NCBI GenBank assembly: GCA_902765395.1
Contig: CACWZP010000024.1
Coordinates: forward strand, 1-48,489
DNA from: an uncultured Eubacteriales bacterium
GTDB lineage: Bacteria > Bacillota > Clostridia > Christensenellales > Aristaeellaceae
Length of the DNA: 48,489 nucleotides
Reading direction: 5' to 3'
The position numbers and the translations under genes were made by a program. This document shows positions 1 to 48,489 of this stretch, in pieces (within the stretch, counting starts at the first letter, position 1; each line of letters opens with the position of its first letter). The notes below the pieces were generated by a model. That model worked only from the letters and a program-made list of their open reading frames with translations. It was not told where the DNA came from and did not search any database.

Positions 1-1
1 C

Positions 2-754
2 AGGACGCTGGAGTTCGTCATCTTCATCGCCGTCTATGTCCGCGCCAAACCGGACTTCGCCGTGCGCCTGGCGGACTTCTTGAAGATCGACGGCAGGCTG
101 TTCAAGGAAATATTGAAAAAGAGCGCGCTGGTGCTGTTCTGCGAGATGGTGTGGGTGCTGTCGGAGACCATCACCACGGCCATCTACAACGGCCGGGGCG
201 GCGCGGACGTGGTGTCCGGCATGGCCTCCAGCTTTGCCATCGCCAACCTGTACTTCGTGGCCTTCGGCGGCGTCTATTCCGCCACGGGCGTCCTGCTGGG
301 GAAGACCCTGGGCGCGGGCGACCTGGAGAGGGCGCGCCGGGAGAAGACCTGGCTGCTGTCTGGCTCGGCGATGTTCGGCCTGGCGATGATGGGCTTCGGC
401 TTCGCCACCACGCTGATCGTGCCTGTGGTGTTCGGCCGGTTGAGCGCCAGCGCCATCCAAATCTGCCGGCGCATGGTGGGCACCATGGCCCTGTTCATGC
501 CGGTCTGGGTCTACATGAACACCCAGCAGGCCGTGGCTCGCTCCGGCGGCGACGCGCGGATGGGCGCCACCACCGACGCCGGGCTGACGATCTTCGTGAT
601 GCTGCCCATGGTGTTCCTGCTGGCGCGGTTCACGAACGTGGGCCCGGTGGCGCTGTACTGCGGCGTGAAGCTGATCGACGTTATCAAGCTGGTGATCTTC
701 CACTTCTGGCTGAAGAGGGAGCGCTGGCTGAACAACCTGACGGTGCGAAGCTGA
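2..754 (+). CDS. MATE family efflux transporter, C-terminal part (5' end outside window)
   Basis: The open frame runs in from the left edge with no start, so this is the C-terminal half of a longer gene (MATE proteins are usually about 450 residues). The visible part is a chain of hydrophobic helices with short basic loops. It carries the second-repeat signature of MATE cation/drug antiporters: an LFKEILKKSALVLF-type entry helix, then a helix with an asymmetric Gly/Ser-rich turn, then a GKTLGAGDLERARREK cytoplasmic loop. Such proteins export cationic compounds using a Na+ or H+ gradient. The stop codon lies directly next to an ATG in another frame at 754, so translation of the next gene may be coupled. 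Substrate cannot be inferred. Confidence 0.85.
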   Translation, partial: RTLEFVIFIAVYVRAKPDFAVRLADFLKIDGRLFKEILKKSALVLFCEMVWVLSETITTAIYNGRGGADVVSGMASSFAIANLYFVAFGGVYSATGVLLGKTLGAGDLERARREKTWLLSGSAMFGLAMMGFGFATTLIVPVVFGRLSASAIQICRRMVGTMALFMPVWVYMNTQQAVARSGGDARMGATTDAGLTIFVMLPMVFLLARFTNVGPVALYCGVKLIDVIKLVIFHFWLKRERWLNNLTVRS

Positions 755-763
755 TGAACGGAA

Positions 764-1438
764 ATGAATGGTTGGAGAAACCGCTGCTGCTGCGGGCGGC
801 GGGGCGTGTATGGAAAGTTGATGCACTTTGAACGCGGCAGCATCGCCGACGCGCTGTTCGTCTATCTGGACGGCGAGCCGGAACCGGAGAGCGTTGCCGC
901 GCTGGAGGCGGGCTTTATGGCCCGCCCCTGGGTGTGCCTGTCGATTGGGTGGGAGAACTGTATCCAGATGCAGTATCCTGATGCGAAGGTGTTTCGGCGC
1001 ACCCTGATGAAGCCTTTGCGCCGATTCCGCTTCCCGGCGGAGAGCCCGCTGCCGGAGGGTTGCCGCCTGGCCATGATGGACGAGGTTGCCTTCAACACCC
1101 ATCCCTTCGGGCATGGCGCGAACTATCCTTCCTATGGGGCCTTCCGGGCGGAGGGCTCCGGTGCGGTGGCCCGGCGGGGCGGGGAGGTCGTCGCTTCCGC
1201 ATCCTCGTTCCTGAGCCTGGACGGGGAGGTGGAGCTGGACGTGTCCACGGCGGAGGACTGCCGCGGACAGGGCCTGGCCACCGCCTGCGTGGCCGCGATG
1301 TTGCGCGACTGCATGGCGCGGGGCCTGCTCGTCCACTGGGACGCGCAGAACGATATTTCCCGCCATCTGGCCGAGAAGTTCGGCTTCGAGGCGGAGCGGG
1401 AGTATAAGGTGTACTGGGTGGCGCATGGACAGCGATAG
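764..1438 (+). CDS. GNAT family N-acetyltransferase (PF12746-like)
   Basis: The C-terminal half has the acetyl-CoA pyrophosphate-binding motif RGQGLA (about residues 167-172), followed by a helix and the HWDAQN...A.KFGF ending typical of the GNAT_acetyltran group. It should transfer an acetyl group to an unknown small amine. The N-terminus is unclear. The ATG at 764 has no good ribosome site and gives an odd Cys/Arg-rich start. The ATG at 821 has GGAAAG just upstream. A different frame starting at 754 reads plausibly for 25 codons and stops at 831. A natural or sequencing frameshift near 820-830 is therefore possible. The reading from about residue 20 onward is secure. Confidence 0.7.
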   Translation: MNGWRNRCCCGRRGVYGKLMHFERGSIADALFVYLDGEPEPESVAALEAGFMARPWVCLSIGWENCIQMQYPDAKVFRRTLMKPLRRFRFPAESPLPEGCRLAMMDEVAFNTHPFGHGANYPSYGAFRAEGSGAVARRGGEVVASASSFLSLDGEVELDVSTAEDCRGQGLATACVAAMLRDCMARGLLVHWDAQNDISRHLAEKFGFEAEREYKVYWVAHGQR

Positions 1439-1502
1439 GGAGAAATCGTCTTGCGAATACACGGGTACGCCCTATCGCCTGACTGAGGGAGGATGAGCGA
1501 TC

Positions 1503-1934
1503 GTGAAGTGGTACATGGACAGGCTCAATGAGCTGGAGGGCGCGGAGCCGATCCTGTCCGTCTGCGGGGACGACTGCGCGGTGTGCCCGCGCTTCCTGGC
1601 GCGGACGGAGGAAGAGCTGCGCGAGACCGCCCTGTTCTGGTACCGGGCCGGTTGGCGGGACAGGGTGGTCGGCAACGATGAGATCCGCTGCACCGGCTGC
1701 GGCTGCCGCCCCACCTGCAGCTTCATGCTGCTGCCCTGCACCCGGAACCACGGGGTGAGCGCCTGCCGCGACTGCCCGGAGTTTGAATGCGACAAGGTGC
1801 GGGACACCTTCGAGCGCTCCGGGGTGAAGAAGCGCCAGTGCGAAAGCGCCTGCGAAAGCCCGGAGGAGTTCAGGATGCTGTGCCGGGCCTTCTATGAGAA
1901 GGAGAAGAACATGCGCATGAGGAAGGAACCATGA
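1503..1934 (+). CDS. DUF3795-like cysteine-rich protein
   Basis: A 143-residue protein with at least fourteen cysteines. They include CxxxCxxC at residues 21-28 (CGDDCAVC), a second cluster at 63-79 (CTGCGC then two more Cys) and a third at 88-96 (CRDCPEFEC). This pattern matches small DUF3795 proteins thought to bind zinc or an iron-sulfur cluster; their biochemical role is unknown. The GTG start is chosen because GAGGGAGG lies 10 nt upstream. An ATG at 1493 is in another frame and soon stops. Its stop overlaps the ATG of the following hydrolase (ATGA at 1931-1934), so the two genes are probably cotranslated. Confidence 0.7.
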   Translation: MKWYMDRLNELEGAEPILSVCGDDCAVCPRFLARTEEELRETALFWYRAGWRDRVVGNDEIRCTGCGCRPTCSFMLLPCTRNHGVSACRDCPEFECDKVRDTFERSGVKKRQCESACESPEEFRMLCRAFYEKEKNMRMRKEP

Positions 1935-2731
1935 AAAACGGCCATGTGACGATCGGCAATACGGAGATGCATTACGTCTCCTTTGGCCGGGGCGACAGGA
2001 AGCTTGTGGTGCTGCCGGGGCTCTCCGACGGGCTGGCCACGGTGAAGGGCAAGGCGCTGGCGCTGTTTTGGCCCTACAGGCGCTATTTGCGGGATCATAC
2101 CGTCTATATGTTCAGCCGGAAGGACGCCATGCCCCAGGGGTACACCATCGAGGCCATGGCAGACGACCAGGCGCTGGCCATGGAGCGGCTTGGGATCGAC
2201 CGCGCCTGCGTGCTGGGGGTCTCCCAGGGCGGCATGATCGCCCAGTGCCTCGCCATCCGGCACCCGGAGCGGGTGGAACGGCTGGTGCTGGCGGTCACGG
2301 CCCCGAACGCGAACGAAACCGCGCGGGCTGCGGTGTCCGGCTGGATTGACATGGCCCTGCGCGGGGATCACGTTGCGCTGATGGTGGACACCGCCGAGAA
2401 GATGTATTCGGGGGCGTATCTGCGCAAAAACCGGTGGCTTTTCCCGCTGCTGGCGCGGTTCACGAAGCCGAAGCGCTACGATCGCTTCCTGGTGAACGCC
2501 CGGGCGATCCTGCGCTTCGACGCGCGGGACAGGCTGGCTGAAATCGCCTGCCCGACACTGATCCTTGCGGGCAGCGAGGATGGCACGTTGGGCACGGAGG
2601 CCTGCCATGAATTGCACAGCGGCATCCCCGGCAGCGCGCTGTCTGTGTATGAGGGCCTGGGCCACGGCGCCTATGAGGAGGCGAAGGACTTTTACGACCG
2701 GGTTTTGGCGTTCTGCGACGGAAGGGAATAA
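1931..2731 (+). CDS. alpha/beta hydrolase
   Basis: A 266-residue alpha/beta-hydrolase-fold enzyme. The nucleophile elbow GVSQGG places the catalytic Ser at residue 98. The acid is probably Asp217 (LILAGSEDG) and the base His245 (GLGHGAY). An oxyanion-hole region is seen at VVLPGLSDG (about 27-34). There is no signal peptide, so it should act in the cytoplasm on an ester, lactone or similar small substrate that cannot be specified. It overlaps the preceding DUF3795-like gene by four bases, which links the two in one transcript. Confidence 0.85.
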   Translation: MKNGHVTIGNTEMHYVSFGRGDRKLVVLPGLSDGLATVKGKALALFWPYRRYLRDHTVYMFSRKDAMPQGYTIEAMADDQALAMERLGIDRACVLGVSQGGMIAQCLAIRHPERVERLVLAVTAPNANETARAAVSGWIDMALRGDHVALMVDTAEKMYSGAYLRKNRWLFPLLARFTKPKRYDRFLVNARAILRFDARDRLAEIACPTLILAGSEDGTLGTEACHELHSGIPGSALSVYEGLGHGAYEEAKDFYDRVLAFCDGRE

Positions 2732-2829
2732 AGCCTGTTCACTCCGGAACTGCCGCAAATCGCAAGAATCGTTCGGCTTTTCGCGCCTGGGCGCAAGAGC
2801 GGTCGATTGTTGGCGGCGAAGAAAAATGT

Positions 2830-2874
2830 TATAATGAAGGCGAACCGAGCGCGGCCGGCGGTTCGCCTTTCTTT
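2830..2874 (+). terminator. hairpin followed by T-rich run, upstream of xylanase gene
   Basis: AAGGCGAACC at 2837-2846 pairs perfectly with GGTTCGCCTT at 2860-2869, followed by TCTTT. A TATAAT at 2830-2835 lies immediately upstream, with only a weak -35 (TTGTTG at 2807-2812, 17-nt spacer). The element could end transcripts of the preceding operon. If the TATAAT is used, the hairpin would form the very 5' end of the xylanase mRNA. Confidence 0.5.
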
Positions 2875-2907
2875 GGCCGCCGACGAAGGACTGACGAGGG
2901 AGGATGA

Positions 2908-4464
2908 TTGACCGTGCGCAGACTGTTGATAATGCTTCTGGTGCTGGCACTAAGCGGCATGGCCGCCTTTGCCGAGACCGCCGACCCGCTGTACCTTTCC
3001 GACTTTTCTGCCGACGCGGACGGCTGGGTAGCCCGTTCCGCCGGGTCGGCCTCGGTGTCGCTGCTGGACGAGGGCGCGCTGCGCATTGTGGGCCGCGATT
3101 CCGACTGGAATTCCCCCGGGCGGGACTTCGACCTGGTGCCCGGCGGCCGGTATGTGTTCAGCGTGCAGGCCCGCCAGGACCAGCAGGACGAGGCCAGGTT
3201 CATGGTGTCCGTGGCCCACACCGTCGACGGCGTGGAGAGCTATGAGAACCTGGCCTTCGCCACCGCCAAGCGGGGCGAGTGGACGGAGCTTTCGGGCGAG
3301 TACGTGGCCGGGAATTACAGCCGGTTCGTGCTGTACGTGGAGACCACCGGCGCGCCGTCGCTGGACTTTGACATCCGCGATTTCCGGCTGGAGGCTCCGG
3401 ACGGCGAGCCCGAGCTCGCGCCGACGCCGGTGCCCATGGAGATCCCGGAGGTGGAGGGCATGCCGTCGCTGAAGGAGATCTACGCGGACCGGTTCGACAT
3501 CGGCACCTGCGCCGGCGGCTGGATCGGCTCCCGGGACGACTACCAGGAATTCGTCAAGGCGCAGTTCAGCATCGTCACCCCCGAAAACGAATTGAAGCCC
3601 GATTCCGTGCTGGATGTGGCCGCCAGCCAGGAGAAGGCCGCGGAGGACGACACGGCCGTGGCGGTGCATTTCGACGCCGTCAAGCCCATACTGGACTTCG
3701 CCAGCGCCAGCGGAATCAAGGTGCATGGCCACGTGCTGGTGTGGCACAACCAGACGCCGGAGGCCTTCTTCCACGAGGGCTATCAGGCCGACGCGCCGCT
3801 GGTGAGCCGCGAGGTGATGCTGGCGAGGCTGGAGAACTACATTGCGCAGGTCATGGCCTTCATGGACGAGAACTATCCCGGCGTGGTGGTCAGCTGGGAC
3901 GTGGTGAACGAGGCCGTGGACGACGCCACCGGGCAGCTGCGCGATTCCATGTGGCTGCAGGTGGTGGGCGAGGACTACCTGGCCCGGGCCTTCGAGCTGG
4001 CGCGCAAGTACGCGCCGGAGGGCACGCTGCTGTACTACAACGACTACAACACCGCCTACCAGCCCAAGCAGGACGGCATCGTGAAGCTGCTGGAGGAGCT
4101 GATGGCCGAGGGCAGCATCGACGGCTACGGCTTTCAAATGCACAACGCCGCCGCCAGCCCCACGATCGAGGAGCTCACCAATGCCGTGGAGCGCGTCGCC
4201 GCGCTGGGCCTGCGGCTGCGGGTCAGCGAGCTGGACATCACCGTGGACGCCAACGACGAGCCCAGCTTCACCACCCAGGCGCAGGTGTACGCGGGCGTCA
4301 TGAAGCTGCTTTCCGCCCACGCCGAACAGCTTGAGGCCGTGCAGTTCTGGGGCATAACGGACAGCATGAGCTGGCGCAGCTCCCAGTATCCGCTGCTGTT
4401 CGACGCCAATCGCAATCCCAAGCCCGCCTTCTGGGCCGTGGCAGATCCGGATTCCGTGGAGTAA
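2908..4464 (+). CDS. secreted endo-1,4-beta-xylanase, GH10 with N-terminal carbohydrate-binding module
   Basis: A 518-residue secreted xylanase. An N-terminal hydrophobic signal peptide ends near AFA|ET (residue 22). Residues about 25-165 form a beta-sandwich carbohydrate-binding module of the CBM4/9/22 type. A Pro-rich linker follows, then a GH10 TIM barrel from about 185 to the end. GH10 hallmarks are VWHNQTPEAF, DVVNEAV with acid/base Glu335, RVSELDI with nucleophile Glu441, and QFWGITDSMSWR. It should cleave the xylan backbone outside the cell. The start is a TTG with GAGGGAGG four bases upstream; a GTG at 2914 (10-nt spacing) is an equally good start and removes two residues. No dockerin or sorting signal is seen, so the enzyme is likely free. 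Confidence 0.93.
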   Translation: MTVRRLLIMLLVLALSGMAAFAETADPLYLSDFSADADGWVARSAGSASVSLLDEGALRIVGRDSDWNSPGRDFDLVPGGRYVFSVQARQDQQDEARFMVSVAHTVDGVESYENLAFATAKRGEWTELSGEYVAGNYSRFVLYVETTGAPSLDFDIRDFRLEAPDGEPELAPTPVPMEIPEVEGMPSLKEIYADRFDIGTCAGGWIGSRDDYQEFVKAQFSIVTPENELKPDSVLDVAASQEKAAEDDTAVAVHFDAVKPILDFASASGIKVHGHVLVWHNQTPEAFFHEGYQADAPLVSREVMLARLENYIAQVMAFMDENYPGVVVSWDVVNEAVDDATGQLRDSMWLQVVGEDYLARAFELARKYAPEGTLLYYNDYNTAYQPKQDGIVKLLEELMAEGSIDGYGFQMHNAAASPTIEELTNAVERVAALGLRLRVSELDITVDANDEPSFTTQAQVYAGVMKLLSAHAEQLEAVQFWGITDSMSWRSSQYPLLFDANRNPKPAFWAVADPDSVE

Positions 4465-4491
4465 AGCCAGCATAGCGAATCCAGGCACAAT

Positions 4492-4537
4492 CAAAATCAA
4501 ACACCATGTCGGCACGCCGGCATGGTGTTTGATTTTG
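4492..4537. terminator. long perfect inverted repeat after xylanase gene
   Basis: A 17-bp left arm at 4492-4508 is the exact complement of 4521-4537, with a 12-nt GC-rich centre. Outer A/T-rich flanks on both strands make it a plausible bidirectional terminator. It ends the xylanase unit. Confidence 0.8.
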
Positions 4538-4589
4538 TCAACCGGAATGAAGCTTCGAGCAAATATATGTTAGTTTTAACAAACATGCG

Positions 4590-4617
4590 TTGAACTTTGC
4601 ATCCGGATGCGTATAAT
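4590..4617 (+). promoter_or_regulatory. sigma-A promoter of the six-gene operon
   Basis: TTGAAC (4590-4595), a 16-nt spacer and TATAAT (4612-4617). The start site should fall near 4624, inside the candidate operator described next. Confidence 0.75.
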
Positions 4618-4621
4618 TAAG

Positions 4622-4640
4622 TAAGGCAAACCTAACCGAT
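4622..4640 (+). promoter_or_regulatory. candidate DtxR/IdeR-like operator
   Basis: TAAGGCAAACCTAA is an imperfect palindrome placed just after the -10 element. Written against the DtxR/IdeR consensus TTAGGTTAGCCTAACCTAA as I remember it, the stretch starting at 4622 matches 13 of 19 positions. The position suits a repressor. The identification is an inference from similarity only. Confidence 0.3.
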
Positions 4641-4682
4641 GCCCGGAACGGCGTTCCGGGCCGCGGCGAAAGGAGGGGCGGC

Positions 4683-5315
4683 ATGAAGCGATATGTGCCG
4701 GAGAAGCTGGCGGCGATCAGCCGCTATCGAAAGTACATCCCGACCCTGCCGGAGGAGATCCGGCGGGACGTCTATGCGCGAATCGGCGGGCTGATCCGGG
4801 AGGAGAAAAAGTACTGCGACAAGGGCAACATCAGGCACATGGCGCAGATCTTCACCTCCATCGCCCTCTATCAGACCCTGCAGAGGCACGGCATGAGCGA
4901 AGAGGAGGCTTACAGGAACACGTCGGAGGAGATGTGGAAGGCGCTGACGCCCGGAACCTATCAAAGGCTGGCCCGGCTGCCCATCTTCCTGCCGGTGATG
5001 AAGAAGCTGCTGCCCTTCGGCTTCAGGCATGGCAGCGGCGTGGGCTGGCGATACGAATGGCACATGGACGATCCGAAGGATCGCTTCCACTTCGAGTGCC
5101 GCGAGTGCGTCTACCGCCACATCTTCGAGGAACAGGGTTTGATGAAGCTGGGCGCGATGTTCTGCCATTCGGACATAATCAACTTCGGCAGCCTGCCCTA
5201 TACGGACTTCCGGCGCACAAAGACCCTTTGCCAGGGCGGCGATTGCTGCGATTTTGACTTCATCCGCCACGATACCGACGCCGGCGACGGCTGGGAGCGG
5301 AGCGAGAGCGTATAA
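4683..5315 (+). CDS. L-2-amino-thiazoline-4-carboxylic acid hydrolase family protein
   Basis: A 210-residue cytoplasmic protein of the ATC-hydrolase family (PF14196-like). It is recognised by its C-terminal half: FECRECVYRHIF with Cys139 and Cys142, then FCHSD (Cys161, Asp164), then a TLCQGGDCCDFDF ending (Cys188, Cys189). The named member opens the thiazoline ring of ATC, a step towards L-cysteine, but most relatives are untested. Here the cysteines could also bind a metal. AGGAGGGG precedes the ATG. It is the first gene of an operon with a metallo-hydrolase, two methyltransferases, an alpha/beta hydrolase and a membrane protein, which suggests modification or detoxification of a small molecule. 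Confidence 0.75.
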   Translation: MKRYVPEKLAAISRYRKYIPTLPEEIRRDVYARIGGLIREEKKYCDKGNIRHMAQIFTSIALYQTLQRHGMSEEEAYRNTSEEMWKALTPGTYQRLARLPIFLPVMKKLLPFGFRHGSGVGWRYEWHMDDPKDRFHFECRECVYRHIFEEQGLMKLGAMFCHSDIINFGSLPYTDFRRTKTLCQGGDCCDFDFIRHDTDAGDGWERSESV

Positions 5316-5328
5316 AGGGGGCAATACC

Positions 5329-6198
5329 ATGGCCAGAAAGGATTCGGACAACCAAAAGCGATCCATGAGCGCGATGTTCCGCGGCAGGGCGATCTTCAAG
5401 CCGCTGAACACCGGCCGCATCGACGAGCGCGTGGCCTGCGTGCGGGAGTGGGTGGCCAACATATTCTTCTATACGAAGAACGGCACGACCATCATGATCG
5501 ACGCGGGCTACAACTACGCGCGGCTGCAGGAGAAGATGGGCTGGCTGGACATCGACCCGGCGTCCATCCGGCACATACTCATCACTCATCAGGACACCGA
5601 CCACGTGGGCGCGCTGGAGATGGACAGCGAGCGGCTGTTCAAGGACGCCACGGTCTACATCGGCGAGATCGAGAATCGCTACCTGACGGGGGAGAAGCGG
5701 CGCAGGGTGATCCACGGGCTGTACAAGCTGCCCATGGTGAAGATGGACAACCGAAAGGTGCTGCTGAAGGACGGCGACGTGTTCACCATCGACGGCATCA
5801 AGGTGGAGTGCCTGCTGGTGCCGGGGCACACCTGGGGCCACATGGTGTACCTGATCGACGACGAATACCTGTTCACCGGCGACACCATCTGGTTCGGCGC
5901 GGACGGCGGCTACAGCTTCATCAGCACGCTGGCGGAGGACAACCGGTTGGCCGTCCAGTCCCTCGAGAAGCTGGAGGCGAACCTGCGCGCCCGGAAGGGA
6001 CGCATCGCGGTGATCACCGGCCACACCGGCTGGACGGACGACCTCAACTTCGCCTTTGCCCACCGGACGGAGATATGCAAGCCCTTCACGAAGAAGTACA
6101 CCGACCCGGAAGCGCCCTATGACGGCTATGTGGAGGATGACGACACGGAGCAGGCGGCGCGGACGGGTCTGTTGAAGAAAAAGGAGGTTATCAAATGA
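5329..6198 (+). CDS. MBL-fold metallo-hydrolase with HxDxDH motif
   Basis: A 289-residue metallo-beta-lactamase-fold enzyme. Metal ligands are the THQDTDH motif (His87, Asp89, Asp91, His92), GHTWGH (His167), GDT (Asp185) and GHTGW (His232). The usual second His of HxHxDH is Asp here. I have seen this THQDxDH variant in Bacillus YflN-like and lactonase-like relatives, so the enzyme is probably active. The likely reaction is hydrolysis of a lactone, thioester or phosphodiester. The ATG at 5329 is preferred over an upstream start because AAAGGGGG lies 7-8 nt before it and the extra residues look unstructured. Its last bases overlap the next gene (ATGA). Confidence 0.85.
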   Translation: MARKDSDNQKRSMSAMFRGRAIFKPLNTGRIDERVACVREWVANIFFYTKNGTTIMIDAGYNYARLQEKMGWLDIDPASIRHILITHQDTDHVGALEMDSERLFKDATVYIGEIENRYLTGEKRRRVIHGLYKLPMVKMDNRKVLLKDGDVFTIDGIKVECLLVPGHTWGHMVYLIDDEYLFTGDTIWFGADGGYSFISTLAEDNRLAVQSLEKLEANLRARKGRIAVITGHTGWTDDLNFAFAHRTEICKPFTKKYTDPEAPYDGYVEDDDTEQAARTGLLKKKEVIK

Positions 6199-7076
6199 AA
6201 GCGGATAACAGCGTCCGGCAAAGCCGGACTGAGCCTGCAAGCGCAGCCGCACGGCGGCAAGACGCAGGCGAAACCCGCGCCTGCCGTCAGGCAGCAGCGC
6301 GGGGCGATTACAAGAACTGGATGCCCAAGGGCATGATCTGGTCGTTTCTGGGCGGCGCACTGGGCAGCGCCGCCGTGGCGGTCGTCCTGTCCCTGCTGCT
6401 GAAGGGCACGCTGAGGACGGTGCTGGTCGTCGTTTTCGCGGCGCTGGCAGTGGTCTTCTGCGGGCTGACCGTCTGGGCTGTGCTGATGCGGCGGGCCTTC
6501 AGCTATGACGGCAAGCGGCAGATGTCCCGGCAGATCATCGAGGGCACGGCGGCCCATGTGAAGCTGCCCGACGGCGGTCGGTGCCTGGACGTGGGCTGCG
6601 GCAGCGGCGCGCTGGCCATCGCCGTGGCCAAGCGCAATCCCCGGGGCGAAATCGTGGGCATCGACCGCTGGGGCAAGGAATACGCCTCCTTTAGCAAGAA
6701 TCTCTGCGAGGGCAATGCCCGGGCCGAGGGCGTGAAGAACGCCTCCTTCCGGCAGGGCGACGCCACGCATCTCGAATTTGCCGACGAGACCTTCGACGCC
6801 GTGGTCAGCAACTACGTGTACCACAACATCCCCGGCAACCGCCAGGAATACCTTCTGGAGACCCTGCGCACGCTGAAAAAGGGCGGCACCTTCGCCATCC
6901 ATGACATCTTTTCCAAATTGAAGTACGGCGACATGCAGGCGTTCGTGCAAAAGCTGAAGGACATGGGCTATGAGAAGGTGGAGCTGATCGACACCACCGA
7001 CGGCACGTACATGACGAAGTTCGAGGCCGCCTGGATGGCGCTGAGCGGATCGGCGCTGCTGACGGGCATCAAGTGA
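6195..7076 (+). CDS. membrane-anchored class I SAM-dependent methyltransferase
   Basis: The start is well supported by AAAAGGAGG upstream. Residues 1-47 are polar and low complexity. Two transmembrane helices follow at about 48-68 and 74-97, then a Rossmann methyltransferase domain. Motif I is LDVGCGSG (131-138), the acidic residue after beta-2 is in GIDRWG (about 157), and motif IV lies in FDAVVSNYVYH. Attaching a methyltransferase to the membrane by a hairpin anchor suggests a lipid-like or membrane-associated substrate, or a local partner such as the last gene of this operon. A four-base overlap joins it to the preceding hydrolase. Confidence 0.85.
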   Translation: MKADNSVRQSRTEPASAAARRQDAGETRACRQAAARGDYKNWMPKGMIWSFLGGALGSAAVAVVLSLLLKGTLRTVLVVVFAALAVVFCGLTVWAVLMRRAFSYDGKRQMSRQIIEGTAAHVKLPDGGRCLDVGCGSGALAIAVAKRNPRGEIVGIDRWGKEYASFSKNLCEGNARAEGVKNASFRQGDATHLEFADETFDAVVSNYVYHNIPGNRQEYLLETLRTLKKGGTFAIHDIFSKLKYGDMQAFVQKLKDMGYEKVELIDTTDGTYMTKFEAAWMALSGSALLTGIK

Positions 7077-7086
7077 GGAACAGCCT

Positions 7087-7863
7087 ATGAAGTTTACGGA
7101 GATGGGCAGGCCGGACGGAAAGACCATGCTTCTGCTGCCGGGCACGGCCTGCACCTGGGAGATCAATTTCCATACGGTCATCGACCGGCTGGCGGAGCGG
7201 TATCGCCTGATCTGCGTCAATTACGACGGCTTTGACGACGAGAAGGCGACCAGGCCCTTCACCGACATGCTGACGGTGACCGGGAAGATCGAGGATTATA
7301 TCGTTGAGAACCACGGCGGGCGCGTGGACGGGGCCTATGGCTCGTCCCTGGGCGGCAGTTTCGTGGGGCTGCTGATCCAGCGCGGGCGCATCCACATCGA
7401 CCACGGCTTCATCGGCTCCTCCGACCTGGACCAGGGCAGCCCCGTCGTCGCCCGGATCATGACGGGGATCGTGGGCCGGTGGATCGCCGGCGCGGCGAAG
7501 AGCGAAAAGAAGCGCCAGAAGCTCAAGGACATGCTGGTGAAGAACTTCGGCATGGACATGGACCCGGAGACCGACGCCTTCATGGATGAATTCGCCGGCA
7601 GCATGGTGTCCCTGCACCCGAAGACCGTGGCCCGGGAGTTCTATTCGGACTATGTGACGCCCCTTGAGGACGACATCCACGCCGACGGCACCACGGTGCA
7701 CGTGATCTACGCGCTGAAGATGGGCGGGAAGTATGAAAAGCGGTATCGCAGGCATTTCCGCGAACCGGACATCATCCCCTTTGACATGCAGCACGAGGCC
7801 TGGATCTTCCAGAGCGAATGGACGCAGCCGATCCTGGACGCCATCGCGGCGCGGATGGAATAG
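7087..7863 (+). CDS. alpha/beta hydrolase
   Basis: A 258-residue alpha/beta-hydrolase-like protein. It has an LLPGTACTW oxyanion region (about 17-24), the elbow GSSLGG with Ser87, and a C-terminal His236 in MQHEAW. The acid residue that usually lies in a VIYGxxD-like strand is not obvious (the strand reads VIYALKMGGKYE), so the third triad member may be displaced. Substrate unknown. It lies in the middle of the operon, between two methyltransferases, with a 10-nt gap before it and a 12-nt gap after it. Confidence 0.75.
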   Translation: MKFTEMGRPDGKTMLLLPGTACTWEINFHTVIDRLAERYRLICVNYDGFDDEKATRPFTDMLTVTGKIEDYIVENHGGRVDGAYGSSLGGSFVGLLIQRGRIHIDHGFIGSSDLDQGSPVVARIMTGIVGRWIAGAAKSEKKRQKLKDMLVKNFGMDMDPETDAFMDEFAGSMVSLHPKTVAREFYSDYVTPLEDDIHADGTTVHVIYALKMGGKYEKRYRRHFREPDIIPFDMQHEAWIFQSEWTQPILDAIAARME

Positions 7864-7875
7864 GGGAGTGAGGAT

Positions 7876-8481
7876 ATGTTCTGGGACAGCGTGGCCGGGG
7901 TCTACGACCTGTTCGTGAATGTCGTCAACCGCAGGACCCACGTGGCGCTGAGGAAGATCGTCGCGGGCCTGATCCAGCCGGGCGACCGCGTGCTGGAGTG
8001 CGCCTGCGGCACGGGGCTGCTCACCGAGGTCATCGCGCAAAAGTGCTCCCGGGTGACGGCCACGGATTTCGCGCCGAAGATGCTGGCGAAGGCGCGGAAG
8101 AACTGCGCCGCGTTCGGAAACATCGCCTTCGAGCAGGCGGACATCACCGCCTTGGATTACCCGGACGACAGCTTCGACGCGGTGGTGGCCGGGAACGTGA
8201 TCCACCTGCTGGACGAGCCCGTGAAGGCACTTAAAGAGCTGGACCGCGTGTGCAGGCCGGGCGGCAGGCTGGTCATCCCGACCTACATGAACCGGGACAA
8301 AAAGGGCAACACCAGCGGCTTCGCCAGCGCCGTCGGCAAGGCCGGGGCGGACTTCAAGCGGCAGTTCACCGTGGACAGCTATCGACAATTCTTCCTGGAC
8401 GCGGGCTATGGGGACGTGACCATACAGCTGGCCGAGGGGCGCATCCCCTGCGCCGTGGCGGTGATGGGAAAGAGGGTGTGA
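7876..8481 (+). CDS. class I SAM-dependent methyltransferase (UbiE/Methyltransf_11-like)
   Basis: A 201-residue soluble methyltransferase. Motif I is VLECACGTG (39-47), the adenosine-binding acidic residue is in ATDFAPKM (about 63), and motif IV is FDAVVAGNVIHLL. The N-terminal FWDSVAGVYD resembles the entry segment of UbiE/COQ5-type enzymes, but quinone biosynthesis is not implied by the neighbours. It is the second methyltransferase of the operon and, unlike the first, has no membrane anchor. Confidence 0.85.
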   Translation: MFWDSVAGVYDLFVNVVNRRTHVALRKIVAGLIQPGDRVLECACGTGLLTEVIAQKCSRVTATDFAPKMLAKARKNCAAFGNIAFEQADITALDYPDDSFDAVVAGNVIHLLDEPVKALKELDRVCRPGGRLVIPTYMNRDKKGNTSGFASAVGKAGADFKRQFTVDSYRQFFLDAGYGDVTIQLAEGRIPCAVAVMGKRV

Positions 8482-8484
8482 CGG

Positions 8485-9219
8485 ATGACGAGCGGCGATA
8501 AGGCGAGGCGGATGATGATCTGCGGCATCGCCGGCAGCCTGCTGTACGTGATCGGGGACTTCCTGTTCGCCGCCACGGGCCGGGGCCAGACGACGGAGAC
8601 CATCGGCCCGTTCACCCGGGTGGCCTATCTGGACATGGCCCAATGGCGCATGTGGGCGAGTATCCTCTGCGGCTTTGTGGGATCGCTGCTGTACTACATG
8701 GGCTTCCATCAGATGTATGGGCTGCTGGACGCGCGCGTGACGGAGCACAGGGACAGGAAATGGGTCCGGCTGTTCCGCGTGGCCTACATCACGGGCACCG
8801 TCGCCTGGACCTGGACGCACGCCATGTTCATGACCAACGCCCTCGTGTTCAAGTATGTCTACGGCGCCTATGGCGATATGCAGGCGGCGGCGGATATCGC
8901 CAACCGGGTGTTCCTTGCCAACGCGCCGGGCATGGCGGCGGCCTATCTCCTCTGCGACGTGGGGCTGACCGTCGCCATGGTCGCCATGGTGTGGAAGGGG
9001 ATCATCCCCCTGAAGGGCACCGGCGCGCGCATCCTGGCCACGTTCTGCAATCCGATCCTGCTGCCGGGCGTGGTGGGGAACCTGCTGGGCCTGCTGCCCT
9101 GGCCGCTGAACCAGCTGGACCACGGCACGGAGTCCTTCGGCCACGCGCTGGTGCTCATGCTCGGGCTGATCCTGCTGAGGGACATGCAGCGAAAGACAGC
9201 GGCACGCCCGACGCCGTGA
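8485..9219 (+). CDS. six-helix integral membrane protein of unknown function
   Basis: A 244-residue protein with about six membrane helices (roughly 10-30, 55-80, 95-120, 138-165, 178-200 and 212-232). Conserved-looking polar residues sit within helices: GDFLF, a WTWTH turn and an NQLDHGTESFGHA loop rich in His and acidic residues. I do not recognise it with confidence; it may belong to a DUF of small integral membrane proteins. It is the last gene before a strong terminator and follows the methyltransferase by three bases. It could be a membrane enzyme or exporter acting with the five preceding proteins. Confidence 0.65.
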   Translation: MTSGDKARRMMICGIAGSLLYVIGDFLFAATGRGQTTETIGPFTRVAYLDMAQWRMWASILCGFVGSLLYYMGFHQMYGLLDARVTEHRDRKWVRLFRVAYITGTVAWTWTHAMFMTNALVFKYVYGAYGDMQAAADIANRVFLANAPGMAAAYLLCDVGLTVAMVAMVWKGIIPLKGTGARILATFCNPILLPGVVGNLLGLLPWPLNQLDHGTESFGHALVLMLGLILLRDMQRKTAARPTP

Positions 9220-9284
9220 AAGCCCTTCCCCGTTCAAGTATTTCCACAGGCGCTCCGCTGGCACCGGATGAGCTGATTCTCCAC

Positions 9285-9334
9285 AAAAGCCCAAAATGAA
9301 ACAATCGACGCGATTGATTTCATTTTGGGCTTTT
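9285..9334 (+). terminator. strong Rho-independent terminator
   Basis: Arms 9285-9301 and 9318-9334 pair perfectly over 17 bp, and inner arms CAATCG and CGATTG extend the stem around an ACG loop. Six T residues at 9331-9336 overlap the 3' arm. It ends the six-gene operon and is A-rich enough on the left arm to work in both directions. Confidence 0.9.
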
Positions 9335-9350
9335 TTCGACTTTTCTGTCA

Positions 9351-9379
9351 TTGACAAAGGCTCAGTTCTCTATTATAGT
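9351..9379 (+). promoter_or_regulatory. sigma-A promoter of nhaC
   Basis: TTGACA (9351-9356), a 17-nt spacer and TATAGT (9374-9379). It starts 15 bases after the preceding hairpin arm. The leader to the NhaC start is about 70 nt and shows no clear riboswitch. Confidence 0.8.
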
Positions 9380-9455
9380 AATACAGTGACAGGGGCTTCC
9401 TGTCGCACCGGATGCCCGGAGAAGCGCGGCGCTCTGACGCCCGCGGGAGGGAACT

Positions 9456-10958
9456 ATGGAATTTGCCATGATAGAGACCGGCTGGCTGTCGCTGCTGCCG
9501 CCGATCATCGCCATCGCCCTGGCGCTGCTGACCAAGGAGGTGTACTCCTCGCTGTTCATCGGCCTGTTTTCGGGCATGCTGATCTACACCATTGCCGGCG
9601 GGGGAACCATCGTCAACACCGTGGCCACCACGTTCGACATGATGTCCTCGAAGATCGCCGACAACGCCTACATGATCATCTTCCTGGCCCTTTTGTGGGC
9701 GGTGGTGGTGCTGGTGTCCAAGTCCGGCGGCAGCGAGGCCTACGGCCGCTGGGCCCAGAAGCGGCTGAAGACCCGGCGCTCGGCCTCCTTCGCCACGTCG
9801 CTGCTGGGCGTGCTGATCTTCATCGACGACGGCTTCAACTGCCTCACCGTGGGCACGGTGATGCGGCCCATCACCGACCGCCTGAAGATCAGCCGGGAGA
9901 AGCTGGCCTACATCATCGACGCCACGGCGGCCCCGGTGTGCATCATCGCGCCGGTTTCCAGCTGGGCGGTGGCGGTGGCCAGCGAGGTGAGCCAGACCGG
10001 CGGCTTCAACGTCTTCCTGTCCACGATCCCCTACAACCTCTACGCGCTGCTGACCATCCTCATGGTGGTGTTCGTCTGCCTGACCGGCTTGGACTTCGGC
10101 AGGATGAAGCAGGCGGAGCAGGCTGCGGCGGGGAAGACAGGGGCGGGGGAGAGCGCCGCGCAGGAGCAGGGCAAGGGCCATGTGATCGACCTGGTGCTGC
10201 CCATACTGGCGCTGATCGTCTGCGCCATACTGGGCATGGCCTGGGTGGGCGGCTTTTTCCGGGGCGTGCCTTTCTCCGAGGCCATCGGCGAGAACCCCAC
10301 CGCGGGGCTCACGCTGGGCGCGTTCGCCGGGTTGGTGACGGCCTTCATCCTCTACATTCCCCGCAAACTGATGACGCCGAAGGAGTTCATCGGCAATATC
10401 GTCTCCGGCATCAGCAACATCGTGCCGCCGATGCTGATACTGATCCTGTCCTGGAGCCTGGGCGGCGTGTGCCGGCAGATGATCGGCACGGGCGTCTACA
10501 TTTCGAGCTTCGTCACCCAGGCGCACCTGCCGCTGGGCTTCCTGCCGTTTCTGATCTTCGTGGTGGCGGCGCTGATGAGCTTCTCCATGGGCACGTCCTG
10601 GGGCACCTTCGGCATGCTGATCCCCATCGTCACGATGATCTGCGCCGCCGACGGCGCGGGCGCGCTGCTGGTGCCCACCCTGGGCGCGACGCTGGCGGGC
10701 TCGGTGTATGGCGACCACTGCTCGCCCATCTCCGACACCACCATCCTGGCCTCCACCGGCGCGGCTTGCGAGCACATCAGGCACGTGGAGACCCAGCTGC
10801 CCTATGCCACCCTGGTGGCCATCGTCTGCGCCGTGGGCTACCTGATCGCGGGCTTCACCCTCACGCCCTGGATCGCCCTGGCCGTCTGCGTGGCGCTGCT
10901 GCTGGGCGCGCTGGTGGTGCTGAACCGCATGGACCTGAAGCGCCGGCCGAACCGCTGA
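9456..10958 (+). CDS. nhaC: Na+/H+ antiporter NhaC family
   Basis: A 500-residue membrane protein with about eleven helices. NhaC-family landmarks include IFIDDGFNCLTVGTVMRPITD (acidic residues within a helix), DATAAPVCIIAPVSSWA, FSMGTSWGTFGMLIPI and GSVYGDHCSPISDTT. It should exchange Na+ (or another cation or amine) for protons or a related solute. NhaC members also include malate/lactate and dicarboxylate exchangers, so specificity is open. The start is supported by GCGGGAGGG just upstream. The gene stands alone between its own promoter and terminator. Confidence 0.88.
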   Translation: MEFAMIETGWLSLLPPIIAIALALLTKEVYSSLFIGLFSGMLIYTIAGGGTIVNTVATTFDMMSSKIADNAYMIIFLALLWAVVVLVSKSGGSEAYGRWAQKRLKTRRSASFATSLLGVLIFIDDGFNCLTVGTVMRPITDRLKISREKLAYIIDATAAPVCIIAPVSSWAVAVASEVSQTGGFNVFLSTIPYNLYALLTILMVVFVCLTGLDFGRMKQAEQAAAGKTGAGESAAQEQGKGHVIDLVLPILALIVCAILGMAWVGGFFRGVPFSEAIGENPTAGLTLGAFAGLVTAFILYIPRKLMTPKEFIGNIVSGISNIVPPMLILILSWSLGGVCRQMIGTGVYISSFVTQAHLPLGFLPFLIFVVAALMSFSMGTSWGTFGMLIPIVTMICAADGAGALLVPTLGATLAGSVYGDHCSPISDTTILASTGAACEHIRHVETQLPYATLVAIVCAVGYLIAGFTLTPWIALAVCVALLLGALVVLNRMDLKRRPNR

Positions 10959-10976
10959 TCGGCGCGTGAAGCCATG

Positions 10977-11010
10977 AATCTCCCGGAAACGGCTGTTTCC
11001 GGGAGATTTT
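10977..11010 (+). terminator. Rho-independent terminator after nhaC
   Basis: AATCTCCCGGAAAC (10977-10990) pairs exactly with 10995-11008 around a GGCT loop and is followed by T residues. Confidence 0.88.
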
Positions 11011-11119
11011 GCATGTACATGGGGGTTTTCAGCCTGACAATGCAGGAATCTTAACATACTGTGTCGAATACTTAACACAAACCGTGCGGCTGGCAGGGCC
11101 GGACGGGGAAACCCAAATT

Positions 11120-11365
11120 CAAAGGCTCTTCACGGAAACCTGGGGAATTGAGGAAGCCCCCTCTCCGCCCTTCGGGCACCTTGAACGAGGGTCTGCCGAC
11201 CCGTTCTCGCTAAAACAGTCCACTGGACTGTTTTCCAGGCGCTCGAACCCCCTCACGGGGGCGAGGCAAGAGTAATAGAGCTTTGCGGCAGCCTTGGCTC
11301 GCCCCCCCGTCAGGGGGAGAGCTGGCAGCCGAAGGCTGACTGAGAGGGGGGTATTCTCCCCAGAA
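11120..11365 (+). repeat. dispersed intergenic repeat, copy A
   Basis: Fills most of the gene-free stretch 11011-11400. It begins with TTCACGGAAA...AATTGAGGAAGCCCCCTCTCC and ends with GAGCTGGCAGCCGAAGGC followed by TGACTGAGAGGGGGG and TATTC. The same left and right ends occur in reverse orientation at 37130-37265. Several internal hairpins are present, for example AAACAGTCCA/TGGACTGTTT. No open reading frame here looks coding. Confidence 0.7.
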
Positions 11366-11400
11366 AAACGTGATGAATCAATTCAAAAGGGGGAAGAATC

Positions 11401-12627
11401 ATGGGCATACTCAAGAAGTGGAACTCGATGAGCCTGATCGTGCGCATACTGATCGGGCTGGTGATCGGCGCGGCGCTGGGCTTCATCGCGCCGAAGCTGG
11501 AGTGGATCGGCGTGCTGGGCGAGCTGTTCGTCGGCGCGCTGAAGGCCATCGCGCCGATCCTGGTTTTCGTGCTGGTGGCGTCGTCGCTGGCCAACTCCAA
11601 GGGCGGCAACATGTCCAAGTTCCGGACCGTCATCGTGCTCTACCTGCTCAGCACGCTGTGCGCCGCCATCGTGTCGGTGTTCTCCAGCTTCCTGTTCAAG
11701 GTGACCATACCGCTGACGGGGCTGGACGCCGTGGACGCCTCCGCCGCGCCCCAGGGCATGGCGGAAGTGGTGAAGAACCTGCTCAAGAGCATCATCGCCA
11801 ACCCGGTGGAGGCCCTGGCCAGCGCCAACTACATCGGCATACTGTTCTGGGCCGTGGTGTTCGGCATCGCGCTGAAGCTGGCGGCCCCCGCCACCAAGCA
11901 GATGATGGAGAACCTGGCCGACGCCGTGTCCAAGGTGGTGCGCTGGGTCATTGCCTGCGCTCCCTTTGGCATCCTGGGCCTGATGTACACCGCGGTGTCC
12001 ACCAGCGGCGCGGAGATCTTCAAGACCTACGGCCAGCTGATCGGCCTGTTGGTGGGCACGATGCTGTTCACGGCGCTGATCGTCAACCCGATCATCGTGG
12101 CGCTGGTGCTGCGGCACAACCCATATCCGCTGGTGTTCCGCTGCCTGCGCCAGAGCGGCGTCACCGCCTTCTTCACCCGAAGCTCCGCCGCCAACATCCC
12201 CGTGAACATGGAGCTTTGCAAGGAGCTGGGCCTGGACGAGGACCTGTATTCCGTGTCCATCCCGCTGGGCTCCACCATCAACATGGACGGCGCGGCGGTG
12301 ACCATCACCATCTTCTCGCTGGTGGCCGCGTTCACCACCGGCGTGCAGGTCACGCTGCCCATGGCCATCTTCCTGAGCATCGTGGCCACCTTCTCCGCCT
12401 GCGGCACCTCCGGCGTGGCCGGCGGTTCGCTGATGCTGGTGCCCCTGGGCTGCTCGCTGTTCGGCATTTCGGGTGACATCGCCATGCAGCTGGTGGGCGT
12501 GGGCTTCATCATCAGCGTGATCCAGGACAGCCTGGAGACCGCGCTGAACTCCTCCGGCGACGTGCTTTTCACGGCCACAGCCGAGTTCCGCGACTGGAAG
12601 AAGCAGGGCAAAAAGCTGCCGTTGTAA
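11401..12627 (+). CDS. sstT: serine/threonine:Na+ symporter SstT
   Basis: A 408-residue DAACS-family transporter. Family features are the N-terminal WNSMSLIVRILIGLVIGAAL helix, the serine-rich hairpin SSAANIPVNMELCKELGL, the GSTINMDGAAVTI motif of the substrate and Na+ site, and the FSACGTSGVAGGSLMLVP segment. It imports L-serine (and threonine) with Na+. The next gene, 12 bp downstream, is L-serine dehydratase, so the pair forms a serine uptake and catabolism unit. Upstream lies the repeat-rich spacer. A weak candidate promoter (CTGACA near 11033) exists but is not convincing. Confidence 0.92.
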   Translation: MGILKKWNSMSLIVRILIGLVIGAALGFIAPKLEWIGVLGELFVGALKAIAPILVFVLVASSLANSKGGNMSKFRTVIVLYLLSTLCAAIVSVFSSFLFKVTIPLTGLDAVDASAAPQGMAEVVKNLLKSIIANPVEALASANYIGILFWAVVFGIALKLAAPATKQMMENLADAVSKVVRWVIACAPFGILGLMYTAVSTSGAEIFKTYGQLIGLLVGTMLFTALIVNPIIVALVLRHNPYPLVFRCLRQSGVTAFFTRSSAANIPVNMELCKELGLDEDLYSVSIPLGSTINMDGAAVTITIFSLVAAFTTGVQVTLPMAIFLSIVATFSACGTSGVAGGSLMLVPLGCSLFGISGDIAMQLVGVGFIISVIQDSLETALNSSGDVLFTATAEFRDWKKQGKKLPL

Positions 12628-12639
12628 GGAGGGCTTTGT

Positions 12640-13836
12640 ATGAAAACCATCAAGAGCGTCTATAAGATCGGCAACGGTCCCTCGTCCTCCCACACCGTCG
12701 GCCCGTACCATGCCGCGCAGATCTTCGGCGCGCGCTATCCCCAGGCGGACCGGTTCCGCGTGACGCTGTACGGCTCGCTGGCCTTCACCGGCGAGGGCCA
12801 CGGCACCGGCAAGGCCATCGTGTCGGGCCTTCCGGGGGCGGAGGTGGTGTTCAACCGGGAGGAGACGGACCTGCCCCACCCGAACACCATGCGCTTTGAG
12901 GCCTACAGGGACGGCCAGCTGATCGGCGAGAACCGCATCTTCTCCATTGGCGGCGGCTCCATCCGCATCGAGGGGGAGCAGTCCGAGGACGAGGTGGAGG
13001 TCTATCCCCAGCAGAACTTCACCGAGATCCTGGAAATCTGCAAGCGGCACAGCCTGAACCTGGCCCAATTCATCTACCGCATGGAGGACGACCGCCTGCG
13101 CGACGCGCTGAAGGTGGTCTGGGAGGCCATGAAGGACTCCATCCGGCGGGGCCTGGCCGCCGAGGGCACGCTGCCCGGCGGGCTGGGCGTGGCGCGCAAG
13201 GCCAAAACGCTGTATGAAAAGCGCTGCTACAACGAGAGCGCCGACGTGACCATGAACCGGGTCATCGCCGCCTATGCCTATGCCGTCAGCGAGGAGAACG
13301 CCGACGAGAACATCGTCGTCACCGCGCCCACCTGCGGCAGCTGCGGCGTGCTGCCCGCGGTGATGTACTACATGCACATGGACCGGGGCTTCCCCGAGGA
13401 GGAGATCCTGGACGCCCTGGCCGTGGCGGCGCTGATCGGCAACGTGATCCGCACCAACGCCTCCATCTCCGGCGCGGAGTGCGGCTGCCAGGCGGAGATC
13501 GGCAGCGCCTGCTCCATGACGGCGGCGGCGCTGGCCTCCCTCTACGGGCTGAACATCGACCAGATCGAGTATGCCGCGGAGATCGCCATGGAGCACAACC
13601 TGGGCCTGACCTGCGACCCGGTGAAGGGCCTGGTGCAGATCCCCTGCATCGAGCGCAACGCCGTGGCCGCCATGAGGGCCATCAGCTCCGTGAACCTGTC
13701 CCGGTTCCTGTTCTCCACCCGGAAGATCTCCTTCGACGAGGTGGTGGCCACCATGTACCGAACGGGCAAGGACATGGATGAGAAGTACCGCGAGACCAGC
13801 CACGGCGGCCTGGCGCAGATCTATTACGCCAATTAG
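12640..13836 (+). CDS. sdaA: L-serine dehydratase (single-chain, [4Fe-4S] type)
   Basis: A 398-residue single-chain L-serine ammonia-lyase giving pyruvate and ammonium. The beta domain is N-terminal (IGNGPSSSHTVGPYHAA) and the alpha domain C-terminal. Cys283, Cys325 and Cys336 are spaced C-x41-C-x10-C, as in the [4Fe-4S] cluster of bacterial iron-sulfur serine dehydratases. The APTCGSCG loop (Cys232, Cys235) is also typical. At 398 residues it is shorter than the roughly 450-residue enterobacterial enzymes. AGGAGGG precedes the ATG. It follows sstT closely, linking serine import to its use as a carbon and energy source. Confidence 0.93.
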   Translation: MKTIKSVYKIGNGPSSSHTVGPYHAAQIFGARYPQADRFRVTLYGSLAFTGEGHGTGKAIVSGLPGAEVVFNREETDLPHPNTMRFEAYRDGQLIGENRIFSIGGGSIRIEGEQSEDEVEVYPQQNFTEILEICKRHSLNLAQFIYRMEDDRLRDALKVVWEAMKDSIRRGLAAEGTLPGGLGVARKAKTLYEKRCYNESADVTMNRVIAAYAYAVSEENADENIVVTAPTCGSCGVLPAVMYYMHMDRGFPEEEILDALAVAALIGNVIRTNASISGAECGCQAEIGSACSMTAAALASLYGLNIDQIEYAAEIAMEHNLGLTCDPVKGLVQIPCIERNAVAAMRAISSVNLSRFLFSTRKISFDEVVATMYRTGKDMDEKYRETSHGGLAQIYYAN

Positions 13837-13856
13837 TACATGCGCGGACCCATCAA

Positions 13857-13890
13857 AGAAGCGCGGCCTGATCGCTCAGGTCGCGCTTCT
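13857..13890. terminator. bidirectional terminator between sdaA and the TIR operon
   Basis: AGAAGCGCGGCCTGA (13857-13871) pairs with 13876-13890, with one G-T pair and a TCGC loop. It lies between two convergent genes. A run of T is present on the minus strand side (CTTCTTTGATG), so it mainly serves the minus-strand operon. Confidence 0.75.
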
Positions 13891-13907
13891 GTATGCGGCG
13901 CTATGGC

Positions 13908-16900
13908 TCATTTGCTGCCGGCCATCTTCCTGCCCGTCTGGATCAGCGCGTTCAGGTCCGGGATCTGGCGGATGGTCAGGTCGTCGCCGTAGGTGCAGAA
14001 GTACAGCTCGTCCCGCTCGGGGTCAAAGCCGTACACGTTTTCCAGGTTCGCCAGCAGGTTCCAGTTCTGCCTGTTCAGCACCAGACCCTTCTGGCTGCAC
14101 CGGTCGATGATGTAGGCGCGGTGGCCGGCCCGATCCTCGCTGATCGCGGTGTCGAGGGTATAGCTCTGCTCCAGGCTGCCGCGGTAGACGCAATCCCCGC
14201 TGTCCAGCCTGAAGATCGCCAGCTGTTGGTCGTCCATGCGCAGCACCAGGTATTCATCCCCGAAGGCGAAGCGGACGTCCACCACGTAGTCCAGCGGCAG
14301 ATCCAGCGGCAGGGTCGTCATCAGCTTTCCGGCCCGCAGGTCGTAGACCCGCAGGGAGCGGTCCTCGTCCATCACGGCCAGCAGCGGCTTCTCCTGCGCC
14401 AGGGACATCATGCGCGTGCTGCTGCCGTGCTGCTCGTCCTCGGTGACGGTCCAGCTGCCCTCGGTGGTGTCGTAGGCGAGGAAGCTGTCCATGGTGTCGC
14501 TCTCCACGCCCGGGCCGTAGCTGCTCAGCAGGATCAGACCGTTGGCGCTCGCGCGCGTGAGCTTCGCCACGATGCTGCTGTCCCGCGTCGCCAAGCGCTT
14601 TTGCGATGGCATCGGCACGGCGTCCTGCTCCTCGGTGTCCAGCCACCAGCGCAGCGTTTCGCCGTCGCACCAGGCCGTCAGCAGCCGCCCGTCGGCCAGG
14701 TAAGCCGCGTCTGCGTTGGAGGCGGGCATCGTGTATACAGCGCCTAGGGCTTTGATCTCCATGTTTTTCTCCTCGGCCAGCAAGGTGTCCACATTGCCTT
14801 CAAAGGCGAAATGATGCACCGCCACGCCGTAGTCCAGCCAGATGTAGCCGGTGCCGTCCGAGAGGGCGAAGACCCTGCCGGGCTCATCGAATCTGTAGTT
14901 TTGTATTTCCGTCAACTCCCGGGTCTGCGTGTCCAGCTTCGCGCATTGCTGCACCTTGCCGTCGTCCCCGTAGGAATAGCCGTTGAGCAGCGCGCCGCCA
15001 TCCACGAACATCACGCCCGGCAAACTCCCGCTTTCCATGTAGCCGTCATTGTCCGGGAAGGGGATGGACTCCTGCACGGTGACGTTTTCATAGGGCAGAA
15101 TGCTCTTGACGCGCAGGACATGGTCGTCATCCTTGGGCACCATCACGATGCCGCCGAAGCCCTCTTCGTAATTCCCTGCCACGACTTTGTCGATGTTGTT
15201 GCCTGTGAGCACAGCCTTTATAAAGCCGTGCTTCATCGGGGCGGCCCGATCCAGAGCCCCCAGGTTGAAGCTCATGTTGAAGTTGCGGGAATCGTACAGA
15301 CCGTAGTCGTTCGACCAGCCCATCGCGTAGTAGCCGTTCTTCAGCTCAAAGCAGAACAGAGGGGTGCCTTCGAGGGGGTAGATATCCACCATCTCATCCA
15401 ACAGGCCCGTCTTGGCGGCGGTCTCGCCGTCCTTTGTGTTCAGGGCATAGAACTGATCCTTCATGCTGAGATACAGCGTATCCCAGGTCAGCAACAGGCA
15501 GCTCGTCTCATTGGAGGAGAAGTAGTAGTCTCTGTCCGCCTTGGGGGTTTGCTTCCGCCAGACCACCTCGCCGCTGGCCAGATCGAGCTTCGTGCAGGTG
15601 GCCGCACAGCTGTTGTCCTTGCAGCGCTGGATCACGTACAGGTTCTTCCCGCTCGCGTCCACGCGCAGGCCGACCACGGGCTCGGAATACCTCTCCGCCT
15701 CCCAGGATTGCAGCGTCCTGCTGGTTCCCGCCTCCAGGTCCACCACATAGATGTACAGGACATCGTCGTTGAAATAATAGCCGGCGAGCTTGCTGTCATG
15801 GTCGAAGAACTGGGCGTCCCGCAGCGCGCCGTGGGATTTGGTATAGATGGGCGTCGAGAAGTTGTACGACAGGTCGCTGTTCACTGAGGCCAGCGGCACG
15901 GTCTGGGCGATCTTGCCGGTCCGGGTGTCCAGCAGGTCGATCCAGTATTCCTTCCAGCCTTCGTTGTCGCCTTCGTCGGCGAAGCGATATTCGTTGTTCA
16001 GCACGGCCAGCCGGGTCCTGTCCTTTGACAGCACGATGGGGGCGGGGGACGAGATTTCAATGCCGTAGCGCCACATCAACTTGCCGGTTTCCTGGTCCAG
16101 GCAGGCGATGGAGGAGCGGCAGGCGTCGATCACGCCGTCCTCCGTCAGGAACAGCCGGGTGCTGCCAGGGAGGGCGCTGTAGGCCATGGAATCGCCGGTC
16201 GAGCGCCAGAGCGGCTCGCCGGTGTAGGGATCAAAGGCGTACACATCGCCATAGTCGTCCGCGGCGAACAGGCGCTCGCCCGCGTCGTCAACGGCGAAGG
16301 CGGTCACGGGAGACTGTATTGAAACCTCTGTCTCCGCCACGTAGGCGTGCGGCGTGGTGCTGAAATCGTATACGTGCAGCGCGTCCAGAAGCACCTTCTC
16401 GGCGGGACCGTAGTAGGGCCGGTCGTCCTCGGGGCCCTCAGGCAGGGCGGCCAGGGCGCTGCGAATGGCGCTGGTGGGGTCTTCCGACGCCAGGGCTTCC
16501 TGGGCGCTCCTGGTCAGCAGCGTGGACTCGCTCAGCTGGACGCGCTTCTTCTGCTCGATCAGCTCCTGATTCCGGGCGGTGATCTGGCCGTTCTTCACCA
16601 GCAGCATGCCGATGAAGGCCGAGGCCGCCACCGCCACCACGGACAGTCCCGCCGCCAGCCGGCGCGCGCGATAGCGCTTTTCCCGCTGGAACAGCGAATC
16701 GTAGGAGCAGCCGATCAGCGCCGCGAACAGGCGCAGCTTCTCGTCGTCCAGCTTGCGCAGCACCTCGTGGGTGCTGCCGCCGACGATGTTGGCCGCCAGG
16801 GGCTCGGTGTTGCCGATCACGTTGCCGTCGGCGTCGTAGATGTGCACCAGCTGGTCCGGGAAGGAGTCCTCCGGGCGGCCGTCCGCCAGCACCACCAGCA

Positions 16901-17213
16901 CGTTGTTGCGATCGTGATGCTCCAGGAAATAGCTGATCTCCCGCTGCACCCAGATGGACTTGGGCGTGTCCGGCGTGCAGACCACGATCAGGAACTGGGT
17001 GTGGTCCAGCGCCTCGTAGATGCTGGCGGACAGGTCGCTGGACACCGGCAGCTCGTCCTGGTCCCGGAACACCCGGCCCAGGCGGCGGCTGTCCCGCCCG
17101 GCGGCCAGCTTGGCCGGAATGCGATAGCGCTCGATCAGCTGGTGCAGCCGCTTGGCGACGGCGATGTCCAGGGGCATGTGCCGATAGCTGATAAAGGCGA
17201 TGTAATCATTCAT
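13908..17213 (-). CDS. TIR domain - transmembrane - beta-propeller protein
   Basis: A 1101-residue protein with a TIR domain at about residues 3-115 (AFISYRH box 1, a FRDQDELP loop, and SIWVQREI). Glu92 occupies the position of the NADase catalytic glutamate (WVxxE, as in SARM1), so NAD+ cleavage or cyclisation is plausible. A basic stretch (about 178-185) is followed by one membrane helix (about 186-207), then a helical region with an ALAALPEG motif (about 225-262). A long beta-propeller-like region of PQQ/WD type runs to the C-terminus. The positive-inside rule puts TIR in the cytoplasm and the propeller outside. AGGAGG lies 9 nt before the ATG. It is the last of three genes on one strand and follows the 180-residue protein by 24 nt. 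Ligand and target are unknown. Confidence 0.88.
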   Translation of the reverse strand: MNDYIAFISYRHMPLDIAVAKRLHQLIERYRIPAKLAAGRDSRRLGRVFRDQDELPVSSDLSASIYEALDHTQFLIVVCTPDTPKSIWVQREISYFLEHHDRNNVLVVLADGRPEDSFPDQLVHIYDADGNVIGNTEPLAANIVGGSTHEVLRKLDDEKLRLFAALIGCSYDSLFQREKRYRARRLAAGLSVVAVAASAFIGMLLVKNGQITARNQELIEQKKRVQLSESTLLTRSAQEALASEDPTSAIRSALAALPEGPEDDRPYYGPAEKVLLDALHVYDFSTTPHAYVAETEVSIQSPVTAFAVDDAGERLFAADDYGDVYAFDPYTGEPLWRSTGDSMAYSALPGSTRLFLTEDGVIDACRSSIACLDQETGKLMWRYGIEISSPAPIVLSKDRTRLAVLNNEYRFADEGDNEGWKEYWIDLLDTRTGKIAQTVPLASVNSDLSYNFSTPIYTKSHGALRDAQFFDHDSKLAGYYFNDDVLYIYVVDLEAGTSRTLQSWEAERYSEPVVGLRVDASGKNLYVIQRCKDNSCAATCTKLDLASGEVVWRKQTPKADRDYYFSSNETSCLLLTWDTLYLSMKDQFYALNTKDGETAAKTGLLDEMVDIYPLEGTPLFCFELKNGYYAMGWSNDYGLYDSRNFNMSFNLGALDRAAPMKHGFIKAVLTGNNIDKVVAGNYEEGFGGIVMVPKDDDHVLRVKSILPYENVTVQESIPFPDNDGYMESGSLPGVMFVDGGALLNGYSYGDDGKVQQCAKLDTQTRELTEIQNYRFDEPGRVFALSDGTGYIWLDYGVAVHHFAFEGNVDTLLAEEKNMEIKALGAVYTMPASNADAAYLADGRLLTAWCDGETLRWWLDTEEQDAVPMPSQKRLATRDSSIVAKLTRASANGLILLSSYGPGVESDTMDSFLAYDTTEGSWTVTEDEQHGSSTRMMSLAQEKPLLAVMDEDRSLRVYDLRAGKLMTTLPLDLPLDYVVDVRFAFGDEYLVLRMDDQQLAIFRLDSGDCVYRGSLEQSYTLDTAISEDRAGHRAYIIDRCSQKGLVLNRQNWNLLANLENVYGFDPERDELYFCTYGDDLTIRQIPDLNALIQTGRKMAGSK

Positions 17214-17237
17214 GGCTCGCGCCTCCTTGCCTGCCGG

Positions 17238-17780
17238 TCAATTCTCGAGTATGTCATAGGTCCGCTCGAACTCCTCCCGGACCACGAAGTTGAACTGGGC
17301 GTCCGTCACCCGGCCGTCCTCCGCCCGCGCAATCTCATAGAACACGATGACGGCGTCCCGGTTCGAGGAGAGCAGCGTGCCCCACAGCCAGGCGGAAAAG
17401 TAGCGCTCGGGATGCTGCCGGTCGATGGTCAGCCGCCCGCTGTCCAGCAGGAAGCGCATGGCGTCGCTGAGGGGCTGTCCCTCCCGCCAGGCCTCCAGGG
17501 GCCGCGGGCGCTGGACATAGCCGCGCTCCGTCAACTCGTGGTTCGCCAGGAAGTACTCGGCGGAGTTGGGGTAGGGGAACCCCTCCCGGTCCACCTTCAC
17601 GTAGCTGCCGGGCTCGGCCAGCTCGCCGCAGCTGTTCACGGCCTCCCGGGAGAACACCTCGTAGCGCCCGTCGTCCAGCCGCTTCAGCGCGCCGGAGGCG
17701 AGCAGCTGCTTCTCCAGCTCCGAGCCGTCGCCCAGGCGGCAGGCGACGACCGGGATGTCCCCTCGTTTCATGACGATCAT
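17238..17780 (-). CDS. conserved-looking protein of unknown function, TIR/RyR operon
   Basis: A 180-residue soluble protein that I cannot assign. It contains a central PGSYVKVDREGFPYPN segment, faintly like PGDY/PGDW-type sensor or ligand-binding modules of bacterial conflict systems (weak inference). A C-terminal region reads AWLWGTLLSSNRDAVIVFYE, suggesting a mixed alpha/beta core. No signal peptide or membrane helix. It starts 10 nt after the RyR-like gene stops, with GAGGAAG upstream of ATG, and ends 24 nt before the TIR gene. Position implies a shared function, perhaps an adaptor or toxin regulator. Confidence 0.75.
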   Translation of the reverse strand: MIVMKRGDIPVVACRLGDGSELEKQLLASGALKRLDDGRYEVFSREAVNSCGELAEPGSYVKVDREGFPYPNSAEYFLANHELTERGYVQRPRPLEAWREGQPLSDAMRFLLDSGRLTIDRQHPERYFSAWLWGTLLSSNRDAVIVFYEIARAEDGRVTDAQFNFVVREEFERTYDILEN

Positions 17781-17790
17781 ACGCGCTTCC

Positions 17791-19902
17791 TCATTTCATG
17801 CCGTCCAGCAGCGCCCGGGAGACGCCGCGGTCGTAGGCCTTGATGTCCTTGACTTTGCCCTCGATGCGGGTGCGGGCCATGGAGATCACGTCCAGGGCGT
17901 CCAGCCCCGCCAGGCTTTCGGGCATGCCGCTTATGCAGCCGGGCAGCCGCTGCGCCGCCGGGGTGTCGTCAACGGCGCACTCCACCAGGCAGGGGTGCAG
18001 CCGCCCGGACACGTTCTTGTAGGCGTAGCCCCGGGGCGCGTCGCCCTCCCTCAGGGCATCGATCACCGCGTCCACCCGCTCAAAGGGCCGGGTGAAGCCC
18101 TGCATCCTCAAAAACGCGTTCCAGCGCCGGTGCTCCAGCCAGGTCAGGCGGTTGACCAGCGCGTCCCGGGCCGTCTCGTCCGCCAGGTCCGCGGCGGTGA
18201 CGCAGAAGCGCTTGTAGGGCAGGTGGAAGCAGCGGCCCACCTCCGACCAGGTGTCGTAGATGCTGTCGCTGGACTGGCTGATGTCGGCAAAGCCGTGGCC
18301 CTCCTGCGCGCCCGCGCCCTCGTCCGCGGCGAGGAACGCCTCGTCCAGGAACACGTTCTCCCAGCTGTATCGCTCGCGGAAGCCGCCGAAGGGAACGATC
18401 TCCGGCGCACCCTCGACGGGCCGGAAGCGGTCGGACAGGATCTGCTGGAGCTCCGTGCTGCGGATCTCCACGGAAAGCGTCGGCGCGGCCTTGCCCGGTC
18501 GGCGCTGCTCCGTGCCGCCGAAGACCAGCGTGCTTCGGATGCCGCTGGCCAGCGCCAGGTTTTGCTGGTCGTCGCCGCCCATGACGAAGAAGTAATCGCA
18601 GTCGCACAGGCGGTATTTTTCCTCGCAGCCGTACATATAGCCCTGCTCCCGGGTCATCAGCTGGCGCAGGTTGGCCTGCTGCAGGTCTGCCTCGATGAAG
18701 GACAGGCCGCAGTAGGGCGCGGCGAAGGCCGCGGGGCCCTCGCCCTCGACGGACATCCGCAGGCATTCCGGGGGATTGTCCCCCCAGGTGCAGCTGTCGA
18801 TGATCTCCGGGCTCAGCCGGTTCAGCCAGGTCTCGTATCCCGGCGCGCCGTCCCCGCTCTGGCAGATCACGCTGATGTACAGCTGGACGCCCGCCAGCTG
18901 CCCGCACCAGAACGCGGTCTTGAACACCTCCCGGGCGAAGGGACTGTCGCCGAAGATGGCCACGCGCAGCTTTTTCCCGGGAGCATAATCGCCCAGGGGC
19001 GTGAACAGCGGCGCGCGCTTCAGCTGGGTGCAGGCGGCCTGGGCGTGGGGGCGGATCACGTTGACGGACACCGTGCCGCCCCGGGGCTCGGCGTCATAGC
19101 GGGCCTTGATGTCCCGCACGCATTCGATGATCTCCGAGTCGTTGGAGAAGAAGAACAGGTTCGCGCCGATCCCGGCGTTCCAGAAGTAGCCCTCCTCGCC
19201 CTTGAGGATGGCGTACAGGTCGGTGAGGTTCTTCTCCTCGTCGAAGTCGTCCTGCCCGCGCATCCGCATCAAAAACAGGGAACACTGCGGGGCACGGCGG
19301 AAATTGATGTGGTGGACGTCCTCGGCCAGGAAGATGCCGCCGATGTCGCTCACGCGCATCAGCAGGTCGTCCTCCGCGCCGTCCACATCCGCGAACACGA
19401 TGGCGATGGGCGATTTCGCGCCGTGGTGGGCAGCGATGTTTTCCGCCAGGGTGACGGAAGCCTCGTTGATCTCGGAGAATATGTAGGCCGGACGCCGCCG
19501 CCGGAACCACAGCTTGATGGACGGGGAAACGCCCGCCAGCACGTCGTACACGATGGCGCCGCCGGTGATGGGCGCGGTGCTGTAGAGTATGGCCAGGTAG
19601 ATCAGCAGCAGCAGCGAGCCGACGCCGCCGCCCAGCGCGGGGTACACCTCGTTCAGCATGCCGTAATCGGCATCCATGCTGAAGGCCTGCATGACCTCCA
19701 GGAAGAAGGAGGGGGAGAGCTGGTCGATGCCGCAGGCGGACAGGCCGAACCGGGCCATCAGTATGGCCACGATGACGGCGACGGTCAGCGTCAGCAGCCG
19801 CTGGGTCAGCTTCTGCGTGTGCCGCGCGATGATGAACCGCGCGATACCTGCGGCATAGGCGATGAAGGACAGTGAGAAAAACAGGATACCCGTCGCGCGC
19901 AT
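17791..19902 (-). CDS. membrane protein with Rossmann-like (TrkA-N type) and RyR-like domains
   Basis: A 703-residue protein from the ATG at 19902, chosen because GGGAAAGGAAAG lies about 8 nt upstream; a TTG at 19947 would add 15 residues. Membrane helices lie at about 4-26, 36-54 and 94-118. A nucleotide-binding-like Rossmann segment follows (SPIAIVFADVDGAEDDLL, about 164-181), then a second beta-alpha unit (LRVAIFGDSPFAREVF, about 312-327). Near the C-terminus a RyR-like module shows LTWLEHRRWNAF (586-597) and LHPCLVE (635-641), the EHRRW...HPxL pattern of bacterial RyR domains. RyR-type domains are suspected nucleotide or nucleotide-derivative sensors. It begins the operon with the TIR protein, so it may sense or answer a TIR product such as an ADP-ribose species. 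Confidence 0.75.
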   Translation of the reverse strand: MRATGILFFSLSFIAYAAGIARFIIARHTQKLTQRLLTLTVAVIVAILMARFGLSACGIDQLSPSFFLEVMQAFSMDADYGMLNEVYPALGGGVGSLLLLIYLAILYSTAPITGGAIVYDVLAGVSPSIKLWFRRRRPAYIFSEINEASVTLAENIAAHHGAKSPIAIVFADVDGAEDDLLMRVSDIGGIFLAEDVHHINFRRAPQCSLFLMRMRGQDDFDEEKNLTDLYAILKGEEGYFWNAGIGANLFFFSNDSEIIECVRDIKARYDAEPRGGTVSVNVIRPHAQAACTQLKRAPLFTPLGDYAPGKKLRVAIFGDSPFAREVFKTAFWCGQLAGVQLYISVICQSGDGAPGYETWLNRLSPEIIDSCTWGDNPPECLRMSVEGEGPAAFAAPYCGLSFIEADLQQANLRQLMTREQGYMYGCEEKYRLCDCDYFFVMGGDDQQNLALASGIRSTLVFGGTEQRRPGKAAPTLSVEIRSTELQQILSDRFRPVEGAPEIVPFGGFRERYSWENVFLDEAFLAADEGAGAQEGHGFADISQSSDSIYDTWSEVGRCFHLPYKRFCVTAADLADETARDALVNRLTWLEHRRWNAFLRMQGFTRPFERVDAVIDALREGDAPRGYAYKNVSGRLHPCLVECAVDDTPAAQRLPGCISGMPESLAGLDALDVISMARTRIEGKVKDIKAYDRGVSRALLDGMK

Positions 19903-19956
19903 AGGCCACTTTCCTTTCCCGGGGAGCGTCCGGGCGCTCCGCTTCAATCACTTACC

Positions 19957-19985
19957 AGTATACCATATCGCAGCCTGAATGAAAA
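19957..19985 (-). promoter_or_regulatory. promoter of the RyR-TIR operon
   Basis: On the minus strand TTTTCA (19985-19980), a 17-nt spacer and TATACT (19962-19957). The start site would be near 19950, just before a GC-rich inverted repeat (GAGCG...CGCTC, 19924-19939) in the short leader. Confidence 0.6.
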
Positions 19986-20110
19986 GCGGCAAAGGCGCTG
20001 ATTTTCGGCACAAATCGCGGGCGGAAGGCGGCTTCAAGCGGGGGCGAGGCGTCGGCGGGCTCGTTCGCGGCGAAGCTTAAAATGTTTTGCGTAGAATCGA
20101 CATTTCTGTA

Positions 20111-20139
20111 TTGCGAAAACGTTTAACCTGTGTTAAAAT
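20111..20139 (+). promoter_or_regulatory. promoter of the TIM-barrel protein gene
   Basis: TTGCGA (20111-20116), 17-nt spacer, TAAAAT (20134-20139). It diverges from the RyR-TIR promoter about 130 bp away. Confidence 0.6.
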
Positions 20140-20184
20140 GTGCGCAAGCGGCAGCGGCAAGCTGCCCCGAAAGGAGCGTCCACC

Positions 20185-21930
20185 ATGGGCAACTATCGCA
20201 ATTTCAAGCTGACCACTTATTTCATCGCCCACGCCACCGCCCACATCACCCGGGACGAGCTGGAAAAGCAGCTGGCCTTCATGGAGAAGCACATGCGGCT
20301 GGACAAGGTGTACCTGGAGCCCTTCCGGGGCGAACTGGCCTCCGCCGAGCAGGTGGAGATGTGCCGCGAGGTGTTTAAGGCGCACGGCGTGGAGGTGGCC
20401 GGCGGCCTGACCACCGTCATCCCCACCCCCGAAGGCGACGCGCCCAAGGCCCGCCTGTTCAACACCTTCTGCTATAACGATGAGAAGATGCGCGCGCGGC
20501 TGAAGGAGGTCTGCGCGTTCATCGGCGGCCGCTTCGACGAGTTCATCATCGACGATTTTTTCTTCACCGGCTGCGCCTGCCCGGACTGCTGCCGGGCGAA
20601 GGACGCCTTCAACCGGGAACACGGCATTGCCGACGGCAGCTGGCAGGCCTACCGGCTGGACCTGATGCGCCGGGTGAGCGAGGAACTGGTCATCGGCCCC
20701 GCCAAGGCCGCCAACCCGAAGTGCAAAATCATCATCAAGTATCCCAACTGGGCCGAGAGCTACCAGGAGACGGGCTACAACCCCGCCCAGCAGCGCAGAC
20801 TGTTCGACGGCCTGTACACCGGCACCGAGACCCGCGACCCCATCGTCACCGACCAGCACCTGCCCCGGTATCTCAGCTATTCGCTGATGACCTACTTCGA
20901 GGCCATGTGGCCCGGCCACAACGGCGGCGGCTGGTTCGACACCTTCGACATGCATATCACCGAGCACTACCTGGAGCAGGCGTATCTCACGGCCTTCTCA
21001 AAGCCGAAGGAGCTGATGATGTTCTGTTTCCAGAGCATGTATGACAACATGTACACCGCCGCGCTGGGCTTCCAGCTGGACAAGCTGGACGCGGTGCTGG
21101 ACCACGCGGGCAGTCCCGTGGGCATCGTCTGCTACCTGCCGGACGACAGCCAGGGCGAGGACAACGTGCAGGACTTCCTGGGCATGGCGGGCCTGCCCAT
21201 CGTCTGCACGCCCTGGTTCCCGGAGGACGCCGAGAATATCCTGCTCACCCGGGCGGCCGCCTGCGACCCGGACATCGTGGAAAAGCTGGAGCGCTGGCTG
21301 ACAAACAAGGGCGGCAATGCCATGGTCACCACCGGCTTCATCGAGGCCACCGAGGGCCGCGGCATCCATGCTCTCACCTCCATTCGGCTGCGCGGCCGGA
21401 AGATCAGCGCGCGGCACTACCGCGTGGAGCAGGCGAACCGTCGGCTGTGCCTGTACGCCACCGGCGACCGGCCCATCACCCTCCCCGTGGCGGAGTTCCG
21501 CAACAACGCCACCTGGGCGGTGGTCAAGGCGGTGCACGGCGAGGAGAGCTACGGCATCCTGCTGCGGGATCACTACGGCAAGGGCACGCTGTGGACGCTG
21601 GCCGTGCCGGACGCCTTCCCGGACATCTACCACATTCCCGCCGAGGCCCTGGGCCGCATTCGCCAGGCCATGCCGGTGAACGGGCTATGGATGGAGTGCC
21701 CCTCGGGCGTGAGCCTGTTTGCCTACGACAACGACAGCTTCATCGTCTATCCCTACGTGATGAGCACCACCCAGTTCCGGCTGGTGAAGGTGCACGCAGC
21801 GGGCGCGAAGGCGCTGGTCAACCCCGTCACCGGGCAGCGGCTGGAGCCGCTGTACACCGACGGCGACGAGGCCGTGTTCGAGCTGGCGCCCAAGTCCGGC
21901 GAATACGCGCTGTACCGGATAGAAAGATAA
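20185..21930 (+). CDS. putative glycoside hydrolase-like TIM-barrel protein
   Basis: A 581-residue cytoplasmic protein (no signal peptide) with an N-terminal TIM-barrel-like region. Features are YLEPFRG, then FDEFIIDDFFFTGCACPDCC with Asp123-Asp124 and a CxCxxCC cluster (130-136), then KIIIKYPNW, then TYFEAMWPGHNGG. The C-terminal part is beta-rich, as in accessory domains of family GH-A-like enzymes. Homologues in gut bacteria are, as I recall, mostly annotated hypothetical or as putative glycosidases. No catalytic pair can be assigned, and the DD and EAMW residues are candidates. GAAAGGAG lies 9 nt before the ATG; an upstream GTG at 20140 lacks a ribosome site. Monocistronic between a promoter and a terminator. 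Confidence 0.6.
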   Translation: MGNYRNFKLTTYFIAHATAHITRDELEKQLAFMEKHMRLDKVYLEPFRGELASAEQVEMCREVFKAHGVEVAGGLTTVIPTPEGDAPKARLFNTFCYNDEKMRARLKEVCAFIGGRFDEFIIDDFFFTGCACPDCCRAKDAFNREHGIADGSWQAYRLDLMRRVSEELVIGPAKAANPKCKIIIKYPNWAESYQETGYNPAQQRRLFDGLYTGTETRDPIVTDQHLPRYLSYSLMTYFEAMWPGHNGGGWFDTFDMHITEHYLEQAYLTAFSKPKELMMFCFQSMYDNMYTAALGFQLDKLDAVLDHAGSPVGIVCYLPDDSQGEDNVQDFLGMAGLPIVCTPWFPEDAENILLTRAAACDPDIVEKLERWLTNKGGNAMVTTGFIEATEGRGIHALTSIRLRGRKISARHYRVEQANRRLCLYATGDRPITLPVAEFRNNATWAVVKAVHGEESYGILLRDHYGKGTLWTLAVPDAFPDIYHIPAEALGRIRQAMPVNGLWMECPSGVSLFAYDNDSFIVYPYVMSTTQFRLVKVHAAGAKALVNPVTGQRLEPLYTDGDEAVFELAPKSGEYALYRIER

Positions 21931-21946
21931 GTTATCTACATTTAAC

Positions 21947-21974
21947 AAAAACCTTGACTACAGTCAAGGTTTTT
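21947..21974 (+). terminator. Rho-independent terminator
   Basis: AAAAACCTTGAC (21947-21958) pairs with GTCAAGGTTTTT (21963-21974) around TACA. The A-rich and T-rich arms permit use in both directions. A TATAAT at 21990-21995 downstream could drive sufC, but no good -35 is spaced for it. Confidence 0.85.
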
Positions 21975-22056
21975 ATTATGTATATGGGTTATAATAAAAA
22001 AGGCCTATGGCCAAATCCATATGCGACGGCACATTGCCGATGAAAGAGGTATACAC

Positions 22057-22785
22057 ATGCTGGAACTGAAACACATCTCCTTTGACGTGGAGGACGGCGG
22101 CCAGGACCGCGAGATCATCCGCGACGTCAGCCTGACCATCCCGGATGGCCGCCTGGTGGTGGTCACGGGGCCCAACGGCGGCGGCAAGTCCACGCTGGCG
22201 CGGCTCATCATGGGCATCGAGAAGCCCACCTCCGGCACCATCGCCCTGAACGGCGAGGACATCACGAATCTCTCCATCACCGAGCGCGCCCGCCGGGGCA
22301 TCGGCTTCGCCTTCCAGCAGCCGGTGCGCTTCAAGGGGCTCACGGTGCTGGATCTGCTGCGGCTGGCCGCGGGCAGGGAGCTGAACCCCGCCGAGGCCTG
22401 CGAGTACCTGGCCGCGGTGGGCCTTTGCGCCCGGGACTACATCAACCGCGAGGTGAACGCCAGCCTGTCCGGCGGCGAGCTGAAGCGGGTGGAGATCGCC
22501 ACCGTGCTGGCGCGGGGCACGGCCCTGTCCGTGTTCGACGAGCCGGAGGCCGGCATCGACCTGTGGTCCTTCCAGAACCTGATCGAGGTGTTCGAGGGCA
22601 TGCGCAAGAACATTAGCGACAGCGCCATTATGATCATCTCCCACCAGGAGCGCATCCTGAACATCGCGGACGAGATTGTGGTGCTGGCGGACGGCCAGGT
22701 GGAGAAGCAGGGCCCGAAGGACGAGATCCTGCCCGGACTGATCGGCACGGCCGCCGCGGTGGCCGCCTGCCGCAAGGCGATATGA
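22057..22785 (+). CDS. sufC: Fe-S cluster assembly ATPase SufC (SmsC-like)
   Basis: A 242-residue ABC ATPase of the SufC type. Walker A is GPNGGGKST (38-46), signature LSGGELKR (137-144), Walker B VFDEPEAG (159-166), and the switch His is 196 in ISHQER. The EAGID Walker B continuation and lack of any membrane partner are typical for SufC. It powers cluster assembly on a SufB-type scaffold, encoded 13 bp downstream. No sufS, sufU or sufD is adjacent, so this resembles the minimal two-gene SMS arrangement found in anaerobes and archaea. The ATG at 22057 has GAAAGAGG 8 nt upstream. Confidence 0.92.
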   Translation: MLELKHISFDVEDGGQDREIIRDVSLTIPDGRLVVVTGPNGGGKSTLARLIMGIEKPTSGTIALNGEDITNLSITERARRGIGFAFQQPVRFKGLTVLDLLRLAAGRELNPAEACEYLAAVGLCARDYINREVNASLSGGELKRVEIATVLARGTALSVFDEPEAGIDLWSFQNLIEVFEGMRKNISDSAIMIISHQERILNIADEIVVLADGQVEKQGPKDEILPGLIGTAAAVAACRKAI

Positions 22786-22798
22786 GGAGGTGGACGCA

Positions 22799-23725
22799 AT
22801 GAAGGAACTGGACAGCATCCAGAAGCGGCTCCTGGAGGAGATCGCCGATCTGCACGCCATCCCCGAGGGCGCCTACAACATCCGCAGCAACAGTGAATCC
22901 GCCGGCCGGCGCTCCACCGCCAACATCGAGATCACGCCCAAGACGGACGTGGCGGGCCTGGACATCCGCATCAAGGCGGGCACCCGGCGCGAGAGCGTGC
23001 ACATCCCCGTGGTGATGACCCAGAGCGGCCTGAAGGAACAGGTCTACAACGACTTTTACATCGGCGAGGGCGCGGACGTGGTCATCATCGCCGGCTGCGG
23101 CATCGACAACTGCGGCATGGCCGACAGCGAGCACGACGGCATCCACCGCTTCTATGTGGGCAAGAACGCCAGGGTCAAGTACATCGAAAAGCACTATGGC
23201 TCCGGCGACGGCGCGGGCAAGCGCATCCTGAACCCCGGCACCGAGGTGTACCAGGAGGAGGGCAGCACCGTGGAGATGGAGATGGCCCAGATCAAGGGCG
23301 TGGACGATACCGAGCGCACCACCACCGCCGAGCTGGCCGCCGGGGCCAAGCTGGTGGTCCGCGAGCGGCTGATGACCCACGGCAATCAGCGGGCGATCAG
23401 CACCTATGTGGTGAACCTGAACGGCGCGGGCTCCAGCGCCGACGTGGTCTCCCGCAGCGTGGCCCGGGACAATTCCTACCAGCGCTTCGACGCCAAGATC
23501 ATCGGCAACGCCCCCTGCAACGGCCACACCGAGTGCGACTCCATCATCATGGACAACGGCCGCATACTGGCCGTGCCCGGGCTGGAGGCCAACGACGTGG
23601 ACGCGGCGCTGCTGCACGAGGCCGCCATCGGCAAGATCGCCGGGGAACAGCTCACCAAGCTGATGACCCTGGGGCTCACCGAGCAGGAGGCCGAGGAGCA
23701 GATCATCAGCGGGTTTTTGAAATAG
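22799..23725 (+). CDS. sufB: SufB/SufD-family Fe-S scaffold (SmsB-like)
   Basis: A 308-residue SufBD-core protein, shorter than the roughly 460-residue SufB of full SUF systems. The right-handed beta-helix core is recognisable from YNDFYIGEGADVVIIAGCGI, then RTTTAELAAGAKL, then NGHTECDSIIMDNGRI, followed by the C-terminal LEANDVDAALLHEAAIGKI helix typical of SufB/D. It provides the scaffold on which SufC drives Fe-S cluster assembly. GAGGAGG is 8 nt before the ATG at 22799. The absence of SufD and of a cysteine desulfurase nearby supports a minimal SMS system. Confidence 0.9.
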   Translation: MKELDSIQKRLLEEIADLHAIPEGAYNIRSNSESAGRRSTANIEITPKTDVAGLDIRIKAGTRRESVHIPVVMTQSGLKEQVYNDFYIGEGADVVIIAGCGIDNCGMADSEHDGIHRFYVGKNARVKYIEKHYGSGDGAGKRILNPGTEVYQEEGSTVEMEMAQIKGVDDTERTTTAELAAGAKLVVRERLMTHGNQRAISTYVVNLNGAGSSADVVSRSVARDNSYQRFDAKIIGNAPCNGHTECDSIIMDNGRILAVPGLEANDVDAALLHEAAIGKIAGEQLTKLMTLGLTEQEAEEQIISGFLK

Positions 23726-23732
23726 GGAACAG

Positions 23733-23971
23733 GGAGTAGGGATAGCGGCTGCCGCGCGGCTTGAACCAGTCAGCCTGCAGGGGCGGCGTTTCGGCGGAAG
23801 GTCCGCCCCCGCCAAAGCCTCCCCATCGCAATGGGGAGGTGGCCGCAGGCCGGCGGGGCGCTCATTGCGGCCGAGTGAGGCGCCGGCAGTCACCCAAGAC
23901 ACGCAGATCCTTTGCCTTGTTCAGAATGACGGCGTTTCACACGACTGTCATCCTGAGCGGAGCGAAGGATC
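23733..23971 (+). repeat. cluster of dispersed intergenic repeats downstream of sufB
   Basis: The gene-free stretch 23726-24098 holds several repeat types in series. The first is GAGTAGGGATAGCGGCTG followed by CCGCGCGGCTTG (23733 on), shared with 26571 on. The second is a GGGGCGG...CCGCCCC palindrome (23780-23810). The third is CAAAGCCTCCCCA...TGGGGAGG (23813-23864), related to 32491, 40728 and, reversed, 41341. The fourth is a palindromic unit GATCCTTTG...CAGAATGAC...GTCATCCTGAGCGG.GAAGGATC (23906-23971), related to 30390-30486. Nothing here looks coding. Confidence 0.7.
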
Positions 23972-23978
23972 TGTTCGT

Positions 23979-24007
23979 TTGTCTTTCCGCCTGCATTATG
24001 CTATAAT
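23979..24007 (+). promoter_or_regulatory. promoter of the large secreted protein gene
   Basis: TTGTCT (23979-23984), 17-nt spacer, and an extended -10 TGC-TATAAT (23999-24007). It directly follows the end of a dispersed repeat at 23971, so repeat insertion has approached but not destroyed the promoter. Confidence 0.7.
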
Positions 24008-24098
24008 ACCCAAAGAATTAACATTTCGCCTTCCATCACGGGCGGATCGGAAACGTCTATATAGTGGATGGCATACTCTTCTCTCGAGGTGACGCGAT

Positions 24099-26528
24099 AT
24101 GAAGCGACTGGTCTGTCTCCTGCTGTGCATGGCCCTGTTGGCGGCGCTGCCCGCAATGGCCGAAGCGCCGGACGACGTCTGGGTCAGCGGCTACGACTAC
24201 CAATACTATTATCATTCTGTGGAAAACTGCCGCCTGGCGCGCAACTCCGGCGCGCTGTCCCGGCAGGCGCTTTCGGACATCGGCGACTTGACGCCTTGCC
24301 CGGTGTGCGTGGAGGACGCGGCTCCTGAAACTGACGTGACCTGCTTCGAGCGGGGCGGCACGCTGGTGATCCGCATGCCCGACGCCTACATCCGCGAAAC
24401 CATGTTCGGCGCGTCCGAACCCGCCCGGGTGCCGGAGGCGCTGCTCCACGAAAACGCCAACCAGCTGGACGACATCGCCCGGCTGATCCACGGCGCGGAC
24501 TACTGCCGCTGGGCGGAGGCCGCCGTGCCGGGCACGGAGCAGGCGTTTGAGGCGGTCATCCCGGACCTGGACGCGGAAAAGACCGGCGCCCTGCTCATGT
24601 CCCGGCGGCACATCGGCGCTGCCTGGGTGCTCATCGTGCGGCCGAACTTCAAGATCGCGGCGGATTACGCGCTTCCGATGGTGTTCTACAGCGCCGACCT
24701 GCGCGTTTCCAACTACGATGCGGGCTCCATCGTTTCCCAGGGCGAAGGCTCCCGGCGCTGGTCGGGCGAGGTCCGGCTCTCCCCTCAGCCCAGCGCGGGC
24801 AAGGTGGTTTTCAAGGACGAGGAGAACTGGACGGACCTTCAGCCCTACGTGATCAGCGACGGCGGCGTCAACGTGGCCGTGTTCCGGAATGCATACGACG
24901 ACGGCATGACCGGCCTCGGCGAGCTGGAAAACCTGTGCCAGCGGACGCCGCTGGCGGGCTACGTGGACGGCAAATATCTGGTTTTCATCTGCGCGCTGAC
25001 CGACGGCGAGGTCGCGGCGCTGGTGGACAAGGACGGCTTCAGCCTGTGGCCGTTCTACGGTGACGACGGCGCGGAGCAGGCGCCGGCGCCCATGGATCAC
25101 GAACCCACCACGAGCGTCACCCTGCCAAACGGCACCGTGGCGACGATGGACCAGGCGGAGTACCCCGTGGGCACGGGCTTTGTCAGCTTCACGCTCACCC
25201 GGCCCGAGGGCGGCATCGCGTCTTACACCAATGAGATCGTCCTGTCGAGGCTGGACGGCGACCGATGGGAGGACGGGGTCTCTATCGCCGCGTATGTCGA
25301 CGGCGACCCGGAGCGGCAGCATTCGGGCCACTTCTGCGACCATGTGACCCTGGTGCTGCCGCTGGAGAACGTAGGTGCGCTGGATGAGGGGCTGTACCGG
25401 CTCATGGCGGGGCAGATGTGTGATGAGCGCAGCCTGGAGTTCCGCGTGACGGAGGACGCGCCGAAGCCCAGTATGCCCGAGCGCCGCGGCTTCGGCGGGG
25501 AAGGGCTGATCGTGATGCCCCACGAAGCCTCCCACGCGGACGCGGCAACCTACAACTCCTGCATGGATGACACCCGCGTCTACGAGGGCGGCAGCCGCAC
25601 CACGCTGCTGGCCGGGGACACGGTGTTCGAGCTGCGAGGCGTGGACGAGAGCTGGGGCTGGGGCATCTGCTCGGCCTACAACCTGTTCGCCTATCCTGAG
25701 GGGCACCCGGAGAAGGCCCGGCAGATCCTGGCCAACTTCGACCACAGCGAGGCGACGATGTACGACGCCGGGGACGGGCTTTTGCTGTGCGACGACAGCG
25801 GAAACATCTGGCGCTGCGACTACGACGGCGGGGACCTGACGGAGCTGTACAGGGGGAGGGACGATGGCTACATCGCGGATCTCATCCCCGTGGGCGGGGG
25901 CGTGTACATCATAGACCATGCCGGCGTGTACTACGCGGCGCTGGACGATTTTGTGCCGAAGCGGGTCTACGACCTGAAGCGGGGCGTCCTGAACGGCACG
26001 AGCGGCAGCGGCTATGCCGTTTACGCCGAGGGACAGCTGATCCTGGCGGACAAGGCCGGCATCTTCGCGCTGGACACCCTGCACCCGAACGCCGACGGCA
26101 CCCTGACGGCGAATTACCTGACAAACGAGTACGACGACGACTTTGGCGGCAACGGCCTGGGCTACATCGTGCTGGGCGGGCGGCTGTACTACTGGTCGGA
26201 GAAGAAGCAGGCCATGCTGTCCATGAAGCTGGACGGCACGGACATCCGGGAGGTCTCAAAGACCGGCTACTGGTTCAACAGCGTCACGTCCGGCGGCTGC
26301 GTGCTGGCGCTGTCCGGCACCGAGCCGGGGATGTTCGGCGACGAGCGCACCGAGGCCGCGCTGTTCTTCCCGAACGACCCGGAGCACCCGACCTTTGACC
26401 CCGACCACTGCAAGAAGCACAGGATCGAGGAGGATTCCTTCGACTACGTGCTGGGGGATTACTATTACCACCGGGACGATGAGGACAACGAGACGCGGAC
26501 GCGGCTTTCGGAGCTGGACGTTGAGTAG
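24099..26528 (+). CDS. large secreted protein: Cys/His module, Ig-like domain, beta-propeller
   Basis: An 809-residue exported protein. The signal peptide ends at AMA|EA (about residue 21). Just after it lies YYHSVENCR...TPCPVC (His39, Cys44, Cys67, Cys70), like the small 'YHxxxC...GxxPCxxC' zinc-type modules found at the ends of secreted nucleases and metallo-hydrolases. A bacterial Ig-like domain seems to occupy about 345-455 (YPVGTGFVSFTLTRPEGG...). The C-terminal 350 residues show repeating beta-strand blades (IWRCDYDGGDLTELY, IADLIPVGGGVYII, MKLDGTDIREVS) of the DUF5050/LRP1-type propeller. No anchor is visible. Function is unknown; sensing or binding outside the cell is likely. Start supported by GAGGTG 7 nt upstream. 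Confidence 0.75.
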   Translation: MKRLVCLLLCMALLAALPAMAEAPDDVWVSGYDYQYYYHSVENCRLARNSGALSRQALSDIGDLTPCPVCVEDAAPETDVTCFERGGTLVIRMPDAYIRETMFGASEPARVPEALLHENANQLDDIARLIHGADYCRWAEAAVPGTEQAFEAVIPDLDAEKTGALLMSRRHIGAAWVLIVRPNFKIAADYALPMVFYSADLRVSNYDAGSIVSQGEGSRRWSGEVRLSPQPSAGKVVFKDEENWTDLQPYVISDGGVNVAVFRNAYDDGMTGLGELENLCQRTPLAGYVDGKYLVFICALTDGEVAALVDKDGFSLWPFYGDDGAEQAPAPMDHEPTTSVTLPNGTVATMDQAEYPVGTGFVSFTLTRPEGGIASYTNEIVLSRLDGDRWEDGVSIAAYVDGDPERQHSGHFCDHVTLVLPLENVGALDEGLYRLMAGQMCDERSLEFRVTEDAPKPSMPERRGFGGEGLIVMPHEASHADAATYNSCMDDTRVYEGGSRTTLLAGDTVFELRGVDESWGWGICSAYNLFAYPEGHPEKARQILANFDHSEATMYDAGDGLLLCDDSGNIWRCDYDGGDLTELYRGRDDGYIADLIPVGGGVYIIDHAGVYYAALDDFVPKRVYDLKRGVLNGTSGSGYAVYAEGQLILADKAGIFALDTLHPNADGTLTANYLTNEYDDDFGGNGLGYIVLGGRLYYWSEKKQAMLSMKLDGTDIREVSKTGYWFNSVTSGGCVLALSGTEPGMFGDERTEAALFFPNDPEHPTFDPDHCKKHRIEEDSFDYVLGDYYYHRDDEDNETRTRLSELDVE

Positions 26529-26570
26529 GCTTCCCCGGGAAACAGTGCGTTTCAGCATGGGATGTAGAGA

Positions 26571-26632
26571 GGGAGTAGGAGTGACGGCTGCCGCGCGGCT
26601 TGGAGCTGGCGGCCTGTAGGGGCGGCGCGACG
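26571..26632 (+). repeat. dispersed repeat (GGCTGCCGCGCGGCTTG type)
   Basis: GAGTAGGAGTGACGGCTG continuing CCGCGCGGCTTGG and ending CTGTAGGGGCGGCGCGACGCC closely resembles 23733-23795. It separates the secreted protein gene from the tandem array at 26679. Confidence 0.65.
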
Positions 26633-26678
26633 CCATTTCTGCAAGGCAATAGAGCGATAACCGCAAACGCAGATTCCC

Positions 26679-26891
26679 CGCGCTGGAATCAGTGGCGCGG
26701 GGAATCGGTATCAGAAAGGCGGCAGCGAATGGCCGCCGGCCCCGCCGGCCGCGCTGGAATCAGTGGCGCGGGGAATCGGTATCAGAAAGGCGGCGGCGAA
26801 TGGCCGCCGGCCCTGCCGGCCGCGCTTGGATCAGTGGCGCGGGGAATCGGTATCAGGAAGGCGGCAGCGAATGGCTGTAGGCACAGCCTAC
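26679..26891 (-). repeat. three tandem 71-bp repeats at the 3' end of spoVAE
   Basis: Units start at 26679, 26750 and 26821 (period exactly 71 bp). Read on the minus strand, each begins with a 6-nt arm, three bases and the complementary arm: GTAGGC-TGT-GCCTAC, then GCCGGC-AGG-GCCGGC, then GCCGGC-GGG-GCCGGC. Next comes a common CCATTCGC(T/C)GCCGCC core, then CTGATACCGATTCCCCGCGC. The first unit contains the spoVAE stop codon within its arm. Because 71 is not a multiple of three, no frame repeats, so the array is not coding. Confidence 0.9.
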
Positions 26892-27256
26892 GGTTTGGCG
26901 TGGGGCTTGAAGATCAGCGCGTTGAGCAGGCCGAACACGATGGCGGCGGTGATGCCCGCGGCTGTGCGGCTGATGCCGCCCACGAACGCGCCCCAGAAGC
27001 CGTAGCGGTTCACGGCCTCGATGGCCCCCATGGCCAGGGAATAGCCGAAGCCTGTCAGGGGCACGGTGGCCCCTGCCCCGGCGAAGTCCACCAGCGGCTT
27101 GTACAGCCCCAGCGCCGTCAGCAGCACGCCGCCCGTGACGAACAGCACCAGGATTCGGGCGTTGGTCAGCTTGGTGTTCATAATGAGCAGCTGGCCGATG
27201 TCGCAGATCAGCCCGCCCACGACAAACGCCTTGACGAACAGCCATACCGTGTCCAT
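26888..27256 (-). CDS. spoVAE: stage V sporulation protein AE (SpoVAE)
   Basis: A 122-residue membrane protein with about four helices. It begins FVKAFVVGGLICDIGQLLI and contains ATVPLTGFGYSLAMGAIEAV, the pattern of SpoVAE/SpoVAEB in the inner membrane of spores. SpoVA proteins form the channel for calcium-dipicolinate uptake during sporulation and release at germination. It starts immediately after spoVAD (ATG at 27256, stop at 27257-27259), with GAGAGGAGGG inside the spoVAD end as ribosome site. The stop codon lies inside a palindromic repeat unit. Confidence 0.93.
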   Translation of the reverse strand: MDTVWLFVKAFVVGGLICDIGQLLIMNTKLTNARILVLFVTGGVLLTALGLYKPLVDFAGAGATVPLTGFGYSLAMGAIEAVNRYGFWGAFVGGISRTAAGITAAIVFGLLNALIFKPHAKP

Positions 27257-28261
27257 TCAATCCCTCCTCTCGATGCAGGCGGCGTAGGCGATGCCCGGCA
27301 CGCTCTGGGCCTGCTGGCTGCTGGTGGGGGAGAACATGGCCCCGCTGCCCACCAGCAAAAGGCGGCGGATATCCCCGGCCTCCAGCCGCTTCATCAGCCA
27401 GCCGCAGGCCACGCTGGCCACGCAGCCGCAGCCGCTGCCCCCGGCGTGGGCGTCCTGCTCCTGGTAGAAAAGGCTCGCGCCGCAGTCGATCAGCCTGTCC
27501 GGCGGCAGGGGCATGTCCGCCGCGCTGGCCAGCTCCAGCAGCAGGTCCCGGCCGATCCAGCCCAGATCCCCGGTGGCGATCAGGTCGTAGTCGTCGGCGG
27601 TCCGGCCCGTGTCGGCCATGTGCGCCGCGATGCAGTCGAACACCGCCGGGGCCATGGCCGCACCCATGTGGTTGGCGTCGGAGATGTTCAGGTCGATGAT
27701 CCGGCCCACCGTGCCGCTGGTGACGCGCAGGCCGCCGCGATCTTCATTCGACAGCAGCGCGCAGCCGCAGGCCGTGGCCGTCCAACTGGCCTGGGGCGGG
27801 CGCTGGCTGCCCAGCTCCAGCGGAAAGCGGAACTGGCGCTCGGCAGTGCAATAGTGGCTGGAGGCCACGCACACGGCGTTGTCCAGGAACCCGCCACAGA
27901 TCAGCGCCGAGCCGATCACCAGCGCTTGCACGAAGGTGCTGCACGCGCCGTAAAGCCCAATGAAGGGCACGCCCAGCGCCCGCGCCGCGAAGGACGAGGC
28001 GATGATCTGGTTGTTCAGGTCGCCGCCCAGCATGGCCTGGGCCTGTTCATCGGTGACGTGGGCCTCGTTCAGTGCGGCCTGCACGCAGCGGCGCACCATC
28101 TCCATCTCCGCCAGCTCCCAGCTCTTCTGGCCCAGAATGTCGTCCTCCAGCACCGTGTCGAACCAGGCCGCCAGCGGCCCCTTGCCCTCCTTGGGCCCGG
28201 CGATGCTCCGGTGGGCGGCGATGGCGGGCGGGCGGTCGTAGACGAAGGTCTGGCTCCCCAT
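27257..28261 (-). CDS. spoVAD: stage V sporulation protein AD (SpoVAD)
   Basis: A 334-residue soluble, thiolase-like protein. SpoVAD landmarks are MGSQTFVYDRPP at the start, LGGDLNNQIIASSFAAR, GLYGACSTF, SNEDRGGLRV, LGWIGRDLL and the C-terminal GSGAMFSPTSSQQ. In other species SpoVAD binds dipicolinic acid and is needed for its uptake into the spore. It starts five bases after the spoVAC stop. The open frame continues upstream, but that part overlaps spoVAC in another frame and does not resemble SpoVAD, so the ATG at 28261 is used. Confidence 0.95.
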   Translation of the reverse strand: MGSQTFVYDRPPAIAAHRSIAGPKEGKGPLAAWFDTVLEDDILGQKSWELAEMEMVRRCVQAALNEAHVTDEQAQAMLGGDLNNQIIASSFAARALGVPFIGLYGACSTFVQALVIGSALICGGFLDNAVCVASSHYCTAERQFRFPLELGSQRPPQASWTATACGCALLSNEDRGGLRVTSGTVGRIIDLNISDANHMGAAMAPAVFDCIAAHMADTGRTADDYDLIATGDLGWIGRDLLLELASAADMPLPPDRLIDCGASLFYQEQDAHAGGSGCGCVASVACGWLMKRLEAGDIRRLLLVGSGAMFSPTSSQQAQSVPGIAYAACIERRD

Positions 28262-28266
28262 GCGGC

Positions 28267-28725
28267 TCACAGCACCCACCCCCGAAGCAGCCAGTAGACG
28301 ATGCCCACCGCCACCGACGAAGCGATGCCGTAGGCCAGCACCGGCCCTGCCAGCGTGAACAGCCGCGCGCCCACGCCCATGATCGCGCCCTCCCGCTGGA
28401 ATTCGATGGCCGGGGCCGCCACGGAGTTGGCAAAGCCCGTCACCGGGATGGCCGAGCCCGCCCCGGCGTACTTGCCGATCACGTCGTAGACGCCAAGCCC
28501 CGTGAGCGTGGTGCCAACGAACACCAGCACGCTGGTGGTGAACATCGGCGCGGTGATCTCGCCCAGGTTCAGCTGCTCCGCCCACAGCGTCAGTGCCTGG
28601 CCCACGCAGCAGATCAGCCCGCCCACCCAGAACGCCCGCCAGTAGCCCCGCAGCATGCGGCTGGGCGGCGTCAGCTTGTGCACCAGCTCCTTGTATTGAT
28701 CCGGGGTGAAGGGCTGCCGGCTCAT
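28267..28725 (-). CDS. spoVAC: stage V sporulation protein AC (SpoVAC)
   Basis: A 152-residue membrane protein with four to five helices. YWRAFWVGGLICCVGQALT, GVYDVIGKYAGAGSAIPVTG and the ANSVAAPAIEFQREG loop are typical of SpoVAC, a mechanosensitive-type channel component for dipicolinate. GGGAGGTG is 6 nt upstream of the ATG. The ATG overlaps the stop of a 40-codon open frame (ATGA), so translation is probably coupled. With spoVAD and spoVAE it forms the short clostridial version of the operon (no spoVAA, AB or AF here). Confidence 0.95.
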   Translation of the reverse strand: MSRQPFTPDQYKELVHKLTPPSRMLRGYWRAFWVGGLICCVGQALTLWAEQLNLGEITAPMFTTSVLVFVGTTLTGLGVYDVIGKYAGAGSAIPVTGFANSVAAPAIEFQREGAIMGVGARLFTLAGPVLAYGIASSVAVGIVYWLLRGWVL

Positions 28726-28844
28726 GCGCCCACCTCCCGTCCGTTGCGCTGCTCGTGGGCACGGGAGCGCTCCGCCATGCGGATCTCCGTCGAGCGCGCC
28801 GCCATGTCCGGCTCCGCCGCCGGCGGCAGTTGCTGTCTGTCCAT
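28722..28844 (-). CDS. small 40-residue open reading frame leading the spoVA operon
   Basis: A 40-residue, charged, hydrophilic product (starts MDRQQLPPAAEPDM, rich in Arg and Glu). It has a good ribosome site (ACGGAGG, 8 nt from ATG), lies behind a sigma-G-like promoter, and ends in a four-base overlap with spoVAC. It may encode a small spore protein, or mainly serve to couple translation. I recognise no family. An upstream in-frame start at 28946 would cross the promoter and is not used. Confidence 0.55.
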   Translation of the reverse strand: MDRQQLPPAAEPDMAARSTEIRMAERSRAHEQRNGREVGA

Positions 28845-28876
28845 CGGTTGAACCTCCGTGTTTTTTCTGACGCGGT

Positions 28877-28906
28877 TAGTGTGCGCAGGCGGCGCAGGAA
28901 TTATGA
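28877..28906 (-). promoter_or_regulatory. sigma-G-like promoter of the spoVA operon
   Basis: On the minus strand TCATA (28906-28902), 18-nt spacer, CACACTA (28883-28877). It matches the forespore consensus GHATR-N17/18-CATHMTA at 4 of 5 and 6 of 7 positions and lies about 20 bp from the ribosome site. This agrees with known sigma-G control of spoVA in Bacillus. Confidence 0.6.
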
Positions 28907-28966
28907 GCGGCCTGCCAAAACCCGAACATTCCCGCGTGTTTTCCAAAAATAATTTTGAAAAAGGGC

Positions 28967-28995
28967 TTGACAGGCCCGGAATTTTGCTCTATAAT
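28967..28995 (+). promoter_or_regulatory. consensus sigma-A promoter of the trp transporter operon
   Basis: TTGACA (28967-28972), 17-nt spacer, TATAAT (28990-28995). It diverges from the spoVA promoter and transcribes the T-box leader. Confidence 0.92.
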
Positions 28996-29009
28996 GGCAC
29001 CAACTTCAC

Positions 29010-29276
29010 AGAAACCGGGACGAAAAGAGTAGTAAGCGTCTTTGCGGTCATTCAAGAGAGCCGCCGACAGTGGAAATGCGGCATGACGGATTCGCTGAAT
29101 GGACTTTTCAGGGCCCTCCGGAACGCGAAAGCCAGTATGGAGGGACGGGAATGCGGGCCCGTTATCAATCCGCGCCGTATGATGGTACGGGCTAAGTGGA
29201 TCGAAAGATCAATGTGAGTGGCACCACGGAAAGTTTTTCCGCCTCATATCCCAGCTGGGATATGGGGCTTTTTTTC
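29010..29276 (+). ncRNA. T-box leader, probable tryptophan specificity
   Basis: The leader has the usual T-box order. A long stem I with an AGAGAG-type bulge region lies at about 29055. The 3' side of a specifier loop reads GAA-TGG-AC (codon TGG at 29100-29102). The antiterminator sequence AGTGGCACCACGG is at 29217-29229, and a terminator hairpin 29241-29268 is followed by T residues. The UGGC of the T-box bulge would pair with GCCA of a tRNA whose discriminator base is G, as in tRNA-Trp. Uncharged tRNA should stabilise the antiterminator and allow transcription of the ABC transporter. The stem I fold was not computed; the Trp codon is the best candidate. Confidence 0.85.
29241..29275 (+). 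terminator. T-box regulated terminator
   Basis: GCC-T-CATATCCC pairs with GGGATATG-G-GGC around AGCT, followed by a run of seven T residues (29269-29275). It competes with the T-box antiterminator. Confidence 0.88.
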
Positions 29277-29320
29277 ACCCCGCAGATGTGAAGGAATAAA
29301 AAATCAGGAGGAATCCGAAC

Positions 29321-30331
29321 ATGAAGAAGATCATCTGCACCGTCGTCGCGCTGGCCATGCTGCTGGCCCTGACCGCCGCCTTCGCCGAGGGAACGACCTA
29401 CAAGGTGGGCATCTGCAAGTATGTGGACCACGCCTCCCTGGACCAGATCGTGGAGAACATCGAAAACCAGCTCGTCGCCATCGGCGAGGAGAACGACGTG
29501 ACCTTCGAAATCCAGTACCAGTGCGGCAACGCCGACAACGCCACCATCCAGCAGATCGTGGCCGACTTCATCGCCGACGACGTGGACCTGATGGTGGGCG
29601 TGGCCACGCCAGTGGCCATGCAGATGCAGGCCGCCACCGAGGACAACCCCATCCCCGTGGTGTTCGCCGCCGTTTCCGACCCCGAGGGCGTGGAGCTGGT
29701 GGCCAGCAACGACGCGCCCGGCGCCAACATCACCGGCACCTCCGACTTCCTGAATACCAACGCCGTGCTGGACCTGATCTTCGCGGCCAACCCCGAGGCG
29801 GATTCCATCGGCCTGCTGTACGACCCTGGCCAGGATGCCTCCACCGCGCCCATCGCCGCCGCCAAGGCCTATCTGGACGGCAAGGGCATCGCCTACAAGG
29901 ACTACACCGGCACCAACACCTCCGAGGTCATCATCGCGGCGGACGCCGCCGTGGCGGACGCGGTGGACGCCCTGTTCACCCCCACCGACAACACCATCAT
30001 GGCCGCCGAGCTGAGTATCTACGAGAAGCTGGCTGAAGCGGGCATCCCGCACTATACCGGCGCGGATTCCTTCGCCAACGACGGCGCGTTCCTGGGCTTC
30101 GGCGTGGATTACGCCAACCTGGGCGTGGAGACCGCCAACATGGTGGCCGACATCCTGCTGAACGGCGCTGATCCCGCAGCGACCCCGGTGAAGACCTTCG
30201 ACAACGGCACCGCCACCATCAACACCGAGACCTGCGAGGCCATCGGCCTGGACCTGGACGCCGTGACCGAGGCCTTCCAGCCCTACTGCTCCACCATCCT
30301 GACCATCGTTACCGGGGAGTTCGAGGGCTGA
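29321..30331 (+). CDS. trpX: ABC transporter substrate-binding protein, TrpX type (PF04392-like)
   Basis: A 336-residue exported binding protein with a signal peptide ending at AFA|EG (about residue 23). Family features are YKVGICKYVDHASLDQI, GVATPVAMQMQAATEDNPIP, VFAAVSDPEGVELV and TPTDNTIMAAE. No lipobox cysteine is present at the cleavage site, which is unusual for a Gram-positive binding protein. A tryptophan T-box upstream and permease and ATPase genes downstream support the trpXYZ tryptophan (or precursor) importer assignment. AGGAGG is well placed before the ATG. Confidence 0.85.
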   Translation: MKKIICTVVALAMLLALTAAFAEGTTYKVGICKYVDHASLDQIVENIENQLVAIGEENDVTFEIQYQCGNADNATIQQIVADFIADDVDLMVGVATPVAMQMQAATEDNPIPVVFAAVSDPEGVELVASNDAPGANITGTSDFLNTNAVLDLIFAANPEADSIGLLYDPGQDASTAPIAAAKAYLDGKGIAYKDYTGTNTSEVIIAADAAVADAVDALFTPTDNTIMAAELSIYEKLAEAGIPHYTGADSFANDGAFLGFGVDYANLGVETANMVADILLNGADPAATPVKTFDNGTATINTETCEAIGLDLDAVTEAFQPYCSTILTIVTGEFEG

Positions 30332-30574
30332 TACCGAACAGGGAATGGTTGAGCGCTTAATGCGCAGGCAATGTCATACTACCAGGGAGAAGATTCTTCG
30401 ACTGCGGCTGGCGCCTCCGCTCAGAATGACAGTGTATCACATCGTTTGTCATCCTGAGCGGAGCGGCAGCGAAGCCGAAGGATCTTAATGGATTAATCGC
30501 CCCATGGTATTCCACACATACCTGATAAAACCCATTCCATGCCAATTATCATTACACAGGAAAGCAGGATCGAC
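30332..30574 (+). repeat. palindromic repeat inserted between trpX and trpY
   Basis: Between the two genes lies a large imperfect palindrome. AAGATTCTTCG...CTCCGCTCAGAATGACAG (about 30390-30433) faces TGTCATCCTGAGCGGAGCGG...CGAAGGATCTTA (about 30450-30487). It is related to 23906-23971. The rest of the spacer has no gene. A repeat inside an operon can fold in the mRNA and may lower expression of downstream genes. Confidence 0.75.
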
Positions 30575-31516
30575 ATGTCTTTTGCAACGATGCTGGGCCT
30601 GGGGCAGACGGCGCTGGAGCTGGCGCTGTTCAACGCACTCACGGTGCTGGCGCTGTTTTTGAGCTACTGGATGCTGAACGTCTGTGACCTGTCCACAGAC
30701 GGCTGTTTTGCGCTTGGGGCCGCGGTGGGCGCGGTGGTGGCCATCGCCGGACACCCATGGCTTTCCCTGCCGGCGGCCATGGGCGCGGGGATGCTCTCCG
30801 GCCTGGTCACGGCCATATTGCAGACCCGCATGGGCGTGAACAGCCTGCTGGCGGGCATCATCGTGAATACGGGGCTCTATTCGGTGAACATTTGGATCAT
30901 GGGCGGCTCGTCCCTTCTGAACATGAACAAGACCGCCACCGTGTTCACCATGCTGAAGGAGGCGCTGAAGGGCGGCCCGCTGGGCGGGCAGTACGCGCTG
31001 ATCATCGGCCTGGTGGCCGTGGCGCTGGTGATCGCCTTCCTGTGCCTGTTCCTGCGCACGAAGCTGGGCCTGGCCATCCGCGCCACCGGCGACAACCCGG
31101 ACATGGTGCGCTCCTCGTCCATCAACCCGGCCTTCACCACCACCGTGGGCCTGTGCATCTCCAACAGCTTCACGGCGCTGTCCGGCTGCCTGCTGGCCCA
31201 GAGCCAGAAGTCCGTCACGGTGGACATCGGCTCCGGCATGGTCACGGTGGCGCTGGCCTCGCTGCTGATCGGCGGCGTGTTCATGGGCAAGCGCAGCATC
31301 CCGCTGCGGGCCGTGGGCGCGGTGCTGGGCGCGTTCGTTTTCCGGCTGGTGTACACCATTGCGCTGCGGTTCAACCTGCCGGCCTTCATGCTGAAGCTGA
31401 TCTCCGCGGTGATCGTGGTGATCGCCATCTCCGGGCCGTACCTGAAAAAGCAGTTCCCGCTGTACCGGCGGCAGCTGGCGGCGCGGCTGGGGAAAGGGGG
31501 CGGCGCAGAATGCTGA
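30575..31516 (+). CDS. trpY: ABC transporter permease, TrpY type
   Basis: A 313-residue permease of the branched-chain/ribose-like fold with eight to ten membrane helices. Typical segments are CDLSTDGCFALGAAVGAVV near the N-terminus, VNSLLAGIIVNTGLYSVNI, and LRTKLGLAIRATGDNPDMV in the cytoplasmic coupling loop. The ATG at 30575 is preceded by ACAGGAAAGCAGGA; an earlier ATG at 30539 has no ribosome site. Its end overlaps the ATPase start by seven bases (ATGCTGA). Confidence 0.9.
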   Translation: MSFATMLGLGQTALELALFNALTVLALFLSYWMLNVCDLSTDGCFALGAAVGAVVAIAGHPWLSLPAAMGAGMLSGLVTAILQTRMGVNSLLAGIIVNTGLYSVNIWIMGGSSLLNMNKTATVFTMLKEALKGGPLGGQYALIIGLVAVALVIAFLCLFLRTKLGLAIRATGDNPDMVRSSSINPAFTTTVGLCISNSFTALSGCLLAQSQKSVTVDIGSGMVTVALASLLIGGVFMGKRSIPLRAVGAVLGAFVFRLVYTIALRFNLPAFMLKLISAVIVVIAISGPYLKKQFPLYRRQLAARLGKGGGAEC

Positions 31517-32298
31517 AGCTGATTAACGTCACCAAGACCTTCAACCCCGGCACCTCCGACGCGCGGCTGGCGCTGAACGACGTGTCGCTGCACGTGAAGC
31601 CGGGCGACTTCATCTCCATCATCGGGGCCAACGGCGCGGGCAAGTCCACGCTGTTCAACGCCATCTGCGGCAGCTTCTTCGTGGATTCCGGCCGGGTGAT
31701 CCTGGACGGGCGGGACGTGACCATGCTGCCCGAGTACAAGCGGGCAAAATCCATCGGCCGCCTGTTCCAGGACCCCATGCGCGGAAGTGCCCCTGGCATG
31801 AGCATCGAGGAGAACCTGGTGCTGGCGGCGGGGCAGGGCGGCTGGATGAGCCGCGCCGGGCGGAAGGAGAAGCAGGCCTTCCGGGATCGGCTGGCGTTGC
31901 TGGACATGGGCCTGGAGGACCGGATGAAGCAGCCCGTGGGCCTGCTCTCCGGCGGCCAGAGGCAGGCGCTGACGCTGATGATGGCCACGCTGAGCATGCC
32001 GAAGATCCTGCTGCTGGACGAGCACACCGCTGCCCTGGACCCCGCCACGGCCGAGAAGGTGCTTTCGCTGACCACCCGCATCGTGGAAGAGAACCGGCTC
32101 ACCTGCCTGATGATTACCCACAACATGCAGTCCGCGCTGGACCTGGGCAACCGCACCATCATGATGGACGCGGGCCGCGTGGTGTTCGACACCACCGGCG
32201 ACGAGCGCGCCGCCCTCACCGTGGACGACCTGCTGGAGAAGTTCCGCGAGGCCAGCGGCAAGGCCCTGGACAACGACCGGATGCTGCTTGCAAACTGA
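31510..32298 (+). CDS. trpZ: ABC transporter ATP-binding protein, TrpZ type
   Basis: A 262-residue ATPase with Walker A GANGAGKST (39-47), signature LLSGGQRQALTL, Walker B LLLDEHTAALDP (with His after Glu, a known variant in this group) and switch ITHN. It energises TrpXY. The start overlaps trpY. The frame is open further upstream, but that part is a shadow of trpY. The last codons and stop (GCA AAC TGA) lie inside the first unit of a palindromic 35-bp repeat. Confidence 0.92.
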   Translation: MLKLINVTKTFNPGTSDARLALNDVSLHVKPGDFISIIGANGAGKSTLFNAICGSFFVDSGRVILDGRDVTMLPEYKRAKSIGRLFQDPMRGSAPGMSIEENLVLAAGQGGWMSRAGRKEKQAFRDRLALLDMGLEDRMKQPVGLLSGGQRQALTLMMATLSMPKILLLDEHTAALDPATAEKVLSLTTRIVEENRLTCLMITHNMQSALDLGNRTIMMDAGRVVFDTTGDERAALTVDDLLEKFREASGKALDNDRMLLAN

Positions 32299-32394
32299 GT
32301 TTGCATCCATTTGCTGCCGCGCGGGCAAGCTGTGCTTGCATCCAGCCGCTGCCGCGCTGGCAAACTGAGTTTGCATCCAGCCGCTGCCGCGCAA
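32290..32394 (+). repeat. three tandem 35-bp palindromic repeats on the trpZ stop codon
   Basis: Units at 32290, 32325 and 32360, each 35 bp. Each has the form arm, three bases, complementary arm, then ATCCA and (T/G)(T/C)(T/C)GCTGCCGCGC. Units 1 and 3 read GCAAAC-TGA-GTTTGC; unit 2 reads GCAAGC-TGT-GCTTGC, in which both arms changed together so pairing is kept. The loop TGA of unit 1 is the trpZ stop codon. The core resembles the 71-bp units at 26679-26891. Confidence 0.9.
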
Positions 32395-32399
32395 AAAAC

Positions 32400-32438
32400 C
32401 AAATCCCTTCCGCCATTGATTCAAGCGCAAGGGATTTG
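32400..32438 (+). terminator. possible terminator after trpZ
   Basis: CAAATCCCTT (32400-32409) pairs with AAGGGATTTG (32429-32438), with an inner CGC/GCG pair. The T-run is weak (TGTTGTTT). Beyond it lies a dispersed repeat (CCCAAAGCCTTCCCC..., 32491-32543); nothing else is seen up to the degV gene. Confidence 0.45.
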
Positions 32439-32589
32439 TGTTGTTTCATTGCAGGGGGGCATTGCGGTGGAAAGCCAGCTTCTGCGCCTGCCCAAAGCCT
32501 TCCCCTTGAGGGGAAGGTGCCCCGAAGGGGCGGAAGAGGTCGCTCTCCTGTCAACAGGGCAGCGTCGTCCTGCAAGGTCGGTCAGAGCG

Positions 32590-33432
32590 TTACTTCCTGA
32601 CAAACAGCACGCCCAGCGTGCCCTGGCCGCAGTGGCTGGTGATGGAGCATCCGGCGCGCACCTCCAGCACCTCCTGGAAGGGGACGTGTTCGAGGACCAT
32701 CTCTTTGGTCAGCTCGAACTGTTCCCGGGTGACGCCGGTGTGGGTGATGAACACGCGCCGGGCGTTCACCGCGTCGGGGCTGCGCAGCCGGTCGTCCACA
32801 TACTGCTTCAGGCACCGCTCGTAGCTGCCGCGGAACTTCTTGCCGACGACCATCTTGCCGCCGGTCACCTCGATGCAGGGCCGCAGCTTGAGGATGTTCG
32901 CGCCCAGCATGGCCACCATGGAGCAGCGGCCGCCCTTGTAGAGGAAGTCCAGCCGGTCGACGATGAACGAGGCGTCCACCTTGTCGATCAGGGCATTCAC
33001 GTGGTCCAGGATCGCCTTCGGGTCGTCCTCGCCCGCCTCGATCAGGTCCACCGCCTCGCACAGCAAAAGCGCGATGCCGCTGGACAGGTTGCGGCTGTCC
33101 ACGCAGTACACCGGCAGGCCCTCCGCCGCGGCCACGGCGTGCTCATAGCAGGAGGAGAAGTCGGCGCTGATGTTGAAGTGGATTACGGCGTCGCAGTCCT
33201 CCAGCAGCGCCTTGAAGCGCTGGCGATAGGTGTCGCTGTTGATGGCCGCGGTCTTGGGCAGGTCGCCGCCCGCGTCCACGTGGCGGAAGATGTCGTCCGG
33301 GGCGATGTCCGCGCCGTCGGTGTAGTCTGTTCCGCCCATGGTGACAGTCAGGGGAATGATGGTGATGTCATGGGCCTGGATGTATTCCGGGCTCAGGTCG
33401 CAGGTGCTGTCCGCGGTGATACGGATTTTCAT
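32590..33432 (-). CDS. DegV family fatty-acid-binding protein
   Basis: A 280-residue DegV protein. ITADSTCDLSPEYI at the start, a TSQIN-like site in modified form (KTAAINSDTY), SADFSSCYEHA, VDSRNLSSGIALL and FLYKGGRCSM are characteristic. DegV/FakB proteins hold a fatty acid and in some species present it to the kinase FakA. No FakA gene is nearby, so phosphorylation partner and role are unknown. It follows the ACT-domain gene on the same strand by 14 nt, so both likely share the promoter at 33927-33955. Confidence 0.9.
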   Translation of the reverse strand: MKIRITADSTCDLSPEYIQAHDITIIPLTVTMGGTDYTDGADIAPDDIFRHVDAGGDLPKTAAINSDTYRQRFKALLEDCDAVIHFNISADFSSCYEHAVAAAEGLPVYCVDSRNLSSGIALLLCEAVDLIEAGEDDPKAILDHVNALIDKVDASFIVDRLDFLYKGGRCSMVAMLGANILKLRPCIEVTGGKMVVGKKFRGSYERCLKQYVDDRLRSPDAVNARRVFITHTGVTREQFELTKEMVLEHVPFQEVLEVRAGCSITSHCGQGTLGVLFVRK

Positions 33433-33446
33433 GTTTGCCTCCAGAA

Positions 33447-33884
33447 TTATTCCAGCGCCAGCAGGCGCACGTTTTCCACGCCTTCGATGGCGCTCAGCTC
33501 GTCGGTCATGCCGTCCACGGTGCCCTTCAGCTGCCCCAGGTCGATGGACAGCATGATGCTGGCCTTGCCGTGGATGGGCAGGCTCTGGGTGATGGTGAGG
33601 ATGTTGGCGTTGCAGCGCGACACTGTGCCCAGCACCTTTGAGAGCATCCCCGCCCGGTGGTTCAGCTGCAGCATCAGCGAGGCCTTCCGGCCCACCGTCA
33701 GCTGGCTGGGCTCCAGGATCTTGTCCTTGTATTTATAGTAGGTGCTGCGGCTGATGCCCACGGCGTGCACCGCGTCGATCACCTGGGCGCAGGCCCCGGA
33801 TTCCAGCAGCCGCCGCGCCTCCACCACCTTGATGAAGTAGTCCGGCAGCGCGGACTTTTCCACGATCAGATACTCGTTCAACAT
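33447..33884 (-). CDS. pheB: ACT domain protein, UPF0735/PheB family
   Basis: A 145-residue protein. The N-terminal half looks like a small helix-turn-helix ([18 protein letters not shown], about residues 39-56). The C-terminal ACT domain ([19 protein letters not shown]) is of the kind that binds amino acids. This matches the UPF0735/PheB family, named from a Bacillus locus near pheA but without proven function. It may be an amino-acid-sensing regulator. Confidence 0.88.
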
Positions 33885-33926
33885 GGCCGCAGCCGCCCTT
33901 TCGATTCAGCGTTTTTCCACATTTAT

Positions 33927-33955
33927 ATTATATGCGAAAGACGCGCGTCCGTCAA
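33927..33955 (-). promoter_or_regulatory. sigma-A promoter of pheB-degV
   Basis: On the minus strand TTGACG (33955-33950), 17-nt spacer, TATAAT (33932-33927). Divergent from the smpB promoter. Confidence 0.88.
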
Positions 33956-33986
33956 GTGCGGACACGGAAAAATCCGCCCGAAGAGG

Positions 33987-34015
33987 TTTACAAATCTCCG
34001 CCGGGGTGGTATACT
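33987..34015 (+). promoter_or_regulatory. sigma-A promoter of smpB
   Basis: TTTACA (33987-33992), 17-nt spacer, TATACT (34010-34015), about 45 bp before the smpB start. Confidence 0.85.
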
Positions 34016-34059
34016 ATAGGGTACGGATCGGCTTTTGCCGGAAAGGGGGAGAGGACGCC

Positions 34060-34521
34060 ATGCCGCAGAAGGGCGTCAAGGTCGTCGCGCAGAACCGGCG
34101 CGCCCGGCACGACTATTTCGTCCTCGAAACCTGGGAGGCCGGCATTGAGCTGAAGGGCACCGAGGTGAAGAGCATCCGCCTGGGCAAGTGCAACCTGAAG
34201 GACTGCTACGCCGCCGTGAAGAACGGCGAAATGCTGGTCTACGGCATGCACATCAGCCCCTATGAAAAGGGCAGCTACTTCAACACCGACCCCCTTCGGC
34301 CCAAGCGCCTGCTGATGCACAAGAGCGAGATCCGCAAGTGCCACCAGTCCGTGATGCAGCAGGGCCTGGCGCTGATCCCGCTGAGCGTCTATCTGAAGGA
34401 TGGGCGCATGAAGCTGGAGCTGGCGCTGTGCAAAGGCAAGAAGCTGTACGACAAGCGCGACGACATGGCCAAGCGCGACGCCCAGCGCGATATCGAACGC
34501 TCGATGCGCGCGCGCGGATAA
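34060..34521 (+). CDS. smpB: SsrA-binding protein SmpB
   Basis: A 153-residue SmpB of normal length. [43 protein letters not shown] and the basic C-terminal tail [19 protein letters not shown] are diagnostic. SmpB delivers tmRNA to stalled ribosomes, with its tail acting as a codon-anticodon mimic. GGAAAGGGGGAGAGG precedes the ATG. Its RNA partner ssrA begins 39 bp downstream on the same strand, so both may be transcribed together. Confidence 0.96.
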
Positions 34522-34560
34522 TCGAGGAAGGAGACAGCAGTTCACATCTTTCCATCCCAT

Positions 34561-34910
34561 GGGGCCGTATTTGGTTTCGACGGGGATGCGGAGGGACAGA
34601 GAAGCGAGCGGCGGCCCTGAACCGCCTGAAAACGGGAACTTAAATGAACTGACAACTACGATAACGTAGCTTTCGCCGCTTAATCGGCGATCGTCGACCC
34701 TGAGCGTCCTGCCGCGCAGGCCATCGACGTCATAATAGCAGGGAACCAGCTGCCTTAAGCTTTGCGGGCGGCGGGACTTTATGAAGCTACTGAAGCCAGA
34801 ATCCTGTCTGCGGGAGTTTGGCGGAGGGAATGTCAATACACAGACTGCGCTCGGAGATGCTCTGGTCTTCTGGTCTTCGGACAGGGGTTCGACCCCCCTC
34901 GGCTCCACCA
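34561..34910 (+). ncRNA. ssrA: transfer-messenger RNA (tmRNA)
   Basis: A 350-nt one-piece tmRNA. The 5' GGGGCCG pairs with CGGCTCC before the encoded ACCA end (acceptor stem with one G-U). TTTGGTTTCGACGGGG and GGGTTCGACCCCC form the D-like and T arms. The internal message reads ACT GAC AAC TAC GAT AAC GTA GCT TTC GCC GCT TAA (34648-34683, key residues TDNYDNVAFAA), and pseudoknot-forming GC-rich segments follow. The tag ends in a hydrophobic -AFAA, suited to ClpXP-type degradation. It ends stalled translation together with SmpB. Confidence 0.96.
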
Positions 34911-34991
34911 CTCGACAATCTGGTCGAATCCCGGACATACTGATCGCCGTTTCTGGCGATGGTTCATTCGGGGTATTCTGCCAGGCATGAC

Positions 34992-35032
34992 GCATCCCCT
35001 TCAAGCAATTTCGCTTGGAGGGGATGCTTTTT
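34992..35032 (+). terminator. terminator of ssrA
   Basis: GCATCCCCTTCAAGC (34992-35006) pairs with 35013-35027 (one G-T pair) around AATTTC and is followed by TTTTT. The stretch 34911-34990 between tmRNA and this hairpin holds only a small ATCGCC/GGCGAT hairpin. Confidence 0.88.
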
Positions 35033-35085
35033 CTATTATCACTATGAAGTCTGCTTCGCGTGTTCCTGCATGACACGGGCGATAT

Positions 35086-36990
35086 ATGAGGCTGGCCTGT
35101 CGACGGTTCGGGCCGTGTGGATGCTTGCGCGGGTTTGAACGCGAAACCGAGGGTTGTTTCGGATGCCCGGAGGGGCCGGTGGAAAATGTCAAGGGCGGCA
35201 GCACCGTGAAGGTGTACGTGACCACCAAGTACCAGGTGAAGTATTACCTGGACAAGCGCGACGGCAGCGGCTACCAGGAGCTGACGGGCGAGAAGTACAA
35301 GGACGAGAAGTTCTACACCACGCCTGGCACGGAAAACGCGGTCAAGACGCTGGTATCCAGCGTGGATTACGTGGTCGACGAGGATCACTATGTCAAGCTG
35401 CTGAACCAGACGCCCAGCGATTCCGATCGCTTCAAGGACGAGCGCATCGTGCGCGGCGAGTATTCCGAGTTCCTCTACAAGTTCGACGATTACGAGCACG
35501 TGTTCCCCGTGCCCGCGCTGCCCGCGGGTGAGGAGCTGCCCTCCGGCACCATGCTGGACGACAGCCAGTGGGTGCTGCGCGATCCCGACCTGGCGGCATA
35601 CACCAAACAGGCGCCCTCCAGGAGCTATGCCATCACCGGCACGGCCTATGGAACGGGCAACACCGTGTATGCCTACAAGGGCGCGTCCCTGGGCGATACC
35701 ACCAACACATACCACCTGTACGCGTCGGTGCTTTCCGGCCTGACGGTGGAAAAGATCGTCCAGAACGCGAAGGATGGGGACGCGGACACGGCGTTCGAGT
35801 TCACGATCCAGCTGGACGACGCCACCATCGAAGGCGTCTATGGCGACATGACCTTTGAAAAGGGCAAGACCACGATCACGCTGAAGGGCGGCGAGAGCAA
35901 GACCGCCAGCGGCCTGCCCACCGGCCTGGGCTACACGGTCGAGGAGACCGTGCCCTCGGGCTGGAAGCAGGTGGAGAGCAGCGGCACAGAGGGCACCATC
36001 GTCGCCGGCAGGGAAAACCTGGCGTCGTTCAAGAACGAGCCTGTCCCGACCCCGACCCCCACGCCCACCCCGACCCCGACGCCTGAACCCACGCCGACTG
36101 TGACGGCCGAGCCCACGCCGACAGCGACGGCCGAGCCCACGGCGACGCCGAGGCCGCTGACCACTATTGAGGGCCGAAAGGTCTGGGACGACGAGGACAA
36201 CGCCCACGGCACGCGCCCGGAAGCCATCACGGTGCATCTGTACGCCGACGGTGCGCTGGTGACCGGCGGCGCGCCCGCATGGACGCGCAGCGGCAGCACC
36301 TGGACCTATCGCTTTGTCGACGTGCCCGCGCGGACGGCCGATGGCGCTGAAATCAGCTACACGGTGCGCGAGGAGCCCGTGGAGGGCTACACCACCGACA
36401 TCTCGGGCCTGACGATCACCAACCATCTGATCCCGCGCCAGACCGAGGCGTATACGGACATCGAGGGCACCAAGACCTGGAACGACGATGACGACGCCCG
36501 CGGGCTGCGGCCGGATTCCATCACGGTGACCCTGTACAGGGACGGCGTGGAGATCGAGCGCCGCACGGTGCGCCAGGCCGACGGCTGGCGCTATCGCTTC
36601 GAGAACCTGCCCGAGGACGACGGCTACGGCAACACCCACAAATACACGCTGCGCGAGAGCGCGGTGAGCGGATACTTCTCCAGGCAGGTCGGCTATGACC
36701 TGGTGAACACCCTGCTGCCCGTCGACGCAAAGCGCAGTCCGGACGCGCCCAACGGCACGGTGGAGCTGGCGGAGCGCAAGACCGGCACGCCGCCGCCGGC
36801 CTTCCAGGCCAAGACCATGGAAGAGATGGAGGACCTGCTGGACCTGCTCGGCTACGACACGCCCCTGTGGGGCATGCTGGCGACGGGCGACGAGACGCCG
36901 GTCTATCCGTACGTCTTCGGTGGAGCGGGCGCGCTGGCCGTGCTGGCGGCGATCCTGCCCGGCAGAAGACGCAGGAAGAGCGAGGAATAA
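35086..36990 (+). CDS. Cna-B-domain surface protein, apparently lacking its 5' end
   Basis: An open frame of 634 codons encoding adhesin-type sequence without a signal peptide. The first about 40 residues look unrelated to a secreted protein. From about residue 45 the sequence is typical of Cna-B/SpaA adhesins: one Cna-B-like domain at about 216-318, a PTPTPT/AEPT linker at 321-357, and Cna-B domains at about 360-447 (GRKVWDDEDN) and 458-545 (GTKTWNDDDD). At the C-terminus come LATGDE, a membrane helix and RRRRKSEE, a wall-sorting arrangement with LATGD in place of LPxTG. There is no convincing promoter or ribosome site. It is probably a truncated remnant beside ssrA, although the frame is intact. 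Confidence 0.75.
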   Translation: MRLACRRFGPCGCLRGFERETEGCFGCPEGPVENVKGGSTVKVYVTTKYQVKYYLDKRDGSGYQELTGEKYKDEKFYTTPGTENAVKTLVSSVDYVVDEDHYVKLLNQTPSDSDRFKDERIVRGEYSEFLYKFDDYEHVFPVPALPAGEELPSGTMLDDSQWVLRDPDLAAYTKQAPSRSYAITGTAYGTGNTVYAYKGASLGDTTNTYHLYASVLSGLTVEKIVQNAKDGDADTAFEFTIQLDDATIEGVYGDMTFEKGKTTITLKGGESKTASGLPTGLGYTVEETVPSGWKQVESSGTEGTIVAGRENLASFKNEPVPTPTPTPTPTPTPEPTPTVTAEPTPTATAEPTATPRPLTTIEGRKVWDDEDNAHGTRPEAITVHLYADGALVTGGAPAWTRSGSTWTYRFVDVPARTADGAEISYTVREEPVEGYTTDISGLTITNHLIPRQTEAYTDIEGTKTWNDDDDARGLRPDSITVTLYRDGVEIERRTVRQADGWRYRFENLPEDDGYGNTHKYTLRESAVSGYFSRQVGYDLVNTLLPVDAKRSPDAPNGTVELAERKTGTPPPAFQAKTMEEMEDLLDLLGYDTPLWGMLATGDETPVYPYVFGGAGALAVLAAILPGRRRRKSEE

Positions 36991-37026
36991 ACCAACAGTG
37001 CTCTTGATACCCCGCTGAAAGACAGC

Positions 37027-37068
37027 CGCGGGGGCGGTTACCCGACATTCCGGGTAACCGCCCCCGCG
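37027..37068. terminator. perfect 18-bp hairpin after the Cna-B gene
   Basis: Arms 37027-37044 and 37051-37068 pair without mismatch around ACATTC. No T-run follows (ATTTATATG), so termination may be weak on either strand. Confidence 0.55.
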
Positions 37069-37129
37069 ATTTATATGCGAATCAAGATGGCGATGGATGA
37101 AAACTGGATCATCACGTTTTCTCGGGGAA

Positions 37130-37265
37130 TACCTCCTCTCAGTCAGCCGTCGGCTGCCAGCTCTCCCCCTCACGGAGGAGAGCCGAGTAAAAACTGAAGC
37201 CTTGTCTCGCCCCCCGTGAGGGGGAGAGGGGGCTTTCTCAATTTCCAACTTTCCGTGAAGAACCC
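37130..37265 (-). repeat. dispersed intergenic repeat, copy B (inverted)
   Basis: In reverse orientation it shares both ends of the repeat at 11120-11365: TTCACGGAAAGTTGG and AAAGCCCCCTCTCC at one side, GAGCTGGCAGCCGACGGC then TGACTGAGAGG at the other. It lacks the middle of copy A and is about 110 bp shorter. It fills much of the gene-free stretch 37069-37329. Confidence 0.7.
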
Positions 37266-37329
37266 GAAAACTTCCGCGACGCCGGTTTACCCCTCGCCTC
37301 CAACAGAGCCCCGGCCTCTGGCCGCTTCG

Positions 37330-37902
37330 CTACTTCTTCATCAGCGCCGCGCCGGCGTTCCAGGCCTTGCCCACCTTCGCGCCGGTGGCGTAGTAGCCGT
37401 TCTTGAACTGGTCGAACATCAGCGCGTGCAGCTTCTCCGGCTCCACCTTGCCCTTCTCGTCCAGCACGGCCTCCTCGGCCTTCACATTCACGATTTTGCC
37501 CACGATGCCGTCCACGTGCTCGGTGTGCAAGAACTCCAGCAGCTCGCACTCCATCACCAGGGGGAACTCCTCGATGATCGGCGCGTGCACCCTGTCGCTC
37601 TTCACCGCGTGATAGCCGGTGCGCTCGAACTTGTCGTCCATCTTGTTGCCGCTGGCGATGCCGAAGAAGTCGGCCACGTCCATGTGGGCCTCGTCGGCCA
37701 GGGCCACGGTGAAGGCGCGGCTTTCCTGGATGTTCAGCCAGGTGCGCTTGCCCGCGCCGATGAACAGTATGATCTTGTCCTCGTCGCAGATCTGGCCCCA
37801 GGCCGCGTTCATCACGTTCACCTTTTCGTTTTCGTCATAGGCTGCCACCATCAGCACCGGCATGGGCCATACCGCCGGCAGGACGCCCAGGTTTTTCTTC
37901 AT
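37330..37902 (-). CDS. flavin reductase-like FMN-binding protein
   Basis: A 190-residue split-barrel flavoprotein of the flavin-reductase-like family. PMPVLMVAAYDENEKVNVMNAAW, FIGAGKRTWLNIQESRAFTV and DFFGIASGNKMDD KFERTG match the fold's FMN phosphate and isoalloxazine contacts. It probably binds FMN and acts as a small oxidoreductase; the partner is unknown. It stands alone on the minus strand. GAAAGGAGGAAATGAC lies just before the ATG. Confidence 0.88.
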   Translation of the reverse strand: MKKNLGVLPAVWPMPVLMVAAYDENEKVNVMNAAWGQICDEDKIILFIGAGKRTWLNIQESRAFTVALADEAHMDVADFFGIASGNKMDDKFERTGYHAVKSDRVHAPIIEEFPLVMECELLEFLHTEHVDGIVGKIVNVKAEEAVLDEKGKVEPEKLHALMFDQFKNGYYATGAKVGKAWNAGAALMKK

Positions 37903-38016
37903 GTCATTTCCTCCTTTGCTTTTGCCTCAACGGCTTTATTCTATATTACCATGGATTTGGAAAAAAGCAAGGGGAGACGCTGACAATGCCCCGGATGAAA
38001 ATTTGCCCGGGGACGC

Positions 38017-38044
38017 TTTACATTTTACAGGCCGATGCTATAAT
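38017..38044 (+). promoter_or_regulatory. promoter of the lipid-type operon
   Basis: TTTACA (38017-38022), 16-nt spacer, TATAAT (38039-38044), about 35 bp before the acyltransferase start. Confidence 0.82.
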
Positions 38045-38078
38045 GAAAAACAATACAGGTGGGGAAGGAGGCGGCCGC

Positions 38079-38840
38079 ATGATGAAGCTGCTGGGCTATT
38101 GGGTGTATCGGGCGACGTGTGTGCTGGCGCGGCTGTTTTTCCCGCGGCCGGAGCTGGAGGGCCTGGAGAACATCCCGGAGGGCCCCTGCGTGCTGGTGGG
38201 CAACCACTGCCAGATGCACAGCCCTGTGCTGTGCGAGCTGTACCTGCCCTTCGACAGGGCCATCTGGTGCAATGGCGAGATGATGCACCTGAAGGAGGTG
38301 CCCGACTACGCCTACCGGGACTTCTGGTCCAACAAGCCCCGGAGCGTGCGCTGGCTGTACAGGATCCTGTCCTATCTCATCGCGCCGATCTCGGTGGGGG
38401 TGTTCAATAACGCCCACTGCATCAGCGTCTACCGGGACACCCGCCTGACGGCCACCTTCCGCCACTCGGTCGAGAGGCTGACGGAGGGCGCGCGGGTGGT
38501 GATCTTCCCTGAGTGCCCCACGCCGCACAACAACATCATCTATGAATTCCAGAACCCGTTCATCGCCCTGGGCCACCTGTACGCCAGGAAGACCGGCCAG
38601 CCCCTGGCCTTCGTGCCCATGTACGTGGCCCCGGAGCTGGGGAAGATCTGCTTTGGCGAGCCCGTGTACTACGATGACGCCGCCAAGCCGGACGTGGAGC
38701 GCGCGCGGGTGTGCCGGGCGCTGATGGACGGCGTCACCCAACTGGGCGTGGCGCTGCCGCCGCACCGCGTGGTGCCCTACCTGAACCTGCCGAAGAAGGA
38801 TCGCCCCCTGAACCGGCCCGAAGGGGACGCCGCGCCATGA
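38079..38840 (+). CDS. PlsC-like acyltransferase with altered catalytic box
   Basis: A 253-residue protein of the lysophosphatidic acid acyltransferase fold. Motif I reads NHCQMHS (His43...Ser48), so the Asp of the canonical H-x4-D is Ser. Motif III reads FPECPTP (143-149) instead of FPEGTRS. Motif IV is FVPMYV (178-183). The fold is probably kept, while the catalytic chemistry may differ or be lost. GAAGGAGG is 7 nt from the first of two adjacent ATGs. The stop overlaps the next start (ATGA). With PAP2 and GtrA genes downstream, a role in lipid or lipid-linked glycan remodelling is likely. Confidence 0.8.
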   Translation: MMKLLGYWVYRATCVLARLFFPRPELEGLENIPEGPCVLVGNHCQMHSPVLCELYLPFDRAIWCNGEMMHLKEVPDYAYRDFWSNKPRSVRWLYRILSYLIAPISVGVFNNAHCISVYRDTRLTATFRHSVERLTEGARVVIFPECPTPHNNIIYEFQNPFIALGHLYARKTGQPLAFVPMYVAPELGKICFGEPVYYDDAAKPDVERARVCRALMDGVTQLGVALPPHRVVPYLNLPKKDRPLNRPEGDAAP

Positions 38841-39523
38841 AGAAGCCCGTCGTCGACTACCGGCAGCTCCGCCCCTCCCGGCTGAACGAACAGCGGTTTG
38901 AGCACCTCTGGCTGCTGGGCGGGTGGCTGGTGTACCTGGCGCTGTACTTCGTCACCGAGAACCTGATCCCCGTCAGCCGCTGCCACGTGATCCACTGCGC
39001 GCTGGACGACCGCATTCCCTTCATGGAGGGCTTCCTGGTCTTCTACTGCTACTGGTACGTGCTGCTGGTGGGGTCGCTTGCGTACTTTTTGCTGTACGAC
39101 CTGCGCTCGTTCCGCAGGCTGCAGATCTACATCATGATTACCCAGGCGGTGGCGATGCTGGCCTACATCCTCTATCCCAGCATCCAGCTGGGCCGCCCGG
39201 AGGCCTTCGAGCGGGACAACCTGCTCACCCGGCTGGCGGCCTTCATCTATGCCTTCGACACGCCCACCGGCGTGTGCCCGTCGCTGCACGTGGCCTACTC
39301 CATGGGCATCGCCTCGGTGTGGTGCCGGGCGCGGGACGGGAACGGGGCCTGGAAGGCGCTCATGGTCCTCTCCGCCGTGGTCATCTCCATCTCCACCGCC
39401 TTCGTGAAGCAGCACTCGGTGGTGGACATCTTCGCCGCGATCCCGGTGGGGCTGCTGGCGGAAATACAGGTGTTCGGCAAGACGCGGTTGAACCGTTGGA
39501 TTGAAGGGAAGTGGAATCCGTGA
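38837..39523 (+). CDS. PAP2 superfamily membrane phosphatase/transferase
   Basis: A 228-residue protein with about six membrane helices. It has the PAP2_3/IPC-synthase-like signature: CPSLH (147-151) and FVKQHSVVD with His193 and Asp197. These residues form the His-Asp site for phosphate transfer in that family. It may dephosphorylate phosphatidate or lipid phosphates or move a headgroup. Translation is coupled to the acyltransferase by a four-base overlap and to GtrA by GTGA at the stop. Confidence 0.88.
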   Translation: MKKPVVDYRQLRPSRLNEQRFEHLWLLGGWLVYLALYFVTENLIPVSRCHVIHCALDDRIPFMEGFLVFYCYWYVLLVGSLAYFLLYDLRSFRRLQIYIMITQAVAMLAYILYPSIQLGRPEAFERDNLLTRLAAFIYAFDTPTGVCPSLHVAYSMGIASVWCRARDGNGAWKALMVLSAVVISISTAFVKQHSVVDIFAAIPVGLLAEIQVFGKTRLNRWIEGKWNP

Positions 39524-39915
39524 AGGAATTTACCCGGATGATGAAATTTGTGCTGTTCTCCATCAGCGCGGGGCTGATCGAGATCGGCTCGTTCACGCTC
39601 TTGAACGAGGTGTTTCACCTGCCGTACTGGGTCAGCTACCTGGTGGCACTGGTGCTGTCGGTGCTGTGGAACTTCACGCTGAACCGGCGCTACACGTTCA
39701 AGTCCGCCGCCAACGTGCCCGTGGCGATGCTGAAGGTGGCAGCGTTCTACGTCGTGTTCACGCCGCTGTCCACCGCGCTGGAGCACTGGTACACCGCCAC
39801 CCTGGGCTGGAACGAGTACCTGGCCACCGGCGCGAACATGCTGCTGAACTTCGTGACGGAGTTCGTCTACCAGCGCTACTTCGTGTTCGGCAAGTCGCTG
39901 GACACCCGCAAATAG
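39520..39915 (+). CDS. GtrA family membrane protein
   Basis: A 131-residue protein with four helices and the GtrA pattern: FVLFSISAGLIEIGSFTLL, VLWNFTLNRRYTFKS and a C-terminal NFVTEFVYQRYFVF. GtrA proteins are thought to flip undecaprenyl-linked sugars or assist polysaccharide assembly. The GTG at 39520 overlaps the PAP2 stop and has GAAGGGAAG about 9 nt upstream; a GTG at 39511 is too close to it. Confidence 0.88.
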   Translation: MKEFTRMMKFVLFSISAGLIEIGSFTLLNEVFHLPYWVSYLVALVLSVLWNFTLNRRYTFKSAANVPVAMLKVAAFYVVFTPLSTALEHWYTATLGWNEYLATGANMLLNFVTEFVYQRYFVFGKSLDTRK

Positions 39916-39916
39916 C

Positions 39917-40678
39917 ATGGACCGGATACGCATGATCGGCTACGACGCCGTGCACCCGGCGGATTTCGTCTACGACGTGCCGGAGCGCCACGGCTACTAC
40001 CTGCTGATCCTGACCCACACGAAGGCGCGGTTCTGGACGGGGGAGGCGAGCCAGGTCTACCCGGCCAACCACGCCGCGCTCTTCGCGCCGGATTCCCACA
40101 TTCGTTACGGCGCCTGCGAGGGCAGCTACGGCAACGACTGGATCATATTCGACTCTGACGAGACCTACGTGACCCAGTTCCCGCTGCTGGCCACGCCCTT
40201 CCCGGTGTCCGATCCGGAGTACTGCCACAGCCTGTTCCGGCTGCTCACCTGGGAGCACATGCAGGACAGCTACGAGACCGTGGAGGCGCAGCTGATGTCG
40301 GTGCTGTTCAACAAGCTGCGGGGCGACATCGTGCACCCGGAGGAGGCCGACTATCGCGGGGAGCTGCTGGCCCTGCGCCGCCGGATCATCAACCAGCCCG
40401 GCCGGCCTTGGAACGTGGCCGCCATGGCCGAACAGCTGCACATCAGCGCCGGCTATCTCCAGCTGCTCTACAAGCGCCAGTTCGGCGTGTCCTGCATGGA
40501 CGACGTGATCGCCAGCCGGGTGCGCCTGGCCAAGGATTACCTGACCCACACCAACATGCGGGTGCTGGAGATCGCCGCCATCTGCGGCTACAACAACCCC
40601 GAGCACTTCTCCCGCCAGTTCCGGCGCCTGTGCGGCATGGCTCCCGGGCAGTTCAGGAAGGAGAATGGGGGGCAGTAA
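39917..40678 (+). CDS. AraC family transcriptional regulator
   Basis: A 253-residue regulator with an N-terminal cupin-like sensor (about 1-140; YPANHAALFAPDSHI) and a C-terminal double helix-turn-helix (about 160-250; WNVAAMAEQLHISAGYLQLLYKR then VLEIAAICGYNNPEHFSRQF). One base separates it from gtrA, so it is the last gene of the lipid-type operon and may control it in response to a bound small molecule. Confidence 0.93.
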   Translation: MDRIRMIGYDAVHPADFVYDVPERHGYYLLILTHTKARFWTGEASQVYPANHAALFAPDSHIRYGACEGSYGNDWIIFDSDETYVTQFPLLATPFPVSDPEYCHSLFRLLTWEHMQDSYETVEAQLMSVLFNKLRGDIVHPEEADYRGELLALRRRIINQPGRPWNVAAMAEQLHISAGYLQLLYKRQFGVSCMDDVIASRVRLAKDYLTHTNMRVLEIAAICGYNNPEHFSRQFRRLCGMAPGQFRKENGGQ

Positions 40679-40686
40679 ACTATACA

Positions 40687-41402
40687 GGGGCGGCGCAACG
40701 CCGCCCCTACAGAAGGTTATGCGCAAACCCAAAGCCTCCCCACCGCAGTGGGGAAGTGGCGCGAAGCGCCGATGGGGCATCCTGTTCAGGACTGCCACAC
40801 CCCTCGCTGCTCCCCAATCGCGGTGGCGGCCTGCAACCAAAAACCCTTGGGAACGAGCGGATGCGCGCAGCGTGCGCAGAAGCGAGGTTTATAGCGCCGA
40901 GCGAAGCGAGGCTGAGGGCCCCGCACATTGGCTGTGCGGGCCCGAAACCCGCGCCTGTCTGTCAGGGCAGGCGCGGGGCGTAATGCGCCAAAAAAGCCGT
41001 CCTCCGGTTCCCCTTCTGGAAGCTGTTTCCAATAGGGAACCGGGGGAACGCTCTTTTTCGCGGCATAATTCCCGGCACAAGTGAGCCCACGGTCTCAACA
41101 TCTTCGCGGAGGATATGGGCTCCGTTTGCCGCGTCGCTCAAAAGTGCCAAGGTTAGGCAACCGGCGCGAAGCGCGGTTGGCCGGTTCGCCGGAGTCCGCA
41201 GGGCTTCGGTGAAAACCGTCGGGGAATTACGCTGCAGGCGTTTGGGGATCAGCGATAGAAGTACCATTTCTGACGGTGAAAGTGCAGGGGCGGCGTTGCG
41301 CCGCCCGCCGGGGTATGAGAATTCTCATTGTCAGAACGAAGACAACCTCTTCCGTCCGGCCTTCGGCCAGCCACCTTTCCCCAAGGGGGAAGGCTCTTTG
41401 GG
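40687..41402. repeat. dense array of palindromic intergenic repeats (40679-41460)
   Basis: About 780 bp with no credible gene. It contains: a GGGGCGGCG-CAA-CGCCGCCCC palindrome (40687-40707) and a similar one with TTG loop (41287-41306); CCCAAAGCCTCCCCA... (40728-40778) and its inverted relative (41341-41402); and GGGCCCCGCACA/TGTGCGGGCCC (about 40917-40944). It also contains CCGCGCCTG/CAGGCGCGG (about 40951-40977) and CCGGTTCCC/GGGAACCGG (about 41007-41044). It may be repeat accumulation or a structured RNA; the sequence alone does not decide. Confidence 0.6.
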
Positions 41403-41426
41403 CAGCAAGTCGCGCGCATACAAACA

Positions 41427-41453
41427 GCGGCCTCCCTCGACGAGGGAGGCCGC
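41427..41453 (-). terminator. terminator of the MATE gene
   Basis: GCGGCCTCCC (41427-41436) pairs with 41444-41453 around TCGACGA, eight bases after the stop on the minus strand, followed there by TGTTTGTATG. Confidence 0.75.
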
Positions 41454-41460
41454 ATCCCGT

Positions 41461-42801
41461 TTATTGCACATGCTTTCGCTTCCACCACAGGTATCTCAGC
41501 ACGCAGAACAGCGCGCTGACAGCCCAGGTGAGGCCCGCCGTCCACCAGATGGCCCACACGCCCACGCTGGGGATCAGCATCATTCCCATCGGCAGGAAGA
41601 TGCGGCACAGCATCTCGATCAGGCCGTTGATGAACGAGAACATGGCGTCGCCCACGCCGTTCAGGGTGCCCCGGGTCATGTAGATGGTGCCCAGGAACAC
41701 ATAGAACCAGCTGGTGATCCGGATGGCCCGCCCGCCCAGGGCGATGACCTCCGGGTCGCTGACGAACACGGCGATGATCCGCCCGCCCAGCAGCTGCATG
41801 ATGCCCAGCATGGCCAGCGAGAACGCCGCCATGGCCAACATGCTGTCCCGCAACCCCAGCCGTACCCGGTCCAGCCGCTTCGCGCCGAAGTTCTGCCCCG
41901 AATAGGTGGACAGTGCCATGCTCAGCGAGCCGAAGGGCTGCTGGGTCAGCTGCTCCACCCGGGTGGTGGCTGTGAACGCGGCCACGGCGGCGGTGCCGAA
42001 GCCGTTGACCACCCGCTGCAGCGCCGTGGTGGATATGGCGATCATCGACCACTGCAGCGCCAGCGGCAGACCCAGCCGCACGGCGTGGCCCGCGATCTGC
42101 CGGTCGAAGGCGCGCTCCTCGCGGCTGAGCATGAAATAGGGGTTGGTGCGCAGCGCGAAGACCAGGCAGCCGATGCCCGCGATCATCTGGGCCAGCATCG
42201 TGGCCAGCGCCGCGCCGAACACGCCCAGGTGGAACACCCGCACGAAGATCAGATCCATGCAGACATTCAAAAAGCAGGACACCACCAGGAAGATCAGCGG
42301 CGTGCGGGAATCACCCAGCGCCCGCAGCATGGAGGCCGAGTAGTTGTAAACGCCGATCAGCGGCACGCTCACGCAGCTCATGCGCATATAGGTGATGGCG
42401 TCGGGCAGTATGTCCGCCGGGGTGCCCATCAGCCTCAAAACTGTGGGCGTCAGCGCGAAGGCCAGCGCGCCCATGGTCAGCGTGGTGGCAAACATGATGT
42501 ATGCTGAATTTGCGATGGCCCGCTTCACCTTGCCGTGATCCTGGGCGCCGAAGTACTGGGCGGTGACGATGCCGCCGCCGGAGGAGATGCCGTTGCAGAC
42601 CGAGAAGAACAGGAACGTGACCGAACCCGTGGCCCCCACCGCCGCCAGCGCGCCGGCGCCGATGAACTGGCCCACGATGACGGAATCGGCGATGTTGTAG
42701 GCCTGCTGGAACAGGTTGCCGATCAACAGCGGCAGGGCGAACACCGCCAGCAGCCTTATCGGGCTGCCCTCGGTCATGTTCATGGTTCTGGATCGCGCCA
42801 T
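41461..42801 (-). CDS. MATE family efflux transporter
   Basis: A complete 446-residue MATE protein with twelve helices. TEGSPIRLLAVFALPLLIGNLFQQAYNIADS at the N-terminus and the matching second repeat (LPLALQWSMIAISTTALQRVV) are diagnostic, as is the GIVTAQYFGAQDHGKVKRA loop. It should export cationic or small organic compounds. The ATG at 42801 is used; GGGAGG lies 12 nt upstream, a little far. An upstream start at 42888 would add 29 residues unlike the family. It is transcribed away from the sugar isomerase-like gene. Confidence 0.93.
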   Translation of the reverse strand: MARSRTMNMTEGSPIRLLAVFALPLLIGNLFQQAYNIADSVIVGQFIGAGALAAVGATGSVTFLFFSVCNGISSGGGIVTAQYFGAQDHGKVKRAIANSAYIMFATTLTMGALAFALTPTVLRLMGTPADILPDAITYMRMSCVSVPLIGVYNYSASMLRALGDSRTPLIFLVVSCFLNVCMDLIFVRVFHLGVFGAALATMLAQMIAGIGCLVFALRTNPYFMLSREERAFDRQIAGHAVRLGLPLALQWSMIAISTTALQRVVNGFGTAAVAAFTATTRVEQLTQQPFGSLSMALSTYSGQNFGAKRLDRVRLGLRDSMLAMAAFSLAMLGIMQLLGGRIIAVFVSDPEVIALGGRAIRITSWFYVFLGTIYMTRGTLNGVGDAMFSFINGLIEMLCRIFLPMGMMLIPSVGVWAIWWTAGLTWAVSALFCVLRYLWWKRKHVQ

Positions 42802-42932
42802 GGCGGTTGTTTTCCTCCCATTGACTTTCTTTATCCCTTGTACAGCCCTACAAAAATACATCCGCGGGCCGCTCAATTCAATGAACAATGCTCACCATTT
42901 CTTGATCTATCCTCATATAATACGTTAAACTG

Positions 42933-42961
42933 TTGTTTGCACACTTTTAAATATGTATAAT
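42933..42961 (+). promoter_or_regulatory. promoter of the isomerase-aldo/keto reductase operon
   Basis: TTGTTT (42933-42938), 17-nt spacer, TATAAT (42956-42961). The -35 is weak, but the -10 is perfect and 25 bp from the start codon. Confidence 0.65.
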
Positions 42962-42985
42962 AGCAGCAGAGAGGAGTGAGGCCCT

Positions 42986-43828
42986 ATGCGACTGGGAGGC
43001 ACCATCGTTGGAAACTGGAAAGGCCCCGGGGAGTGGGAGGAGCTGCTGCGCGCGTCCCGTTTCCGGGCGATCACCGCGCCCTTCGACTGCCATACGCCCC
43101 CGGAGGAGATCCGCCGGTATGTGAGCATCTGCCAGCGCAACGACGTGGTCATTGCGGAGGCGGGCGTCTGGAAGAACCCCTTTGACCCCGACCCGGCCGT
43201 CGCGCAGGCCGCCATGGACTATGCCGTGGGCCAGCTGCGCCTGGCCGACGAGTGGGACATCCCCTGCTGCGTGAACATCGTGGGCACGGCCAGCGCCGCC
43301 GGCTGGGACGCCGCCGACCCCAGCAACTTCACGGCCGAGACCTATGATAAGATCATCGCCTCCATCCGGACGATCATCGACGCCGCCCGGCCGAAGCGGG
43401 CCTGCTACTGTATCGAGCCCATGCCCTGGATGGTGCCGGACGGGCCGGAGGAGTACGAGCAGCTGATTAAGGACGTGGATCGCCGCCAGTTCGCCGCCCA
43501 CATGGACTTCGTGAACATGGTCAACTGCCCGCGCCGCTACCTGGACGCGACGGGCTTCATCGAGACCTGCTTCAGGCGCCTCGCGCCCCACATCAAGAGC
43601 ACCCACATCAAGGACAGCCGCATGCACCCCACGCGCCTGACCACGATCCTGGAGGAGTGCGCGCCCGGGCAGGGCACGCTGGACTTCGCGGCGGTGCTGA
43701 AGATCATCGACCGCTACCTGCCGGAGGACGCGCCGGTGCTGCTGGAGCACATGGAGAGCGCGGAGGAATACACCGCCGCCTATGACGTCGTGGCCGACGC
43801 GGCGAAGCGGGCCGGCGTACAGATTTAG
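42986..43828 (+). CDS. sugar phosphate isomerase/epimerase family TIM barrel
   Basis: A 280-residue xylose-isomerase-like TIM barrel (AP endonuclease family 2 fold). Metal-ligand candidates appear in order: Glu58 region (VVIAEAGVW), CIEPMPWM (Glu), HMDFVNMVN (His/Asp), STHIKDSRM (His/Asp) and LLEHME (Glu near the end). This is the usual set for hexulose or inosose epimerases and dehydratases. The substrate is probably a keto sugar or polyol. GAGGAG is 9 nt before the ATG. It shares an operon with an aldo/keto reductase 18 bp downstream, suggesting a small catabolic route. Confidence 0.88.
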   Translation: MRLGGTIVGNWKGPGEWEELLRASRFRAITAPFDCHTPPEEIRRYVSICQRNDVVIAEAGVWKNPFDPDPAVAQAAMDYAVGQLRLADEWDIPCCVNIVGTASAAGWDAADPSNFTAETYDKIIASIRTIIDAARPKRACYCIEPMPWMVPDGPEEYEQLIKDVDRRQFAAHMDFVNMVNCPRRYLDATGFIETCFRRLAPHIKSTHIKDSRMHPTRLTTILEECAPGQGTLDFAAVLKIIDRYLPEDAPVLLEHMESAEEYTAAYDVVADAAKRAGVQI

Positions 43829-43846
43829 TTTGAGGAGGAACACCCC

Positions 43847-44986
43847 ATGAAATACCGCGAATTCGGCAAGCTGGGCATCAAGGGCTCTGCCTTCGGCCTG
43901 GGCTGCATGCGCTTCAACGGCGAGGCCTCGGGCGACACCATCATCGACGAACAGAAGGCCATATCCCTCATCCGCCGAGCCATCGACGGCGGCGTCACCT
44001 ACCTGGACACCGCCTATGTGTACCTGGACAAGACCAGCGAGATCGTGCTGGGCAAGGCCCTGCGGGACGGCTATCGCGAGCGCGTGACCATCGCTACCAA
44101 GATGCCCATGGAGTATGTGCACAACCGCGAGGAGATGCAGGCGCTGCTGGACGAGGAGCTGAAAAAGCTGCAGACCGACCACATCGACTTCTACCTGATG
44201 CACGGCATCAACAAAGAAAAGTGGGAGTACTTCAAGTCCATCGGCGCGGACGTGTTCTTCGAGGACATGAAGCGCGCGGGCAAGATCCGCTACAAGTGCT
44301 TCTCGTTCCACGGCCCCTATGAGGACTTCGAATACGTCATCCAGGATTACGACTGGGACATGGTGCAGATCCAGTACAACTTCATGGACGTGAACAACCA
44401 GGCCGGCACGAAGGGTCTGGAGCTGGCGGGCCGGCTGGGCATCCCGGTGGTCATCATGGAGGGCCTGCTGGGCGGGCGTCTGGCCAAGGCGCCGGAAAAC
44501 GTGCAGGCGCTTTATGACGCCTTCCCGGTGAAGCGCACGCCCGTGGAATGGGCGTTCCGCTGGCTGTGCAACCATCCGCAGATCGCCACGGTGCTGTCCG
44601 GCTGCAACGAGGCCGAGCAGATCGACGACAACCTGCGCATCTTTGACACCGTGGAGCCGAACATCATGTCCGACGATGAGCTCAAGCTGATGGACGACGT
44701 GCGCGCCGCCTACGTCAGCCGCACCAAGATCGGCTGCACCGCCTGCCGCTACTGCATGCCCTGTCCCGGAGGGGTGGACATCCCCGGGGTGTTCGCCGCC
44801 TGGAACAACATGTCCCTCTACGGCACGGACCCGAAGCAGGATTGGAACATGCAGCAGATCCGCGCCCACGACGCCGGGGCCGACCGCTGCCTGGCCTGCG
44901 GCGCGTGCCAGAGGGCCTGCCCGCAGCACCTGCCGATCATCGATTCGCTGCAGGCGGCCTGGAGCGAGATGGGGATGAGGGATTAA
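43847..44986 (+). CDS. aldo/keto reductase with C-terminal 2[4Fe-4S] ferredoxin-like domain
   Basis: A 379-residue fused enzyme. The AKR barrel has the tetrad Asp54, Tyr59, Lys85 and His119 (YLDTAYVY, IATKMP, YLMHGI). Residues about 295-379 add two cysteine clusters, CTACRYCMPCP and CLACGACQRACP, of ferredoxin type. The fusion is common in anaerobes and allows electron transfer between a carbonyl or alcohol substrate and iron-sulfur carriers. GAGGAGG precedes the ATG. It ends the operon before a strong terminator. Confidence 0.94.
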   Translation: MKYREFGKLGIKGSAFGLGCMRFNGEASGDTIIDEQKAISLIRRAIDGGVTYLDTAYVYLDKTSEIVLGKALRDGYRERVTIATKMPMEYVHNREEMQALLDEELKKLQTDHIDFYLMHGINKEKWEYFKSIGADVFFEDMKRAGKIRYKCFSFHGPYEDFEYVIQDYDWDMVQIQYNFMDVNNQAGTKGLELAGRLGIPVVIMEGLLGGRLAKAPENVQALYDAFPVKRTPVEWAFRWLCNHPQIATVLSGCNEAEQIDDNLRIFDTVEPNIMSDDELKLMDDVRAAYVSRTKIGCTACRYCMPCPGGVDIPGVFAAWNNMSLYGTDPKQDWNMQQIRAHDAGADRCLACGACQRACPQHLPIIDSLQAAWSEMGMRD

Positions 44987-45007
44987 CATTCAACGGCCAG
45001 TGAAATG

Positions 45008-45042
45008 GCGCGGGAGCGATGGGAAGTCGCTCCCGCGCTTTT
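45008..45042 (+). terminator. Rho-independent terminator
   Basis: GCGCGGGAGCGA (45008-45019) pairs with TCGCTCCCGCGC (45027-45038) and is followed by TTTTC. Confidence 0.9.
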
Positions 45043-45151
45043 CTGCTCTCTCAAAAGAGCGGGCTGACGCAGGGACGACACGCGGTGGCGCTTCTGCGCT
45101 CTTATTCTCATTCAAATCCGCGCATACTCCATTAAAATTACGGCAAAACTC

Positions 45152-45180
45152 TTGACGGACGGGAAGAAATAGTGTAAACT
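45152..45180 (+). promoter_or_regulatory. promoter of DUF3793-flavodoxin operon
   Basis: TTGACG (45152-45157), 17-nt spacer, TAAACT (45175-45180). The -10 overlaps the first palindrome described next. Confidence 0.65.
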
Positions 45181-45259
45181 AACCATAGTTAGATAAATCA
45201 AACCAATGAGATGCCCGGCGACGGGCTTTCATAAAGGCATGGGGTTAGAAATATCTAAC
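45179..45259 (+). promoter_or_regulatory. pair of GTTAG/CTAAC palindromes, candidate metal-regulator operators
   Basis: CTAACCATAGTTAG (45179-45192) overlaps the -10 and start site. GTTAGAAATATCTAAC (45244-45259) lies 52 bp further on, just before the ribosome site. Both use the half-site GTTAG, with one mismatched pair in the centre. GTTAG...CTAAC also forms the heart of the DtxR/IdeR consensus. A repressor responding to iron or another metal is inferred, not shown. Confidence 0.5.
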
Positions 45260-45280
45260 ATATGTCGGGAGGATGAAATC

Positions 45281-45844
45281 ATGCTGGAGCGAGCCCTGAT
45301 CGCCCACGGCGCGCCGACGCTGGCGCGGCTGAAGACCGGGAACCTGTTCAACCTGGCGTGCCCCTGCGCGGAGCATCTGGCGGGGGAGATCGCGGCGCTT
45401 TCGCCGATCCTTGGCGACAAGGGCGTGGAGCTGACGGTGCTGCGGGAGAAGGACGGGCGGTTTTTGCTGTACCTCTACCGGCCGCAGGCGCTGAAGGCCG
45501 CGCTGGCCGACCCGGAGACGGCTGCCTTCCTTTCGGGCTATGGCTATCCGGCGGGCTGCGGCGTGGGGGAGGCCCTGTCGCTGCTTCGGCAGAGGATCGG
45601 CCAGTCCGAGGAGTTTCCCCACGAGATCGGCGTGTTCCTGGGCTATCCCCTCACCGACATCGTGGGCTTCATCCGCCACGAGGGGCGAAACTGCCTGTGC
45701 TGCGGCTGCTGGAAGGTCTATTCCGAGCCGGAGCGCGCGCAGATGCTGTTCGCCCGCTATCGCAAGTGCACGGAGGCATACACCCGCCTCTTTGCCGCGG
45801 GAATCTCCCTGTCCCGGCTGACGGTGCAGGCCCATCCCGCATAA
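45281..45844 (+). CDS. DUF3793 family protein
   Basis: A 187-residue protein of the DUF3793 family, recognised by the start (LIAHGAPTLARLKTGNLFNL), the FLGYPLTDIVGFI segment and GRNCLCCGCWKVY with its cluster of cysteines. The family is common in Clostridia next to flavodoxin and iron transport genes; its function is unknown, and iron or haem-related roles have been suggested by context. The ATG at 45281 is chosen because GGGAGG lies 8 nt upstream. An earlier in-frame start at 45206 would cross the second palindrome. Flavodoxin follows 26 bp downstream. Confidence 0.85.
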   Translation: MLERALIAHGAPTLARLKTGNLFNLACPCAEHLAGEIAALSPILGDKGVELTVLREKDGRFLLYLYRPQALKAALADPETAAFLSGYGYPAGCGVGEALSLLRQRIGQSEEFPHEIGVFLGYPLTDIVGFIRHEGRNCLCCGCWKVYSEPERAQMLFARYRKCTEAYTRLFAAGISLSRLTVQAHPA

Positions 45845-45870
45845 AAGATCATCACAGGAGGAATGAGAAT

Positions 45871-46278
45871 ATGAGCAAGGTTGCAGTGGTTTACTGGAGC
45901 GGCACCGGCAACACCGAGATGATGGCCCAGGCAGTGGCCAAGGGCGCGGACGCCCAGCTGTTCACCGCGGCGGACTTCACGGCCGACCAGGCCGCCGGAT
46001 TTGACGCCATCGCCTTCGGCTGCCCCGCCATGGGCGCCGAGGAACTGGAGGACGGCGAGTTCCAGCCGATGTTCGATGCGGTGAAGGGCGCCCTGCAGGG
46101 CAAGAAGATCGCGCTGTTCGGCTCCTACGACTGGGGCGACGGCGAGTGGATGCGCACCTGGGCCGCGAATTGCGAGGCCGATGGCCTGACCCTGGCGGCG
46201 GAGCCGGTGATCTGCAACAACACCCCCGACGACGAGGGCTTGGCCAACTGCGAAGCGCTGGGCAAGGCGCTGGCGTAA
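45871..46278 (+). CDS. short-chain flavodoxin
   Basis: A 135-residue flavodoxin. The FMN phosphate loop is SGTGNTE (about 10-16), the isoalloxazine loops are FGCPAMGAEELED and GSYDWGDGEW. Flavodoxin replaces ferredoxin as low-potential electron carrier, typically when iron is short. Cotranscription with DUF3793 behind GTTAG palindromes fits an iron-limitation response. AGGAGG is 9-10 nt before the ATG. The frame is open upstream, but that part is a shadow of DUF3793. Confidence 0.93.
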   Translation: MSKVAVVYWSGTGNTEMMAQAVAKGADAQLFTAADFTADQAAGFDAIAFGCPAMGAEELEDGEFQPMFDAVKGALQGKKIALFGSYDWGDGEWMRTWAANCEADGLTLAAEPVICNNTPDDEGLANCEALGKALA

Positions 46279-46288
46279 ACACTGTCCG

Positions 46289-46325
46289 AAAGGGGGCTGT
46301 CTCAAAATGCGGGACAGCTCCCTTT
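46289..46325 (+). terminator. terminator after flavodoxin
   Basis: AAAGGGGGCTGTC (46289-46301) pairs with GACAGCTCCCTTT (46313-46325), one G-T pair, loop of about 11 nt. Confidence 0.7.
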
Positions 46326-46355
46326 CACTGTATAATCATATTAACCATCTCGGGA

Positions 46356-46384
46356 TTGACAGCGCTTTAGCGCGGTGATAAAAT
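46356..46384 (+). promoter_or_regulatory. sigma-A promoter of glmS
   Basis: TTGACA (46356-46361), 17-nt spacer containing GCGCTTTAGCGC, TAAAAT (46379-46384). A hairpin ATAGCC...GGCTAT (46383-46409) followed by TCTCTTTTC begins inside the -10 region. It cannot act on transcripts from this promoter but could stop readthrough from upstream. Confidence 0.8.
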
Positions 46385-46431
46385 AGCCCCAAAATTGTTT
46401 TGAGGCTATTCTCTTTTCAGGAGGTTTTCAT

Positions 46432-48300
<1,869 letters not shown>

Positions 48301-48307
48301 GGATAGA

Positions 48308-48345
48308 GTAAAGAGTTCAGAGTTTAGAGTTTAGAGTGGAGAGTG
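48308..48345 (+). repeat. short degenerate GAGTTTAGA repeats after glmS
   Basis: AGAGTTCAGAGTTTAGAG continues as TTTAGAGTGGAGAGTGAAGAG, about four imperfect 8-9-nt units. The adjoining 48346-48418 has a GGCGGCCGAGCGCC-type inverted segment and no clear promoter. Confidence 0.6.
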
Positions 48346-48418
48346 AAGAGCCTGGCTGGCCCGACAGGCGGCCGAGCGCCTGTTCAGGCGGACAAATCGG
48401 GATTTGTGAGGAACAGAT

Positions 48419-48489
48419 ATGAAAACAATATATCTGATCGGCGGTACAATGGGCGTCGGTAAAACGACGGTGAGTCAGCAACTGAAAAA
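48419..48489 (+). CDS. P-loop NTPase/kinase-like protein, N-terminal fragment (3' end outside window)
   Basis: Only 23 codons are visible: MKTIYLIGGTMGVGKTTVSQ and a few more. GGTMGVGKTT is a Walker A loop at the very N-terminus, as in small kinases and AAA-like 'zeta toxin/shikimate kinase' type proteins. TGAGGAAC precedes the ATG. The first codons are much richer in A and T than neighbouring genes, which could be normal for a start region or hint at transfer. Confidence 0.6.
   Translation, partial: MKTIYLIGGTMGVGKTTVSQQLK

What the first reader, a model, noticed from the sequence alone, without database searches (positions are those of the whole stretch)
13908..19902. Three-gene operon pairing a TIR-propeller membrane protein with a Rossmann/RyR membrane protein
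Seen: three closely spaced minus-strand genes (gaps 10 and 24 nt) with one promoter and one terminator. They encode a 703-residue membrane protein with Rossmann-like and RyR-like segments, a 180-residue unknown, and a 1101-residue TIR-TM-propeller protein. Known: bacterial TIR domains can cleave or cyclise NAD+, and prokaryotic RyR domains are suspected nucleotide sensors in conflict systems. Inference: the TIR protein makes an ADP-ribose-type signal upon an external cue, and the RyR protein senses it and changes membrane state. This would be a two-membrane-protein signalling or abortive-infection circuit.
Basis: partly seen in the sequence, partly recalled or inferred. Interest (0 to 1): 0.87.

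Follow-up and report, generated by a model that had tools for sequence, protein, structure and literature searches.

The report
TIR enzyme paired with ryanodine-receptor-like channel
A gut bacterium carries a three-gene unit in which a TIR protein, of a kind that turns NAD+ into signal molecules, sits beside a predicted ion channel with a ryanodine-receptor-type sensing domain, suggesting a bacterial messenger-gated channel circuit that remains to be tested.

Summary
The three genes are real: 703, 180 and 1101 codons, minus strand, gaps 10 and 24 nt. The 1101-aa protein is TIR, one TM helix, propeller; the TIR keeps the presumed catalytic Glu. The 703-aa protein hits no Pfam family alone, but its family profile matches ryanodine-receptor (RyR) domains (E 1.8e-14), and its AlphaFold model (pLDDT 88.5) has pore-type helices, two RCK domains and a C-terminal RyR module. 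The four residues by which phage RyR proteins hold 2'/3'cADPR (PMC13232231) are conserved. The presumed pore loop is acidic, not a K+ filter. The pairing recurs: a TIR lies near in 15 of 45 (about 1 expected) and 19 of 80 family loci. The 180-aa protein is fused to the channel in one genome and to TIR-STING in another. Best reading: the TIR product gates a RyR-RCK channel, probably in defence; no step is experimentally shown. Many family members pair with AAA or CARF-like genes, or nothing recognised, so the TIR link is frequent, not universal.

The parts
17791..19902 (-). Gene 1, 703 aa: predicted RyR-RCK channel. Helices about 3-25, 32-56 and 94-122 with a pore-type helix at 66-74; RCK1 about 138-296; RCK2 about 310-523; RyR module about 547-702
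   Evidence: AlphaFold pLDDT 88.5; gating rings; RyR profile hits; conservation
19663..19683 (-). Presumed pore-loop motif FSMDADY (residues 74-80): acidic, where K+-channel relatives have TVGYGD
   Evidence: of 76 rows with a residue, F74 67, S75 54, D77 58, D79 46 D + 12 E, Y80 57; TVGYGD in the 3 K+-channel relatives
18121..18135 (-). RyR motif EHRRW (590-594); ligand residues H591 and W594
   Evidence: the match to RyDEP H75/W78 is my reading
17995..17997 (-). RyR ligand residue H636 (LHPCLV), aligned with the HPCLV of animal RyR1
   Evidence: HMMER alignment; 76 of 77
17830..17832 (-). RyR residue D691 (YDR), likely counterpart of RyDEP D117 (my reading)
   Evidence: 65 of 65 rows with a residue there, 12 gapped
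17238..17780 (-). Gene 2, 180 aa: unknown alpha+beta domain, next to or fused with the channel in 10 of 80 loci, fused to TIR-STING in G677
   Evidence: (pLDDT 94.2)
13908..17213 (-). Gene 3, 1101 aa: TIR (about 5-115), one TM helix (about 187-206, read from the sequence), propeller (PQQ/WD type, about 290-1090)
16938..16940 (-). Presumed catalytic glutamate E92 of the TIR (WVQRE)
   Evidence: E in 43 of 43 aligned TIR rows (copies of the same locus included); aligns with CLEEL of Roq1 (weak hit, E 0.07)
19957..19985 (-). Promoter-like site (not above chance)
13857..13890 (-). Hairpin after gene 3, possible terminator
   Evidence: z -3.25; not listed by the scan

Best explanation
A TIR second-messenger circuit whose effector is an ion channel. 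(1) The TIR-TM-propeller protein sits in the membrane with the TIR inside and the propeller probably outside, and on a cue its TIR converts NAD+ into an ADP-ribose-type signal (inferred from family and the conserved Glu). (2) The signal binds the C-terminal RyR module of gene 1 through H591, W594, H636 and D691 (inferred from residue identity with the cADPR pocket of phage RyR proteins). (3) Binding moves the tandem RCK ring and opens the pore (inferred from fold); the acidic loop suggests a cation path that is not K+-selective, so the membrane depolarises and growth or phage replication stops. (4) Gene 2 is an accessory of the channel and of TIRs, perhaps setting signal specificity or complex assembly (weakest step). 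Shown by computation: architecture, residue conservation, recurrent linkage. Not shown: any activity.
Confidence: 0.45

Rival explanations
1. The order is reversed: the channel-like protein with its RCK and RyR domains senses ion, nucleotide or membrane state and licenses the TIR, which kills by NAD+ depletion. The RyR module would read ADPR/NAD status rather than a TIR product.
For: RCK domains are ligand sensors and many TIR defence proteins act by NAD+ loss (family knowledge); gene 2 is fused to TIR-STING, an NADase effector type (the activity is recalled).
Against: The RyR quartet matches a cADPR pocket; TIR modules look exchangeable around a kept channel, which fits trigger modules feeding one effector.
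Confidence: 0.2
2. The RyR modules bind or cleave the TIR signal, as RyDEP does, and so act as an off-switch; the membrane protein sets the signal level and is not an effector channel.
For: RyDEP hydrolyses cADPRs with H75/D117 and homologues act as sponges (PMC13232231); both residues have counterparts here; lone RyR genes occur in 20 of 80 loci.
Against: Does not explain tandem RCK plus pore-type helices; the other phage homologues tested in that paper did not cleave, while six of eight bound.
Confidence: 0.15
3. A housekeeping ion or nutrient-response system of gut Clostridia, not defence: the propeller senses an external ligand and the channel adjusts membrane potential or osmotic balance.
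For: The adjacent window genes tested are metabolic (serine dehydratase, dicarboxylate symporter, SufC/SufBD type); some relatives sit in a shared housekeeping-like context.
Against: Patchy presence (14 of 100 relatives, own genome included, have any match; trio in 4 of 28 genus genomes); different flanking genes in G000/G018 and G019; some partners match defence models.
Confidence: 0.15

Closest known systems
Thoeris (ThsB TIR + signal-activated ThsA effector)
   Same: TIR gene with the presumed catalytic Glu next to a protein with an ADPR-binding-type domain; gene 3 exceeds the Pfam ThsB_TIR cut-off
   Different: Effector is a RyR-RCK channel-like protein, not SIR2-SLOG or TM-macro; TIR carries a TM helix and propeller; extra 180-aa protein; no PADLOC ThsB hit for gene 3
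RCK-gated channels (GsuK, MthK, Slo, CASTOR/DMI1)
   Same: Tandem RCK ring fold and pore-type helices before it
   Different: Acidic loop instead of TVGYGD; extra N-terminal helix; C-terminal RyR module
RyR-domain proteins (PF02026; animal ryanodine receptors; phage RyDEP)
   Same: Profile similarity and the H, W, H, D ligand residues
   Different: Insertion of about 20 residues between W594 and H636; attached to an RCK ring and TM region; below detection for the single sequence
TIR-STING effectors (CAP12 type)
   Same: The 180-aa domain is found fused to one in G677
   Different: No STING domain or cyclase in the window operon

Membership tests
Thoeris | TIR domain with catalytic glutamate | tested here: met
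   PF13676 and PF08937 over cut-off; E92 in 43 of 43 aligned TIR rows. That this Glu is catalytic is recalled; activity not tested
Thoeris | Known effector type (SIR2-SLOG or TM-macro ThsA) | tested here: not met
   P0001 and P0002 hit no family at E<=1 in Pfam or PADLOC; one NCBIfam match far below cut-off, to an antiporter
Thoeris | Match of the TIR protein to PADLOC ThsB models | tested here: not met
   P0003: only PDC-S66 at E 0.062; other channel-linked TIRs, L028 and L037, do hit ThsB models
Thoeris | Anti-phage activity through a TIR-made signal | not testable with these tools
   needs phage challenge
RCK-gated channel superfamily | Tandem RCK gating-ring fold | tested here: met
RCK-gated channel superfamily | Outer helix, pore helix, inner helix before the RCK | tested here: inconclusive
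RCK-gated channel superfamily | K+ selectivity filter TVGYGD | tested here: not met
   FSMDADY at that place; TVGYGD only in relatives L033-L035 of A2
RyR domain PF02026 | Single sequence over Pfam cut-off | tested here: not met
   P0001: 0 families; 8 of 16 A2 members match at E<=0.1, 2 of 53 A3 members
RyR domain PF02026 | Family-profile similarity to RyR structures | tested here: met
   E 1.8e-14 best, to an RyR1 chimera
RyR domain PF02026 | Ligand residues H, W, H, D | tested here: met
   76/77, 77/77, 76/77, 65/65, with the pattern caveat for H591 and W594
Any known fold (180-aa protein) | Match to a solved structure | tested here: inconclusive

The most novel reading that the evidence does not exclude
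A bacterial messenger-gated cation channel: TIR-made cyclic ADP-ribose isomers open a RyR-domain RCK channel, a prokaryotic version of the long-debated cADPR-to-ryanodine-receptor axis. The same channel family is plugged into exchangeable triggers (TIR, or AAA ATPases plus CARF-like proteins), with a 180-aa domain of possibly new fold as adaptor.
Probability: 0.35. Interest if true: 0.92.

Novelty: new variant of a known kind. Interest (0 to 1): 0.8.

Why it matters
TIR signalling in bacteria has known effectors that burn NAD+, act at membranes or cut proteins (family knowledge). A RyR-domain ion channel as effector would be a new class, and would link the 2026 finding that phage RyR domains bind cADPR isomers to a host channel carrying the same residues. 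It makes the old question whether RyR domains are cADPR sensors directly testable on a small module (about 155 residues). The 180-aa domain, seen fused both to the channel and to TIR-STING, is a new marker for searching NAD-signalling systems.

Tried and rejected
Single-sequence searches of genes 1 and 2 gave nothing useful. The KcsA hit of profile A2 (E 2.7e-4) is not used as pore evidence: A2 holds three K+-channel rows and no KcsA row is listed with A1 (best 60 of 67 shown); hhalign of A3 against the K+-channel rows also starts after the pore. On checking I lowered the pore test to inconclusive and my confidence from 0.5 to 0.45. No support for a viral origin: 43 stretches matched a pattern in viral contigs but none encodes a relative. 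Rejected: gene 2 as the lone RyR domain of other operons (no RyR hit in 11 members). I looked for an empty site beside the 596-aa neighbour: none of 12 stretches fetched, several short, held the symporter or serine dehydratase, so nothing follows. Clustering of the TIR label on the tree is not significant (60 of 500 shuffles as low), so I claim recurrence, not a TIR clade. The zero overlap of TIR (19) and AAA (16) among 80 loci uses two different search reaches. From the 45 places I dropped three rows (a 25-residue match G014:C137, G469:C145, and the lone RyR-like G418:C14:34770, which lies beside a TIR) and merged pieces of one gene. PMC9503650 was searched for RyR and TrkA: none.

Full report
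OBSERVATION. Three minus-strand genes at 19902-17791, 17780-17238 and 17213-13908 encode 703, 180 and 1101 aa, with gaps of 10 and 24 nt and RBS-like stretches. A promoter-like site lies upstream but is not above chance; a strong hairpin lies downstream. The neighbours tested are a dicarboxylate symporter, a serine dehydratase, an ABC ATPase (SufC-like) and a SufBD-type gene; the 596-aa gene next door has no Pfam match.

GENE 3. Pfam finds TIR (PF13676 34.9 bits, PF08937 32.2) and a PQQ-type propeller (PF13360 45.8), all over cut-off. The Glu of WVQRE (E92) is present in 43 of 43 TIR rows aligned here, copies of the same locus included, and falls on the CLEEL of the plant protein Roq1 in a weak PDB alignment (E 0.07; that this Glu is catalytic in Roq1 and SARM1 is recalled). 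One hydrophobic stretch near 187-206, preceded by arginines, puts the TIR inside and the propeller outside (my reading).

LIGAND SITE AND PORE LOOP. PMC13232231 (preprint of May 2026; I saw abstract and outline, passages, and section 5) shows that phage RyR-domain proteins bind, and one cleaves, 2'/3'cADPR with H75, W78, H100 and D117. The counterparts here are H591, W594 (same H+3 spacing), H636 and D691: 76/77, 77/77, 76/77 and 65/65 aligned rows. H591 and W594 are partly fixed by the EHxRW search pattern; H636 and D691 are not. The loop reads FSMDADY, family form FS(M/L)DEDY, with D77 in 58 and D/E79 in 58 of 76 rows: a conserved acidic loop, not a K+ filter. RCK1 starts with FSEINE (family FSELNE) rather than a glycine loop; RCK2 keeps G318 (77/77) and G320 in 65/77 (not in P0001).

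GENE 2. P0002 has matches in 3 of 297 order genomes, own genome included, and in 10 of 80 channel loci; in L060 it is fused to the C-terminus of the channel (1003 aa). Of the 11 loci with at least 33% identity to P0001 over most of its length (L057-L065, L067, L083), 10 have it; L083 is the exception, its upstream side cut by the contig end. In G677 it is fused to CAP12-type TIR plus prokaryotic STING (564 aa), and a second G677 copy stands without channel or TIR in view (L141). The model is confident (94.2), but no solved fold matched.

LINKAGE. By curated PF13676, 15 of 45 family places have a TIR within 10 kb against about 1 expected. By my own TIR profile, 19 of 80 named loci, nearest TIR on the same strand in 16 and within 1 kb in 14; at 1.04 TIR per Mb (114 hits in 109.7 Mb) about 1.3 are expected. 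The profile was trained partly on such loci, so this second figure is generous. Lone RyR genes: 20 of 80; AAA ATPase genes: 16 (both scanned ones, in L026 and L061, carry an M41 peptidase domain); CARF/Card1-like: 13; at least one of these, TIR or gene 2: 52 of 80. No locus has both TIR and AAA. L061 and L065 are close sisters with the same gene 2-channel pair, but AAA plus CARF-like upstream in one and TIR-TPR in the other. In L032 the TIR beside the RyR-channel pair is on the other strand. The tree needs 15 changes of the TIR label, 13 forced by starred branches, and the label is not clustered beyond shuffles: repeated re-pairing. Starting from gene 3 instead, G068 (L196) shows two TIR genes followed by a likely relative and a TVGYGD channel (read by eye), but six other TIR-propeller loci there show no channel.

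READING. The best account is TIR signal, RyR sensor, RCK ring, pore. It works like Thoeris but is not a member by effector type. Defence is suggested by patchy presence, different flanking genes in G000/G018 and G019, and family partners that match IetA and CARF-PDDEXK (L073), ThsB (L028, L037) and TIR effector (L142) models in PADLOC; three window genes outside the trio matched none.

LITERATURE. Searches listed no paper whose title or shown abstract describes RyR-RCK channels with TIR; apart from PMC13232231 and a word search in PMC9503650 I saw listings only. The two works most likely to bear on priority are not held, so priority is not established.

Noticed in passing
L142 (G677:C34), 7411-9105 minus: Fusion of the gene-2 domain with a CAP12-type TIR and a prokaryotic STING domain, both over the Pfam cut-off.
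   Followed up: partly
L073 3594-10998; L061, L078, L101, L103, L104, L115: RyR-RCK channel genes near AAA ATPases (M41 peptidase domain in the L073 and L061 proteins; best PADLOC match of the L073 one IetA) and CARF-PDDEXK/Card1-like proteins, an alternative module that shares no locus with TIR in 80 loci.
   Followed up: partly
L033 4172-5641, L034 1951-3444, L035 8850-10370, L196 10447-11988: Relatives with a canonical TVGYGD K+ pore (Pfam channel and RyR shown for L034 and L035), each next to a second RyR-type membrane protein (by eye in L196); TIR nearby in L033, L035 and L196.
   Followed up: partly
L047 7015-11253, L054 7780-11859: Very large proteins joining a protein kinase domain with a stretch of this family and a weak Card1-like match below cut-off; L047 has a gene-2 relative beside it.
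   Followed up: no
window 34561-34910: tmRNA: ARAGORN's tag AGNQLP looks misread; another frame at about 34648-34683 reads TDNYDNVAFAA-stop, more like a usual tag (read by eye).
   Followed up: partly
L022 4215-7520 (G018:C22): The gene-3 relative carries one in-frame stop (TAG) within the propeller.
   Followed up: no
window 20140-21930: 596-aa protein with no Pfam match at E<=1, present in 17 of 28 same-genus genomes (own included) at 72% identity or more.
   Followed up: no
G000:C25:1938-2852 (L056): A distant stretch of the same family in the window's own genome, covering mainly the RCK part.
   Followed up: no
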